Positions 1-48,705 of a stretch of DNA of 48,705 nt are shown piece by piece. The notes beneath the pieces were generated by a model, which was not told the origin of the DNA, searched no databases, and worked only from the letters and a program-made list of their open reading frames with translations. The DNA lies in assembly GCA_018396915.1 (NCBI GenBank), contig JAGTRD010000002.1, positions 1 through 48,705 on the forward strand, given 5' to 3'. The position numbers were made by a program, and so were the translations under genes. The stretch is from Candidatus Bathyarchaeota archaeon. Lineage in GTDB: Archaea > Thermoproteota > Bathyarchaeia > 40CM-2-53-6 > RBG-13-38-9. Within the stretch, counting starts at the first letter, position 1. Each line of letters opens with the position of its first letter.

Positions 1-86
1 AACCTCAACCTGCCGACTGCGGTGGCCTCCCTATACACGTCATCCTTTGAAGATATGTCGACCATCCTGAACCTATTCTGCCTCAT
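1..86 (-). CDS. moaC: MoaC, cyclic pyranopterin monophosphate synthase, 5' end only
   Basis: Only the first 28 codons lie in the window; the gene runs off the left edge. The reading frame on the minus strand from the ATG at 86 contains MVDISSKDDVYREATAVGR, which matches the N-terminal MoaC signature (MVDVS-K-----REA-A). MoaC acts with MoaA in the first step of molybdenum cofactor synthesis, making cyclic pyranopterin monophosphate from GTP. A GTG directly before the ATG (89-87) is another possible start. A TATA-like stretch lies about 45 bases upstream. The identification rests on a short but characteristic segment. Confidence 0.75.
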   Translation of the reverse strand, partial: MRQNRFRMVDISSKDDVYREATAVGRLR

Positions 87-181
87 CACAGACAGCCAGC
101 CTATCTCACAATACCTATGATATTGCCCTTTATAGAAGTATCAGGGATGTAGGCCTTACGCAGGCAATGTACCAATGTTTA

Positions 182-197
182 ATCAATTTTTATTGAT
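182..197. repeat. Perfect 6-bp inverted repeat between moaC and cdc6
   Basis: ATCAAT and ATTGAT flank TTTT. The repeat lies 27 bases beyond the cdc6 stop codon and upstream of moaC. On the minus (cdc6) transcript it would be a weak A/U hairpin with an A-rich loop, so it is not a classical U-run terminator. Its function is unknown. Confidence 0.4.
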
Positions 198-223
198 GGC
201 AAGTGCCTGATTATTGAAAGTAA

Positions 224-1426
224 TTATTTATGTCTTGATTTTGATGAGAGGGCCTCCAACGCGGCCTCCATACATTTCACCATCGAGGAGGCTGGGGTGG
301 ATGTTAAACCTATCATTGTCGTCCTCCCCCTAGAGCCTTTACCTGAGAATTTGGTCGAGACCAACCCTGTTGCGCTCAGGAGCCTTACATGCTTCCATAT
401 CTGGGTGTGGCTTCTAGGAGGATAATTATACTCTTCACATACGATCATGTATGTTCTCTCTAGGTCGCCCATGCTTAAGTAAGCTACATTACTCTCTTCA
501 AGAGACCTCGCTAAAGCTAGGAGTAGCAACTTCTCGTTGATTGTAAGGTTGGTCAGATACTCATTTCTCAGAGTTGAGTATAACGCCCCAGCTGCCTTCC
601 TGACATGTTCAGGTTTAACCTTTACGCTCCCTTCGGAGTCAGCGTATTTGCCAGCCCTCCAAAGAAGTTCTATGGCGTACCTAGCGTCACCGCTTATTGA
701 GGCTATGTCTGCAGCGATCTCCAATGTATCCTCGTTCACAGAGCCTTCCTTGAACGCCAAATCAACCCTGTCCTTTAGGATGGTGAGCAGTTCACTTGAA
801 GAGTATGGGTCTAATTTTATGAAGTTCTGTTGGAGAGTGCTAGCCGCGCTCCTATCAAGAAGCCCCAGATATTTCGGCTCCCTCAACATACATATCAGGG
901 AGACCCTCACAGGCTCGGTGGCCCGCTCCTCCTGTATCCTTGTTAGAAGGTACAGTGCTGAATGGTCTATCTCGAGTAGGGCCTCAAGCTCATCCAAAGC
1001 CAGTATGAGGAATATGCCCTTCTCATCTAGGATACTCATTATGTTTTTCAACAATTCCTCAGACGAGAAACCTCTTCTAGGAAAATGCTCCTTGAGTTTC
1101 TCCATCACCTTCATCAAAACTGCAAATAGACTTCCCTTACATTCGCGGCAGTTTACATGTATGTAATGTAACCTTATCCTCTTCTGCTTTGCAACTCTTG
1201 TTATGTCCATACCGAACTTCTGGGCGATAACCGTCTTGCCAACGCCTACAGGACCCGTTATTATGACCCTATGGCCCATGGATCCAGGTGTCTCCAGTAT
1301 AGACCTGAAAAGATGAGCTAGGAATGTTAGTTCATCCTCCCTATGTGGGAGTCTTGAGGGAATGTAATCGATAGATAGTGGGGCCTCGTTTTTAAAGACC
1401 GTTGGTCTGAGTAGGATTTGTCCTAT
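224..1426 (-). CDS. cdc6: ORC1-type DNA replication initiator (Orc1/Cdc6)
   Basis: Archaeal origin-binding initiator that also loads the MCM helicase. Visible features are Walker A GPVGVGKT (about residues 58-65), Walker B LILALDELE (about 141-149), the AAA+ lid and a C-terminal winged helix. The first ATG in frame (1279) starts just before Walker A and would drop conserved family sequence: the frame upstream reads TVFKNEAPLSIDYIPSRLPH and REDE, the usual N-terminus. It stays open to a stop at 1471-1469 but holds no ATG, GTG or TTG. An ATA at 1426-1424, preceded by GGGGAGG and five bases, gives 400 residues, the normal length. I take ATA as the likeliest start, with moderate confidence; the product itself is near certain. 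Confidence 0.9.
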   Translation of the reverse strand: MGQILLRPTVFKNEAPLSIDYIPSRLPHREDELTFLAHLFRSILETPGSMGHRVIITGPVGVGKTVIAQKFGMDITRVAKQKRIRLHYIHVNCRECKGSLFAVLMKVMEKLKEHFPRRGFSSEELLKNIMSILDEKGIFLILALDELEALLEIDHSALYLLTRIQEERATEPVRVSLICMLREPKYLGLLDRSAASTLQQNFIKLDPYSSSELLTILKDRVDLAFKEGSVNEDTLEIAADIASISGDARYAIELLWRAGKYADSEGSVKVKPEHVRKAAGALYSTLRNEYLTNLTINEKLLLLALARSLEESNVAYLSMGDLERTYMIVCEEYNYPPRSHTQIWKHVRLLSATGLVSTKFSGKGSRGRTTMIGLTSTPASSMVKCMEAALEALSSKSRHK

Positions 1427-1431
1427 AAAGT

Positions 1432-1438
1432 CCTCCCC
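1432..1438 (-). promoter_or_regulatory. Strong Shine-Dalgarno GGGGAGG before an ATA codon (cdc6)
   Basis: On the minus strand GGGGAGG is followed by ACTTT and then ATA in the cdc6 frame. The match to the 16S anti-Shine-Dalgarno is strong and the spacing is near ideal. No canonical start codon exists in that frame before the upstream stop. This decides my choice of start. Confidence 0.5.
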
Positions 1439-1507
1439 GTAATCAGCCAGGTTACCAGCCGTAAGATTTCACCTTTCACAGGGTCAGCATAACATTTTCA
1501 TTTCGAG

Positions 1508-1517
1508 AATATAAATG
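1508..1517 (-). promoter_or_regulatory. TATA-like box upstream of cdc6
   Basis: CATTTATATT on the minus strand lies about 82 bases upstream of the proposed ATA start. Transcription would begin near 1485, giving a leader of about 60 bases. Assigned by sequence resemblance only. Confidence 0.4.
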
Positions 1518-1575
1518 GTAGAGGAAGGTTAAACTGTAGATATCGACCGCACTCAGAATCGAATTCGGTAGGCAC

Positions 1576-1587
1576 TCCCTTAAGGGA
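1576..1587. repeat. Perfect 12-bp palindrome TCCCTTAAGGGA
   Basis: A 12-bp perfect palindrome lies in the gap between cdc6 and the membrane protein gene, close to a second small palindrome, CGAATTCG (1560-1567). Archaeal origins often flank cdc6, but I see no classical origin recognition box here. Its role is unknown. Confidence 0.35.
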
Positions 1588-1619
1588 TCAGATGTTTGAA
1601 AGAGACGCTCAGACCACTT

Positions 1620-2138
1620 TCAGGTCTCGTCGATCCTATGTAAGAAGTAGATTGAGTATAGGGAAGTGGCGAAGATCAGTAGGACAATCTTGCTGGCGTA
1701 GACTATCGACACGGCTGTCTGTGGGTTTGGAAACTTGTTGATCAGTATGTCTGGATTTGCCACACCTGTGGTGACCATCAGGGCCCCCCATAGGGTGAAG
1801 TTGAAGAACAATTCATAGAGGGATGCAGTTGCTACTAGAAAACAGATTATCATAAGAAATCTTCTCACATCACTGCTCAGTGAGGCTATCCTCCCTCGGA
1901 AATGTTGGATGAGCGAGGCGTAGAATAAAAAGAGAAGGATGAAGATCAAGGTTATGGGTTTGAACTGGATGAACATTATAGGTGCCCACTCATCGAGTAT
2001 GAACTGTTCACCGTAATATGAGGGTGCAGGGTATCTCAAGACATAGTAGACGACCAATCCTGAGGACGCTATTCCGCAGCATACTGAGAGGAGTAGCCAT
2101 TTCAACCTACATGTTTTAGGGAACCATTTTGCAGACAT
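1620..2138 (-). CDS. Hypothetical four-helix membrane protein
   Basis: A 172-residue protein I do not recognise. Hydrophobic segments at about residues 12-34, 54-78, 90-115 and 145-166 predict four membrane helices; the N-terminus carries Lys/Arg before the first one, and a soluble loop with Tyr and Trp (about 40-55) follows it. It starts six bases after the AIR-synthase-like gene on the same strand, so the two are probably co-transcribed. No catalytic motif is visible. Confidence 0.65.
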   Translation of the reverse strand: MSAKWFPKTCRLKWLLLSVCCGIASSGLVVYYVLRYPAPSYYGEQFILDEWAPIMFIQFKPITLIFILLFLFYASLIQHFRGRIASLSSDVRRFLMIICFLVATASLYELFFNFTLWGALMVTTGVANPDILINKFPNPQTAVSIVYASKIVLLIFATSLYSIYFLHRIDET

Positions 2139-2144
2139 AAAATT

Positions 2145-3170
2145 CTACTCTCCCGCCAGCCTTTTAAATAAAGTATATACCTCATCTGGGAATGGGGGTT
2201 TCAGGTCCGCTGAACTGCCATCTCTATAAACTATCTTCCTACCTTTCTTTATATCCGTAAATTCACCTATCAAAGTTGCTTCGATGCCCTTCGTTGAGAG
2301 TCTCGAGATTATTCTTTCAGATGATGATGGTCTTGCAGCTATTAGGAGGGAACCTGAACTCATCATTCTTAGAGGGTTGAGACCTAGAGCCTTCGAGACA
2401 GCCTCTGTCTCATTCAGAATGGGAATGTCCTCGCCAAATATTTTGACACCTAGGCCTGATGCTTCTGCAAACTCCCAAACCCCACATAGAACACCACCCT
2501 CAGTCGGATCATGCATTGCACGGACACCCCCAGCATCTAGAGCAGTCAGGGCGTCTTCTACGACACTTATTCTTCTGTAAAGGAGTTGTGCCCTCCTGAT
2601 AGTTGCCGAATCCAAATGTTCCTTCAAAAGTTCAGCGAAGTCAGTGGCGATTATAGCTGTTCCCTCTATTCCTGAGCTCTTGGTGACTATAAGAGAGTCG
2701 CCAGCCTCAGCCCCTGAGGAGGAGAAGTATCTCCCATGCTCAGCCTCCCCAACCATGAAGCCGACGATTACGGGTCTGTTAATTACTGAAGTAACCTCAG
2801 AATGCCCACCGGCGACGGCGACTCTTAACGAGAGGCAAGCCCGATGGACCTGCCTCATGATTCCCCGTAAGGTATCTTCACTCGAATTCTCAGGCAACAT
2901 TATTGAGCATAGGTACCATTTAGGTCTAGCCCCTCTAGTTGCAACATCATTGGCATTTATATGGACTGAGAGCCAGCCTAGATTCTTCAGGGCGCCGGTT
3001 ACAGGATCAGTTGATAGGATTATCAGTCGTCCACCAGTTTTGACAACAGCTGCGTCCTCCCCTATCCCCGGTCCGACCAATAGCCTGCTATCTGGTATAC
3101 CCAGATTTCTGAAGACTATTTTCCTCAGGCTCGATACAGGAACCTTACCAACTGGGAGTCTACACTTCAT
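2145..3170 (-). CDS. AIR synthase-related / HypE-like ATP-binding protein
   Basis: Member of the PurM/HypE/ThiL/SelD superfamily. GPGIGEDAAVV near the N-terminus is the nucleotide- and metal-binding segment, followed by INANDVATRGARPKWYL, a central AGGHSE and the DPTEGGV motif of the second domain. The C-terminal Cys tail of true HypE is absent, so it is a relative rather than HypE itself; the substrate is unknown. I start at the ATG at 3170 (MKCRLPVGKVPVSSL), which matches the usual beginning of this archaeal group; an ATG at 3242 would add 24 residues with no family similarity. It heads a two-gene unit with the membrane protein downstream. Confidence 0.8.
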   Translation of the reverse strand: MKCRLPVGKVPVSSLRKIVFRNLGIPDSRLLVGPGIGEDAAVVKTGGRLIILSTDPVTGALKNLGWLSVHINANDVATRGARPKWYLCSIMLPENSSEDTLRGIMRQVHRACLSLRVAVAGGHSEVTSVINRPVIVGFMVGEAEHGRYFSSSGAEAGDSLIVTKSSGIEGTAIIATDFAELLKEHLDSATIRRAQLLYRRISVVEDALTALDAGGVRAMHDPTEGGVLCGVWEFAEASGLGVKIFGEDIPILNETEAVSKALGLNPLRMMSSGSLLIAARPSSSERIISRLSTKGIEATLIGEFTDIKKGRKIVYRDGSSADLKPPFPDEVYTLFKRLAGE

Positions 3171-3402
3171 TTGGTCTCGCAGATGGATCTCAATGAACTT
3201 CCTAAATACGTTTGCCAAGGTGATGACGGTAGGCTCCCGCACTCAAGATCTAAATCACCATCTCATTTGGGCCAGACTCGTCATCGCCTACCTCCATTAA
3301 TATTCTGGAAGCATGTTCTTAGGTGTTTCGTAGACTGACACCGATGCTAGAATCAGTGAGACATCCTTTCTCATGGATTAGTCTAAACCAGTATGTACGT
3401 GT

Positions 3403-3411
3403 TTATATCTC
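3403..3411 (+). promoter_or_regulatory. TATA-like box for the UPF0282 gene
   Basis: TTTATATCT is centred about 38 bases upstream of the TTG at 3444. This placement supports the TTG start over the ATG at 3393, which would lie upstream of the promoter. Confidence 0.4.
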
Positions 3412-3443
3412 CCACCCAGGCTTCGTCGAACTGGGTACGGCGA

Positions 3444-4418
3444 TTGGGAAAGATTACAGTCGAGCCTCTCGCCTTTGAGAGCTTAGGCGTCAGGTCGATG
3501 TCCTGCCTCATAGAGACCCCTGACGTTAAAATTCTAGTAGATCCTGGGATAGCGCTCGGACCGAGGTTCGGCCTACTGCCACATCCCAAAGAGTATAGAG
3601 CCAGATCGCAACTTCGAAGCCTCCTAATAGAAAAATCGCATAAGGCGGATGTGATAACCATATCACATTACCACCATGATCATTACACACCAAACTATGT
3701 CGAGAATGTATTCATAGGCTCGAGTCCAGAAGATGCCGCTGCAATAATCAAAGACAAGACGCTCATAATCAAGAATTTCAGGGAGAACGTGAATGCAAGT
3801 CAGAGAAGGAGAGGCTGGCTCTTCTGGAAGTTCGCCCAGAAATATTCAAGAGAGATCTTAACCGCCGACGGTCGAGAGTTCCAGTCCGGCGATACCAAGA
3901 TCAAATTCTCCCGGCCTGTACCTCATGGAGAGGCTGGGTCGAGTCTGGGTTGGGTCACGATGCTCCTGGTAAGCGTTGACAATTTTAAGGTCATGCATGC
4001 GTCTGATATTCAAGGACCTATCTTTGAGGGGACTGCGGATATGATACTAAAAGAGAACCCTGAGATCCTCATAGTGGGTGGACCACCGCTCTACTTGGCC
4101 GGAGGGCTGGTGGATGAGGTTAATGTCAGCCACAGTAAGGAAAACCTCAATAAGTTATGCCAAGTAGTTGAAACTATAATTTTAGACCACCATATCATGA
4201 GGAGTTTGGACTGCCATCTATTTGTGGAGCCTATTGAAAGATATGCGGAATCGATCGGACATGTTTTAGTGTCAGCTGCGAAATTCAAGGGATTGGAGGA
4301 TAATCTGCTTGAGGCTAGAAGGAATGAACTGTATAGGAAGGAGCCTCCGAGCTCGGAGTTCCTTGCGTGGACCAGACTGCCTTGGGAGAGGAGGAGGGTT
4401 GAACCTCCACCCGTCTAA
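3444..4418 (+). CDS. UPF0282-type metallo-beta-lactamase-fold protein
   Basis: Metal-dependent hydrolase fold. The metal site HYHHDH follows the beta-strand DVITIS, and LAFESLGVRSM and DPGIALGPRFGLLPH are hallmarks of the archaeal UPF0282 family. Further metal ligands are likely in VPHGEAGSSLG, HASDIQG and LDHH. The true substrate is not known for the family; RNA or cyclic nucleotide hydrolysis has been considered for relatives with this fold. The first ATG (3393) adds 17 residues; the TTG at 3444 gives the usual beginning and follows a TATA box at the right distance. The gene is monocistronic, divergent from the AIR-synthase-like gene. Confidence 0.85.
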   Translation: MGKITVEPLAFESLGVRSMSCLIETPDVKILVDPGIALGPRFGLLPHPKEYRARSQLRSLLIEKSHKADVITISHYHHDHYTPNYVENVFIGSSPEDAAAIIKDKTLIIKNFRENVNASQRRRGWLFWKFAQKYSREILTADGREFQSGDTKIKFSRPVPHGEAGSSLGWVTMLLVSVDNFKVMHASDIQGPIFEGTADMILKENPEILIVGGPPLYLAGGLVDEVNVSHSKENLNKLCQVVETIILDHHIMRSLDCHLFVEPIERYAESIGHVLVSAAKFKGLEDNLLEARRNELYRKEPPSSEFLAWTRLPWERRRVEPPPV

Positions 4419-4486
4419 CCTCTCTCATGTTAACATGATCTGAGTTGGGACAAAAATTTATTCTTCAGTCCACTGGAAACGTAGGG

Positions 4487-4495
4487 TTTTATATG
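4487..4495 (+). promoter_or_regulatory. TATA box for the Pro/Tyr repeat protein gene
   Basis: TTTTATATG ends 50 bases before the ATG at 4545. A purine-rich leader with GGGAG follows, so the gene seems to have its own promoter and a leadered mRNA. Confidence 0.5.
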
Positions 4496-4544
4496 AAGCC
4501 TCCGCAGTTTCTAATAGATTAAAGGGAGATGGGGTAAACGGGAA

Positions 4545-4910
4545 ATGTCATACTATGTTGTACCTAAACCTGCTCAGAAATATACGTATAAACCTCCACC
4601 TCAAGAATATGTTGTTCAACCACCACCAACCTATGTAATGGTTCAGCAGCCACCCCAAATATACCGATACCAGCCACCACCCCAAGACGTACTCCTAGTT
4701 CAGCCTCCGGAAGTATATTACCAACCACCACCAGTAGAATGGGTCGTTCCTCAGCCCCCGCAGCCGGTTGTATATCAGCCCCCACCAGTAGAGTATCTCT
4801 ATCAGCCCCCACCACAACCAGCCATAGTGGTACCACCACCACAGACATACCTTTACCAGCCTCCGCCTATGAGATATCTCGTACAACCACAGCCTTACAA
4901 AGTATATTGA
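4545..4910 (+). CDS. Pro/Tyr/Gln/Val-rich repeat protein
   Basis: A 121-residue protein made almost wholly of Pro, Tyr, Gln and Val. PPP or PP blocks recur about every nine residues, separated by hydrophobic-aromatic spacers such as QEYVVQ, QIYRYQ, VEYLYQ and QTYLYQ. It has no Cys, no Gly, few charges, no signal peptide and no membrane helix. The regular phase and the clear TATA box, Shine-Dalgarno and downstream T-run argue that it is a real gene. Long overlapping frames on both strands are by-products of the repeats. A structural, adhesive or protein-binding role can be imagined from composition (compare extensins), but nothing in the neighbourhood tests it. Function unknown. Confidence 0.75.
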   Translation: MSYYVVPKPAQKYTYKPPPQEYVVQPPPTYVMVQQPPQIYRYQPPPQDVLLVQPPEVYYQPPPVEWVVPQPPQPVVYQPPPVEYLYQPPPQPAIVVPPPQTYLYQPPPMRYLVQPQPYKVY

Positions 4911-4950
4911 AACCACGATCCGAAACATAATTCAGAGACGGGTAGTCCTA

Positions 4951-4967
4951 ATCATTTTTTTGATCAT
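4951..4967 (+). terminator. T-run terminator after the repeat protein gene
   Basis: A run of seven T (4955-4961) flanked by ATCA and TGAT lies 45 bases past the stop codon. Oligo-T stretches end transcription in archaea. Confidence 0.5.
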
Positions 4968-5086
4968 TATGCCAAAAGCTTTCTGGAAGATATGTGAAGA
5001 CTTTATTCGAACAAATTTACATTATTTTCCAGACGTAGGTTGCTGCTTGACAATAAGTTCAGTCTAGTACTTTTTAATTCGAACCT

Positions 5087-5965
5087 CTAACCTTTTTGTT
5101 GAGCAGGGATATTCCTTAGCTGGACTCTTGACCGTCGCCCCCGAACATATCCCAGAATGAAGGATAGTTCCGTGAAGAGTCTATAGATTGGGTAGGCTAG
5201 CACTAATACAGATCTTATTTCAACGGTGACCTTTAGGAAATTCAGGAGAAGCTTTATCAGATTTCTTTTCAAATAGAATCTTTCCCTAGTCTCCCCAACC
5301 AGCAACCCCCTCCCGTAGCCATGTCGGTAAAACTGTTTGCACACATCCTTGAGACTCTCCCGATGGTAATGGTAGACCGTCGGTTCATAGACCATTTTAA
5401 CCAAGTACCCCCTACTCTCAAGTTTGTTTAACAATTTCATGTCCTCAGCGTAAGGATAGTCGAGGTCGAAGCCATCCACATCCTCAAGAGCCTTCCTTCT
5501 GAATAGACCACACATAGTCGGTTCTGTCGGACAACGGACAACCATCGAATCCCTGAATATTTGCCTGTAAAGTATTTTAAAGTCCAGGTCCCTCATCCTA
5601 GCCCAGAACTTACTTGGATTCGCACATGAGACTCTGCAACTTACACCCGCAACCGATTCGTCACTCAAGTGTGGAATTAGGCTATGAACAGTCCCGTAAT
5701 CAATGTATGCATCTGCATCGATAAACAGGACCAAGGATCCCCCAGCCATTCTCCATCCAGTATCCTTAGCATAGGCAATGTTACCTTCGACGTCAAATAT
5801 TTTGGTGGAAGGGTATCTTCCAGCTATTTGCAAAGTATTGTCTTTTGATCCCCCGTCGACAATAACTACCTCAGCCAACCCGTTCCTCAGCACACTCTCT
5901 ATACATTTCCCAATAGTTCTTTCGGAGTTTAAGGTCGCTATCACAGCAGATATTTCTTCCAACAT
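5087..5965 (-). CDS. Family 2 glycosyltransferase
   Basis: A GT-A fold transferase of 292 residues. SAVIATLNSERTIGKCIESV at the N-terminus and VDGGSKDNT bind the nucleotide sugar; DAD (about residues 83-85) is the metal-binding DxD motif; YAEDM (about 165-175) supplies the acidic acceptor-site residues. A hydrophobic stretch near the C-terminus (about 235-275) suggests membrane association. Donor and acceptor cannot be told from sequence; transfer to a lipid-linked or surface glycan is likely for this group. The gene stands alone between convergent and divergent neighbours. Confidence 0.88.
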   Translation of the reverse strand: MLEEISAVIATLNSERTIGKCIESVLRNGLAEVVIVDGGSKDNTLQIAGRYPSTKIFDVEGNIAYAKDTGWRMAGGSLVLFIDADAYIDYGTVHSLIPHLSDESVAGVSCRVSCANPSKFWARMRDLDFKILYRQIFRDSMVVRCPTEPTMCGLFRRKALEDVDGFDLDYPYAEDMKLLNKLESRGYLVKMVYEPTVYHYHRESLKDVCKQFYRHGYGRGLLVGETRERFYLKRNLIKLLLNFLKVTVEIRSVLVLAYPIYRLFTELSFILGYVRGRRSRVQLRNIPAQQKG

Positions 5966-6239
5966 TACTTGAGAAATTGGTGTTTGGTAAAGATTAAAGC
6001 TTCGTCGCTGATAACTAACGGATAGGCCTTATATTATATATCAGCAGGCTTCGATAAGATAGAGATAAATTTTAAACGTTAAATGATCGAGAGTTGCGAA
6101 GGACAATTTTTGGACGGTCAAAGTTGATCTGCAGGTATGAACAACTTAAGGGAGAACCCTCATATCCTTCGTTGAATTAATAAATCACATCATTCGATCC
6201 CACTGTACCTTCATAAGGAATATCAGATATCTAACGGAG

Positions 6240-6839
6240 ATGATGAAACTGGGATTTATTGAAGAATATCTCTCCTGGATTATTGACTTTACACTAAGCC
6301 TTGGCGGATACGGGGTCTTCGCCGCGATGGTCCTAGAATCAAGCATCCTACCAATACCTTCGGAGGCCATACTTGTCACCGCAGGCCTTTTAGGAATAGA
6401 CCCTATTACATCTGGGTTTGCAGGAGGCTTGGGCTCAACCGTTGGTGCGGGTCTAGGATATTATATTGGGAAGAGCGGAAGGAGCGCACTCTACAAGTAT
6501 GGGAAGTATATCCTCGTCTCAGAGAGGAGTGTATCAAGTGCAGAGAGCTGGTTCAAAAAGTGGGGAGGATGGGCGATTCTAATCAGTAGACTCATACCGA
6601 TCATACCTTTCAAGGTCTTCTCAATAGCAGCAGGACTACTCAGAATGAATTACAGAACATTCCTCGTACTTACCTTGATTGGCTCCATCCCGAGATGCCT
6701 TATGCTTGCATGGGTAGGGAACATGGCTGTCAAAGCCAGCTACGACTTACTGTTAGTGTCAGCTCTACTTATCCTCCTTATCCTGGTAAGTTGCTGGATA
6801 ATCAAACGGTCGGGTAGGAGGATATTCAAAGAGTCGTAG
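6240..6839 (+). CDS. DedA/SNARE-associated family membrane protein
   Basis: A 199-residue integral membrane protein. The family pattern is visible: ES-ILPIPSE near the start of the first reentrant region, GLGSTVGAGLGYYIGKSG, then W--ISRLIPIIPFKVFSIAAGLLRM, which carries the conserved RxxP-xR-like segment, and a C-terminal helix. DedA proteins are implicated in phospholipid flipping and envelope homeostasis. The ATG at 6240 is preceded by GGAG; the second ATG follows at once. It precedes the ABC transporter genes by 64 bases but is probably functionally separate. Confidence 0.88.
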   Translation: MMKLGFIEEYLSWIIDFTLSLGGYGVFAAMVLESSILPIPSEAILVTAGLLGIDPITSGFAGGLGSTVGAGLGYYIGKSGRSALYKYGKYILVSERSVSSAESWFKKWGGWAILISRLIPIIPFKVFSIAAGLLRMNYRTFLVLTLIGSIPRCLMLAWVGNMAVKASYDLLLVSALLILLILVSCWIIKRSGRRIFKES

Positions 6840-6903
6840 CAATTTACGATGTTTGCAATTATTCTTAATAAGGGATCACGTATAGAAATTACTGGTCTTT
6901 GGA

Positions 6904-7788
6904 ATGTTCAGACTGTCGAAATCAGAGAAGTTTGCGTACATATTCATGCTGCCAGCAATATTCTCTATCACCATACTCAGCATATATCCAATCTTATACT
7001 CTTTCTGGCTGAGCTTGTTAGACTACGTTTTAACAAAACCTGGACCATACGAGTTTGTTGGGATAAAGAATTATATTGACGTATTGGGAAGCGACTACTT
7101 TCTAAGATCATTTGGAATAACTATGAAGTTCGCACTTGAGACTGTTAGTATGGAGCTCTTGATCGGGCTAGCATTAGCTTTGATTTTGAACGAGTCTTTT
7201 AAAGGGCGAGGTGTTGCGAGAGCTTTAATACTCATACCTTGGGCGATTCCAGATGTTGTCGCTGGCTTAATATGGAGATGGATATTCAATCCGAATTATG
7301 GAGCGCTCAACGGTCTCCTGTATCAGTTTGGCCTGATACACAGTTACATTAGCTGGTTAGGGTCACCGTCTACTGCATTAGAGTGCATGTCTGTAGCTTT
7401 GATATGGAGAGAGTTGCCACTTGCAGCTTTCCTTCTGCTAGCTGGTCTTCAATCTATACCTCCAGAGATGTACGAGTCCGCAAAGATCGATGGGGCAAGT
7501 TCCCTAACCTCGTTTATACACATCACTCTACCTTGGTTGAAGCCTCAAATATCTATAGTATTAATTCTGGAAACAATGATGTCGATCAGGATCCTTAGTT
7601 TGGTCTACGTAATGACTGGAGGAGGACCAGCTGGTAGCACTTCTGTACTTGCATACTACACTTGGAATGAGGCATTTCAATATTATAATTTCGGGGCTGG
7701 TGCAACATTATGTTACATAATAGCATTACTCTCCTTTGCATTTGCATTGGTCTATGCAAAGCTGCTATCGGCTGAGTCCCTATACTAA
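6904..7788 (+). CDS. ABC sugar-type transporter permease (MalF-like)
   Basis: A 294-residue permease of the carbohydrate-uptake type. It has six predicted membrane helices; the EAA-like coupling loop is PPEMYESAKIDGASSLTSFIHITLPWLKP (about residues 190-218). It pairs with the MalG-like permease that begins six bases downstream and with the binding protein after that. The substrate is unknown. The start at 6904 gives a short basic N-terminus ahead of helix 1, typical of the family. Confidence 0.93.
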   Translation: MFRLSKSEKFAYIFMLPAIFSITILSIYPILYSFWLSLLDYVLTKPGPYEFVGIKNYIDVLGSDYFLRSFGITMKFALETVSMELLIGLALALILNESFKGRGVARALILIPWAIPDVVAGLIWRWIFNPNYGALNGLLYQFGLIHSYISWLGSPSTALECMSVALIWRELPLAAFLLLAGLQSIPPEMYESAKIDGASSLTSFIHITLPWLKPQISIVLILETMMSIRILSLVYVMTGGGPAGSTSVLAYYTWNEAFQYYNFGAGATLCYIIALLSFAFALVYAKLLSAESLY

Positions 7789-7794
7789 GGAATA

Positions 7795-8670
7795 GTGATA
7801 ATATTGGCTAAAATTGTAGCCAGAAAACTCGTGTTGTACGGAGCGCTTCTGGCAATTATGTTTTTCCTCATAGGCCCATACCTCTGGGTCATGATATGTA
7901 GTGTGCAGAAAGAGGCTGATTTGATATCGAAACCTCCACGTTGGATACCGACTGAACCGACTTTACAGAATTATCTGCTAGTCTTCCTGCCTGAGGTTGG
8001 CAAGAAAGGGCAGCTGATAGTCTCTGTCGAGAAGATGCCGAGAGGAATGATAAATAGCACTATTGTAGCTCTCACAATAGTCGTTCTAAATCTATTCTTA
8101 GCTATTCCAGCAGCATACTCTTTGTCAAGATTCAGATTCAAGGGTAGCCGTACAGTTTCCCTATTCATTATTGCAACAAGGATGATTCCAAGCGTAGCTG
8201 TTGTCATACCTTATTTCATAATCCTTAAGACAACTGGCCTTCTTGATACTCTTCTTGCTCTGATCCTACCTTATATTCCATATACATTGCCTTTCACAAT
8301 ATGGATCCTCCATGGCTACTTTGTAACCATATCTCCTGACCTTGAAGAAGCTGCTATGATAGACGGATGTTCGAGGCTCGGAGCAATCATCCGCATCATG
8401 ATTCCAGTAGCCGTACCAGGCCTGGTAGCTGCAGCAATATATGCTTTCATGAGTTCATGGAATGAGTTCATACTTGCCTTCGTCTTAACAACTTCAGAGA
8501 ATGCCCAGACGATGCCTGTGATGGCTGCTATGATTATTAATGAGATATATCTTCCCTTCGGCGTCCTAAATACCGCCGCTGTACTCACATCGATACCACC
8601 TGCAATACTAGCAGTATTCCTTCAGAGGTATCTGGTCCAAGGGCTTACAAGGGGAGGTGTCAAGTTCTAG
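7795..8670 (+). CDS. ABC sugar-type transporter permease (MalG-like)
   Basis: A 291-residue partner permease. Features are the first helix with GPYLWVMICSVQ, the periplasmic-side loop PPRWIPTEPTLQNYL typical of MalG homologues, and the EAA loop ISPDLEEAAMIDGCSRLGAIIRIMIP. It starts with GTG at 7795, preceded by AAGG; a TTG three codons later is an alternative. It is translationally close to the MalF-like gene. No ATPase gene follows, so the ATP-binding subunit must be encoded elsewhere. Confidence 0.93.
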   Translation: MIILAKIVARKLVLYGALLAIMFFLIGPYLWVMICSVQKEADLISKPPRWIPTEPTLQNYLLVFLPEVGKKGQLIVSVEKMPRGMINSTIVALTIVVLNLFLAIPAAYSLSRFRFKGSRTVSLFIIATRMIPSVAVVIPYFIILKTTGLLDTLLALILPYIPYTLPFTIWILHGYFVTISPDLEEAAMIDGCSRLGAIIRIMIPVAVPGLVAAAIYAFMSSWNEFILAFVLTTSENAQTMPVMAAMIINEIYLPFGVLNTAAVLTSIPPAILAVFLQRYLVQGLTRGGVKF

Positions 8671-8687
8671 GCGAAGAATGGCTTACA

Positions 8688-8696
8688 TTTATAAAT
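8688..8696 (+). promoter_or_regulatory. TATA box for the binding-protein gene
   Basis: TTTATAAAT lies 32 bases before the ATG at 8728. It suggests that the solute-binding protein has its own promoter, which fits the usual need for excess binding protein over permease. Confidence 0.5.
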
Positions 8697-8727
8697 TGAA
8701 TGGCTGATAATAGTATGTTGTGGAAAT

Positions 8728-10167
8728 ATGACAGAGGAAAAAGTTTCTAGACGTAAATGGGTCAAATACGCAGGTGCAGGTGTTGTCGTAGCTGCCATAG
8801 CGGGGGCAGGATATTATGCTATGCAACCGAAACCGGTAACAATCACACCGACAGCGACTCCAGCAACACCCACAGCAACCCCAACTCCGACACCTAAACC
8901 TATGGAGATGACCTACTACAGTTGGGCATACGCTCCAGAGATCCACCAGGAACATTTGGACTGGTTTATGCAAGCCTACCCGAATATCAAAGTGTCTTAT
9001 GTAAACCTTCCAGCAGCTCAGTACAGTGCCTTAATGTTGCCCAAGTTTGTTGCAGGAGAGGCAATAGATGTCTGCACAGTCAACGCTGACGACGCCTTAC
9101 CTGCATGGGTTGCAGCAGGCTACATCCTACCATTGACCAAAGACGAATTTCCAGAGGTCTACAATGAGTATCGGCCAGCCATGGACACGTTTGTCTGGGA
9201 GACATTCACATACAAAGACGTTTGCTATGGTCTACCATATTACTCAGACTACCTAGGGTTGATGTATAATAAGGAATATTTGGACAAGGCGGGGATAGAC
9301 CAGCCACCAACAACATGGGACGAACTTGTCGATCAATGCTTAAAGATCAAGCAGAAGGGTATACTCGAATATCCTCTACAACTTATTATGAAGGCTGAGT
9401 GGGGCCTCAACTTCCTGTGGCATGCACTCATATATTCCAGGGAGAGGAGGACTGGCCTCCTATTTGATATGGACATGAACCCTGTCTTTAATACCTCAGG
9501 CTCCAGATTTGAGGAGGTCCTCCAGTGGCTCCGAGACTGCATAGTTAAATGGAAGATAATGTCTGCGAAGGCCTTCGAGACAGGTGAAGGAGATGGCTTC
9601 AAGGCATTCGCCGCGGGAGAGATGGCGTTCCACCTAGCGCCAAACTACAGGCTGCAACAGGCCAATGATCCATCTCTCTCTAAGATAGCTGGAAAGGCTA
9701 GAGGATCAATGTTTCCAGGAGGAAAGAAGGGGGAGCATGGAACTTGTGGATGGGCAAGGTGCTATTCAATAACGAGACTCGGTAAGGCGGATAGAGACGC
9801 TCAGCGTAAGCTCCTCATATTCCTAGGTGGGAAACATGAAGGCAAATATAAGGTGGCTGCCGATTGGATGATTAAGAAGGGTTTGGGACAACCTTACGGT
9901 GAACTGTATGGTTACCGAGAGATCAGAGATGCCTTGACGAAATACTTTCTTGACCCTGACATGATAAGGGAGCAGAGAAAATTGATTCTCCCAATGGAGG
10001 GGTTTAAACATAGGAGGACTGGAGAGGTAATCCCGTGGTTCATGGAATGGTTGATATATAATCACCCACTGATCCAGAAGGTCGCGTCAGGTGACTTGAA
10101 ACCGATAGATGCTCTGAATGACATGGCAAACAAGTGGAACGAACTGAAAAAGAAGTATGCTAAGTAA
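8728..10167 (+). CDS. Extracellular solute-binding protein, family 1
   Basis: A 479-residue substrate-binding protein of the ABC importer. The N-terminus has SRRKWVKYAGAGVVVAAIAGAGYY, a twin-arginine-like signal or anchor without a lipobox Cys. It is followed by a Thr/Pro linker (about residues 37-57) of the kind that is often glycosylated in archaeal binding proteins. The mature domain begins at about residue 60 and carries family 1 motifs such as YGLPYYSDYLGLMYNKEYLDKAG and PPTTWDELVDQCLKIK. Aromatic residues are plentiful, which fits a sugar- or ring-like ligand, but the ligand is unknown. It lies between the permeases and a creatininase-family gene. Confidence 0.92.
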   Translation: MTEEKVSRRKWVKYAGAGVVVAAIAGAGYYAMQPKPVTITPTATPATPTATPTPTPKPMEMTYYSWAYAPEIHQEHLDWFMQAYPNIKVSYVNLPAAQYSALMLPKFVAGEAIDVCTVNADDALPAWVAAGYILPLTKDEFPEVYNEYRPAMDTFVWETFTYKDVCYGLPYYSDYLGLMYNKEYLDKAGIDQPPTTWDELVDQCLKIKQKGILEYPLQLIMKAEWGLNFLWHALIYSRERRTGLLFDMDMNPVFNTSGSRFEEVLQWLRDCIVKWKIMSAKAFETGEGDGFKAFAAGEMAFHLAPNYRLQQANDPSLSKIAGKARGSMFPGGKKGEHGTCGWARCYSITRLGKADRDAQRKLLIFLGGKHEGKYKVAADWMIKKGLGQPYGELYGYREIRDALTKYFLDPDMIREQRKLILPMEGFKHRRTGEVIPWFMEWLIYNHPLIQKVASGDLKPIDALNDMANKWNELKKKYAK

Positions 10168-10176
10168 CCGTCAATT

Positions 10177-10193
10177 CCACCTTTTTTTTGGTG
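10177..10193 (+). terminator. Stem with eight-T loop between binding protein and creatininase genes
   Basis: CCACC, eight T (10182-10189), then GGTG. The T-run should cause partial termination after the binding-protein gene. The GGTG arm also sits seven bases before the TTG start of the next gene, so the stem could hide its ribosome-binding site. Regulatory use is inference. Confidence 0.5.
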
Positions 10194-10200
10194 TTAATTC

Positions 10201-11013
10201 TTGAATGACTTGAAAGAAGCCTCCAACTTTTTAGCCTACATGACTTGGCCCCAGATCTCTGAAGCTGTGAAGCAAGGTAAGGTCGTTATAATCCCAACGG
10301 GCTCCATTGAACAGCATGGTAGAGCCCTACCAATGAATGTTGACAGTTACACTGTCGACACTATCGCTAGGGCAGTGGCAGTCAAGACAGGGCAGATAGT
10401 CACGCCTCCAGTATTGTTTGGAGTTTCATCTGTGTGGAGGCGTTTTCCAGGGACCATGTACCTGAAACCAGACACATTCAAAATGGTTATTGAAGACCTT
10501 GTTTACAGTCTTCTGGAATCAGGGTTCAAGAAGATATTTATACTCAATGGTCACAGACCTAATATGTGGTTTCTTGACGCTGCGGCTCTGGATCTGATGG
10601 AAAAGTATTACGACCAATTCAAGTTCACAATCGCATTCTCATCTTACTGGGACATGCCTGGGGTAAGGGAAGAATTGAATAGGTTACGTAAAGGAGGGAA
10701 GGGAAGCATGGGTCACGCATGTGAGGCTGAAACTTCTCTAACGATATATTTGCAACCTCAACTTGTCAGGTATAGTGAGTTGAGAAATATCAAACCTTCA
10801 AGGCAGGTTTGGGACTGGACAGAAGATAGGCCCATGCCCCAGATCTACAGAGGCTACGTGTCTCCCGATGTAACTGATGGAGTTATGGGAGATCCTACAT
10901 GCGCATCAGCCGAGTCTGGTGAAAAATTCTTCAATGCGATCGTCGACAAGATCTCACATTTCATCTTGGACTATGCCTCTGGAGACTTTGAGAAATACAT
11001 ACTTCTAAAGTAG
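10201..11013 (+). CDS. Creatininase-family amidohydrolase
   Basis: A 270-residue metal-dependent hydrolase of the creatininase fold. GSIEQHGRALPMNVDSYT supplies the metal ligands Glu37, His39 and Asp48; FPGTMYL and NGHRPN (usual form NGHGGN) follow; MGHACEAETS supplies further acidic ligands. The family hydrolyses cyclic or acyclic amides (creatinine; in archaea also the formamide step of flavin/F420 synthesis by ArfB). Its place directly behind an ABC importer favours breakdown of an imported amide or lactam. The start is TTG at 10201, with GGTG seven bases before it. The changed NGH motif may mean a changed substrate. Confidence 0.82.
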   Translation: MNDLKEASNFLAYMTWPQISEAVKQGKVVIIPTGSIEQHGRALPMNVDSYTVDTIARAVAVKTGQIVTPPVLFGVSSVWRRFPGTMYLKPDTFKMVIEDLVYSLLESGFKKIFILNGHRPNMWFLDAAALDLMEKYYDQFKFTIAFSSYWDMPGVREELNRLRKGGKGSMGHACEAETSLTIYLQPQLVRYSELRNIKPSRQVWDWTEDRPMPQIYRGYVSPDVTDGVMGDPTCASAESGEKFFNAIVDKISHFILDYASGDFEKYILLK

Positions 11014-11023
11014 GGTTATGATG

Positions 11024-11524
11024 TCAACTGTAAATTGCTCGTTGACTGTTGATAGGCATGGTGTATGCTCCTGACTGGATTATGAAAAGTTTAGATTCAT
11101 CTACTGTAGCGACTCCATAAGCAAGTCTTTCAAGTTCACTATCACAAAGATTTCTGCTGAGGACTTGCATCTTCAGATCGTTAAGAGTTTCCCCGCGTAG
11201 AGCTATATTCACTTGGCCATCGTGGTTCTCGACCCTAACCATAATTCCATCGGAATCTTTGACTGTCAGTCTCTTATTACCGTAAGTGCAGCCTGTAGAT
11301 ACTTGTACCCCATCCGCCACACATGAGAAAGGTGTTGAATATTTTAGCCAGACTGTGGCGTGTAGGCTTATGTCGCCCCTTTCAACGTTCAATCTCTGCA
11401 GACCAGTAAGGCCTGCCCTCACACCTATTACTAGGAACGGCCCCATGTGGCCATGAAAGTCTCTGGCCTTCCTAAGCATCCTCAACAGTTCGGGACTGAC
11501 AGTGTCTCCGAACTTTGACAGCAA
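11024..11524 (-). CDS. FmdE-like protein (formylmethanofuran dehydrogenase subunit E family)
   Basis: A 166-residue protein with the FmdE core: FHGHMGPFLVIGVRAGL near residue 23, then CVADGVQVSTGCTYGNKRL. The C-terminal zinc ribbon found in full-length FmdE is missing, and no other formylmethanofuran dehydrogenase gene is near. Such stand-alone forms occur in non-methanogens and their function is not settled; metal or pterin handling is possible. It follows the putative ECF S-component gene by 21 bases, so the two may be co-transcribed and act on the same cofactor or metal. Confidence 0.75.
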   Translation of the reverse strand: MLSKFGDTVSPELLRMLRKARDFHGHMGPFLVIGVRAGLTGLQRLNVERGDISLHATVWLKYSTPFSCVADGVQVSTGCTYGNKRLTVKDSDGIMVRVENHDGQVNIALRGETLNDLKMQVLSRNLCDSELERLAYGVATVDESKLFIIQSGAYTMPINSQRAIYS

Positions 11525-11545
11525 GTTTCAGCACCTTTTTAAGTC

Positions 11546-12094
11546 TTAACTACCAACAGAAGTCTCAGCAAATATTGTCTGAACCTTCCTTATGGTTAAT
11601 GCCTGGATCAATACCGCCCCTACGATCCCTCCTATGAGGCCTCCTAACGCATGGAGTCCTGAGAAGAATAGGATAGCGTAGATTGTTTTGAAGTTCATGA
11701 AGAAGTTGCCAATTATCAATCCTGCGACCCATGCGCATGCTATGGAGATGACTATGAGAATTGAATATTTTCTGTAAGAGCCGAATATTCTATTGTAGCC
11801 AACTCTCATAGTTAGTAGGTCGAATAAGATGCTTGCGGCTACGAATCCAAGCATATGGAATGCTCCAGGCCTGACTATGAGGGTTAGTGCAGCAACTAGT
11901 AGGCCTGTAAGCGATGCTGCTCCTGGCTTCCTCGTCCACCATACGACCAGGCTGAGCAATATGAAGCCTATGAGGTCGCATAGGAACGGCATGCGTGTAA
12001 CCTGAAAGAATATTGGGTTTATGGTTATGTTCAAGGATGCCCAGAGTGCTGAGCAAGTGGCAACTGCCGCTATATCTCTACTTTTGAGATACAT
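11546..12094 (-). CDS. Putative ECF transporter S component (substrate-binding membrane protein)
   Basis: A 182-residue protein with about six hydrophobic segments. The start ALWASLNITINPIFF resembles the A-x-W-N region by which S components dock on EcfT, and the rest has the compact small-residue helices typical of this class. There is no ATPase or EcfT beside it, but an EcfA/EcfA/EcfT set without an S component lies 8 kb away (20370-22810), which may serve it. The co-transcribed FmdE-like gene hints at a cofactor or metal ligand. Assignment to the S-component class is by pattern only. Confidence 0.6.
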   Translation of the reverse strand: MYLKSRDIAAVATCSALWASLNITINPIFFQVTRMPFLCDLIGFILLSLVVWWTRKPGAASLTGLLVAALTLIVRPGAFHMLGFVAASILFDLLTMRVGYNRIFGSYRKYSILIVISIACAWVAGLIIGNFFMNFKTIYAILFFSGLHALGGLIGGIVGAVLIQALTIRKVQTIFAETSVGS

Positions 12095-12129
12095 ACCTGA
12101 ATCACCGGTAACACTTTTTTTATTAAAAG

Positions 12130-12140
12130 TATTATTTAAA
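12130..12140 (-). promoter_or_regulatory. TATA box for the putative S component - fmdE unit
   Basis: TTTAAATAAT on the minus strand lies about 36 bases upstream of the ATG at 12094, a usual distance for a leaderless or short-leader archaeal transcript. Confidence 0.4.
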
Positions 12141-12171
12141 GCTTCGTAAACAGATAGATGAGATTATGTTG

Positions 12172-13359
12172 TCATAAGAGATCTCTAGAACTTCTGGTTC
12201 GACCAAACAAGACAGCAGATATGATGAAGCTCACCATAGGAAATAAAGCTAAGATCCTGAAGCTAGATCTCAAGTCGAACATCTCAGAGATAAAACCGCC
12301 CACAACAGGGCCGACGACCCCGCCTAGATTCATCGACATAAGAACTATACCCATCGCTTCACCAATCCTTCCTGGAGGTGCAATGTCAGCAGCGAAAGCA
12401 TTACTCGCCACAGTTATCGAAGCCCAAGAGAAACCTACAGCAATCTGGATAGGAATCACCTCAACAGGATTCCTAACATATGAGAGAAGAAAAGTTGCAA
12501 ACGTAGTAGCCAACATTCCTGTAGAGAGCACATATCTTCTGCCAACCTTATCAGAGAGCCAACCCATGACAGGCATGAAAAAGATCTGAGATATGAAATT
12601 CACCGACACTATGAAACCTGTAAGCAAGTTCTCAGCCCCAATCATTGTCAGAAAGATTGGAAGATATGTTGTGACACCCCTGAAACCGCAGTTCCTCAGA
12701 AACACATCCATACACAGAATCAAGAGCCCACTAGTCAGGATGAAGCTTGAAGGAAAACTTCTCCTCAGGGATCTCCCCTCAACACACCTCGCATTCAGAC
12801 GTCCCTTATGCTTCAAAACAACAAGAGAAGATGTTGCTCCAACAATCAGGAGGAGCGATGACGCAGTGAAGACCGCTGGCAAACCGAATATGTCTGCAAT
12901 CCTACCTCCAAGCAAAGATCCCGAAGCCATACCGGCAGACATGAACGCATTGAAGAAACCTATCCCCCTCCCCACCTCACCTTTAGGCGCCATCTCAGCT
13001 ATCGCGGCCACCGAGGTTGGCCGGTAAGCTGAATCAACGACACCTAAAACGAGACACAGAATAAGGAGCTGAATATACTGACTGCTCACACTCAGCAAAT
13101 AGTATGTGATGGCACATCCCCAGAGACCAAGCACAATGAATAATCTCCTCAAATCACCTATATCCGAGAGTCTGCCGAAAACTGTGATCATAAAAGTTGA
13201 TACCAAGGAGTATACTGCAAGAAGTAAACCTATCTCACCCATACTCGCACCAACCATGCGGGCATGAAGAGGGATGAACGTGTAGAATGCGAGAAATCCG
13301 GCGTTGGCGCAGAAGATACCCAAACCCAACCCAAGAAACACAGTCTTCATCGACATCAT
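12172..13359 (-). CDS. Major facilitator superfamily transporter
   Basis: A 395-residue permease with about twelve membrane helices. The loop 2-3 motif GRLSDIGDLRR and its repeat in the second half, GWLSDKVGRRYVL, are diagnostic. It resembles drug- or sugar-efflux members, but substrate and direction cannot be read from sequence. The first ATG (13359) is followed by a second; either is possible. It lies upstream of the S-component gene on the same strand, separated by 77 bases that hold a TATA box, so the two are probably independent. Confidence 0.88.
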   Translation of the reverse strand: MMSMKTVFLGLGLGIFCANAGFLAFYTFIPLHARMVGASMGEIGLLLAVYSLVSTFMITVFGRLSDIGDLRRLFIVLGLWGCAITYYLLSVSSQYIQLLILCLVLGVVDSAYRPTSVAAIAEMAPKGEVGRGIGFFNAFMSAGMASGSLLGGRIADIFGLPAVFTASSLLLIVGATSSLVVLKHKGRLNARCVEGRSLRRSFPSSFILTSGLLILCMDVFLRNCGFRGVTTYLPIFLTMIGAENLLTGFIVSVNFISQIFFMPVMGWLSDKVGRRYVLSTGMLATTFATFLLSYVRNPVEVIPIQIAVGFSWASITVASNAFAADIAPPGRIGEAMGIVLMSMNLGGVVGPVVGGFISEMFDLRSSFRILALFPMVSFIISAVLFGRTRSSRDLL

Positions 13360-13476
13360 CCACGTGACTTCTGGAAGGCAGTACTACAGTCAGACCACCT
13401 TATATCTTCTTATGGGGTGAACATGTAGAAAAACTACCCAAAACATTAAAGGCTCAAAAGAAAACTAGTCTAAGAG

Positions 13477-13665
13477 GTGTCTAAATTGAGTAAGGCTGAG
13501 ACAGCCCGTATGACAAGGGAGAAAGGCGAGGGAGAGAAAAGCTACCTGGATTTGAAGCTTCTAGGAAAGATCGTTACCTACGCGATAATCGTTATGATAA
13601 CTCTTGCCCTAATATTCCTTGCAGGCGTTATCTTCTGGCTACTAAGAAGAATGCTCCAATTTTAA
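13477..13665 (+). CDS. Small single-pass membrane protein
   Basis: A 62-residue protein with a charged N-terminal half (about residues 1-30) and one membrane helix at about 32-55, ending in RRMLQF. The start is GTG at 13477, or TTG three codons on. It is divergent from the MFS gene and convergent with EF-2. The regular hydrophobic helix and the clean intergenic flanks suggest a real gene. Function unknown; small membrane proteins of this shape can be translocon or complex subunits, but nothing here identifies it. Confidence 0.55.
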   Translation: MSKLSKAETARMTREKGEGEKSYLDLKLLGKIVTYAIIVMITLALIFLAGVIFWLLRRMLQF

Positions 13666-13691
13666 GGCATAAAGCAGACTATGTGCAGCAA

Positions 13692-15909
13692 TCATTCTAG
13701 AAAGTCTTCAGCCCTCTGAATCTCAAGGGGTAGGCCCTTCCTCTTTCTAATATCCTGAATGATCTGGCTTATCATAGAGGCTGGGACAGGCGACCACCTG
13801 GCAAACTCTAGACCCCAGAAAGCCCTACCTGCAGTTGCACTCCTGAGGGCCTCTGAGAGGTCGAATGTTTCAGATGTAGGAATCTCGCCTACAATATATA
13901 CTAGATGTCCCTTCTGGTCTACAGAGATGACTCTACCCCTCTTCTGGCTGATGACGCTGGTCACAGCGCCAAGAAGGTCAGGTGAGACCTTTGCGGTTAT
14001 CCTCTGAATAGGCTCAAGCAAGGTTGGGTCTGCTGAGAGGAAGGCTGCGAAGAGTGCCCTTCTGGTCATCGGCATGATCTGTGCCGGCCCCCTATGCACA
14101 GGATCCTCATGCAATTGGATATCAGTTATCTTCACCTTGACGCCCCTTATCTGCTCGTAGGCTAAGGGACCCTCCTTTATACCCCACCTGTAACCTGATA
14201 CTACCATATCCTTGACGTCCTGGAGGAATTGGGCGCCCTTAGTCACCTCAACGAGAATGTTGCAGCTTTCGTCTACACTCCAAACACCCTTAGCCTCTTC
14301 TGGAGGCCAACCCTTATCACGCAGCATCTTAGCCATAGCTGCCCTATCCATATACTCGCCCAGCTCCCCACTCTTTATCATGTCGATGATCTCCTCGCCC
14401 AGAGGCTCGATCTGAATGAATATTCTGTTATGTTTGTTGGGAGACTTACCCTCGAATGGGCCTGCAGGCCTCCTAATACTCTCCCTATATATCACTATCG
14501 GCTTCGAAGTCACTATCTCCAAACCTGTCTTCTGAATCAAGGTTGTAGCGATCTCCAAGTGAAGGGTACCCATACCTGCTATCAGATACTCACCGGTCTC
14601 CTCGTTGATCGTTGTGACTAAGTTTGGATCCTCTATTGAGAGTCTCCTCAATATATCAACAAGCTTCGGCAGGTCCCTGCTATACTTAGGTTCCACAGCA
14701 AGAGTTACGACAGGTTCAGTGACATACCTCACAGCCTCGAAAGGTGCAACATCCTTGATCGATGATATAGTCTCCCCAGCCCTAGCAGCCTCCAATCCTA
14801 AAAGCGCAGGTATATTTCCAGCGTTGAGCTCTCCAACAACCTCCCTATAGGGGCCCATGTAAATGCAGACCTGCTGTATCCTAGCCTCGGTTCTTGCACC
14901 TACAAGATAGACCGTGTCACCTTCATGCAATGTTCCAGAGAATAGTCGTCCAGTTGCGGCGACACCGGCCTGAGGGTCGACTACTATGTTCGTGACAGCC
15001 ATTATCGCTGGGCCGGCGTCATCACAGTTCATCATAGCTTGACCGACCTCACTATTGATGTCTCCCCTCCAAATCTTCTGTATCCTATATTTCTGGGCTA
15101 CATGGGGTGGAGGTATAGCCTCGACAGCCATGTTCAGGACAGCCTCATGGAGGGGAACCTTATCCCTCAAACCCTCAACGTCATTCTTCTCATAGGCCGA
15201 GACTACATCAGCAAACTTTACACCCTTCCTCTTCGCTATCTCATATGTGAAGCCCCAACGATCCTTAGCTGAACCCATAGCGACCGTATTAGTTGCAAAG
15301 CTTACCTTCCACCTATCCCTAAAATCAGGCTCACCATAAAGATCGATTAGACCGTTGAAATCCTTAATTATCCTAGCTATCCTATCCTCGATCTGTTCAG
15401 AGCTCAACCTCAACTCCTTTATCAAGCGGTCAATCTTGTTTATGTATAGGACCGGCCTAACTCTCTCCTCAAGGGCCTGCCGCGTCACAGTCTCCGTCTG
15501 AACCATAACCTCCTCAACAGCATCGACAACAACTATTGCGCCGTCGATAGCCCTCAAAGACCTAGTAACTCTACCTGAGAAGTCTACGTGACCTGGAGTG
15601 TCTATGAGGTTGATGACGTACGGTATCCCATCCCTGTCATGTAGGAGGCTGACGTTAGCGGCCTTGATCGTCATCTGCCTCTTCTGCTCCTCCTCCATGT
15701 AGTCCAGGGCCAGAGCTGTCCCAGCGACGGATGGTGAGAGTAGTCCAGAAGATGCCAAAAGGGAGTCTGACATGGTAGTCTTACCATGGTCGACATGGGC
15801 TATAATGCCAATATCTTCCGGATTCAGGCGGAGCCGCCTAAATCTTACGGATCTGATCCTTATTCTGGACTATCTTCAATATCTCTGCGGTAGACTTGTA
15901 ACGCGGCAT
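13692..15909 (-). CDS. fusA: Translation elongation factor 2, gene interrupted by an intron
   Basis: GTPase that translocates tRNA and mRNA on the ribosome. The gene is read as exon 1 at 15909-15846 and exon 2 at 15814-13692, joined by removal of 31 bases. The spliced product has 728 residues, the normal archaeal length. The G1 motif AHVDHGKTT (about 27-35) is intact only after splicing; DTPGHVDF (G3), NKID (G4) and the diphthamide His in HEDPVHRGPAQ (about residue 595) are present. Unspliced, the frame from ATG 15909 stops at a TAG after 23 codons. The ATG at 15773 lies after the G1 lysine and would give a protein without a complete GTP site. The gene for Dph6, which modifies this protein, lies 1.7 kb away. 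Confidence 0.95.
15815..15845 (-). other. Bulge-helix-bulge intron in the EF-2 mRNA (31 nt)
   Basis: On the minus strand the RNA around the break folds as follows. The central helix is UCCG (15851-15848) with CGGA (15820-15817). The 5' bulge is UAA (15847-15845). The inner stem is GAUUUAGGCG (15844-15835) with CGCCUGAAUC (15830-15821), loop GCUC. The 3' bulge is AGA (15816-15814). This is the HBh' form of the motif cut by archaeal tRNA splicing endonuclease. Cleavage after the second base of each bulge joins CGUA to AUAUUGGC, giving Arg-Asn-Ile-Gly in the canonical EF-2 sequence. The outer helix is weak (one A-U pair, then mismatches). The intron is phase 1 and holds an in-frame stop. Confidence 0.9.
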
Positions 15910-15962
15910 ATTTATTTCCCAGCCTAAGTCATATTACAGGCACACACCAAAAAGATATGTTC

Positions 15963-15971
15963 ACTTTTAAA
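15963..15971 (+). promoter_or_regulatory. TATA box for the DNA ligase gene
   Basis: ACTTTTAAAC lies about 24 bases before the GTG at 15991, a distance that fits a leaderless transcript. Confidence 0.45.
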
Positions 15972-15990
15972 CTTTTCACAGGCAGAGTGA

Positions 15991-17595
15991 GTGGGGACGG
16001 CGACACATTTCCTCAGACTCGTGAACATCCTAAAGGAGCTGGAGTCAACATCAAGCAGAAAAGAGAAGACTCTGAAGCTGAGCTTGTTTCTCAAAGAGAT
16101 TTCGCAAGATGAGATATCACCATCTGTAATGTTGATCTCAGGCTCTATCTTCCCTTATGGAAGCGGGCAAGCCCTAAATGTGAGCAGCAAGACTCTGAGT
16201 AAGGTCCTGTCAACTTGTAAACAGGGAACTCTAGATAGTTCACCCCTAACCATTAAAGGCCTCTACAGCCAACTCGTAGACCTCGCATCTCTGAATGGCA
16301 GGGGATCCAAAGCGCGGAGGAAGGTTGCGCTCTCTTCCTTGCTAAGCCGAGCAAACAACGTCGAGACAGAATACATATCCAAGATCATTCAAGGAGATTT
16401 GAGAGTAGGTTTGGCTGATGGTCTCATCCTTGAAGCAATATCCAAAGCCTCAAACATAGACCTCAACACGATCAAGGCCACATACGGTTTAACTGGAAAT
16501 TTGGGTGAGACTGCAAGGATGGCTCTTATTGAAGGTGGTGAGAAGCTGAAAAATATTTGTTTGAAACTTTTTTCACCCATAAGGCCTATGCTCGCCGACA
16601 CAGCCCCGAACCTGGAGGAGGCCATCAGGATCCATGGAAGAACATCCTTAGAACATAAACTGGATGGGGTGAGGGTTCAGATACACAAGGGGGGTGATAG
16701 AGTTGAAATTTATAGTAGAAGCCTCTCAAAGATCACACAGGGCCTCCCCGACATAGTGAACCTTGTGCGATCCGAAGTGATGGCTGAGGAGACTATCTTA
16801 GATGGCGAAGTTGTTGGAGTAGACTCTGAGGGCAGACCGATACCTTTCCAGGATCTGATGCGTCGAATAGGGAGGATGGCAAACGTTCATGAATCTATCA
16901 GTAAGATACCAGTAAGACTCTTCCTATTTGACATTCTATATCTTGATGGAAGATCCGTCGCCTCCTCACCATATGAAGTAAGGCGGCAGCAACTTGAATG
17001 CATATGTCCGAAGGAGATGTTAACACCAAGAATTGTAACGGACAATATAGCCCAAGCTGAAATGTTCTTCGAGGACTCCATAAGGCGAGGGCATGAAGGC
17101 CTTGTCTCGAAGAATCTTGGTGGAATATACATACCTGGCCAGCGTGGAAAGGAGTGGCTCAAGATAAAGAAGGCTGATACTCTAGACGTAGTCATAATAG
17201 CCGCTGACTGGGGTTCAGGAAGGAGGTCCAGATGGTTGAGCAATTACCACCTCGCCGTCAGAGATTCGCATAGAGAGAAGTTCCTAGAGGTTGGGAAGAC
17301 GTTCAAGGGACTGACAGATGAAGAGTTTGAGTATATGACGGCGAGACTCTTAACCCTGAAAGTATCTGAGAACGATTTCACCGTGAAGGTCAGACCTGAG
17401 ATAGTAGTTGAAGTAGCCTACGATGAAGTGCAGAAGAGTCCACACTACGACTCAGGTTATGCGTTAAGATTCGCTAGAATAAAGAAGATAAGAGAGGACA
17501 AGTCTCCGAGAGAGGCTGACACATTAGATAGATTGGAAGAGATTTATGAGGCTAAGTTTAAGAGAAAAGCAAGATTGACATGGGATCAGCATTAG
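15991..17595 (+). CDS. lig: ATP-dependent DNA ligase (replicative type)
   Basis: Seals nicks during replication and repair. It has 534 residues in three parts: an N-terminal DNA-binding domain (about 1-195), the adenylation domain with the active-site Lys223 in EHKLDGVRVQ, and the OB domain. Later nucleotidyltransferase motifs are visible: EIYSRS, DGEVVG, FDILYLDG, EGLVSK and WLKIKK. The start is GTG at 15991, behind a TATA box at leaderless distance. It is slightly shorter than many archaeal ligases but complete. It ends seven bases before dph6, so the two are probably co-transcribed. Confidence 0.95.
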   Translation: MGTATHFLRLVNILKELESTSSRKEKTLKLSLFLKEISQDEISPSVMLISGSIFPYGSGQALNVSSKTLSKVLSTCKQGTLDSSPLTIKGLYSQLVDLASLNGRGSKARRKVALSSLLSRANNVETEYISKIIQGDLRVGLADGLILEAISKASNIDLNTIKATYGLTGNLGETARMALIEGGEKLKNICLKLFSPIRPMLADTAPNLEEAIRIHGRTSLEHKLDGVRVQIHKGGDRVEIYSRSLSKITQGLPDIVNLVRSEVMAEETILDGEVVGVDSEGRPIPFQDLMRRIGRMANVHESISKIPVRLFLFDILYLDGRSVASSPYEVRRQQLECICPKEMLTPRIVTDNIAQAEMFFEDSIRRGHEGLVSKNLGGIYIPGQRGKEWLKIKKADTLDVVIIAADWGSGRRSRWLSNYHLAVRDSHREKFLEVGKTFKGLTDEEFEYMTARLLTLKVSENDFTVKVRPEIVVEVAYDEVQKSPHYDSGYALRFARIKKIREDKSPREADTLDRLEEIYEAKFKRKARLTWDQH

Positions 17596-17602
17596 AAAGA
17601 CC

Positions 17603-18292
17603 ATGGTGCTCCAGAATATGCGTTTGGCAGTCCTCTTCAGCGGTGGAAAAGACAGCTGCTACACAGTAATGAAGGCTAGGGAACAAGGTTACGAAGTCAA
17701 TGTACTGCTAACAATAATACCAAAAAGTACAGATTCAAGGCTCTTCCACTACCCATGCGTTGAATTCACCAGATTCCAAGCAGAGGCTATGAAGTTGCCA
17801 ATATCGATCTACAATATTGATTCGGAGAGAGATGAGGTTGAGGAGCTTACGGAACATCTTTCCGAGGTTAAGAGAATATTCAAGATTGAAGGCATAGCCT
17901 CTGGCGCACTGGCAAGCAAATATCAGAAGAGCAGATTTGAGGATGCAGCTAAGAGAGTTGGGTTGAAATGTTTTACACCCCTATGGGGTACGGATCCCAT
18001 AAACCTACTCAATGAACAATTAAACACTGGCATGGAGGCGATGATAATAGCTGTAGCAGCCCTGGGCTTAGGAGAGGACTGGCTTGGAAAGATACTAGAC
18101 AGGGAGGTTACTAAAACCCTCCTCAAGATTCAGGGCAATTGTGGAGTCAACCCTGCTGGGGAGGGTGGGGAATATGAAACCTTCGTCCTCAACGCACCCA
18201 TATTTTGGAGGAGACTCAAGATCACAGGGTACCGAAAATTATGGTTTGGGGACAGCGGTCACATAGAGATAGACGGAGTTGAGTTTGAATAG
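17603..18292 (+). CDS. dph6: Diphthine-ammonia ligase (Dph6 family)
   Basis: An ATP pyrophosphatase-fold enzyme (229 residues) that amidates diphthine, the last step in making diphthamide on EF-2. The PP-loop SGGKDS follows the first beta-strand (about residues 13-18). GALASKYQKSRFE and PLWGTDP, together with NPAGEGGEYETFV, are family hallmarks. The ATG at 17603 or the one at 17618 (MRLAVLFSGG) may be the start; the latter gives the usual N-terminus. EF-2 itself is encoded just upstream on the other strand. Confidence 0.9.
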   Translation: MVLQNMRLAVLFSGGKDSCYTVMKAREQGYEVNVLLTIIPKSTDSRLFHYPCVEFTRFQAEAMKLPISIYNIDSERDEVEELTEHLSEVKRIFKIEGIASGALASKYQKSRFEDAAKRVGLKCFTPLWGTDPINLLNEQLNTGMEAMIIAVAALGLGEDWLGKILDREVTKTLLKIQGNCGVNPAGEGGEYETFVLNAPIFWRRLKITGYRKLWFGDSGHIEIDGVEFE

Positions 18293-18309
18293 GAATATTG
18301 ATTGAAGAC

Positions 18310-18909
18310 TTACTCGATAGTAGCATGTTTCTTCTTGAGTTCACCCTCACTCTTCCCTAACCTGTGAATGAGTTCGGCGACGAGACTGTCGAAGAATATC
18401 ATGGCGCTCAACTCGAAGATAGTTCCTAGAGGCGCTAGGGGCTCATGAACCCCTGTCAGCTGGCGTAGAAAGTAATCCCTCTCCTTGGCGACTTTAGTTC
18501 TTCCCCTGATCTGAACAACATGATCAGCAAGTTTCCCCAGGTCCGACTTGGGATATGATGTTACAGCAATTATCTTTGCGCCAACTTCTTTTCCTATCTC
18601 CGCAGCAGTAACAGCAAGTTTCGTCGTACCAGAACCAGATATTACGATGATGAGGTCTCCCTTGCCAATTGCAGGGGTTATGGTCTCACCCATCACATAG
18701 ACGTCGAAATCTAGATGCATCAATCTCATGGCGAAGGCTCTGCCTATCAATCCGCTCCTACCAACCCCAATTATCAGTATCCTCCTATATTTCGCCCATA
18801 GCATCATGTTAACCATCTCCTCAACTTGGCTCTGTGATACTTTGGAAAGGGTCCTCTCAACACCCTTGATTATCTGGTGGCATGCCTCATTGAATGTTTT
18901 CAACGCCAT
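18310..18909 (-). CDS. hxlB: 6-phospho-3-hexuloisomerase
   Basis: A single SIS domain of 199 residues. It converts hexulose-6-phosphate and fructose-6-phosphate in the ribulose monophosphate pathway, which in many archaea makes ribose-5-phosphate instead of the pentose phosphate pathway. Visible are the SIS signatures GVGRSGLIGRAFAMRLMHLD and VISGSGTT and the C-terminal KKKHATIE with the catalytic-site His. No hexulose-phosphate synthase gene is beside it. It is convergent with dph6. Confidence 0.88.
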   Translation of the reverse strand: MALKTFNEACHQIIKGVERTLSKVSQSQVEEMVNMMLWAKYRRILIIGVGRSGLIGRAFAMRLMHLDFDVYVMGETITPAIGKGDLIIVISGSGTTKLAVTAAEIGKEVGAKIIAVTSYPKSDLGKLADHVVQIRGRTKVAKERDYFLRQLTGVHEPLAPLGTIFELSAMIFFDSLVAELIHRLGKSEGELKKKHATIE

Positions 18910-18961
18910 CTCCTCAAGCCTCCATTTATGATTCTACAATACGCTTTTTATGGTTATGGTT

Positions 18962-19636
18962 TCAGGAAGTCAGCTTGAGTTGATTATACTTAACTTCCAT
19001 CTTCATATACTCCGTATCGAGTAACGTGGTAATCTTTGCAGCCTTCGATCTTCCCAAGCCGCCGCTGAAGCAGAGCTCAGCTTCGGTTGCCATAAAGATC
19101 CTACGTGGTGTCTTGAAACGTCTCAGAAGTTGCTCCGCCAGTCTTGGACCTATGCCTGGAAGACCTTGGATCAGAGCCTCTTGACCTTCCCTTATAATTG
19201 GGCTCTTAGGTTTTCTAACAATGATCGGCGGCTTAGATTGGAGTTTAGGTGGATGTTTAGCTAGGATGCATATGAGCTCAGCGCTCTCCCCAGGGTTTCT
19301 TGTAAAGAATATTCTCACTCCATACTTGAATGATAGGGATATGAGGGCACCCCAAAAGACCTTTGGGTTTCTAGCCTCTTCGAGCATCGTGTAGAGGTTA
19401 CCTTCAACTATCATCACCGGAAAATTGTAAGACTGAGCAAGCCTATAGGCTTGTTCGAAGAGTCTCCCAGAGTATAGGGAAGAAAAGAAATCGCGTGCAG
19501 ATTTCCTCTCTACAGCGTAACCGTCGATCAAAAAGTCTCCTTCATCAAGCATTCTATACTCGATTTTAAAACCCATCATCTTAAGATGGTTTGGGACAGT
19601 CGACCTTTCCCTCTCATCAACTATTATTCTAACCAT
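18962..19636 (-). CDS. XPF/ERCC4-type structure-specific nuclease
   Basis: A 224-residue helicase-less XPF homologue as in Crenarchaeota. The N-terminal ERCC4 nuclease core has DERER, GDFLID and the catalytic VERKSARDF (ERKxxxD, about residues 43-51). The C-terminal tandem helix-hairpin-helix is seen as IQGLPGIGPRLAEQLLRRF and the following segment. It should cut branched or flapped DNA as a dimer, usually with PCNA. The C-terminal tail (KYNQLKLTS) may hold a degenerate PCNA-interacting motif. Confidence 0.9.
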   Translation of the reverse strand: MVRIIVDERERSTVPNHLKMMGFKIEYRMLDEGDFLIDGYAVERKSARDFFSSLYSGRLFEQAYRLAQSYNFPVMIVEGNLYTMLEEARNPKVFWGALISLSFKYGVRIFFTRNPGESAELICILAKHPPKLQSKPPIIVRKPKSPIIREGQEALIQGLPGIGPRLAEQLLRRFKTPRRIFMATEAELCFSGGLGRSKAAKITTLLDTEYMKMEVKYNQLKLTS

Positions 19637-19722
19637 TAATACCCTTCCAATATTTGGATAGAGATCGGCTCAGAAGTATGATTGAAACTATTTTAAGGCA
19701 ATATATTGAATCTCATAAATCT

Positions 19723-20256
19723 TTATTTAGTGAAACTTCTGACGAGCTTCAGTCTAGATTGAAAGAGACCGTCGAACCTCTGTTCTAGATTCTCTTCTTC
19801 ACCTTCTCCACCTTCAATCTTAAACTCATATGAGTTGTCATTCTCAATAAGTATCGTCACCGTCAAAATTCGGTCATCGACTTCCTCAGATTTAATTTGT
19901 AGCAAGTCTATTAACCTGAGCTTCACCCTGAACAAGCAATAGTCTAAAAGACTTTCAGGTCTACCTATTGCAGATATGTAGGCTAGAAAATCTTTAACAA
20001 AATTTTCTATAGGTTTTTTCGGTGTAACCCTATCTAATACTTTCGTGTGTTTGTAGACGAGATATAGGTATCCATCAAATTCGAATCCATCACGGGAGTG
20101 TCGCGTAGCATAATCCAATATTCTATTCTTCACATCGCAATTTTCAAGGAACTTCTCTGTGAAGGCAAACTCGATCTCAGCATCTACACACTCAAATGCT
20201 ATGCTTGAGGCTGCCAAGATCTTATCTGTAAAACTTGAGCTGTCCATTATCGTCAA
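19723..20256 (-). CDS. Hypothetical protein
   Basis: A 177-residue soluble protein I do not recognise. It has mixed alpha/beta character, no membrane segment and no Cys cluster, with an acidic stretch EGGEGEEENLEQ near residue 155. The start could be the ATG at 20256 or the one at 20247 (MDSSSFTDK). It is flanked on the same strand by the ECF module upstream and the XPF nuclease downstream, each separated by about 90-110 bases, so context says little. The codon pattern resembles the neighbours, which supports a real gene. Confidence 0.6.
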   Translation of the reverse strand: MTIMDSSSFTDKILAASSIAFECVDAEIEFAFTEKFLENCDVKNRILDYATRHSRDGFEFDGYLYLVYKHTKVLDRVTPKKPIENFVKDFLAYISAIGRPESLLDYCLFRVKLRLIDLLQIKSEEVDDRILTVTILIENDNSYEFKIEGGEGEEENLEQRFDGLFQSRLKLVRSFTK

Positions 20257-20369
20257 TGTACGTCAGCCTCATATTTAATTTCTATGACAGGATCAGAGAT
20301 TAAAGAGGTTTAAAATTTGAATGTATCCAAACATATTGTTATGATTAGGCCGGAAATGTAAGGTTAATT

Positions 20370-21149
20370 TTACCCCCATATACTTGGGAGTCTTATACCC
20401 TCATCTAGGCTCGGTAAGGGAATCCATAACCTGACAAAGATACCTGCCAGCAGTATTATGATCGTTGCGGTAGCAACAAAATAGTCTGTCCGCTTCATGG
20501 ATAACGTGATTAAAGATTCACGATTCTCACATGAGCCGAAAGCCCTAGACTCAAGGGCCTCAGCGAGCTCTGTGCTCCTCCTTATCGCTGAAACTATTAG
20601 GGGTATGAGGATCGGAATATGCCTTCTGAGCCTCTCGATGATATTTCCCCTGTCAAGCTCTAAGCCTCTTGATCTTTGAGCGTCAACTATTGTCTGGGCT
20701 TCCAAAGCTACGGTGGGAACAAGTCTGACAGCTGTTGTGAAGGTGAAGCTCAATGTGTAGGGCAAATGTAATCTCTCAAGGACTAAGCCGAGATCGTCGG
20801 GTGAAGTGGTTAGAAAGAATAGAGAGAACGCAGATATGAGGACGAGAAATCTTAGGGTCATCGATAGGGAGAAGGCTAAAGTCGACCCTGTGAGGAAGTT
20901 CATAATAAATATTAGAGTAGCAAGAACCGCTCCGCCCCTCAAGGAGTTCGACCACCGACGTAGAGATTTAGCCAAGTAGATCAGTGGAAGTTGAGCTATG
21001 AGAAGGATCAGTAGCACTATAATGTTTGTAAAGATTATGGAGAGTAGAAATATGGATGAGGCTATAAGGAGTTTTGGCCTCGGGTCCATTCTATGAATTG
21101 GTGTAGGTTTCCCTGTAAACCTAAATCCTTCAAAGAGTTTTAGAGACAT
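20370..21149 (-). CDS. ecfT: ECF transporter transmembrane component EcfT
   Basis: A 259-residue membrane scaffold of an energy-coupling factor vitamin or metal importer. Membrane helices cluster in the N-terminal half and at the C-terminus. The paired coupling helices carry the Ala-Arg-Gly-type motifs AQRSRGLELD and ALESRAFGS, which contact the two ATPases. The start overlaps the end of the second ATPase gene by 20 bases. No S component is adjacent; the module could serve several S components, as group II ECF transporters do. Confidence 0.88.
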   Translation of the reverse strand: MSLKLFEGFRFTGKPTPIHRMDPRPKLLIASSIFLLSIIFTNIIVLLILLIAQLPLIYLAKSLRRWSNSLRGGAVLATLIFIMNFLTGSTLAFSLSMTLRFLVLISAFSLFFLTTSPDDLGLVLERLHLPYTLSFTFTTAVRLVPTVALEAQTIVDAQRSRGLELDRGNIIERLRRHIPILIPLIVSAIRRSTELAEALESRAFGSCENRESLITLSMKRTDYFVATATIIILLAGIFVRLWIPLPSLDEGIRLPSIWG

Positions 21150-21960
21150 TACTTAGTAACCTCTTCTCAATAGCCAATTTAGCTTGGTAAACATCGAGGG
21201 TCGCAGGGTTGAAACCCAAGTCTCTCAAGGAGGACATTAATAGACCTATCTGAGGTGGAACTAGGGAGGCTCTCCTCACCAAATCTTCATCTGATAGAAT
21301 CTCATCGTATGAACCCTCCGCCAAGATCGATCCCTTAGAGAGTAGTACGACCTTGGGCCTACACTCAACCACAAATTCAACATCATGTGTAACTATTATA
21401 ACGGTTCTACCTTGAGTATTCATTTGGACTATGAAGTTCTTCAGTTTCTCCTTCTGCTGGTGATCTTGACCTATCGTAGGCTCATCTAAAACTATGTGTT
21501 TAGGGTCGGAGACGAGTATCGAAGCCAGTGCAACCCTCTTCCTCTCGCCTCCACTCAACATGAAGGGAGATGTATCAGCATAGGAGCTCAGGTCCAGCGT
21601 CTCCAGAATGAAGTTAACTCTTCGCCGAATGGTTTCTTCAGGATATCCGTAATTTATCATTGAGAAGGCAACTTCCTGAAAGACTGTTTCTGAGAAGAGT
21701 TGATGGTCAGGATTCTGGAAAACGAGGCCTACCTTCCTCGACAGTGAGGCTACAGTCGCCTCTCTGGTTGAAACACCGTCGATCAGGACTTCGCCCTTTG
21801 ATGGTTTTAGTAATCCATTGAAATGTTTTATGAGCGTCGTCTTCCCAGCGCCGTTCTCACCCATTATCGCAATAAACTCGCCATCATGTATCGTGATGTT
21901 GATATTGTGTAGAACTTCATTCCCATCATAGCTGAAGTAAAGGCCCTTAACTTCTATCAT
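21130..21960 (-). CDS. ecfA2: ECF transporter ATPase (second copy)
   Basis: A 276-residue ABC ATPase. Walker A GENGAGKTT (about residues 34-42), the Q-loop in FQNPDHQLF, signature LSGGERKRVALAS, Walker B HIVLDEPTIGQD and the switch His in VTHD are all intact. The FQNPDxQ sequence is typical of EcfA/CbiO proteins. It overlaps both neighbours (14 bases with the first ATPase, 20 with EcfT), a tight operon. Confidence 0.92.
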   Translation of the reverse strand: MIEVKGLYFSYDGNEVLHNINITIHDGEFIAIMGENGAGKTTLIKHFNGLLKPSKGEVLIDGVSTREATVASLSRKVGLVFQNPDHQLFSETVFQEVAFSMINYGYPEETIRRRVNFILETLDLSSYADTSPFMLSGGERKRVALASILVSDPKHIVLDEPTIGQDHQQKEKLKNFIVQMNTQGRTVIIVTHDVEFVVECRPKVVLLSKGSILAEGSYDEILSDEDLVRRASLVPPQIGLLMSSLRDLGFNPATLDVYQAKLAIEKRLLSNVSKTL

Positions 21961-22810
21961 CCATGATTCTCCTTCTTATAGCTTGGGTCGCCTCCTCCAA
22001 TGTGACTGGGTTACAGCCCAAATCATAACCGTCTCTCTTCAGCAGGTTGAAGAGCAGGGAGATCTTCGGTATTCCGACACCTATGGCCTCGGCATCTTCA
22101 CCGTAAACCTTGGAGGGTGGTCCTTCAAGGATTATTCTGCCTCTATCCATTATAATCACCCTGTCAGCGTACCTTGAGGCAAGGTCAAGCCTATGTTCAA
22201 TGAGGATTATAGTTATCTCCATCTCACTCCTTAGATTTGATACTGTTTCAATAATTTGGTGTGCCGAGAGCGGATCGAGGAATGAAGTAGGTTCATCCAA
22301 AACAATTATCTTTGGCTTCATTGCAAGGACTGATGCGATGGCTACACGTTGCTGCTGCCCCCCTGAAAGCTCATATGGGGCAGCGTGGCGGAGATGAGTT
22401 ACCCCAGTGACTTTCATAGCCCATTCAACCCTTCTTCTCACCTCCTCTCTCGGCAGCCCTAAGTTCTCAGGTCCAAAGGCAACATCACGCTCTACGGAGA
22501 GTGAGAATAGTTGATTCTCAGGGTTCTGGAATACGAAGCCAACATACTTGGAGAGCTGGCTCGTTGTGGATTTGGAGATGTCCATACCTAGGACCATTAT
22601 GGAACCTTTCATTTCACCCCTATAGAAGCTGGGGATCAGCGCATTCAAACATCTTGCAAAAGTTGTCTTTCCACATCCGCTTGGACCCGTGATGACAATA
22701 AATTCACCTTCCTTAACTTCGAGATTCAAATTCTCTATAGCAGGTTTCTTTGATCCTGAATACGTGAAGGTGAGGCCCTGCGCCTTTACCACGATCAATT
22801 CTTTGATCAC
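21947..22810 (-). CDS. ecfA1: ECF transporter ATPase (first copy)
   Basis: A 287-residue ABC ATPase, first gene of the ECF module. Walker A GPSGCGKTT, FQNPENQLF, signature LSGGQQQRVAIAS, Walker B IIVLDEPTSFLDP and the switch His in IEHRLD are complete. The two ATPases differ enough to form a heterodimer. The start at 22810 gives an N-terminus that leads into the first strand VKAQGLTFTY; a slightly later start is possible. Confidence 0.92.
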   Translation of the reverse strand: MIKELIVVKAQGLTFTYSGSKKPAIENLNLEVKEGEFIVITGPSGCGKTTFARCLNALIPSFYRGEMKGSIMVLGMDISKSTTSQLSKYVGFVFQNPENQLFSLSVERDVAFGPENLGLPREEVRRRVEWAMKVTGVTHLRHAAPYELSGGQQQRVAIASVLAMKPKIIVLDEPTSFLDPLSAHQIIETVSNLRSEMEITIILIEHRLDLASRYADRVIIMDRGRIILEGPPSKVYGEDAEAIGVGIPKISLLFNLLKRDGYDLGCNPVTLEEATQAIRRRIMDDRS

Positions 22811-22858
22811 ATCTAAAACTTTAGACGACTGATTATCCTTGGTTGGAATACAGTAGAT

Positions 22859-23854
22859 TTAACGGTTCTTGGAAGCCCTTATTAACTCTTTGACGAGCTC
22901 CAAGGATTTATTTAAGATATTTTCGAGGTCTCCGTAGCCGTTAACTCCTGCCGCCAGAGAATGGCCTCCACCAGTCCCCCTGATGTAATCTCCTAGAGGC
23001 TTGGCTATGTCCCTTCCCAAGTGTATCCCGGACTTCCTGTAAAATTCGCTAGTTGATCGAAGGCTCAACTTCAATTCACCTTTCTCCTCCCCTCCGACTA
23101 TAGCAAGATCTACTCCTAAGCTTGTGAGTGCTCGGGCAGCGGAGGCTTGATGTGAACCTACGCTAGAGGTTGCTATGATGTATCCTTCGTAACGTATGAC
23201 CTTTGATCTTTGAGCTGATTTTATTCTGGCCATTCTCTCAGAATCATCCATTGGGGCTTCAAAGAACGATTCAAAGACCTCCACCTTTGCCCCTGACCTA
23301 ATAAGGTCGGCAACAGTCAATAATGTCTTCGATGTTGCGAGCCTCAAATATCTTGTCTCGTATAAGATTCCTACAAGTAGGGCTGCAGCTTCTCTCCTCA
23401 TAGGTTTCATGGCCAAGTCTCTGTAGAATCCATAAATTATCTCACATGTTGATGGGGAGGCGTCGTCACAGAATTTGTGTGTGAAAGGTCTCCTTGACTC
23501 CGATGGGTAGTGATGGTCAATTACGATTATTGGTCTATCGATCTTTTCTACAGGATCCTGTAGGGGCCCGAGCTGTTGTAGGCTGTTTGTGTCGACGAGG
23601 AAGAGCATGTCTGCTTTTCGCAGGTCTGGACTCATGTCTGTTTTGACCTTGAATTCCTTTTTAATTCTGATTGATGTTTTGTTTAGACCCTCTGGGGTTC
23701 CTATTATGGTTCGAAGTTTTGGATTGACTCTTTTCATTAATCTACTCAAAACATATGCTGAGCAAAGTGCATCTGGGTCGCAGTTTCTATGAGTCAATAT
23801 AGTTACTCTTCTAGAGTTGAGAAGGGTCTTTTTTATCCTGGAGAAATTTATCAA
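22859..23854 (-). CDS. DHH-family phosphoesterase
   Basis: A 331-residue protein of the NanoRNase/RecJ-like DHH-DHHA1 class. Metal-binding motifs are THRNCDPDAL (about residues 21-30), LFLVDTN, the DHH in IVIDHHYP, and the substrate-binding GTGGGHSLAAG near the C-terminus. Such enzymes hydrolyse short oligonucleotides, cyclic dinucleotides or pAp. The substrate here is not determined. It is the last gene of the run that begins with prefoldin beta, about 145 bases away, and precedes the ECF genes by 48 bases. Confidence 0.85.
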   Translation of the reverse strand: MINFSRIKKTLLNSRRVTILTHRNCDPDALCSAYVLSRLMKRVNPKLRTIIGTPEGLNKTSIRIKKEFKVKTDMSPDLRKADMLFLVDTNSLQQLGPLQDPVEKIDRPIIVIDHHYPSESRRPFTHKFCDDASPSTCEIIYGFYRDLAMKPMRREAAALLVGILYETRYLRLATSKTLLTVADLIRSGAKVEVFESFFEAPMDDSERMARIKSAQRSKVIRYEGYIIATSSVGSHQASAARALTSLGVDLAIVGGEEKGELKLSLRSTSEFYRKSGIHLGRDIAKPLGDYIRGTGGGHSLAAGVNGYGDLENILNKSLELVKELIRASKNR

Positions 23855-23999
23855 TTTCTTTTAACCTTTAAAAATTTTTGAGATGCGCACTCGATAGGTG
23901 CAGCTGAACCTGATGTATTGGATCCTACATAGCCTCTTAAGATCTTTATATTCAGCCTCGGGATTTGTAATAGCTTCACATGTTCGATTCCAAGATATG

Positions 24000-24356
24000 T
24001 TAAGGCGTTGGTCCAAGTCTCTCTTGGAGTCTCTGTTGTAACTCTTTAAGTCTTGTTCTAGTCCTCTCCTCCTGCTTTCCTAGAACAGTAACTCTAGTCT
24101 CAGTGAGCTCACTCCTCTCCTTAAGTTCACTCAGCAACTTCTGTTTGTCGCATCTTATCAGAATACTTCCAAGGTTCTTGTAAATGGGTGTGTCATCAGA
24201 AGATTTCTCTATTTCAGATATTGCCTTCTCAATTTCAGCTTTCTCAAGTTCAAGTTGCTGTTTCTGTGATACCACTGCTTGTAGAGTCTGCTGGAGTTGT
24301 TGGAGCCTTACTAGCTGCTCCCTGAGCTGCGGAGGAAGTTCTTCTCTATCGCTCAA
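24000..24356 (-). CDS. pfdB: Prefoldin beta subunit
   Basis: A 118-residue co-chaperone subunit. Two long coiled-coil helices (about residues 8-50 and 75-115) flank a beta-hairpin segment, IYKNLGSILIRCDKQKLL, which is diagnostic. With the alpha subunit it forms the jellyfish-like hexamer that passes unfolded proteins to the thermosome. Prefoldin beta belongs to the archaeal exosome superoperon, and here it follows that cluster on the same strand. Confidence 0.93.
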   Translation of the reverse strand: MSDREELPPQLREQLVRLQQLQQTLQAVVSQKQQLELEKAEIEKAISEIEKSSDDTPIYKNLGSILIRCDKQKLLSELKERSELTETRVTVLGKQEERTRTRLKELQQRLQERLGPTP

Positions 24357-24437
24357 TCGTTCAACATCCCTTAATGGTTGTTGCTGTTAAACTCATGGTC
24401 TCTTCGATATGAATCTAACTGAGGTCACCCTGAACCC

Positions 24438-24839
24438 TCAACCTCTAGACTTTGGGATGAAATTGACCACTGCACCTCCGATGAACAGGCAAGCTGCAAA
24501 AACCATGAAGACAAAGATCCTGTAAAATGTCAAACGGGTTTCTGTTGGCTCCTGAATTGCAAAGTAGAGTCTGTAACTTATGAGTATCCAAATAAGGTTT
24601 GCAGGTACATGAAATAGGATGGAGGATCTTCTGGAGAATCCGCATATTATCAAGCCGTCAACTATGAGTAGGAGACCGACCATCATTGGAAGAGCAACAT
24701 TACCTGCATAGAGGTGAATGTCGCTCCTACTGAGTCTCTCCTGGATGAATACTAACTCATTAACATTATATGCTGAGTATAAGGCAAATATTGCACCTAA
24801 CACTACTAGCGATATTCCAAGAAAGACTCTGGCACTCAT
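24438..24839 (-). CDS. Hypothetical four-helix membrane protein
   Basis: A 133-residue protein with four predicted membrane helices (about residues 4-24, 45-67, 73-93 and 104-126) and short loops rich in Arg. I do not recognise it. It lies upstream of prefoldin beta by about 80 bases on the same strand and is divergent from a small two-helix membrane protein with which it may share a promoter region. Confidence 0.6.
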   Translation of the reverse strand: MSARVFLGISLVVLGAIFALYSAYNVNELVFIQERLSRSDIHLYAGNVALPMMVGLLLIVDGLIICGFSRRSSILFHVPANLIWILISYRLYFAIQEPTETRLTFYRIFVFMVFAACLFIGGAVVNFIPKSRG

Positions 24840-24865
24840 TCCAATCTACCTCTTTAAAACTTGGA

Positions 24866-24874
24866 TTTAAAATA
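24866..24874 (+). promoter_or_regulatory. TATA box deciding the start of the small membrane protein
   Basis: TTTAAAATA lies 35-43 bases upstream of the ATG at 24909. A TTG start at 24861 would precede it, so the ATG is preferred. Confidence 0.4.
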
Positions 24875-24908
24875 TCATCGAAGACTATTGAGGGTTTCAA
24901 TAACTCTT

Positions 24909-25169
24909 ATGCACGAGAGTATTAATCTGAGGTTGGAGTTGAAGGCAGCTCTTAGGGACGGTATGTCGTCAGCTCTGATTACTATGTTCAAGGTTCTCTT
25001 CTCTACTTTTGTCTTGATAGATGCTCTTGGGTTAGGTTGGTTCCTCTCATCGACGGAGATTGCCTTCCCAATCGCCCTTAAGGTGGTGCGGGAATTGAAT
25101 GGGATAATTATTTTAGCTTCAGCCTTTCTGGCCATAAGTATCACCATTCAAGTCTTTCGACGTAGATGA
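24909..25169 (+). CDS. Small two-helix membrane protein
   Basis: An 86-residue protein with an amphipathic charged N-terminus and two membrane helices (about residues 24-46 and 60-81), ending in FRRR. The frame opens at a TTG at 24861, but a TATA box placed inside that extension favours the ATG at 24909. The last 29 bases overlap the 3' end of the Brix gene on the other strand. Not recognised. Confidence 0.5.
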   Translation: MHESINLRLELKAALRDGMSSALITMFKVLFSTFVLIDALGLGWFLSSTEIAFPIALKVVRELNGIIILASAFLAISITIQVFRRR

Positions 25170-25662
25170 TCAGACCCTTCTCTTCATTCGTCCTCAGGTT
25201 TAATATCGTGACGATTACTCGGCCCAAACGATCTCTTGATAGGTGGAGGGAATACTCAAATTTTGATTCATTCAGTTTTACTAATGGTATTTTAAGAAAT
25301 TTAGAGAGGGATGCGCCCAAGGGCAGAATATCATCCGAATCGGCGGTGATGCACTCCACCTTGATCTTGAGACTCCTCTCCTTTGCATGTGTAAGTTTGA
25401 CACCCCTCAGTATTATCGATGGGGAGAAACTTTTCAAGATTTTATTCTCTAATATTTTGAGTTCGATCCTGTGAGGGTTCCCGAACCTTCTTTGAATAAG
25501 CATCAAACGGTCTGACCCGCTGGCCTTCATTTCGTCTATTATCTGGTTGAGGCTGCGTTTCCCCCTAACTAGTCTCCTAGAATCTGGTATAACTCTAGAT
25601 AATTCCTTGCATAGCCTTCTGGTACTTTGCGTGGGGTTCCTCCCAGTGGTTATCGTTATCAC
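25141..25662 (-). CDS. Brix-domain ribosome biogenesis protein (Imp4-like)
   Basis: A 173-residue archaeal Brix-domain protein that is expected to bind rRNA during ribosome assembly. ITTGRNPTQSTRRLCKELSRVIP at the N-terminus and the RGKRSLNQIIDEM segment are typical of the anticodon-binding-like fold. Its start overlaps the L37Ae stop by four bases. It is the last member of the exosome operon run. Confidence 0.88.
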   Translation of the reverse strand: MITITTGRNPTQSTRRLCKELSRVIPDSRRLVRGKRSLNQIIDEMKASGSDRLMLIQRRFGNPHRIELKILENKILKSFSPSIILRGVKLTHAKERSLKIKVECITADSDDILPLGASLSKFLKIPLVKLNESKFEYSLHLSRDRLGRVIVTILNLRTNEEKGLIIYVERLEW

Positions 25663-26036
25663 TGAGTCTCTTCCTTTTCCTTCACCTGTTCAACTTTTCT
25701 TCGTCTAACCCTCTTTGGCTTCGATGGCTCTGAGGGTTTTATTTCAGATTGAGCTTCTGTAGGCGATTCTCTGGATTGTATAGTTGCCACAACGGATCTC
25801 CTGGATACTTCACCTATCTTTGTGGATGGTGTGTAGGCGCCTCCCGTGAACTGGTTTCCACACTTTCTACACTGCCAGAGGCCGACGCTTAGACGTTTAA
25901 CCGCCATTGCTCGACATCTTGGACATTCATGTCTTCTTCTCAGTTGTGTGAGTATCTCAACATATACCCTTCTGGGAGCTGTCCCGTATCTGGTAGATAA
26001 TCCGCCTCCGAGGCCTGTCTTATGCGTCCGCGGCAT
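25659..26036 (-). CDS. rpl37ae: 50S ribosomal protein L37Ae with a charged C-terminal tail
   Basis: The first 80 or so residues are a normal L37Ae: MPRTHKTGLGGGLSTRYG, then a zinc ribbon CPRC...CRKCG and FTGGAYTPST. A tail of about 43 residues rich in Glu, Pro, Lys and Arg follows, ending KVEQVKEKEETQ; most archaeal homologues stop near residue 80-90. It sits three bases after rrp42 and overlaps the Brix gene. Confidence 0.93.
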   Translation of the reverse strand: MPRTHKTGLGGGLSTRYGTAPRRVYVEILTQLRRRHECPRCRAMAVKRLSVGLWQCRKCGNQFTGGAYTPSTKIGEVSRRSVVATIQSRESPTEAQSEIKPSEPSKPKRVRRRKVEQVKEKEETQ

Positions 26037-26039
26037 CTA

Positions 26040-26849
26040 TTAGCCTCCTATTATCAGTGTTCTAAGCTCCTTCGATTTCTCGATGGCCAGTCCAACCGCA
26101 TTTCTTACATCATCAGGCTCAAGCTCACCCATACCACCTTTCTGGACTGCACAGATGCATCCGTCCTTATCGATTCCAATCGTCAGGCGTGTGCTCATGA
26201 TGTCTTCTTCTTGAAGTTGCGGGTCCATCATAAGTGCCCTCCCAATCTTTGCAAAAGTTACTGGTACAGGATAATTGTTCATGGGTAACGGTTGAACCCC
26301 ATCTTTGAAAACTACTTCACCATCATTTAATTCGAAATTACTCATCTTCGTATCCAGTAGGGCTGCTAACGCAGCATATGTGGAGGCGTCGATCAGGTTT
26401 CCATCGTGGTTTAGGATGTTTATGTCGATGAAAACAATGAATACTTTTTTTCCTGGGGTTATGCATAGCTTCTTCAGGTCTACTGCCTTCGACTCTCTCA
26501 GATTTCTGTCTACTATCCTTGCTAACTCTATCGAGTTCTCCCCCGGTGGGCCTAGCTCGAAGGTTGGTGAGGCTATGGGTGTGAACTCGGCGTTGACGGT
26601 GAGTACACCCTCATCTGGAGTGTCTGGGAAAGGTTCGCCGAGCTCCAGTTTCACGCCAGCCATAACTTTAGTCTTACCAATTGAGACTTGAGCGGAACCG
26701 TTGGCTTTCTCTATTATGCCCCTCTCGATCCTTATCTCTCTATAGTCAGTTAAGGATCTACCGTCTATGCGACGATTCTTGGCCGCAAGTTCCATTATCA
26801 GATTCTGTTCGAGTACAGATGTGATCGATGGTTTGGGTGTTATAGACAT
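26040..26849 (-). CDS. rrp42: Exosome complex subunit Rrp42
   Basis: RNase PH-fold, non-catalytic partner of Rrp41 in the hexameric ring of the archaeal exosome. It has 269 residues. RIDGRSLTDYREI and a stretch beginning KANGSAQV are typical, and the catalytic residues of Rrp41 are replaced, as expected for Rrp42. It overlaps rrp41 by one base (ATG and stop share a base), which suggests coupled translation and equal stoichiometry. Confidence 0.95.
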   Translation of the reverse strand: MSITPKPSITSVLEQNLIMELAAKNRRIDGRSLTDYREIRIERGIIEKANGSAQVSIGKTKVMAGVKLELGEPFPDTPDEGVLTVNAEFTPIASPTFELGPPGENSIELARIVDRNLRESKAVDLKKLCITPGKKVFIVFIDINILNHDGNLIDASTYAALAALLDTKMSNFELNDGEVVFKDGVQPLPMNNYPVPVTFAKIGRALMMDPQLQEEDIMSTRLTIGIDKDGCICAVQKGGMGELEPDDVRNAVGLAIEKSKELRTLIIGG

Positions 26850-27613
26850 TATGTGCCCTCCTCGTCAAATTCTGAGGCACCTTCCCTCTCAACTATCCCT
26901 TGGTATCTCCTCTTTAGGGCTTCAACCTGTAATCCCCTAATCTTCCTACAGCCTTCCATAGCCATTGTGAATGCCTTCTCAAACTCCATAGGATTCAACT
27001 TTCCATCCATCTGTAGGAGGGTTACCATATTCAAGTTCACCATTAGGGCTACAGGCATATCTGCATCGCCGTACTTGTCTTCTAAGTCGAAGAGGTCGAG
27101 AATTATCTCTCCCCCAGCTTTCCCAGCTGAACATGAGGATACGAGGTCCCTCATCGGTATACCAGCATCGGCTAAAGCTAGTGAAGCCGCGACTATTCCG
27201 GCGCATCTTGTTCCACCGTCGCACTGTAAGGCCTCGATGAATATGTCGATTACAGTTCTTGGATAGTATTCAGACATGACTGCTGGCTCCAATGCTTCTC
27301 TGATCACTTTTGAAATCTCAATCTCTCTTCTAGACGGAGCTGGGTTCTTCCTCTCTTCTGTGGAGAATGGTGCCATACGATATCTGCATCTCAACACCGC
27401 CCTGTTAGGGAGCTCTGCATGTTTCGGATGTATTTCCCTAGGACCGTAAACTCCGACCAAGATCTTGTTCTTTCCCTGTTCAATGTATGCTGAGCCATCG
27501 GCGTTTCCTAAAACACCTATCTCAAGTTTTATGGGTCTGAGCTCATCTGGCCTCCTCCCATCAAGCCTCAACCCATTTTCATCTATCAGCCTATCTGGGT
27601 GACCTTTGATCAT
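26849..27613 (-). CDS. rrp41: Exosome complex exonuclease Rrp41
   Basis: Catalytic RNase PH-fold subunit: phosphorolytic 3'-5' RNA decay and, in reverse, tailing. It has 254 residues. [13 protein letters not shown] and GSAYIEQG are present, as are the conserved [10 protein letters not shown] with RNA-binding Arg, ECDGGTR-like [10 protein letters not shown], and the catalytic Asp region [11 protein letters not shown]. It overlaps rrp4 by four bases. Confidence 0.95.
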
Positions 27614-28326
27614 TGTGTACCGCCAATCCTCCTTCTCAAAGCTTCTGAAACTCTGTCGGTCAGACCTTGTGTGTGAGCTTCACGCTCAATCATCCTTATC
27701 ACATCTATCACCGCCTCTTCAGCCTCTGGAGATTTGCACACTACCAAGATAACTCCGTTCTGGCCTACAGTTAAATCACATAAACTTTCCTTCTTGAGGA
27801 GATTTATCATTGAACCTTTCTTCCCTATTAGTCGCGGAATCTTCGATGGCGATATCTTGACTACCTTCCCTCTGGTGACCCTCCCAAGATCCCTGTCTCT
27901 GATGGTGAGGATGGGATCTTTTGTTCTATCGAAGGCTATCACCTTGGCCTTGATCAAGTCTCCAATCCTCAAAATACCTTCGACCTCTTTCCTAATAGAG
28001 TGCGGTCTAGATGTAGCTTCTGTTAGCGGTAGGAGGGCAGAGTATGGAGAGTTTATATCCACTGTCCAACCTGACATACCTGAATCTACCACTTTCCCTA
28101 TTACGAGGTCTCCAACATAGGGAATGTAACAATGTTTTAAAGGCATTACAGAGAGCCGATTCCCTCTATAATCGAATAGGCCGACTATCATTGAGTAAAT
28201 CTTATCCTTCTCTTTGAATGTGTTTAACTCTGGGTAATACTCTCCCTGGGCTAGCAACTCGCCAGGGGTAACTATCTGCCTTTTCTGTGTGAATATTGCC
28301 ACCTCATCATCCCAGCTTATGCACAA
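27610..28326 (-). CDS. rrp4: Exosome RNA-binding subunit Rrp4
   Basis: Cap subunit of the exosome, 238 residues. An N-terminal beta domain (about 10-65) precedes an S1 domain ([21 protein letters not shown], about 73-145) and a KH domain with the GxxG loop LIGKKGSM (about 165-172). The start is TTG at 28326, supported by AGGAG five bases before it; a GTG at 28302 is the alternative. First of the three overlapping exosome genes. Confidence 0.93.
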
Positions 28327-28495
28327 ACTTCTCCTATACAGATCATTTCAATCCATTTCCTAAGGTTATACCTCGACTCTTTCAGATAGCAGGGGCCTGT
28401 TTAGTTCAGTCTATGGGGTTACTAAAGGTTTCTGTATTTTTCCAGGTTTAATTGGATATGGGTAGTTGGGTAGTGCGTTTGGTCTGTTAGAAAGT

Positions 28496-29185
28496 TTACT
28501 TCAATATGTTTGTCTGAACCGTTCCTTGGGTGAGTTTACCCATCTTCTCTATAAATGGGCCATATAAGCCTGCGGGCATCTCGACCGTGCCAAGCCATGA
28601 TCCATCAGGACTCCATTCCTCCCTGATTATTGTTCCGAAGCTTTTCAGTGCGCCGTATGCCTTGGCCACATGTTGTGCAGGCAATTTTACTGCAACCCGC
28701 ATCTGCTCCATTTTTATTGGAATTATAGGCTTCAGCATATCGATGATCTCTTTAGACTGCTCCTCCGCACTTTTGAACGGATCTATAGAGACTTTCACCT
28801 GGGATAGTGCTTGTTCGATTCTCATTGGTGGGTGTGGTGCACCCGTCCTCGGGTCTATACAGTTCTTGGATATGAAATTGATTATGCTTCGCCTCTTCTC
28901 CTCGATCAACTGTCTTCTCTGTGTCGTGGTCAACTGGAGTTCTCCATGCTTCATGATTTCCTCGGCGATTTTGATGGGTTCCGTGGTTCCAAATGTCTTC
29001 TGAAGCTTTTCAGATGATGCCCTCGACCCTTTGCTTGCATCAGAATATATCTCCTCTATTGCAAGTATTTGAGGTATAGATATTTTCTTACCCATCTTAT
29101 AGTCGAGGGCAAGGTCTGGCTTCACAAGTATCTCAAAATGTTCTCCTCCAACCGTTATACGTGCGGTTGTGTATTTATCACTCAT
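28496..29185 (-). CDS. sdo1: Ribosome maturation protein SDO1/SBDS
   Basis: A 229-residue three-domain SBDS homologue. The N-terminal FYSH domain carries [19 protein letters not shown] and the segment FGTTEP; a helical domain with [17 protein letters not shown] and the ferredoxin-like C-terminal domain follow. It helps release the anti-association factor aIF6 from 50S subunits with EF-2-like GTPase action. It overlaps the psmA stop by four bases. Confidence 0.95.
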
Positions 29186-29928
29186 TTCTGAGGAGCCTTT
29201 TTCGCAGGTTCGAGCTTCTTAAGATATTTCTCTATCTCCTCATTCGATAGTTTCCTGAACTTCTTGGTGTCGGCTGGTATTATGGCCATCCTAATCTTCT
29301 GGGACATCACCTTCCCTTCCAAAACTTTCGACATGCACTTTAGGGCAAGCATAATCGATTCTTCAAGAGTCAGGTCGTCTCTATACTCCGCTTCAAGTAT
29401 CTCGTTTGCAGCCTCCCCACCTGCACCGATCGACCATGCTTTATAGGCTAGGTAGGCGCCACTTGGGTCTGTCCAGAACACTCTGCTGCCCTTTCTGTCC
29501 ACACCTGCAAAAATCATTGATATTCCGAAGGGTCTTACTCCACCATGCTGCGTGTAGAGTTGTTCTATCTCTCCAATCCTCCTCGTTAGGGTCTCGACAT
29601 CTATAGGCTCATCATACATGAGCCTGTTACTTTGAGCGTATATTCTCGCTTGATCGACTAGGATGTGGGCGTCGCAGCTCAGCCCTGCAACAGCTACACC
29701 TATGTGCTCATCTATCTGGAAGATTTTCCACATGAAGGATGGATCCTGAAGTCTAGATGCAGCTCTCTCCTCAGCCGCCAAGACTACACCTTCCTTACAG
29801 GCTATCCCCAATACCGTGGCGCCCCTTTTAACTGTCTCAGAGGCATACTCAACCTGGAAGAGCCTACCGTCTGGTGAGAATACCGTTATTGCACGGTCAT
29901 ATGCTCCTGGGGCTGCAAACATAGACAA
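29182..29928 (-). CDS. psmA: Proteasome alpha subunit
   Basis: Forms the outer rings of the 20S proteasome. It has 248 residues. The N-terminal gate sequence [20 protein letters not shown] is fully conserved and no propeptide or catalytic Thr is present, as expected for alpha. A TATA-like box (29943-29953) and AAGGAA precede it. It heads the operon psmA-sdo1-rrp4-rrp41-rrp42-rpl37ae-Brix, a classical archaeal superoperon. Confidence 0.96.
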
Positions 29929-30258
29929 TTCCTTTCAATATGATATTTTTAATCGAAATAAGTTTAACCTCACTAAAAACCTTTTGTAAACTCCTCAATA
30001 TCACTGTTCTAGAACGACTTATATTATGGTGGTAAACCTCATCTCAAAATTCAGATCCTGCTGTGGCCAACCCAAAAACATAATACGCATACTCACAATG
30101 TGTTTGCATAAAAATTCTTCCTTATATGGTAGCTTCAGCCAATAATATTTAGATGTTGGTAGTGGTGAATAGAAGAGTGGTGTAGAGTTTGGAAGTCCAA
30201 TCTACTGTAGCCTCATGGATCGGTGATATTGGCAAATCCTTGAATTGGTGGTGAAGCT
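29929..30258. other. 330-base divergent intergenic region
   Basis: Holds the promoter of psmA on the minus strand (TATA-like stretch at 29943-29953) and A/T-rich candidates for the plus-strand gene (about 30106-30116 and 30142-30150). The plus gene has GGTGGTGAAG directly before its ATG. I see no tRNA, hairpin array or further coding frame. Confidence 0.4.
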
Positions 30259-30831
30259 ATGAGAGCCTTGCCTATGTTTGGAGGTGTCGCCATGATCATC
30301 CTTGGCCTTTTGATGATAAACTTTGGAGTCTATACTTACAAGGTTGAGGTCCCGAAACTCGAGACGAGGGTTCTCTTTGATCATCTGAAGATTCAACAAA
30401 TAGGCGATTTTGCGGTGAGGGAGATTGAAATGCAAAGTAAATGGTCTGTATGCCTTGAGGGGGAGGTTAACATTCCCTCTTCTACGGAGAAGGGAAAGAT
30501 AAGCCTGTTCGTGATGAACAATACAGAGTACCAGAAGTGGAGGGGCGGTGTCAAAGATGTGAGATATATTGTTAAAGAGATAGGTGTGAGTAACTTCAAT
30601 GTTACTGTGAATATAGAGAGGAACGGTTTCTACTATATACTTCTGGATAACAGGGACGACCCAACATATAAGAAGGATGTTACACTCACTCTCAAATATA
30701 CTTTTGAGACAAGAGTCCCTGAGTTGAGGGAGGACCGCACCCTGATCTCTATTGGCTACCCGATTATTGTTTTAGGAGTGATAGGCCTAGTGTACGGATT
30801 GATCAGGAAACCTGAGGTTCGTTGGGAATAG
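30259..30831 (+). CDS. Membrane-anchored beta-rich protein, hypothetical
   Basis: A 190-residue protein with membrane helices at both ends (about residues 7-27 and 162-182). A beta-rich middle holds possible glycosylation sites (NNT, NFNVT). The layout is that of a two-span protein exposing one small domain outside. I do not recognise the family. It stands alone on the plus strand inside the exosome-proteasome-RNase P cluster, with GGTGGTGAAG before its ATG. Confidence 0.6.
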   Translation: MRALPMFGGVAMIILGLLMINFGVYTYKVEVPKLETRVLFDHLKIQQIGDFAVREIEMQSKWSVCLEGEVNIPSSTEKGKISLFVMNNTEYQKWRGGVKDVRYIVKEIGVSNFNVTVNIERNGFYYILLDNRDDPTYKKDVTLTLKYTFETRVPELREDRTLISIGYPIIVLGVIGLVYGLIRKPEVRWE

Positions 30832-30842
30832 GGACATGTTAA

Positions 30843-31178
30843 TCATCGATCTGCTCTAAATTTTCTTCGTCTACCAATCTCGGCGAGGCTACGAATAGTT
30901 CCTGAAGATTTTATTACAAAGGCCGCGGCTGGTTTATCTCCAATGTGAGTTAGAAGAGTGATCGCAGATCTCACGATGTTAACTGAGTCGTTTTGGCACT
31001 TTAAAACTGCTTCCCCTATCGAGGGTTCATATCTAACAATTTTCGGGTTGATTTTAAATGAATTTACAGATCCGAAGTATGTCCTGAGAGTATCCGTCAG
31101 AGCAGTTGTGAATTCACCATTTGAATATCCACCGCCAATTATTTTAATAAGAAGGTATCTCCAAGATTTTTTCTTCAT
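30843..31178 (-). CDS. rnp2: RNase P protein component 2 (Pop5)
   Basis: A 111-residue Pop5 homologue that pairs with Rpp30 to activate the RNase P RNA for tRNA 5' processing. The N-terminal WRYLLIKI strand and the following alpha/beta ferredoxin-like fold, with VRYEPSIGEAVLKC and VRSAITLLTHI, match the family. Its start overlaps the rnp3 stop by four bases. Confidence 0.88.
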   Translation of the reverse strand: MKKKSWRYLLIKIIGGGYSNGEFTTALTDTLRTYFGSVNSFKINPKIVRYEPSIGEAVLKCQNDSVNIVRSAITLLTHIGDKPAAAFVIKSSGTIRSLAEIGRRRKFRADR

Positions 31179-31885
31179 ATGCTTCGAGACCTCGCCAGCT
31201 TTATTCCAACCCCGATGAATTCGGAGGAGCGCCTATCCCTGTTTCTATTAAAGATCATGTAAGGGACTCTTGAAACAGCGTCTAGAGAAACACTCTCGGC
31301 GAGGCCTAGAGATACTAGAGTGCAGGCCATGTCCCTTGGCGACCTCATCGTCAACACGTCTTTTGCTCCGCTGGAGATTACAACCATAGCCTTGTGTTTA
31401 TTCAACAATTCCACTTCGCGGCATAGGACATTTAGACAAGTATGGTCCATACTCGATAACCGGGATATTATTCTTGATAGCTCAATTTCAACCGGCAGCT
31501 CGCAGATTTTAAGGATACTAAGTTTGGTTCGAGGCGTCATACGTTCCAATGATATTAAGTCAACCCTGCTATCTTTAGCAGCTGTCAAAGCGACCGCTGA
31601 ATCTGTTGGCTTAACAGCCAAGATGTCAACGTAACCTCTAAGGCTTCTCAGTTGATCTAGCAGTTGTCTCCTCGTCATTGGGCAGATTTCAATTCCGACA
31701 GCAACTTCAAGCCCAAACCTTTCAAATGTTTTAACAGCAGAGGATATTTGTGTAGGAGGATCTTTCGGACCGAAACGTAAGCCGATGAGGGATAAACCTA
31801 TCTCAAACGCCAGGTTGGCCATATCAACCTGAATACGTTGGTCTTTGAGTGGGGGCCTAAGGCTTAGGTCAGCAAATTTTCTCAT
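31175..31885 (-). CDS. rnp3: RNase P protein component 3 (Rpp30)
   Basis: A TIM-barrel RNase P subunit, partner of Pop5. With the ATG at 31885 it starts MRKFADLSLRPP, the usual beginning of the family, and its ATG overlaps the upstream stop codon (TAATG). The longer frame from 31942 adds 19 residues within the preceding gene and is unlikely. Other conserved segments are LGFGPKDP-like LRFGPKDP and DILAVKPTD. Confidence 0.88.
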   Translation of the reverse strand: MRKFADLSLRPPLKDQRIQVDMANLAFEIGLSLIGLRFGPKDPPTQISSAVKTFERFGLEVAVGIEICPMTRRQLLDQLRSLRGYVDILAVKPTDSAVALTAAKDSRVDLISLERMTPRTKLSILKICELPVEIELSRIISRLSSMDHTCLNVLCREVELLNKHKAMVVISSGAKDVLTMRSPRDMACTLVSLGLAESVSLDAVSRVPYMIFNRNRDRRSSEFIGVGIKLARSRSI

Positions 31886-32337
31886 TATACCAAGCCCAAA
31901 TCTTTCAAAGCTGATTTCGCCATATCTAATGTGAGACCACACGTTCTAATCCCTATCTTCACCCTGATGGGATCTCTACTTGTCAGCCTAATCCTCCCTC
32001 GCAGTGCCTCATTTTTATCAAGTCTGACATAGAAGTTTCCATCCTCGTCCATGGACTTGTCTAGAATTAAGGTTAATTCCTTCTTAATATTTGGTTCCAT
32101 AATTGAGAATAGATGCTCGACGATTATTCTCGCCAACTTCTCCTTCATCACTTTTGTCGAGAAGACAACTATTGGGTTTCCATGATGCCCCTTCACATAT
32201 GTTCTTCTGAAATCTATGAAGTCATGAGTTGCTGGCGGTAGGAGATTCAGTATTGCCGTCTTCACCTTTTCAACATTCTCAGTTGCATGGACGATTGCGC
32301 TTAACTCGACACCCACCACTTTACCATTCAAATTCAT
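31885..32337 (-). CDS. Exosome-linked RNA-binding protein (COG1325-type)
   Basis: A 150-residue protein of the archaeal family regularly found with exosome and RNase P genes. ELSAIVHATENVEKVKTAILNLLP at the N-terminus and HHGNPIVVFSTKV are typical. The role is thought to be RNA binding; its partner is not established. It heads the COG1325-rnp3-rnp2 run with overlapping stop and start codons. Confidence 0.85.
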   Translation of the reverse strand: MNLNGKVVGVELSAIVHATENVEKVKTAILNLLPPATHDFIDFRRTYVKGHHGNPIVVFSTKVMKEKLARIIVEHLFSIMEPNIKKELTLILDKSMDEDGNFYVRLDKNEALRGRIRLTSRDPIRVKIGIRTCGLTLDMAKSALKDLGLV

Positions 32338-32514
32338 GCCTACCTCAACTTAATAATCTGCCTGGAAGTATGGTGGTGCTAGTTCCACATATTTATGCAT
32401 CGTACCGTTATTGCTTGTGAGGACCTGATCATGGGTTACCTTCACATTACTCGAATATTAATAATTTGAATAACTGATGGGAATAACCTTATTGTTTAAA
32501 GATACTCTGAATAC

Positions 32515-33246
32515 ATGATGGTGGATTTGATGGACTCTGTCTACAGGATCGTTCACATATCTGATACGCATATTACAAAATATGGCCAATTTCTGGAGGA
32601 GAAGTTCGATGAGGCTGTCAAGAAGATCGGTGGTCTTGAGCCTCCGCCGGACATGGTCGTCCATACAGGAGATCTAACAGATAATGGTGTTCTTGCAGAC
32701 TATGAATTTGCAGTTGAAAAATTGAAGATGATACGTTTCAAAGTTATTGTCGCCGCTGGAAACCATGATGAGAGAAATTATGGTCAGTCTCTCTTCAGAG
32801 AAATGATCAGTCCTTTAGAGTACGAAGTTGATGAAGGAAAGTATAGGTTTTTTGTAGTCAATAGTCCGCAGCCTGATAGGGATGAGGGTAGACTTGGTAG
32901 GAGGAGGCAGAGTTACCTTGAGGAACGTTTCAGAAAGCTACCAGCTGACTCATTCAAAATATTGGTGTTCCATCACCACCTGGTGCCAGTACCATATTCC
33001 GGCCGAGAGACGAATGTCCTGGAGGATGCTGGAGATATTCTTGAGATGGTCTTGAGGTTCGATGTGAATCTCATTCTCATGGGCCATAGACATGTGAGGA
33101 GAGTGCTTCGTATTGAAGATACGATGCTCGTGAATGCAGGTACACTTTCAAGCACGAGAACTAGAGGGAGATTTGGCCATTCATTCAACATTATAGAAAT
33201 TGACAGTTATGGGAGAGTGGAAGTTAATGAATTTAATCTAGGCTGA
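32515..33246 (+). CDS. Calcineurin-like metallophosphoesterase
   Basis: A 243-residue enzyme with the full metal-site set: HISDTHI (about residues 14-20), HTGDLTDNG, AGNHDER, VFHHHLVP and GHRHVRR. It resembles class III cyclic nucleotide phosphodiesterases, but the substrate is open (phosphodiester or phosphomonoester). The ATG at 32515 is used; ATGs at 32518 and 32530 are alternatives. A TATA-like TTGTTTAAAG lies just upstream. Confidence 0.9.
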   Translation: MMVDLMDSVYRIVHISDTHITKYGQFLEEKFDEAVKKIGGLEPPPDMVVHTGDLTDNGVLADYEFAVEKLKMIRFKVIVAAGNHDERNYGQSLFREMISPLEYEVDEGKYRFFVVNSPQPDRDEGRLGRRRQSYLEERFRKLPADSFKILVFHHHLVPVPYSGRETNVLEDAGDILEMVLRFDVNLILMGHRHVRRVLRIEDTMLVNAGTLSSTRTRGRFGHSFNIIEIDSYGRVEVNEFNLG

Positions 33247-33312
33247 TCGCTGACATTGACGTTGATGGGGGCATAAAAATTAGCAATCCATGAATCTGAA
33301 TACAAGCTGGCA

Positions 33313-33648
33313 GTGGTTGTTAGGCAAGACTTGAAGATGGGGAAGGGAAAGATCGCCGCACAGGTTGGACATGCTTCCGTCACTGCTTCAGAGAATGTTA
33401 GGAAGAAGTATAGGTCTTGGTGGAGAGGTTGGATTGCTGAGGGTCAGTGTAAAGTTATTTTGAAGGTTAACTCTGAAGCTGAGCTGCTCAGACTTAAGGA
33501 TGAGGCTGAGAAAAACAATTTGCCCACTGTATTGGTCCACGATAAGGGTTTGACTCAAGTGGAGCCTGGAACTTTAACGTGCCTTGGAATAGGTCCAGGA
33601 CCTAGTGAGTTGATAGACAAAGTTACTGGTTCTCTTCGACTCCTATAG
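33313..33648 (+). CDS. pth2: Peptidyl-tRNA hydrolase, type 2
   Basis: A 111-residue Pth2 that frees tRNA from stalled peptidyl-tRNA. VVRQDLKMGKGKIAAQVGHASV, then the catalytic-region segments LKVNSEAELLRLKDEA, GLTQVEPGTLTCLGIGP and the C-terminal GSLRLL are all conserved. The start is GTG at 33313. Upstream, the same frame reads EYKLA before it, like longer homologues, but has no canonical start codon back to a stop. Confidence 0.93.
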   Translation: MVVRQDLKMGKGKIAAQVGHASVTASENVRKKYRSWWRGWIAEGQCKVILKVNSEAELLRLKDEAEKNNLPTVLVHDKGLTQVEPGTLTCLGIGPGPSELIDKVTGSLRLL

Positions 33649-33690
33649 AATCCCAGCTTAGTACAACATATACCAATTCATGCATCAAAC

Positions 33691-34695
33691 CTAATATGGG
33701 CGGGTCACTATAAAGTCGGCTAAATCCGAGAGATTCTCCCTAGCTTCTGTCTTAGGCAAGACTCCTAAGCTCCTCTTCGCTCTGCTGACGTAGAGTCTTG
33801 CTAATTCAATTATCTTAGATTTAGCTTTTGTAGACTCAAGAAGTTGTAGAGCTCCCTCTAAGGCATATTGATCTACCTCTTTCGACCTCAATGTCTGGAG
33901 AAGATTTTCCTGCTTGAGAACACTCAATTCTTGCAGGGCATACACTATCACGGCGTTACCCAATTTATGTTCAATGATGTCTTTCCCCTTCTCTTTGCCG
34001 GTCTTTTCTCCAAATATATCTAGGAGATCGTCTATCAGCTGGAATGCTAGTCCGATATCCTTCCCATATCTCGAGACCGCATTCAGGTATTGGTTACTGG
34101 CTTTAGCGGATATAGCCCCTGCCACACAGGCGGCTCTTATCAGCTCGGATGTCTTCCTCCTTATCAGTTCAAAGTATAGGTCTGGCCGAATACTCTCATA
34201 CCTATGTTCCAATAAGTATTGTTCAGTTCTACCACTCTGTTCGAATAGAATGTCCATCCTCTCACCCTCTATTGTCTGTTTTATTGTATTTATGAGAAGT
34301 TCATGCATTTCTTTTGGGTTAGGTGAGTCTTGAGCTATTTGGCTTATCGCCTCCCTATAGAACATGCCAGCTAGGAGGGCCATCGTATCTCCATATTTAG
34401 CTCTGACTGTTGGAACCCCTCTCCTTACTTCTCCATGGTCGATTATATCATCCATTATGAGTGAATAATTGTGGATGAGCTCTATCATCGCTGCGGGGAG
34501 CTTAGCATCCTTAACGGTTCCTCCACATGCTTGACAACTCAATATGGTTAAAGCGGGTCTCACCCTCTTTCCGCCGGCTTTGATTGGATATGTCAAGATA
34601 GGTAAGAATTCACGTGCAGCCCCTTTCTTAAGATATTTCAGCATAATCGGATCAACAATACGGGTTGCCTGGTTTAATATGTTTATCACAGACAA
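33691..34695 (-). CDS. idsA: Polyprenyl diphosphate synthase (GGPP synthase type)
   Basis: A 334-residue trans-prenyltransferase that builds C15-C20 or longer isoprenoid diphosphates for archaeal lipids. The first Asp-rich motif is DDIIDHGEVRRGVPT, the second is DDLLDIFGE, and GGKRVRP binds diphosphate. It lies downstream of isopentenyl phosphate kinase on the same strand, which ties both to isoprenoid synthesis. Confidence 0.92.
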   Translation of the reverse strand: MSVINILNQATRIVDPIMLKYLKKGAAREFLPILTYPIKAGGKRVRPALTILSCQACGGTVKDAKLPAAMIELIHNYSLIMDDIIDHGEVRRGVPTVRAKYGDTMALLAGMFYREAISQIAQDSPNPKEMHELLINTIKQTIEGERMDILFEQSGRTEQYLLEHRYESIRPDLYFELIRRKTSELIRAACVAGAISAKASNQYLNAVSRYGKDIGLAFQLIDDLLDIFGEKTGKEKGKDIIEHKLGNAVIVYALQELSVLKQENLLQTLRSKEVDQYALEGALQLLESTKAKSKIIELARLYVSRAKRSLGVLPKTEARENLSDLADFIVTRPY

Positions 34696-34768
34696 GGTCC
34701 TCCACCGATGGCGATACTATTAGTGAGCATCATCGAGTTCAAATATCTGTTCCCTCCAGACATTTATT

Positions 34769-35572
34769 TTAGATATTGGGGGTTATATCCGGAATGAAAC
34801 GTGTACATGGAACATCTCTACCATGAAGTATCTCCATAATATTCTCCGGCCTTTTGAGGTTAGCTATTACAACCTCGCCTCCATGTGAAACAAAACTTAG
34901 TGACTCTTTTATCTTCCCAAGCATCCCCTTCGTCACATCGACTGCAACAGACCCGCCAAGCGATTTCTCATAATATTTTAGGGTTGATGGAGTTATAGTT
35001 CTTATCAGTTTGGCTTCAGGGTTCTTCTTTGGATCAGAGTCGAAAACCCCATCAACATCGCATCCAAAAATGATCGTCTTGGCGTTGAGCGTTGTAGCCA
35101 AGTAAACAGCTATCTGGTCGCCTGAGACTATGCTAAATCCCCACTTCAAATCTGCGATGACGTCGCCACTACATATGGGAACAAAACCTAGATTTACCAT
35201 GAGTCTGAAAGGTTCGGTGTCCACGTTAACGAGTCGACTCCCTTCAGCTACCATGCAACTTGAGGAGAGGAAAGGTACGACTGGGATTCCATGTTTAATG
35301 AGTGTTTCAGTGATCATCAATGTGAGAGAGGACATTGACTGTTTGAGTTCAGCGACTCCCCTCAACTGCTCCTCACTACGATATCCTTCATGTATAGAGT
35401 ACTTTTTAGCTATTGGATGGCCGAAACTTCCTGCTCCATGGACAAGAAGAAGTTTATCCTCAACATTCGATAGCTCCTCCGCTATTTTCTCCATAAGGAG
35501 TCTGTTGAATAATGGCGCCTTGTCCTTCTCTGTTATGACTGAGCCTCCTATCTTTATAATGATTAGACTCAT
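34769..35572 (-). CDS. ipk: Isopentenyl phosphate kinase
   Basis: An amino acid kinase-fold enzyme making isopentenyl diphosphate from isopentenyl phosphate in the archaeal mevalonate pathway. KIGGSVITEKD is the ATP loop, GAGSFGHPIAKKY carries the active-site His, and SGDQIAVYLA and DVDGVFDSDP follow. I use the ATG at 35572 (MSLIIIKIGGSV), preceded by GGAG at eight bases; the ATG eight codons upstream adds nothing conserved. Confidence 0.93.
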   Translation of the reverse strand: MSLIIIKIGGSVITEKDKAPLFNRLLMEKIAEELSNVEDKLLLVHGAGSFGHPIAKKYSIHEGYRSEEQLRGVAELKQSMSSLTLMITETLIKHGIPVVPFLSSSCMVAEGSRLVNVDTEPFRLMVNLGFVPICSGDVIADLKWGFSIVSGDQIAVYLATTLNAKTIIFGCDVDGVFDSDPKKNPEAKLIRTITPSTLKYYEKSLGGSVAVDVTKGMLGKIKESLSFVSHGGEVVIANLKRPENIMEILHGRDVPCTRFIPDITPNI

Positions 35573-35614
35573 TGCTTCAGCTCCGTTCAGAATCAACTAT
35601 TATTCTTATTCACT

Positions 35615-35803
35615 TCATCTAAGGTTTTGTTCATGCTCTTTTTTAGCTTTCTCACATTCCAATAACTCTTTGAGTCGCTCTACATTCTCGTAATGTTTGG
35701 TTTTTCTACGATAATCAATCATTATTCCAAGCTGTCTAGCCATGGAAGTTGATAGATCCACATCAGAGATCTCTGGTATGGAGAAGCCTCTTCCCCAATT
35801 CAC
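35615..35803 (-). CDS. rpl13e: 50S ribosomal protein L13e-like, start uncertain
   Basis: The frame from GTG 35803 gives 62 residues: GRGFSIPEI, then ARQLGIMIDYRRKTKHYENVERL, the L13e signature (GRGFS-xEL..., LGIxVDxRRxTxHxENVExL). Upstream in the same frame the sequence reads ILTKILPKVKRRAGLTYRV, basic and like the missing N-terminus, but contains no ATG, GTG or TTG before a stop at 35902-35900. An ATA at 35857 or CTG at 35854 is possible; otherwise the protein is short. It follows L15e. L13e is known from the TACK side and eukaryotes rather than Euryarchaeota. Confidence 0.7.
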   Translation of the reverse strand: MNWGRGFSIPEISDVDLSTSMARQLGIMIDYRRKTKHYENVERLKELLECEKAKKEHEQNLR

Positions 35804-35873
35804 TCTATATGTTAACCCAGCCCTACGCTTAACCTTCGGCAGGATCTTGGTCAGTATGGGACACCGAGAGTCT

Positions 35874-36338
35874 CTAATTTCTTGATTTGTCCGGTATATT
35901 TATTTCGGGATCATTGATCACTGCCGGATGGTTTGGGTCTATTAAAATAACCTCTGCCCAGAAATATCTGCCATCATACCATAGGGGGTAGGAATTTAGA
36001 ACTTTCATGTTCGGGTATTTCTTAGCAACTCTTTCTTCAGCGATCTTCCTTAGGCTCTTGGCCCACTTTATCTTGTTGACACCCATCGCTTTCTGCCTGC
36101 GACCTGATGATGGCCTCTTCTTCCTCGCACCACTCCTCCTGACTCTTGCCCTGACAACTATGATGCCTTGTTTGGCTTTGTAACCTAAACTCCTTGCACG
36201 CACAAGCCTTGTGGGCCTTTCTACACGCATGATCGAGGGTTCCCTACGCCATTTTACCGTTAGTTGGCGCATCAGATCTTTCACCTGCTCACTGCGGCTG
36301 CGCCAGAATCTCCCCATCAAATCATATGTGATCCGCAT
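35874..36338 (-). CDS. rpl15e: 50S ribosomal protein L15e
   Basis: Visible hallmarks are REPSIMRVERPTRLVRARSL, GYKAKQGIIVVRARVRR and NMKVLNSYPLWYDGRYFW. The length is near 155 residues, as usual. The ATG at 36338 is preceded by GGTG; a GTG at 36347 would add three residues. Confidence 0.95.
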   Translation of the reverse strand: MRITYDLMGRFWRSRSEQVKDLMRQLTVKWRREPSIMRVERPTRLVRARSLGYKAKQGIIVVRARVRRSGARKKRPSSGRRQKAMGVNKIKWAKSLRKIAEERVAKKYPNMKVLNSYPLWYDGRYFWAEVILIDPNHPAVINDPEINIPDKSRN

Positions 36339-36447
36339 ATCAAGCACCTGTACGTGTGGTGGTCTTGTCGGCCTCCTCTACAATATGGTTGTATTGATAA
36401 ACTTTCCTAAAGGGTTTCAAGCTGTGCTGGATAAAAGGGATGGTAAA

Positions 36448-36768
36448 CTAGACCAGCCCGGATTCTTTCAGGTAGAATCCGTCTTCCTTCTTTGCCCCGA
36501 AACTTTTTAGACCTAGTCTCTTCAACTGCTCGAGGAGCCTTTCAGCTCGGTCGGTGGATATCTCACCTTTCTCCAGGAGGTATTTAATAGTCTCTTCAGC
36601 CTGCTCTGGGGTATCGCATCTACGAATATAATCTATCGCGTCCGGAACATATCCTCTGAACTTGTCAACCTCGACGGCGACTCGTAGCATCGTGTTGGGC
36701 TTATTCTGCTTCATTTCTCTCCATAGGTTTGGATATCGCCTCTTGAACTCGTCTTCTATGTCAACCAA
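36448..36768 (-). CDS. DUF2095-type archaeal protein
   Basis: A 106-residue conserved archaeal protein. EFKRRYPNLWREM and FRGYVPDAIDYIRRCDTPEQAEETI, then LKSFGAKKEDGFYLKE, match the DUF2095 pattern as I recall it. It is soluble and helical, with no known function. It lies 22 bases downstream of the GlmU-like gene and upstream of L15e. Confidence 0.75.
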   Translation of the reverse strand: MVDIEDEFKRRYPNLWREMKQNKPNTMLRVAVEVDKFRGYVPDAIDYIRRCDTPEQAEETIKYLLEKGEISTDRAERLLEQLKRLGLKSFGAKKEDGFYLKESGLV

Positions 36769-36789
36769 ACTCTCAGCATCCTCCTTGGT

Positions 36790-38070
36790 TCAATGTCTTC
36801 TCTTAATCTTGGTAACTTCCTGCTCTAGTTTAACCATGACATTTGAGGGTAGGTCTCTGTATACTGTGATTCCTGGGCCTATTGATGTTCCTGAACCGAT
36901 CCTAACTCCAGGCATGAGATTGACATTTACACCGGTGCTTACATGGTCTCCAACTATCGCACCGAGTTTTCTTCTCCCACTGTTGATCATGGTACCTTTG
37001 ATATTCATTTGAATGGTTCTCCCATCGAGTCTGAGGTTTCCCGTAATTGTGCCTGCTCCGAGATTACAGTTCTCACCTATGATACTGTCTCCCACATAGC
37101 TTTGATGTGGAATCTTTGTATTATCCATTATTATAGAATTTTTTATCTCGCAACCATTTCCTATCCTTACGTTTTGGCCTAAACTTGTGTATGGCCTAAT
37201 ATAACAGTTCGGTCCTATAACTGTTCTTTGACCTACGTATACTGGGCCCTCTATCATCGCACCGGACAATATTTTTGCTTCTGGCTCTATAGTGACCGGA
37301 CCAACGAGAGTAGCCTTATTATCTACATAACCATTAACCTCTGGCTCCAAATCTTTCAGGGCTTTCTCGTTTGCATCTAGAAGGTCCCATGGTCTACCTA
37401 TATCTACCCAATCGTCAGGGTCCAAAGGTATGGCTTTAACCTTTAAACCGGACTTTACCAAGTAAGTTATCGAATCTGTCAACTCAAACTCCCCCCTTCT
37501 AGATTTTCTTGTCGCCTTAATACCTTCGAATATTCTCTTGTCAAGAATGTAGACTCCTGCATTCACAAGACTGGTAGGTAGAGGACACTCAGGTTTCTCT
37601 TCAATTCTTCTCACGTAACCATCTTCCACTTTGAGGACACCATACTGATTTTTTTGAGATGGCAAATCCACTGCTGCGATAGCTGCATCGAACTCCATAT
37701 TGCTGGAGGCTGCCACGATCTCTCTTAGTGCTCTAGGAGACAGGTAGATGTCACCATAGAATAGGATGAAACGTTCATCTGCTATTTGATCTTTCAACTG
37801 TGCAACAGCATCGGCTGTTCCCTGAATTTTTCTCTGATGTATGTAATCTATATTTACTTCGAGAGTTCGGCCTTCGGCGAAGTATTTTTTGATGATCTCT
37901 CCAAACGAATTGATAACTATCGTTATTTTTCGGATGCCTTCAGCTCTTAATTCTTGGATTATATGTTGAATTATTGGTTTACCAGCTATCGGTATCATAT
38001 GTTTTGGCCTATTCTCAGTCAGAGGCCATAGCCTTATACCCCTACCTGCAGCTAATATAACTGCTCTCAT
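36790..38070 (-). CDS. Sugar-1-phosphate nucleotidylyltransferase with acyltransferase-type domain (GlmU-like)
   Basis: A two-domain enzyme of 426 residues. The N-terminal nucleotidyltransferase has ILAAGRGIRLWPLTENRPKH (about residues 5-24), LFYGDIYLS and EEKP. The C-terminal half is a left-handed beta helix of hexapeptide repeats (from about 250). Archaeal homologues make UDP-N-acetylglucosamine or related nucleotide sugars. It is complete and probably co-transcribed with the DUF2095 gene. The 5' gap (38071-38364) should carry its promoter. Confidence 0.9.
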   Translation of the reverse strand: MRAVILAAGRGIRLWPLTENRPKHMIPIAGKPIIQHIIQELRAEGIRKITIVINSFGEIIKKYFAEGRTLEVNIDYIHQRKIQGTADAVAQLKDQIADERFILFYGDIYLSPRALREIVAASSNMEFDAAIAAVDLPSQKNQYGVLKVEDGYVRRIEEKPECPLPTSLVNAGVYILDKRIFEGIKATRKSRRGEFELTDSITYLVKSGLKVKAIPLDPDDWVDIGRPWDLLDANEKALKDLEPEVNGYVDNKATLVGPVTIEPEAKILSGAMIEGPVYVGQRTVIGPNCYIRPYTSLGQNVRIGNGCEIKNSIIMDNTKIPHQSYVGDSIIGENCNLGAGTITGNLRLDGRTIQMNIKGTMINSGRRKLGAIVGDHVSTGVNVNLMPGVRIGSGTSIGPGITVYRDLPSNVMVKLEQEVTKIKRRH

Positions 38071-38364
38071 TGCCCTCAGCTACCCATTCATATTAGAGCC
38101 TCATTCTACTATCCTTTTTGCCAACATCAGAGGAAGGTTTGACAAGGCCAAACGTCCATCACTTCACATATCTAGTATACTATCTAGTTCTCATGATGCG
38201 TGGGCTTAAACATCTAAAGTTTGGGGTGTCTCTTATGATAAGGTGACTTTGTACGTATAGGAATGACTATAGTCATGACTGTCATATTTTTCCTTGATCA
38301 TCGCCATGAAGCAGCTCTAATCGACCCAGCACCAATAGCTAGCAATAGGTCGACTGTATGTGAA
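38071..38364. other. 294-base gap between S3Ae and the GlmU-like gene
   Basis: Presumed promoter region of the GlmU-like gene. It contains the overlapping inverted repeats at 38263-38285. I find no tRNA, no strong hairpin with T-run and no convincing reading frame; a 45-codon frame at 38263 is not conserved in look. Confidence 0.35.
38263..38285. repeat. Overlapping inverted repeats built on ATGAC/GTCAT
   Basis: ATGACTATAGTCAT is a perfect 14-bp palindrome; ATGACTGTCAT, sharing its last four bases, is a second one around a single T. Such paired half-sites are typical of operators for dimeric regulators. They lie about 200 bases upstream of the GlmU-like start and just past the S3Ae stop. Function is inference. 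Confidence 0.4.
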
Positions 38365-38997
38365 CTATGTTTTTGCAGCTACCGTTACCTGAACAGATAG
38401 TTCGGGTGTTGAGAGTAACTTTGATTTCCTAACACCTACGTGGCGTAGTGGTGCTATTTTCTTTGCAAGATTATAGATCTCTGATCCTATACCGGCTTTG
38501 GCAACGTTTCCCAGTACCATTTCATGGCAGAGCTGGTCATAAGTCAAGTTCTTAGCCTTTTCTTCAACAACATCCCGCATTATTAGCCTAATCTTGTGCT
38601 GCTGAGATATGTTCACCCTGCTCTTCGTAAAAGCTACCACAGAGATTCTTGTTGTATAGCCGTCCTTGGTTGTAACCTTGAATATTCCGTCTATTCTTGA
38701 GCTACCTCTCCTTACAAGACTCCTGAGGTAGTCTGGAGAATATTCATGGCCCTTCAGAATGGTCTCAACCCTATCTCCCTTAACCTCCTTAACCATGAAG
38801 TAGAGTTTGATAGATTGATGTGAGAAGTCTCCTGTCACATCGTAAAGTGTACTCTCTACAACCCTTCCAATCAACTTAGACTGGTCTGCACATGGAATAT
38901 TTGCGATGTTTATCTCTCCGAAATATGATGGAGTGTATATTGCATACCACTCTTTCATGCGCCATTTGTCGCGTACTCTGCCAGATGCCTTCGACAA
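38365..38997 (-). CDS. rps3ae: 30S ribosomal protein S3Ae
   Basis: A 210-residue S3Ae (eukaryotic S1e). WYAIYTPSYFGEINIANIPC, then the segments HEYSPDYLRSLVRRGSSRIDGI and KDGYTTRISV, are conserved. It is the last gene of the run S15-RecJ-Pcc1-SerRS-S3Ae, separated from SerRS by 85 bases. Confidence 0.94.
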   Translation of the reverse strand: MSKASGRVRDKWRMKEWYAIYTPSYFGEINIANIPCADQSKLIGRVVESTLYDVTGDFSHQSIKLYFMVKEVKGDRVETILKGHEYSPDYLRSLVRRGSSRIDGIFKVTTKDGYTTRISVVAFTKSRVNISQQHKIRLIMRDVVEEKAKNLTYDQLCHEMVLGNVAKAGIGSEIYNLAKKIAPLRHVGVRKSKLLSTPELSVQVTVAAKT

Positions 38998-39082
38998 TCG
39001 TCAGACCCCAGTATGGACCCAGTCTTATGTCGGCCGACTTAAAATGTTTGCTGGTAAGATCTACTGATACTCATCTAAATTT

Positions 39083-40657
39083 TTACCTTTTAGGGGGCCA
39101 TTGTAGAGATTTGGGAATCATGTAGTGCTTATCGAAGTGTTCTCCCACATTCTTGGGCCAAGATTCATAGTTGAAGCCATGGGTTGCGAGGAAGGCTGCG
39201 ACCCAGCGAGTCAACCCTAGACCCGAGCATCCAGTCCATGTCTCCCTGTTCTTGACCTCGCGTATATTGAAACTGTCGACAAACTTCGTTTTATGGATGA
39301 AGCATCCTGCGACTTCCAACCATTCCGACGATTCACGTTTACCTCTATATGGTAGGTATATCTCAAGGTCGTAGGCTGGAACTTCATCACTCTTATGAAT
39401 GTCAACATCAATGATTCCTCCACGCGCCCAGAAAGGTATAGCTGCCGTCACCCTCCACTCCATATCCAGCAGTTTATCTGCGACATATATGCATCTCTCA
39501 AGTATCGAATCTCTTATTTCAACAACTTGCTTTGGAGTGCCGAGATATGTCAGCTCGATCCTTTGAAACTCATGGAGTCTAACCAAGCCTTCAGCTCCCC
39601 CACCTTCCCAGCGGTAGGTGTATCCTGAGGCGTCGTAAAGTTTGTATGGATAATCTTCTTGACTGAATGTTTCCTGCCCGTAGAATTGCCAGAATGGTTC
39701 GCATTGTGCAGGCGCCAGAACATACTCCGGATCTTTAAGAGCTTCCTTCAACTTCTCTGCAGATACTTTTTTTGTGATCTTTAGGACCTCCTTGAATTCC
39801 CTGAATGCTTCAGGATCTCTTGGCGGTGGGAAGCAGTAATACATCCCCTCAGGTATATCATCCAAATATCCAGGCATCTTCCTCATCACATCTAGAGGTA
39901 TAAGTTTAGGAAGCATGAATTGTTGAAAGCCCAATTTCTTTGCCACTTCATCGATAAGCATGTTTCTAATAATGGTGAACAGCTCTGAGTATGGGGTTGT
40001 ATAGATCCATTGCCCCCTTCCTGGAAATTCTTTGATCCATCCGAGCTCCAATGCTGTCTGAACAGGGTCCTTGCTGAACTTTACCTCTTTCTCATCTCCT
40101 CTTTTGACGATTGGCTGAGTCTGCATTGGGGGAGGAGGTTTTTCCGGAGTTTCAAGAATTTCTTTGACTCTTGCTATGAGTCTGTCTGGAGTGTTGTTCT
40201 TCAAATCATATTCACCCATCGGACCTATGGTCACTTTCACTCTGCCAGATTCGTATTCTATCTTTGAGACGTTTGGAATAGCCATTATTCTATCTCGTGT
40301 ATAGGGGTCTGGTTCAGATCCAGTGTATATTGAAAATTCTATGTTCTCGGCATCTAAGTCTCTCACACCAATTCTATGCTTTTTTCCAAGGATACTCTCT
40401 ATGAGTTTCTTGAACCTTAGGGCTCCAGCTGTAGCCCTGACCATGGGACCTGACTCAATGATCAATTCAATAGTGTCACCATAGACGCTCCATGAAGTGA
40501 TCTTAGCAGCCTCATCAACATGTTCTTTAGATACACCCTTGATCAAAATGGTTCTATTTGCTTCTTCAACGGCCTCGCCGATCACATTTTTTATTCCTTC
40601 AGCGTCTCTACTTAACCTCACTAGAATTCTCGCATTCATTCTAAGATGTCTATTCAA
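39083..40657 (-). CDS. serS: Seryl-tRNA synthetase, type 2 (methanogen type)
   Basis: Charges tRNA-Ser. It has 524 residues, and the type is decided by the zinc ligands: Cys319 in APAQCEPFW, Glu368 in RIELTYLG and Cys477 in TGCSGLGLTRW. These match the Cys, Glu and Cys of the Methanosarcina barkeri enzyme at nearly the same spacing. The large N-terminal tRNA-binding domain (about 1-170) is the unusual one of type 2, not the coiled coil of the common form. The start at 40657 overlaps pcc1 by eight bases; the ATG at 40639 (MNARILVRLSRDAE) is as likely. Confidence 0.9.
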   Translation of the reverse strand: MNRHLRMNARILVRLSRDAEGIKNVIGEAVEEANRTILIKGVSKEHVDEAAKITSWSVYGDTIELIIESGPMVRATAGALRFKKLIESILGKKHRIGVRDLDAENIEFSIYTGSEPDPYTRDRIMAIPNVSKIEYESGRVKVTIGPMGEYDLKNNTPDRLIARVKEILETPEKPPPPMQTQPIVKRGDEKEVKFSKDPVQTALELGWIKEFPGRGQWIYTTPYSELFTIIRNMLIDEVAKKLGFQQFMLPKLIPLDVMRKMPGYLDDIPEGMYYCFPPPRDPEAFREFKEVLKITKKVSAEKLKEALKDPEYVLAPAQCEPFWQFYGQETFSQEDYPYKLYDASGYTYRWEGGGAEGLVRLHEFQRIELTYLGTPKQVVEIRDSILERCIYVADKLLDMEWRVTAAIPFWARGGIIDVDIHKSDEVPAYDLEIYLPYRGKRESSEWLEVAGCFIHKTKFVDSFNIREVKNRETWTGCSGLGLTRWVAAFLATHGFNYESWPKNVGEHFDKHYMIPKSLQWPPKR

Positions 40658-40892
40658 TCTCTATTGCCTCCAACGTGTTATTTGCGGCATCAATACATTG
40701 CAACAGGTCGTCTACAATGAATATGAACGCCTCAAGATCCTTACCGTATATTTTAGTTATGGTTGTCCTCCTATTAACTTTGGTTATTATCTTAAATCCT
40801 GGCGGGGCTTGAAGATTGTCTGGCATAACTGATTTCGCCACTGCCCTCGAGATCTTTGCGTTTCTATGGATTATCTTGATTACTGATTCCAT
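40650..40892 (-). CDS. pcc1: KEOPS complex subunit Pcc1
   Basis: An 80-residue Pcc1 homologue. KEOPS makes the universal t6A37 modification in ANN-decoding tRNAs, and Pcc1 is its dimerising subunit. ISRAVAKSVMPDNLQAPPGF and the Arg/Thr-rich RRTTITKIYG followed by LQCIDAANNTLEAIE are characteristic. It overlaps RecJ by 13 bases and SerRS by eight. Confidence 0.85.
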   Translation of the reverse strand: MESVIKIIHRNAKISRAVAKSVMPDNLQAPPGFKIITKVNRRTTITKIYGKDLEAFIFIVDDLLQCIDAANNTLEAIEIE

Positions 40893-42316
40893 CTCACGGA
40901 AAAACCTGAGAGTTTACAGTTTAACTCTTCAATGAAATCTTTCCATTTAGAGATCGGAATCTGAGCCCCAGCGGCAACATCGTGTCCCCCGCCGAAACCT
41001 CCATACTTTCTAGCGAGATTTTGGAGTATTGAACCTAAATTCACTCCTCTCCGCGTTAACTCTTCACTGGCCCTGGCTGAAATTTTTATGTCTCCAGTCT
41101 TTGTCTTTGCAGATACAACAACCACACACCAATCTGGGAACGTTTCGGAGGATGAGAGCATTGAAGATACGGCTCCAGTCATGTTCTCGTTGATAAAATC
41201 TTCTCCGTGAATCACAACCATACTCTTCAAACTCTCTACTACCTGTCGGTTACTGTTTATGAATGAGATATAATCAGCTAGGGCTTTCCGATGCTCTGAG
41301 AGAACTCTACTGGCCTCCTCAAGGGTAGCACCGCGTTCACCTAAACCAAGAGCTATAGCGAGTGATGGGCGACCCATTCTTCCACAAGCATTAAGTAGGG
41401 TTGCATATTCTCTCACATCTCTTGTGGGGGTCCACAGCTCCTCCTTGAGAAGGGTGTACACATTTCCAATAAGATTGATGGCTGTTGCACCCTCAAAACC
41501 TTTTGAAGTCAAGTAGTCAACTATAGCAGACAACATTCTCTGTTTCTCATCTTTTGTAAGGTCCATCAGCGTCCTCCATCTATCTCCAGTCTTTATAGGG
41601 ATAGATGCGGATGCTAGTAGTGCCAAGCAGTTATCTTCTTCACCGCTCAGACCTGGAAGAAAAGGATTCACTGTGTGGGAGAGGGCCTTATGGATGGGGC
41701 GGGTCTCCCTTCCATATATTATAATATCTGTATCTACCTTAAGGAGCCCAGCTTCAACTGCATCTCTTAGAATTATTGAGTTTAAGCCTCGCAGCTCCCT
41801 CCGATCGTTTTTATCTTGCATATCACCCACCGAACCTACAATTGCAAGAGGTGATAGATCTATATTCTCCTCACTCATAGCCTTGGCAATAAGGTAAGCT
41901 ACACCTGCGCCACTCAACTCTTTTCCGCCGTCTATGCCAAATAGGTGTGGGTTTACATGTATTATCCCATCGTCGACTCCATTCATCTGGTGATGGTCAA
42001 GTACAAAGATCCTCTTTGATTTGACAAGCTTCTTGATAAGGTCGAGGTATCCACTCCCTATGTCAACCAATACCACGGCGTCTGAGGTTGCTCTTTGGAA
42101 AATATCTAAAGTCTCCAGATCGATTTGCTTCACTACCTTAAGATGTATCGTGGCCCCAATCTCGTGAAGTGCCTTTGCAATTATGCTGGCTGCAGCCAAC
42201 CCATCGGCGTCGAAATGGTACCCTACAAGAAAATGTGAATTATGTGATACAGCATTAATAATTTCTTCAGTTGCCTCCCTAATCTTACTCATGAATAGAT
42301 CGTGAGAACTCAGCAT
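40880..42316 (-). CDS. RecJ-like single-strand nuclease (GAN/Cdc45-type)
   Basis: A 478-residue DHH-DHHA1 protein of the archaeal RecJ/GAN type that associates with the GINS-MCM helicase. GYHFDADGLAAASI, VLVDIGSGYL, FVLDHHQM (DHH) and the C-terminal GGFGGGHDVAAGA are intact, so it should be catalytically active. It lies between S15 and Pcc1, the usual archaeal order. Confidence 0.9.
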   Translation of the reverse strand: MLSSHDLFMSKIREATEEIINAVSHNSHFLVGYHFDADGLAAASIIAKALHEIGATIHLKVVKQIDLETLDIFQRATSDAVVLVDIGSGYLDLIKKLVKSKRIFVLDHHQMNGVDDGIIHVNPHLFGIDGGKELSGAGVAYLIAKAMSEENIDLSPLAIVGSVGDMQDKNDRRELRGLNSIILRDAVEAGLLKVDTDIIIYGRETRPIHKALSHTVNPFLPGLSGEEDNCLALLASASIPIKTGDRWRTLMDLTKDEKQRMLSAIVDYLTSKGFEGATAINLIGNVYTLLKEELWTPTRDVREYATLLNACGRMGRPSLAIALGLGERGATLEEASRVLSEHRKALADYISFINSNRQVVESLKSMVVIHGEDFINENMTGAVSSMLSSSETFPDWCVVVVSAKTKTGDIKISARASEELTRRGVNLGSILQNLARKYGGFGGGHDVAAGAQIPISKWKDFIEELNCKLSGFSVRWNQ

Positions 42317-42318
42317 TG

Positions 42319-42768
42319 TTAATCAACGGAGGCTGCAACTGGAGTATATTTCCAGTCTTGAGGTAAAACCCCCCGTGACTTGTAATAATTTACAAGCCTA
42401 TGTATCTTTGACTCGATCAGAGCAAGTGAATGTTTGTTGACATAATCCTGCTTGTTTTTTTGCAGATGCTTAGCAAGGGAATCAGCTTTTCCGAGGAGAA
42501 CTTGAAGATCCTCTGGAACCGTCAGACCGAGATTTGATTCATTGAGAATTCTACAGATCTTCTTTCCAGTTAAAGATTTTACGAGGGGTATCCCATATCT
42601 ATCCCTGAGAATGTTGCCGATCACACTTGGCGTGTAACCCTGTTTTGCAAGTTTCACCACTAACGCCTCTACTTCCTCAGGTAGATACTTGCACCAGCTA
42701 GGAGGTTTCTTGCTGATCGGCCTTGTTGAGCTTGACTTTCCTCTCTTACTCGTAAATAGCCTTGCCAA
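42319..42768 (-). CDS. rps15: 30S ribosomal protein S15
   Basis: A 149-residue archaeal S15 with the N-terminal extension, then YTPSVIGNILRDRYGIP, and the rRNA-binding core KHSLALIESKIHRLVNYYKSRGVLP. The start is TTG at 42768, preceded by GAGGTGACC, a strong Shine-Dalgarno. First gene of its operon. Confidence 0.95.
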   Translation of the reverse strand: MARLFTSKRGKSSSTRPISKKPPSWCKYLPEEVEALVVKLAKQGYTPSVIGNILRDRYGIPLVKSLTGKKICRILNESNLGLTVPEDLQVLLGKADSLAKHLQKNKQDYVNKHSLALIESKIHRLVNYYKSRGVLPQDWKYTPVAASVD

Positions 42769-43068
42769 TCAGGTCACCTCACCATTTATGTAGAAGGTAC
42801 GGGTCAACAACGAATCTTTCGCATTGAATCTCATTTTGTTTTTACTTCCTCTCTAACAGAGCCTCATAGACTTGCCGTGTCTTATTTAGGTTTTGTCATA
42901 ACTTCTAAAGCACTGACATGGTTAAGAGTTTTACAGGCCGCTTCATCCATAACCGATCTCTGAAATAGTATAAACCGTGTTTGGCCTTCCATAAAGAAAA
43001 CGGATTTAGGCTAAGTATACGCCAAATAATATGAGGCGCCCTCATATCTCATAGATTAAAGCTAAGAT
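42769..43068. other. 300-base divergent gap upstream of S15
   Basis: Contains the S15 promoter and Shine-Dalgarno on the minus strand and the A/T-rich promoter of the plus-strand membrane protein. The inverted repeat ATGAGG-CGC-CCTCAT is at 43031-43045. I see no RNA gene or further coding frame. Confidence 0.35.
43031..43045. repeat. Inverted repeat ATGAGG-CGC-CCTCAT
   Basis: Six base pairs with a three-base centre, just downstream of an A/T-rich stretch AAATAATATG (43024-43033) that could be a TATA box. A regulator site near the promoter of the next plus-strand gene is possible. Confidence 0.35.
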
Positions 43069-43143
43069 TTGGTTGAGCTAGATTTAATAGTGAGATCAGA
43101 CTTAATTTCTGAACAATATTATAATGTGGGAATTGGGGAGATT

Positions 43144-43578
43144 ATGGCTGATTTTGAAGTTTTATATGAAGGCCATGCTACTGACCTTAAACTTGCCGAC
43201 CGGAACATGAGGATGTATAGGGCGATACTCATCTTTCTCCTTGACGTCGCCATTCTCTACGGTATATTCTTTATTCAAATAATAGTCTTTCAATATCCGA
43301 ATTTACTCGTATCTATGGTTGTATTTTTTATACTTACAGTGCTGATTCTTCCGGCTCCAATACTTATCACCCCAAGCGATTATAGAATACTACCTAAAGC
43401 TGTGGATACTGATGGTAAAAGGCTGATACCCTTGAGGCCTAACTACAGGACCAAAACCAATGAAAAAAGAAGGTTTGTATCCATATTGCACCCTAGGAGA
43501 GGGGAGTTTATGCGGCTATACACAACGGAACCAAAGAAGCTACAATATGCCATTCAAAAGGCAACTTTAAGGAAGTAG
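43144..43578 (+). CDS. Hypothetical two-helix membrane protein
   Basis: Starting at the ATG at 43144 (MADFEVLYEGHATDLKL, preceded by GGGGAG) it has 144 residues; the frame is open from 43069. Two adjacent membrane helices (about residues 28-52 and 56-78) are followed by a basic soluble C-terminus rich in Arg and Lys. I do not recognise the family. It is divergent from S15 and convergent with pheA. Confidence 0.6.
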   Translation: MADFEVLYEGHATDLKLADRNMRMYRAILIFLLDVAILYGIFFIQIIVFQYPNLLVSMVVFFILTVLILPAPILITPSDYRILPKAVDTDGKRLIPLRPNYRTKTNEKRRFVSILHPRRGEFMRLYTTEPKKLQYAIQKATLRK

Positions 43579-43609
43579 GAAATGCTAACTCAATTCTTCC
43601 CACTAAATG

Positions 43610-44428
43610 TTATAATCTAGCCCTCTGATATGATCCCAAAATCTTTAAGAGAATAGTCTTCTCTTTCAGTTCCTCCAGAGCCTCCTGAATTAACCTTTCA
43701 GCCCTGTGACCTTCGAAATCGCAGTAGAATATGTATTCCCAAGGTTTCTTACGTGTAGGCCTAGACTCGATCTTTGTCAAATTAATTCTTCTCCTAGCAA
43801 ATACTCCTAAGGCTTCATATAGAGATCCTGGAGCGTGAACTACTGAGAATATTATTGAGGTCTTATCCTTACCTGTTGGCGAGGCGTCCATATGACCAAG
43901 AACCAGAAACCTTGTGAAATTGTTTGGATTATCCTCGATATTTCTTGCTATAACTTTCATGCCATATATTTTGGCAGCTAACTCGGTACCAATAGCGGCA
44001 ATATAATTGTTTTCCCCTATTGCTTTAACAGCTGCTGCGGTGCTTCCCACTTCAATAAGCTCTGCTTTCGGTAGATTCTGTCTCAAGAAATTTCTGCACT
44101 GAGCTAGAGCCTGAGGATGAGAGGCCACAGCCTCTATCTTAGATAAGTCGATAGGAGCCCTAGCTATCAAGTTATGCTCAATCCTGAGCTCCACTTCTCC
44201 AGAGATCTTGAGATCAGACTCTAAGAGTAGGTCTAGAGCGATGTTGACTGAACCCTCTATCGAATTCTCAACGGGAACTACCCCAAACTCTGATGAGCCT
44301 GTGCTCACTGTCATAAATACTTCAGGAAGGTCACGGCATGAAATCAGTTCTACATTTTTATTAAAGTAGGAGAGCGCTGCCTGCTCAGTGAAAGTCCCTC
44401 TAGGTCCAAGGTAAGCAACCTTCACCAT
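43610..44428 (-). CDS. pheA: Prephenate dehydratase
   Basis: Makes phenylpyruvate from prephenate in phenylalanine synthesis. It has 272 residues. The N-terminal dehydratase domain carries GPRGTFTEQAALSYF, the segment FGVVPVENSIEGSVN and the catalytic NFTRFLVLG (Thr-Arg-Phe). The C-terminal ACT domain (about 185-270) has GSLYEALGVFARRRINLTKIESRP, which should bind phenylalanine as feedback inhibitor. It is monofunctional: no chorismate mutase part. It is divergent from hisD. Confidence 0.94.
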   Translation of the reverse strand: MVKVAYLGPRGTFTEQAALSYFNKNVELISCRDLPEVFMTVSTGSSEFGVVPVENSIEGSVNIALDLLLESDLKISGEVELRIEHNLIARAPIDLSKIEAVASHPQALAQCRNFLRQNLPKAELIEVGSTAAAVKAIGENNYIAAIGTELAAKIYGMKVIARNIEDNPNNFTRFLVLGHMDASPTGKDKTSIIFSVVHAPGSLYEALGVFARRRINLTKIESRPTRKKPWEYIFYCDFEGHRAERLIQEALEELKEKTILLKILGSYQRARL

Positions 44429-44547
44429 GTGGATTCAACACCTTACCAATACCGTTCAAGCGAACGGTTATTATTTCTATTGTATAATATGATGCCCGAT
44501 CAACTTTAAGGTAACCGCCTGCAACTATTTACTGTAATCGACAGCAA

Positions 44548-45861
44548 TTGAACTCCAATGGTGTAACCAGCTTGATTCGCATAATTAAACTCAGAGAGCT
44601 CAAAGATGAGAATCTAGAGAAGATTGTAAATCGTGGTTTTCTAGACTTGAAACATGTTGAGATGGATGTTAAACATGTAGTGGAAGAGGTCAGAAGCAGG
44701 GGTGACGACGCTCTATTTGAATTTACGTATAGATTTGACGGATTAGAATTAGACTCTAATAGTGTTAAAGCTACAAGAAGTGATTTTGAAGAAGCTTACA
44801 AGAAAGTTAAGCCGATAGAGATTAGAGCGCTGAGGAGGGCTGCCTCGAACATAAGAAGGTTCCATGAGATACAATTCAGAAATCTCACATTTCAATGGCA
44901 TCGCCGAGATGTGAAGATGGGGGTAGTGACCAAGCCGATATCTTCAGTCGGCATCTATGCTCCAGGCGGGAGGAGACCTTACCCCTCATCCGTCCTGATG
45001 TGCGCCATACCCGCGAAGGTTGCAGGTGTAGACCGGATTATCCTGTGCAGTCCACCATCTCCGAAAGAAAGATTCAACCCTCACATTCTCGTAGCTGCTG
45101 AGATAGCCGGTGTGGATGAGGTTTACTGTGTAGGCGGAGCGCAAGCCATTGCAGCGATGGCTTACGGAACCCAGACATTGAGTCCTGTCGAGAAAATAGT
45201 GGGACCCGGAAATATTTACGTCACAGCGGCTAAGCTCCTCGTTAGTGGCCACGTAGCAGTTGATCTTCCAGCTGGGCCGAGCGAAATTCTAATCATTGCG
45301 GATGATAGTGCTGAAGCTAAATTCGTTGCAGCCGACCTTATGGCTCAAGCTGAGCATGACGAGAAGGCCACATGTATTCTAATAACTACTTCTGAAGAAC
45401 TAGCAAAAGATGTGGATAAGCATATAGAAGATGTGGCAAGTGTGGCACCCCAAATGGTGATTGCTTCAAGGGCTCTGGAGAATAATGGCATCATAATAAT
45501 TGTCGAAAACTTTACAGATGCTATAGCCTTGGCTGATAAAATAGCTCCAGAGCATTTAGCCTTAATGGTCAGAAGGCCGGAACGTTTACTCAAAAGAGTA
45601 AGGAACGCTGGAATGATCTTTTTAGGAAAGTATTCGCCTGTGGCGGTGGGCGACTATTGTGCTGGTACAAATCATGTACTGCCTACCGGTGGATATTCAA
45701 AGGTATACTCCGGCCTCTCAGTCAGAGACTTTCTTAAAACAATCAACTACTTACATTGCTCGAAGAATGGATTGAAGAGGATGGCTGAGACTGCGGTGAC
45801 CTTAGCTAGTATTGAGGGGTTAGAACTTCACGCTGAATCGATCAGAATCAGAAATATTTGA
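44548..45861 (+). CDS. hisD: Histidinol dehydrogenase
   Basis: Oxidises histidinol to histidine in two NAD-dependent steps. It has 437 residues in the long frame. GGRRPYPSSVLM, the segment VGGAQAIAAMAYGT, AGPSEILIIAD and the zinc-site region DLMAQAEHDE, with H--PTGG near the C-terminus, are intact. The frame begins at TTG 44548; TTG at 44572 (LIRIIKLREL) fits the family better. First gene of the histidine operon here. Confidence 0.94.
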   Translation: MNSNGVTSLIRIIKLRELKDENLEKIVNRGFLDLKHVEMDVKHVVEEVRSRGDDALFEFTYRFDGLELDSNSVKATRSDFEEAYKKVKPIEIRALRRAASNIRRFHEIQFRNLTFQWHRRDVKMGVVTKPISSVGIYAPGGRRPYPSSVLMCAIPAKVAGVDRIILCSPPSPKERFNPHILVAAEIAGVDEVYCVGGAQAIAAMAYGTQTLSPVEKIVGPGNIYVTAAKLLVSGHVAVDLPAGPSEILIIADDSAEAKFVAADLMAQAEHDEKATCILITTSEELAKDVDKHIEDVASVAPQMVIASRALENNGIIIIVENFTDAIALADKIAPEHLALMVRRPERLLKRVRNAGMIFLGKYSPVAVGDYCAGTNHVLPTGGYSKVYSGLSVRDFLKTINYLHCSKNGLKRMAETAVTLASIEGLELHAESIRIRNI

Positions 45862-46003
45862 AAGATCTTGTGATAATCGAATCGCAGAGCGATTGTGAGG
45901 ATACCTATGGCAAACGAAGATAAGTCTGCATTTTGAGATTTATTAGACTGTATCCTACATCTACATCGAGACGGTATGAATAAAATGCTATGGGGATTCG
46001 TCT

Positions 46004-47185
46004 TTGTTCAACAGCAAATATCGCATATTAGATAGAGATACCTTATTGATGATGAACGCTATTGAGAAAATATCAGGCGTAACACGAATAACCTTCGACT
46101 GTGACGGAGTTATAGTGATCGATAGGGATTCGTATAGGGCAACGATAATAAACGCGGTCGATTATTATTTCCTTGAACTTCTTAAGCTAAAAGGAAATAG
46201 AGGAAGGTTGGTGACCCATGATGACATACAAAGAATCAAGGATACCGGAGCTTTCAACAATGATTGGAATCTGACCTACATGTTAATCATGTATTATATT
46301 GCACTCTTACTCAACCATCTAATTAAAGAAGTTAATTTTAGAGATATTGAGAAAACACAGACAACTTCTGGCTTAAACGAGACTCTTAAGACGCTTAGGA
46401 TGGTTGGTTCTGCAGCTGCACGTTTAGGAATCGACACTACCTATCTTGAAATGATGAAAAATGATAGAACACTAGGCTTGGACAAGCTTATCGGCAGAAT
46501 CGATGGGAGATCAGCCATTTCAATACCGAGAGAGATCCAGTTATTCTTTGGGCTTGAAGACAGAGTTTTGAAGATCGCCGAATATCTCTGCCCTTTCAAG
46601 ATGGAAGGAGATGATCTATTAAGGAGACTGTTTGATGAGATCTATTTGGGCCGTACACTTTACGAGAAGTTCACAGGTAGAAGGGCAGTCTTCAAGTTTG
46701 TTAAGGGGCTTATAGATGAGGAAAGAATAATTCCAACAACACAAACTCTAGAAAAAATAGAACAGAGATTTGGCCTTTCTGGAATATATTCGGAGAGACC
46801 TCGAGAAGAAGCCTTATACACTCTGAGGAAACACAGGATCCTAAGATATTTTGATGAGAAGGCGATGTTCTTCAATGAGGACATAATAGGTGAGGACCCT
46901 CGGCGACTCGGCTTTGGAAAACCAGACCCCAGATCTTTCCTAAGATTTATCGATACCTCCTCCATGAGAAACCATGCAGTTGCATATGTTGGAGATACAG
47001 TTACAGACGCTCTCCTGATAAAGAATGTAAAGGCTTTGGGAGTCAAAGACCTAGTGTTCATCGGAACATTGTCCTCTTCGCCGAACCCTGAAGGTTTAAA
47101 AAGCAAGTTTATGGAGTTAGAAGCTGATGCAATCGTATATGACGTAAACAACATACCTAAAATGATTGAAGGTTTAGAGATTTGA
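46004..47185 (+). CDS. HAD-superfamily phosphatase in the histidine operon
   Basis: A 393-residue HAD hydrolase. Nucleophile Asp32 and acid Asp34 lie in FDCDGVIV, motif II Ser263 in YSERPREEA, motif III Lys306 in GFGKPDP, and motif IV in VGDTVTD (Asp331, Asp335). The long helical insert between motifs I and II (about 60-250) acts as a large cap. The core resembles the HAD subfamily IA group TIGR01548 by its xRPREEA segment. It lies between hisD and hisB, with its TGA overlapping the hisB TTG. This suggests histidinol-phosphate phosphatase, which is otherwise missing from the cluster. Reaction inferred from context. Confidence 0.85.
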   Translation: MFNSKYRILDRDTLLMMNAIEKISGVTRITFDCDGVIVIDRDSYRATIINAVDYYFLELLKLKGNRGRLVTHDDIQRIKDTGAFNNDWNLTYMLIMYYIALLLNHLIKEVNFRDIEKTQTTSGLNETLKTLRMVGSAAARLGIDTTYLEMMKNDRTLGLDKLIGRIDGRSAISIPREIQLFFGLEDRVLKIAEYLCPFKMEGDDLLRRLFDEIYLGRTLYEKFTGRRAVFKFVKGLIDEERIIPTTQTLEKIEQRFGLSGIYSERPREEALYTLRKHRILRYFDEKAMFFNEDIIGEDPRRLGFGKPDPRSFLRFIDTSSMRNHAVAYVGDTVTDALLIKNVKALGVKDLVFIGTLSSSPNPEGLKSKFMELEADAIVYDVNNIPKMIEGLEI

Positions 47186-47760
47186 GAGAGAAGACAGTAA
47201 ATAGGACAACTTCAGAAGTCAAGATCAAGGTCAAGGTCAATCTAGATGGCTCAGGAAGTTTTAGTGTTAAGACTGGAAACATGTTCATTAACCACATCAT
47301 AGAAACCCTGTCGAAACATTCCCTCATAGACATTCACATAGAGGCTTCAGGTGACCTTAAACATCACCTTGCAGAAGAGGTTGCTCTCACTATAGGTCAA
47401 GCAATCGATCAAGCATTAAACGATAAGAAGGGTATTAGAAGATTCGGTTCAGCCTATGTACCAATGGACGACTCATTGGCTAGGGCAACCGTGGATTTAG
47501 GTGGCAGACCATACTCCATAATAGACTTGAAAGTTGAGAATGCTGAAGTTGAGGATTTGAAGAGGGAGGACATAGAGCATTTTTTCAGGTCCTTAGCCCA
47601 ATCTTCAAGGTCAAATATTCACTTAACAACTTTATACGGTAGCAACGATCACCATAAGGTGGAGGCCGCGACGAAAGCCTTAGCACTTGCCCTGAAAGAT
47701 GCATGCTCCATAGAGCCTAGGAGGCTGAGCACTATTCCGAGCATAAAGGGCGAGCTGTAG
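47182..47760 (+). CDS. hisB: Imidazoleglycerol-phosphate dehydratase
   Basis: Monofunctional archaeal HisB of 192 residues. FINHIIETLSKHSLID, HHLAEEVALTIGQAI (manganese site with HHxxE), then DLGGRPY, EHFFRSLAQSSR and DHHKVEAATKALALAL (second metal site) are all present. The TTG start at 47182 overlaps the upstream stop; its own stop overlaps the hisH start. Confidence 0.95.
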   Translation: MREKTVNRTTSEVKIKVKVNLDGSGSFSVKTGNMFINHIIETLSKHSLIDIHIEASGDLKHHLAEEVALTIGQAIDQALNDKKGIRRFGSAYVPMDDSLARATVDLGGRPYSIIDLKVENAEVEDLKREDIEHFFRSLAQSSRSNIHLTTLYGSNDHHKVEAATKALALALKDACSIEPRRLSTIPSIKGEL

Positions 47761-48368
47761 TGACCTTCATAGTGATAATAAATTATAGTGTAGGAAACCT
47801 TCTCAGTGTCAAGAGGGGGTTGGAAAAGGCTGGCGCAAAGGTGGCCATATCGAGCGAACCTGAAGAGATAAGGGGATCAGACGGAGTAATATTGCCTGGG
47901 GTGGGTGCTTTCGCTGAAGCTAAAAAGAACCTGTCTAGTCTAGAAGAGATTGTAATCCAAGAGGTTAAGGACGGTAAGGCTCTACTTGGGATATGCCTCG
48001 GCCTCCAACTTCTATTCACCACAAGCCATGAAGGAGGTCTTATCAGAGGCTTAGATATCATCAGGGGGGAGGTTGTTAAACTACCTACGAACGTAAAGAT
48101 TCCACATATAGGTTGGAACAATATAAGAATTGAGAAGTCTTGCACTCTACTGGAGAATATCCCCGACGATTCACATATGTATTTCGTAAATTCATACATT
48201 GCCAAACCTGAAGACCCCACTATTGTAACTGCAACCACAGATTATGGAGTCCGGTTTCCATCGGCCCTTGAAAAAAGAAACATTTTCGCAACACAGTTTC
48301 ACCCTGAGAAGAGTGGAGAGATGGGCCTTAGAATATTGAAAAATTTTGTGACAGCAATAAGGAAGTAA
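47760..48368 (+). CDS. hisH: Imidazole glycerol phosphate synthase, glutaminase subunit
   Basis: Class I glutamine amidotransferase that feeds ammonia to HisF. It has 202 residues. The triad is Cys in LGICLGLQLLF and His/Glu in FHPEKSGEMG; GVGAF forms the oxyanion region. The GTG start overlaps the hisB stop (TAGTG). Confidence 0.95.
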   Translation: MTFIVIINYSVGNLLSVKRGLEKAGAKVAISSEPEEIRGSDGVILPGVGAFAEAKKNLSSLEEIVIQEVKDGKALLGICLGLQLLFTTSHEGGLIRGLDIIRGEVVKLPTNVKIPHIGWNNIRIEKSCTLLENIPDDSHMYFVNSYIAKPEDPTIVTATTDYGVRFPSALEKRNIFATQFHPEKSGEMGLRILKNFVTAIRK

Positions 48369-48372
48369 AGAC

Positions 48373-48705
48373 ATGATAGTGATTCCGTCAATAGACTTGC
48401 TTAGAGGCAAGTGTGTCCGACTATTCCAGGGAGACCCCTCACAAGTCAGGGAGTATTATCAAGATCCTGAGGAAGCGGTCAAATTATTCCAATCCCAAGG
48501 AGCATCTATGCTTCACATAGTAGATTTAGATGCAGCTTTAGGTTTGGGCGACAACTTGAATGTCATAAATAGAATAATCAAGTCTGTAAAGATCGGAACC
48601 CAGGTTGGTGGAGGCATCAGAAGTATGGAAAGAGCAGAGCAGCTATTGAACCTCGGAGTCTATAGAATTGTTTTCGGGACAGCCTGCATTAGAATGCCTG
48701 AACTC
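48373..48705 (+). CDS. hisA: Phosphoribosylformimino-AICAR-P isomerase (HisA), 5' part
   Basis: Starts with ATG at 48373 and runs off the right edge after 111 codons. IPSIDLLRGKCVRLFQGD with the catalytic Asp8, HIVDLDAALG and VGGGIRSMERAEQLL are TIM-barrel features of HisA, as is the phosphate-binding GTACI. It begins four bases after hisH, continuing the operon. Confidence 0.92.
   Translation, partial: MIVIPSIDLLRGKCVRLFQGDPSQVREYYQDPEEAVKLFQSQGASMLHIVDLDAALGLGDNLNVINRIIKSVKIGTQVGGGIRSMERAEQLLNLGVYRIVFGTACIRMPEL

Follow-up and report, generated by a model that had tools for sequence, protein, structure and literature searches.

A conserved proline- and tyrosine-rich repeat protein family in one order of Bathyarchaeia-type archaea

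Positions 4545-4910 of the window (the whole stretch of 48,705 nucleotides that was analyzed) are a real coding gene under purifying selection. The product is a Pro/Tyr/Gln/Val repeat protein that belongs to no named family, and its relatives are so far restricted to the window's own order, one of hot-spring-type archaea. The job of the protein is probably structural. With this finding, a poorly known archaeal order gains a protein family that is strongly conserved and as yet unnamed.

A Regular Repeat in a Small Protein

The gene and its surroundings have the following features:

4487-4494, plus strand: TATA-like box TTTTATAT, read from the sequence; identical in the nearest relative (G001) and in three copies of genus g2
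4524-4534, plus strand: weak Shine-Dalgarno-like GGGAGATGGGG, read from the sequence; varies in G001
4545..4910, plus strand: ORF (ATG to TGA) for the Pro/Tyr/Gln/Val repeat protein, 121 aa (P0001)
4701..4733, plus strand: most conserved core, QPPEVYYQPPP, residues 53-63, from alignment A1 of 15 sequences; nucleotide range computed from the residue numbers
4955-4961, plus strand: run of seven T (T7), candidate terminator, read from the sequence; G001 has T6 there

The 121 residues include 37 Pro, 19 Val, 19 Gln and 18 Tyr but neither Gly nor Cys, and the net charge is +1. The prolines are gathered in 11 PP or PPP blocks (eight PPP and three PP) spaced by 9, 10, 8, 10, 7, 10, 8, 9, 9, and 9 residues (mean 8.9). 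The self-match of the protein peaks at lag 9 (0.37) and is larger at lag 18 (0.45). These counts confirm the original prediction of a regular repeat of about eleven PP/PPP blocks, free of Gly and Cys. When the residues were shuffled, none of 10,000 shuffles had at least eight PPP, and the observed self-match at lag 9 or lag 18 was reached in none of 10,000; nor did any of 10,000 random spacings match the evenness of the blocks. Eleven blocks of PP or longer are by themselves not very rare at the same composition (407 of 10,000 shuffles). Among the 171 ORFs of at least 80 aa on the 167-kb contig, the protein ranks first in its Pro and Gln fractions and second in Tyr, and it holds eight of the 25 PPP motifs of the contig. 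The translation, judged by eye, has no stretch resembling a signal peptide and no hydrophobic N-terminus.

Elsewhere on the contig, outside the window, lies an 80-aa ORF with 26% Tyr, 14% Pro, and 12.5% Gln (L070:11363-11605, minus strand). It adjoins a secreted-looking protein of 1255 aa and had no match in the repeat-protein searches.

Selection on the Gene and Its Flanking Signals

The view that the region is a repeat tract, non-coding or selfish, which merely happens to read as a gene now deserves scarcely any credence. The low complexity of the sequence would fit such a tract, as would the opposite-strand frames, which are open too. However, of the 15 differences that separate the ORF from its counterpart in G001, 13 are synonymous and two non-synonymous, and 13 fall at third positions (dN 0.007, dS 0.17, dN/dS about 0.04), which refutes a non-coding tract. 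The dN is the lowest among nine genes compared with G001, the eight neighbors ranging from 0.010 to 0.048. The intergenic gaps are 89% identical upstream (126 columns) and 81% identical downstream (177 columns). The family of homologs with conserved ends also speaks against a tract. The original prediction would have given way to such a tract had close relatives shown neither homolog nor transcript; homologs were found in 14 genomes, and its claim is borne out that the gene is genuine, stands separately, and belongs to a family shared by close relatives.

The gene had also been credited with a promoter and a terminator of its own, and here the prediction stood in part. The TATA-like box is conserved, the three g2 copies with the identical box sitting in a different gene context, and the T-run is kept in G001, but the Shine-Dalgarno sequence is approximate only. 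T-runs of five or more lie behind six of the 15 homologs, in about four lineages, as against 668 of 6,000 (11%) random 90-mers.

Distribution of the Family

The protein was searched against 61 genomes, among them the window's own, and matched in 14 of them, at 16 places. Thirty-eight of the searched genomes are the window's own or come from its genus, family, or order, and all 14 positives are among those 38. By family, the positives are 8/9 in f1, 3/3 in f4, 1/2 in f2, 1/21 in f3, 0/2 in f5, and 1/1 in f6. When the whole class (Bathyarchaeia-type) was searched with a profile, the same 14 genomes, all of the window's order, were the ones to match among 256. Genomes drawn from the phylum gave three matches in 398, two within the order and the third in G338. 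The last (7.6e-6) was considered as a relative outside the class and judged convergent: the ORF is coiled-coil-like and has a perfect PPPKEIVSS repeat. Such a coiled-coil-like protein of another class (L064:496-2094, minus strand) holds eight PPPKEIVSS-like units, and its nine-residue PPP repeat apparently arose independently.

The window protein has no match in Pfam, NCBIfam, or PDB sequences. The excerpts available of the literature on archaeal and Bathyarchaeia proline-rich repeats, extensin, zinc ribbon, and polyproline II hold nothing on the family. The QZM samples are Tibetan hot-spring sediments, and the samples of that study were at 56.9-83.0°C, according to the part of the report consulted (PMC8407382).

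Anatomy of the Family and the Register of Its Repeats

Two alignments (A1 and A2) cover 15 of the 16 places; L013, in G011, was omitted, its start being unclear. Identity to the window protein is 42-98% among the other fourteen aligned members. The family starts with MSY or MAY followed mostly by a PRP- or PKP-like stretch (conserved start MSYxxxPRP), and in many members it ends in a YRV-like tail. In the core, P55, Y59, P61, and P62 are invariant across the 15 sequences.

The repeat unit was profiled over 108 units of 11 sequences, for which, as for the identity comparison below, the near-duplicates L003, L009, L016, and L017 were further omitted. It reads roughly hydrophobic-hydrophobic-Y-Q-P-P-(P)-x-x-Y-Y/V-V, the fifth and sixth positions after the first Pro being hydrophobic or aromatic in 80 and 74% of cases. 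Identity outside the prolines averages 0.37 between species (55 pairs), as against 0.22 for the best shifted identity within a protein. The repeats are thus old and tied to their positions, which is what defined contacts would lead one to expect. Since they held their places, this is no tract that expands freely, and the conserved start, the core, and the fixed register together argue for one old family.

Two members, L006 and L007, extend into a four-cysteine CxxC...CxxC zinc ribbon, which begins where the window protein stops. The best Pfam E-values of these tails (Zn_ribbon_3, DZR) are 0.00032 and 0.047, respectively, under the curated cut-offs. The L007 model superposes on solved RanBP2-type zinc fingers over 23-26 columns to within about 1 Å, with non-significant E-values. 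The CxxC...CxxC tails are where the family resembles the archaeal terminal zinc-ribbon proteins; the window member differs from these in having no cysteine and in ending where the ribbon would start.

Predicted Structure

AlphaFold2, given 15 sequences, models the window protein (mean pLDDT 86.0, pTM 0.43) as twelve short strands, mostly split by the proline blocks. The same pattern of strands and PPP turns is predicted for a zinc-ribbon homolog 47% identical to it (pLDDT 81.9, pTM 0.49); the two runs are not independent, as they share one sequence set. A beta-solenoid or beta-roll would have stacked coils with strand-to-strand pairing; strands are predicted here, and the comparison gave no fold match among solved structures (best E 4.8 and 4.1; VIA, 0 of 39 chains at Z of at least 2), nor was there a match among viral structure models. 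AlphaFold2 is described, in the part of the study consulted, as turning random repeats, when these are perfect, into beta-solenoids that score as confident yet are unrealistic; for several natural families with diverged repeats the predictions are consistent between methods (PMC11795689). The repeats of our family are diverged, which mildly reassures us about the strand model. We nevertheless put it forward as a hypothesis that the repeat units are short strands and the PPP blocks their turns.

Gene Neighborhood

In the window, the gene stands between what we take to be an MBL-fold protein gene upstream and genes for a glycosyltransferase and a DedA-like protein downstream. G001 has the same block, and G005 and G006 have part of it. 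Elsewhere the surroundings differ and presumably include genes for a VWA-like membrane protein, an S2P-like protease, and a propeller-like secreted protein. With ten loci pooled, 11 of 19 adjacent genes have a hydrophobic segment, whereas among the remaining genes the count is 31 of 120 (Fisher p 0.007; a single post-hoc test on a simple hydropathy threshold). By the same hydropathy test, neither of the window's own two neighbors is a membrane protein.

A partner gene conserved across all genera was not found. In G005, G006, G007, and G008 a divergent neighbor of the repeat gene encodes a surface protein that has a zinc-ribbon tail (cluster 6). As a general partner it was rejected: the window's genome has weak partial matches (best 1.0e-11), and many of the matches across genomes lie on the shared ribbon tail.

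A Proposed Scaffold or Adaptor, and Its Rivals

Our best explanation, a tentative one, is that the protein is a leaderless, probably cytoplasmic, multivalent scaffold or adaptor of proline-turned Tyr/Val/Leu segments, perhaps working at the membrane; we infer its location, its strand/turn fold, its scaffold role, and its membrane link. The protein would consist of roughly twelve units, each about nine residues long and PP(P)-x-x-Y-x-V-x-Q-like. The proline blocks would serve as rigid turns or spacers, and the Tyr/Val/Leu segments between them would be either short beta strands or exposed contacts of hydrophobic and aromatic residues. Such an array could bind itself or a partner protein, and the C-terminal zinc ribbon of the two relatives may be one more interaction module. 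The low dN, the fixed register, the hydrophobic unit positions, the AlphaFold2 strands, the zinc ribbon, and the membrane-like neighbors elsewhere are consistent with a scaffold. The low pTM in both models, the one sequence set behind them, the false beta repeats that AlphaFold2 can predict with confidence, the lack of a structure match and of an all-genera partner, and the window's own neighbors speak against it.

A bolder form of the scaffold reading, which we consider rather improbable, is a proline-punctuated beta array with nine residues per strand plus turn and eighteen per period, the PPP replacing the Gly/Asp turns of known beta-rolls. Such a repeat fold, from thermophilic archaea, would be new; the protein would serve as a cytoplasmic, self-assembling scaffold at the membrane, sometimes capped by a zinc ribbon. 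If the arrangement of strands and PPP turns is true, it would be a new way to build a heat-stable repeat protein that needs no glycine, and the family would offer a good natural test case for how much trust AlphaFold2 deserves when short repeats are imperfect.

The main rival, which we hold to be somewhat unlikely, is that the protein forms an extended polyproline-II rod, or is a disordered carrier of linear motifs, and offers its recurring PPxxY-type motifs to a domain dedicated to binding them. The polyproline-II helix has three residues per turn. The nine-residue spacing, a multiple of three, would put like residues on one face, and the proline content, the recurrence of the blocks, and seven PPxxY motifs suit this rival. 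AlphaFold2 favors strands between the PPP blocks instead, and hydrophobic segments of four to six residues seem long for a soluble rod. The polyproline-II scaffold of the original prediction is thus possible, the strand model being itself not decisive. Its proposal of a WW or SH3 ligand gained no support: there is a single PPxY, at residue 27, and neither WW (PF00397) nor SH3_1 (PF00018) was matched in any of the 14 genomes. The controls were weak, that for WW matching nowhere, which makes the search uninformative, and that for SH3 matching in Bacillus subtilis only, under the cut-off.

In plant extensins, too, proline blocks recur every 9-10 residues or so, alternating with segments of the Tyr-Val-Tyr-like kind. 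They are secreted, carry Ser-Pro4, and are hydroxylated and cross-linked in the wall. The repeat protein shares the alternation and the spacing but lacks Ser-Pro4 and any visible secretion signal. Extensin_2 (PF04554) does not place P0001, and one homolog, L006, scores 11.3 bits against a curated cut-off of 20.8, so that the suggested cross-linkable structural protein was not upheld. A polymerizing subunit of a fiber, sheath, or coat, akin to viral triple beta-spirals, strikes us as quite improbable. In the part of the source consulted, the consensus of these spirals, which form the shafts of adenovirus fiber and reovirus sigma1, alternates hydrophobic strands with turns at Pro or Gly, either residue standing at position j of a 15-position repeat (PMC3150272). 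The strand-turn repeats, the proline at the turn, and the high Tyr/Val content agree with it. The shafts, however, are viral and trimeric, and 15 positions compare poorly with about nine (spacing 7-10); a signal peptide was not seen, and Foldseek rows with sigma1 were not significant (E 9.0 and 9.5). No phage searched has a relative of the family, the four stretches of viral contigs that fit the pattern are unrelated to it, and in PHROGs one of 15 members matches, to a membrane-protein family (0.00039).

Very improbable, in our judgment, is an expression sensor or sink, in which the eight PPP would make synthesis depend on aIF5A and the amount of protein would report aIF5A or prolyl-tRNA. The share of the contig's PPP motifs found in this one gene would fit, and so would what we take to be a prolyl-tRNA synthetase-like gene, one gene away in G007/G008. 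Consecutive prolines do stall ribosomes, a stalling relieved by IF5A/EF-P, as stated in the portion of the source seen (PMC6105217). Against this, the homologs keep the repeat and not always the PPP (L010 and L017 have one each), and the synthetase linkage is found in genus g2 only.

Other Genes Near the Repeat Gene

Two diverged copies of the repeat gene are present per genome in G007 and G008 (L008/L016 and L009/L017). A few kilobases from the gene in these genomes lie what we take to be CdvA/B/C-like genes (CdvB, a Vps4-like ATPase, and a CdvA-like gene at L031:2-6753 and its counterpart L032), and Snf7 matches there were confirmed. A general Cdv/ESCRT partnership was rejected, since both the window's genome and the remaining relatives with matches have their Snf7 genes on contigs other than that of the repeat gene, and three f4 genomes carry the repeat gene without any Snf7 match. 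The presumed prolyl-tRNA synthetase-like gene is a few genes from the first copy in genus g2 (L031/L032). One copy in G007/G008 stands behind genes that we take to be aldehyde ferredoxin oxidoreductase-like and JAB/MPN-like.

What the first reader, a model, noticed from the sequence alone, without database searches (positions are those of the whole stretch)
46004..47185. HAD phosphatase as candidate histidinol-phosphate phosphatase
The histidine operon hisD-HAD-hisB-hisH-hisA has no HisB-N, PHP-type or HisN-type phosphatase in view. The HAD gene has all four catalytic motifs and its stop overlaps the hisB start. Its very long helical insert sets it apart from known histidinol phosphatases, so it may be a separate solution to the missing step in archaea.
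Basis: partly seen in the sequence, partly recalled or inferred. Interest (0 to 1): 0.6.

Follow-up and report, generated by a model that had tools for sequence, protein, structure and literature searches.

The report
Archaeal HAD histidinol-phosphate phosphatase candidate
A phosphatase gene inside the histidine-making operon of a Bathyarchaeia archaeon, and of many other archaea including ammonia oxidisers, very probably supplies the one step of histidine synthesis for which these organisms had no recognised enzyme; the enzyme activity itself has not been measured.

Summary
Window 46004-47185 (+) encodes a 393-aa HAD hydrolase with all four motifs, and its TGA stop overlaps the hisB TTG start. 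It lies in hisD-HAD-hisB-hisH-hisA-hisF-hisIE of a Bathyarchaeia genome (96% complete). hisG and hisC are elsewhere, so histidinol-phosphate phosphatase (HolPase) is the only unfilled step. The genome has no IMPase-like protein, no HisB-N over cut-off, and one off-family PHP protein. The HAD is not peculiar to this genome: relatives occur in 137 of 398 sampled genomes of the phylum, 130 of which have hisB, and in 56 of 62 cases with coordinates listed for both genes it lies directly 5' of hisB, usually behind hisC. A PHP-type candidate HolPase occurs in 22 other genomes and never with the HAD. Literature adds that a Haloferax HAD insertion mutant (HVO_0431) is a histidine auxotroph. The protein is HAD subfamily IA with a ~226-residue helical cap, related to TIGR01548 and Thermococcus Tt82 (6IAH), and is not of the capless HisB-N type. 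Best reading: a non-orthologous HolPase of archaea, confidence about 0.87. New variant of a known kind. Open points: no assay; its relation to the characterised Thermococcus onnurineus HolPase could not be checked.

The parts
46004..47185 (+). HAD subfamily IA hydrolase, 393 aa, candidate histidinol-phosphate phosphatase
46091..46111 (+). HAD motif I, residues 30-36 (TFDCDGV): D32 predicted nucleophile, D34 acid/base
   Evidence: invariant in 19 relatives
46109..46741 (+). all-helical C1 cap, residues ~36-246
   Evidence: AlphaFold2 model; cap length per relative
46241..46267 (+). cap signature DTGAFNNDW, residues 80-88, predicted substrate contact
   Evidence: G82 and N85 invariant in 19 relatives; role inferred
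46622..46651 (+). cap signature RRLFDEIYLG, residues 207-216
   Evidence: F210 and G216 invariant in 19 relatives; role inferred
46790..46792 (+). HAD motif II, S263
   Evidence: S or T in all relatives
46919..46924 (+). HAD motif III, K306-P307
   Evidence: invariant
46991..47008 (+). HAD motif IV, G330-D331-TVT-D335
   Evidence: D335 invariant; D331 is N in three distant relatives
44548..45861 (+). hisD, histidinol dehydrogenase
   Evidence: TIGR00069 529.7 bits
47182..47760 (+). hisB, imidazoleglycerol-phosphate dehydratase alone, no HisB-N domain
   Evidence: PF00475 2.9e-51, NF002111
47760..48368 (+). hisH, imidazole glycerol phosphate synthase subunit
   Evidence: TIGR01855 226.6 bits
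48373..48705 (+). hisA, runs off the window; followed on the contig by hisF and hisIE

Best explanation
The gene encodes the L-histidinol-phosphate phosphatase (EC 3.1.3.15) of this archaeon. It is a HAD subfamily IA enzyme in which Asp32 attacks the phosphate to form an aspartyl-phosphate, Asp34 protonates the leaving L-histidinol and then activates water, Ser263 and Lys306 hold the phosphate, and Asp331/Asp335 with Asp32 bind Mg2+. A large helical C1 cap closes over the site and is predicted to read the imidazole and amino groups through the conserved G-x-F-N-N-D-W and F-D-E-I-Y-x-G segments. Shown: the motifs, the fold prediction, the operon, the conserved gene order, and the absence of alternatives over cut-off. 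Inferred from HAD biochemistry: the catalytic steps. Inferred: the substrate and the cap contacts.
For: (1) Every other step is encoded: hisD/B/H/A/F/IE in the operon, hisG, three hisC over cut-off. (2) No IMPase and no HisB-N over cut-off; the only PHP protein is CehA/McbA-like and scores 16 bits against a 90-bit HisJ cut-off. (3) In all 14 relatives read, down to ~25% identity, the gene sits directly behind hisC or hisD, and in every one whose contig runs on it is followed by hisB. In Ca. Bathyarchaeum tardum hisG-hisD-hisC-HAD-hisB-hisH-hisA-hisF-hisIE are contiguous. Five further families outside the class have the HAD directly before hisB, and a Jordarchaeia contig, cut off inside the HAD, has hisD-hisC-HAD. 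(4) Across 398 genomes 130 of 137 with the HAD have hisB, odds ratio 15, and 56 of 62 pairs with listed coordinates are adjacent. (5) A PHP-type candidate HolPase (NF004981) occurs in 22 genomes, none with the HAD; in G040 it lies behind the his genes. (6) Insertion in HVO_0431, a Haloferax HAD hydrolase, gives histidine auxotrophy (PMC4300041), and it was proposed as the missing HolPase (PMC8305020).
Against: No assay or mutant exists for any member of this family that I could read. In some lineages (e.g. f36) the homolog is not next to hisB, and 7 of 137 genomes with the HAD show no hisB at the threshold. Many hisB-positive genomes, including other Bathyarchaeia (family f11, 26 genomes), lack it, so HolPase there is still unknown. 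Genome counts are not phylogenetically independent. I could not test whether HVO_0431 itself belongs to this family. Motif IV Asp331 is Asn in three distant relatives.
Confidence: 0.87

Rival explanations
1. The true HolPase of this genome is the short PHP protein on contig C14 (locus L019, 223 aa) and the HAD does something else, such as general phosphate salvage.
For: It has PHP motifs, and PHP-type HolPases exist. Weak hits to HisJ-family models.
Against: Best family is CehA/McbA metallohydrolase (74 bits); HisJ TIGR01856 16 bits against a 90-bit cut-off, PRK06361 18 against 117. It lies next to a metG-like gene, with no his genes in the stretch read. It does not explain the conserved position of the HAD.
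Confidence: 0.05
2. One of the other HAD proteins of the genome (loci L021-L024, L119) is the HolPase and the operon HAD has a regulatory or housekeeping role.
For: HAD phosphatases are promiscuous; five further IA-type HADs exist in the genome.
Against: The four that were scanned resemble phosphoglycolate phosphatase, beta-phosphoglucomutase and CTE7-type HADs; none of the five is in a his operon. The operon HAD is kept beside hisB across the phylum.
Confidence: 0.04
3. The operon HAD acts on another phosphorylated compound linked to the pathway, for example removing a damaged or toxic intermediate (house-cleaning), and histidinol phosphate is hydrolysed by an unspecific activity.
For: The solved relative Tt82 (6IAH) is titled as having diverse substrate specificity (title in the reference list of PMC9226320).
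Against: Every other step of the pathway has its enzyme; the HAD is mutually exclusive with a PHP-type candidate HolPase.
Confidence: 0.04

Closest known systems
NCBIfam TIGR01548 (HAD-SF-IA-hyp1)
   Same: Best NCBIfam family for the window protein and matched by all 19 relatives; same motifs.
   Different: 71.5 bits against a 140.2 cut-off; ~120 more residues in the cap. The family has no assigned function.
Phosphatase Tt82, Thermococcus thioreducens (PDB 6IAH)
   Same: Profile E 8e-26, TM-score 0.80 over the target, shares VLIDVRESY and G-S-F-G-D-D-F at the FNNDW position.
   Different: 240 aa with a much shorter cap; reported as a phosphatase of diverse specificity (title only). His context not checked.
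S. aureus protein Q8NW41 (PDB 1QYI)
   Same: Best fold match, TM 0.65, with a comparably long cap aligned end to end.
   Different: 18% identity; function unassigned in PDB.
HisB-N, HAD-type HolPase of Gammaproteobacteria (TIGR01656)
   Same: HAD superfamily chemistry and the same proposed substrate.
   Different: No large C1 cap in that type (from general knowledge); 12.5 bits against an 84.15 cut-off; the fold search lists no HisB among its 50 best.
Monofunctional HAD-type HolPase of Thermococcus onnurineus (Lee et al. 2008)
   Same: Archaeal, HAD superfamily, monofunctional (as cited in PMC5516325).
   Different: Sequence and paper not available here, so its subfamily, and whether it is related to this family, could not be tested.
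HVO_0431 of Haloferax volcanii
   Same: HAD hydrolase whose disruption causes histidine auxotrophy; proposed HolPase.
   Different: Sequence relation to the window protein not tested.

Membership tests
HAD superfamily, subfamily IA | Four catalytic motifs (DxD, S/T, K, acidic motif IV) | tested here: met
HAD superfamily, subfamily IA | Helical cap between motifs I and II (C1 cap) | tested here: met
   AlphaFold2 model helices 41-59 to 236-239; Foldseek hits are IA HADs
TIGR01548 | Score above the curated cut-off | tested here: not met
   71.5 bits against 140.2
HisB-N type HolPase (TIGR01656) | Score above cut-off, no C1 cap | tested here: not met
   12.5 bits against 84.15; 226 residues between motifs I and II
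HisB-N type HolPase (TIGR01656) | Four-ligand Cys/His zinc loop (recalled feature) | tested here: not met
   only C33 and C196 in the translated sequence
PHP-type HolPase | PHP domain | tested here: not met
   no PHP hit in the window protein
IMPase-like HisN | Inositol_P domain | tested here: not met
   none in the genome
Histidinol-phosphate phosphatase (function) | Encoded with the his pathway, which otherwise lacks this step | tested here: met
Histidinol-phosphate phosphatase (function) | Hydrolysis of L-histidinol phosphate | not testable with these tools
   needs assay or complementation

The most novel reading that the evidence does not exclude
A separate HolPase family of HAD subfamily IA, with an expanded helical cap recognising histidinol phosphate through a G-x-F-N-N-D-W signature, arose independently of HisB-N and serves Bathyarchaeia, ammonia-oxidising archaea, Jordarchaeia and possibly haloarchaea.
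Probability: 0.65. Interest if true: 0.6.

Novelty: new variant of a known kind. Interest (0 to 1): 0.5.

Why it matters
HolPase was the commonest low-confidence step among 148 prokaryotes able to make all amino acids (42 organisms, 28%; GapMind, PMC7311316), and was reported as unannotated in all ANME and methanogen genomes surveyed (PMC9012536). This family would fill the step in much of Thermoproteota, including ammonia oxidisers, remove a false auxotrophy from metabolic reconstructions of uncultured archaea, and give a further example of HolPase being replaced by an unrelated or distantly related phosphatase. One assay or complementation would settle it.

Tried and rejected
A 19-member alignment was too divergent for the single genome-contig scan; a closer 6-member one worked. 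Plasmid search for relatives found nothing. Lee et al. 2008 and the Tt82 paper are not held, and paper searches gave no text on TON_0887. Centring a genome search on a Jordarchaeia locus was not accepted. IMPase presence across the phylum did not discriminate: it is present in 351 of 398 genomes. The idea that the long insert is peculiar to this gene was rejected.

Full report
What is there. The ORF at 46004-47185 (+) is 393 aa with a TTG start. It follows hisD (44548-45861) after a 142-base gap, and its TGA stop overlaps the TTG start of hisB. hisH and hisA follow in the window, and hisF and hisIE beyond it. Pfam finds HAD hydrolase domains above cut-off. The best NCBIfam family is TIGR01548 at 71.5 bits, half its cut-off of 140.2, with an alignment that needs about 120 extra residues in the cap. 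The gene is under purifying selection (dN/dS 0.23; core 0.19, cap 0.26).

What the pathway lacks. The genome (1.63 Mb, 42 contigs, 96% complete) also has hisG on contig C9 and three hisC over cut-off. With hisIE, hisA, hisH, hisF, hisB and hisD this leaves histidinol-phosphate phosphatase as the only unfilled step. No IMPase-like protein is present, although the same search rings in all 14 control genomes. No HisB-N reaches cut-off (best 29 bits against 84). The one PHP protein resembles CehA/McbA metallohydrolases and is far below the HolPase models. Of five further HADs, four were scanned and look like phosphoglycolate-phosphatase or phosphoglucomutase types; the fifth (L119) was seen only as an ORF.

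Conserved neighbourhood. Sixteen of 60 related genomes have a homolog. In the 14 loci I read the gene lies directly behind hisC or hisD, and in each one that runs far enough it is followed by hisB. Named relatives are Candidatus Bathyarchaeota, including the cultivated Ca. Bathyarchaeum tardum, a Nitrosopumilaceae MAG and two Jordarchaeia MAGs, so the window is from class Bathyarchaeia. In Ca. B. tardum hisG-hisD-hisC-HAD-hisB-hisH-hisA-hisF-hisIE are contiguous. Loci of four more families outside the class (f26, f55, f56, f48) have hisD-hisC-HAD-hisB, and one of f47 has hisD-HAD-hisB; in f58 the HAD follows hisC and hisB comes about 1.1 kb later.

Numbers. In 398 genomes of the phylum the profile finds 137 with the HAD at E <= 1e-12 and 275 with hisB; 130 have both (Fisher p 2e-18, odds ratio 15). 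Of 62 genomes with coordinates listed for both genes, 56 have the HAD directly 5' of hisB on the same strand. The archaeal PHP family NF004981 (histidinol phosphate phosphatase domain) occurs in 22 genomes, none of which has the HAD (p 8e-7 within hisB-positive genomes). In G040 that PHP gene lies behind hisA-hisB-hisF-hisD-hisH. In family f11 hisC abuts hisB with no HAD. These p-values ignore relatedness: the PHP pattern rests on three families, the HAD pattern on about sixteen.

Structure. An AlphaFold2 model from 13 sequences (pLDDT 87, pTM 0.84) gives a Rossmann-like HAD core and an all-helical cap at about 36-246. The best PDB matches are 1QYI (S. aureus, TM 0.65) and 6IAH (Thermococcus Tt82, TM 0.80 by target); the rest of the top 50 are subfamily IA HADs and engineered proteins on that fold, with no HisB listed. 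The cap signatures G-x-F-N-N-D-W and L-F-D-E-I-Y-L-G are conserved across relatives, and a trace of the first is visible in 6IAH. The cap spans 211-233 residues in most relatives and 173-182 in the f26, f55 and f58 types.

Literature. Three HolPase kinds are known: HAD (HisB-N and a monofunctional one in Thermococcus onnurineus), PHP and IMPase-like (PMC5516325). In Haloferax volcanii a transposon in the HAD gene HVO_0431 caused histidine auxotrophy (PMC4300041), and the gene was proposed to fill the only remaining gap (PMC8305020). I could not read the T. onnurineus paper or test the sequence relation of that enzyme or of HVO_0431 to this family. From memory, not checked: TIGR01548 was built from halobacterial, cyanobacterial and Phytophthora sequences, some annotated as imidazoleglycerol-phosphate dehydratase.

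Verdict. The difference from known HolPases is one of subfamily and cap. If the T. onnurineus enzyme belongs to this family, the finding drops to a new member of a known kind; otherwise it is a distinct HAD solution.

Noticed in passing
L091 (G119, family f11); one search list: A large Bathyarchaeia family (26 hisB-positive genomes) lacks the HAD, and none of it carries the NF004981 PHP; in the one locus read hisC directly abuts hisB. Its HolPase is unidentified.
   Followed up: partly
L077, L079, L081: Three distant homologs carry G-N-S instead of G-D-S in motif IV while D335 is kept; possible change in metal binding.
   Followed up: no
PDB 1QYI (S. aureus Q8NW41): A staphylococcal protein of unassigned function shares the long cap and a G-x-N-x-N-W-D trace at the FNNDW position.
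   Followed up: no
G000 whole genome: No PF00459 (IMPase/archaeal FBPase) at all, although 351 of 398 genomes of the phylum have one.
   Followed up: partly
L079 (G075): In family f36 the homolog lies away from his genes, near a homoserine-kinase-like gene and an isopropylmalate-dehydrogenase-like gene.
   Followed up: no
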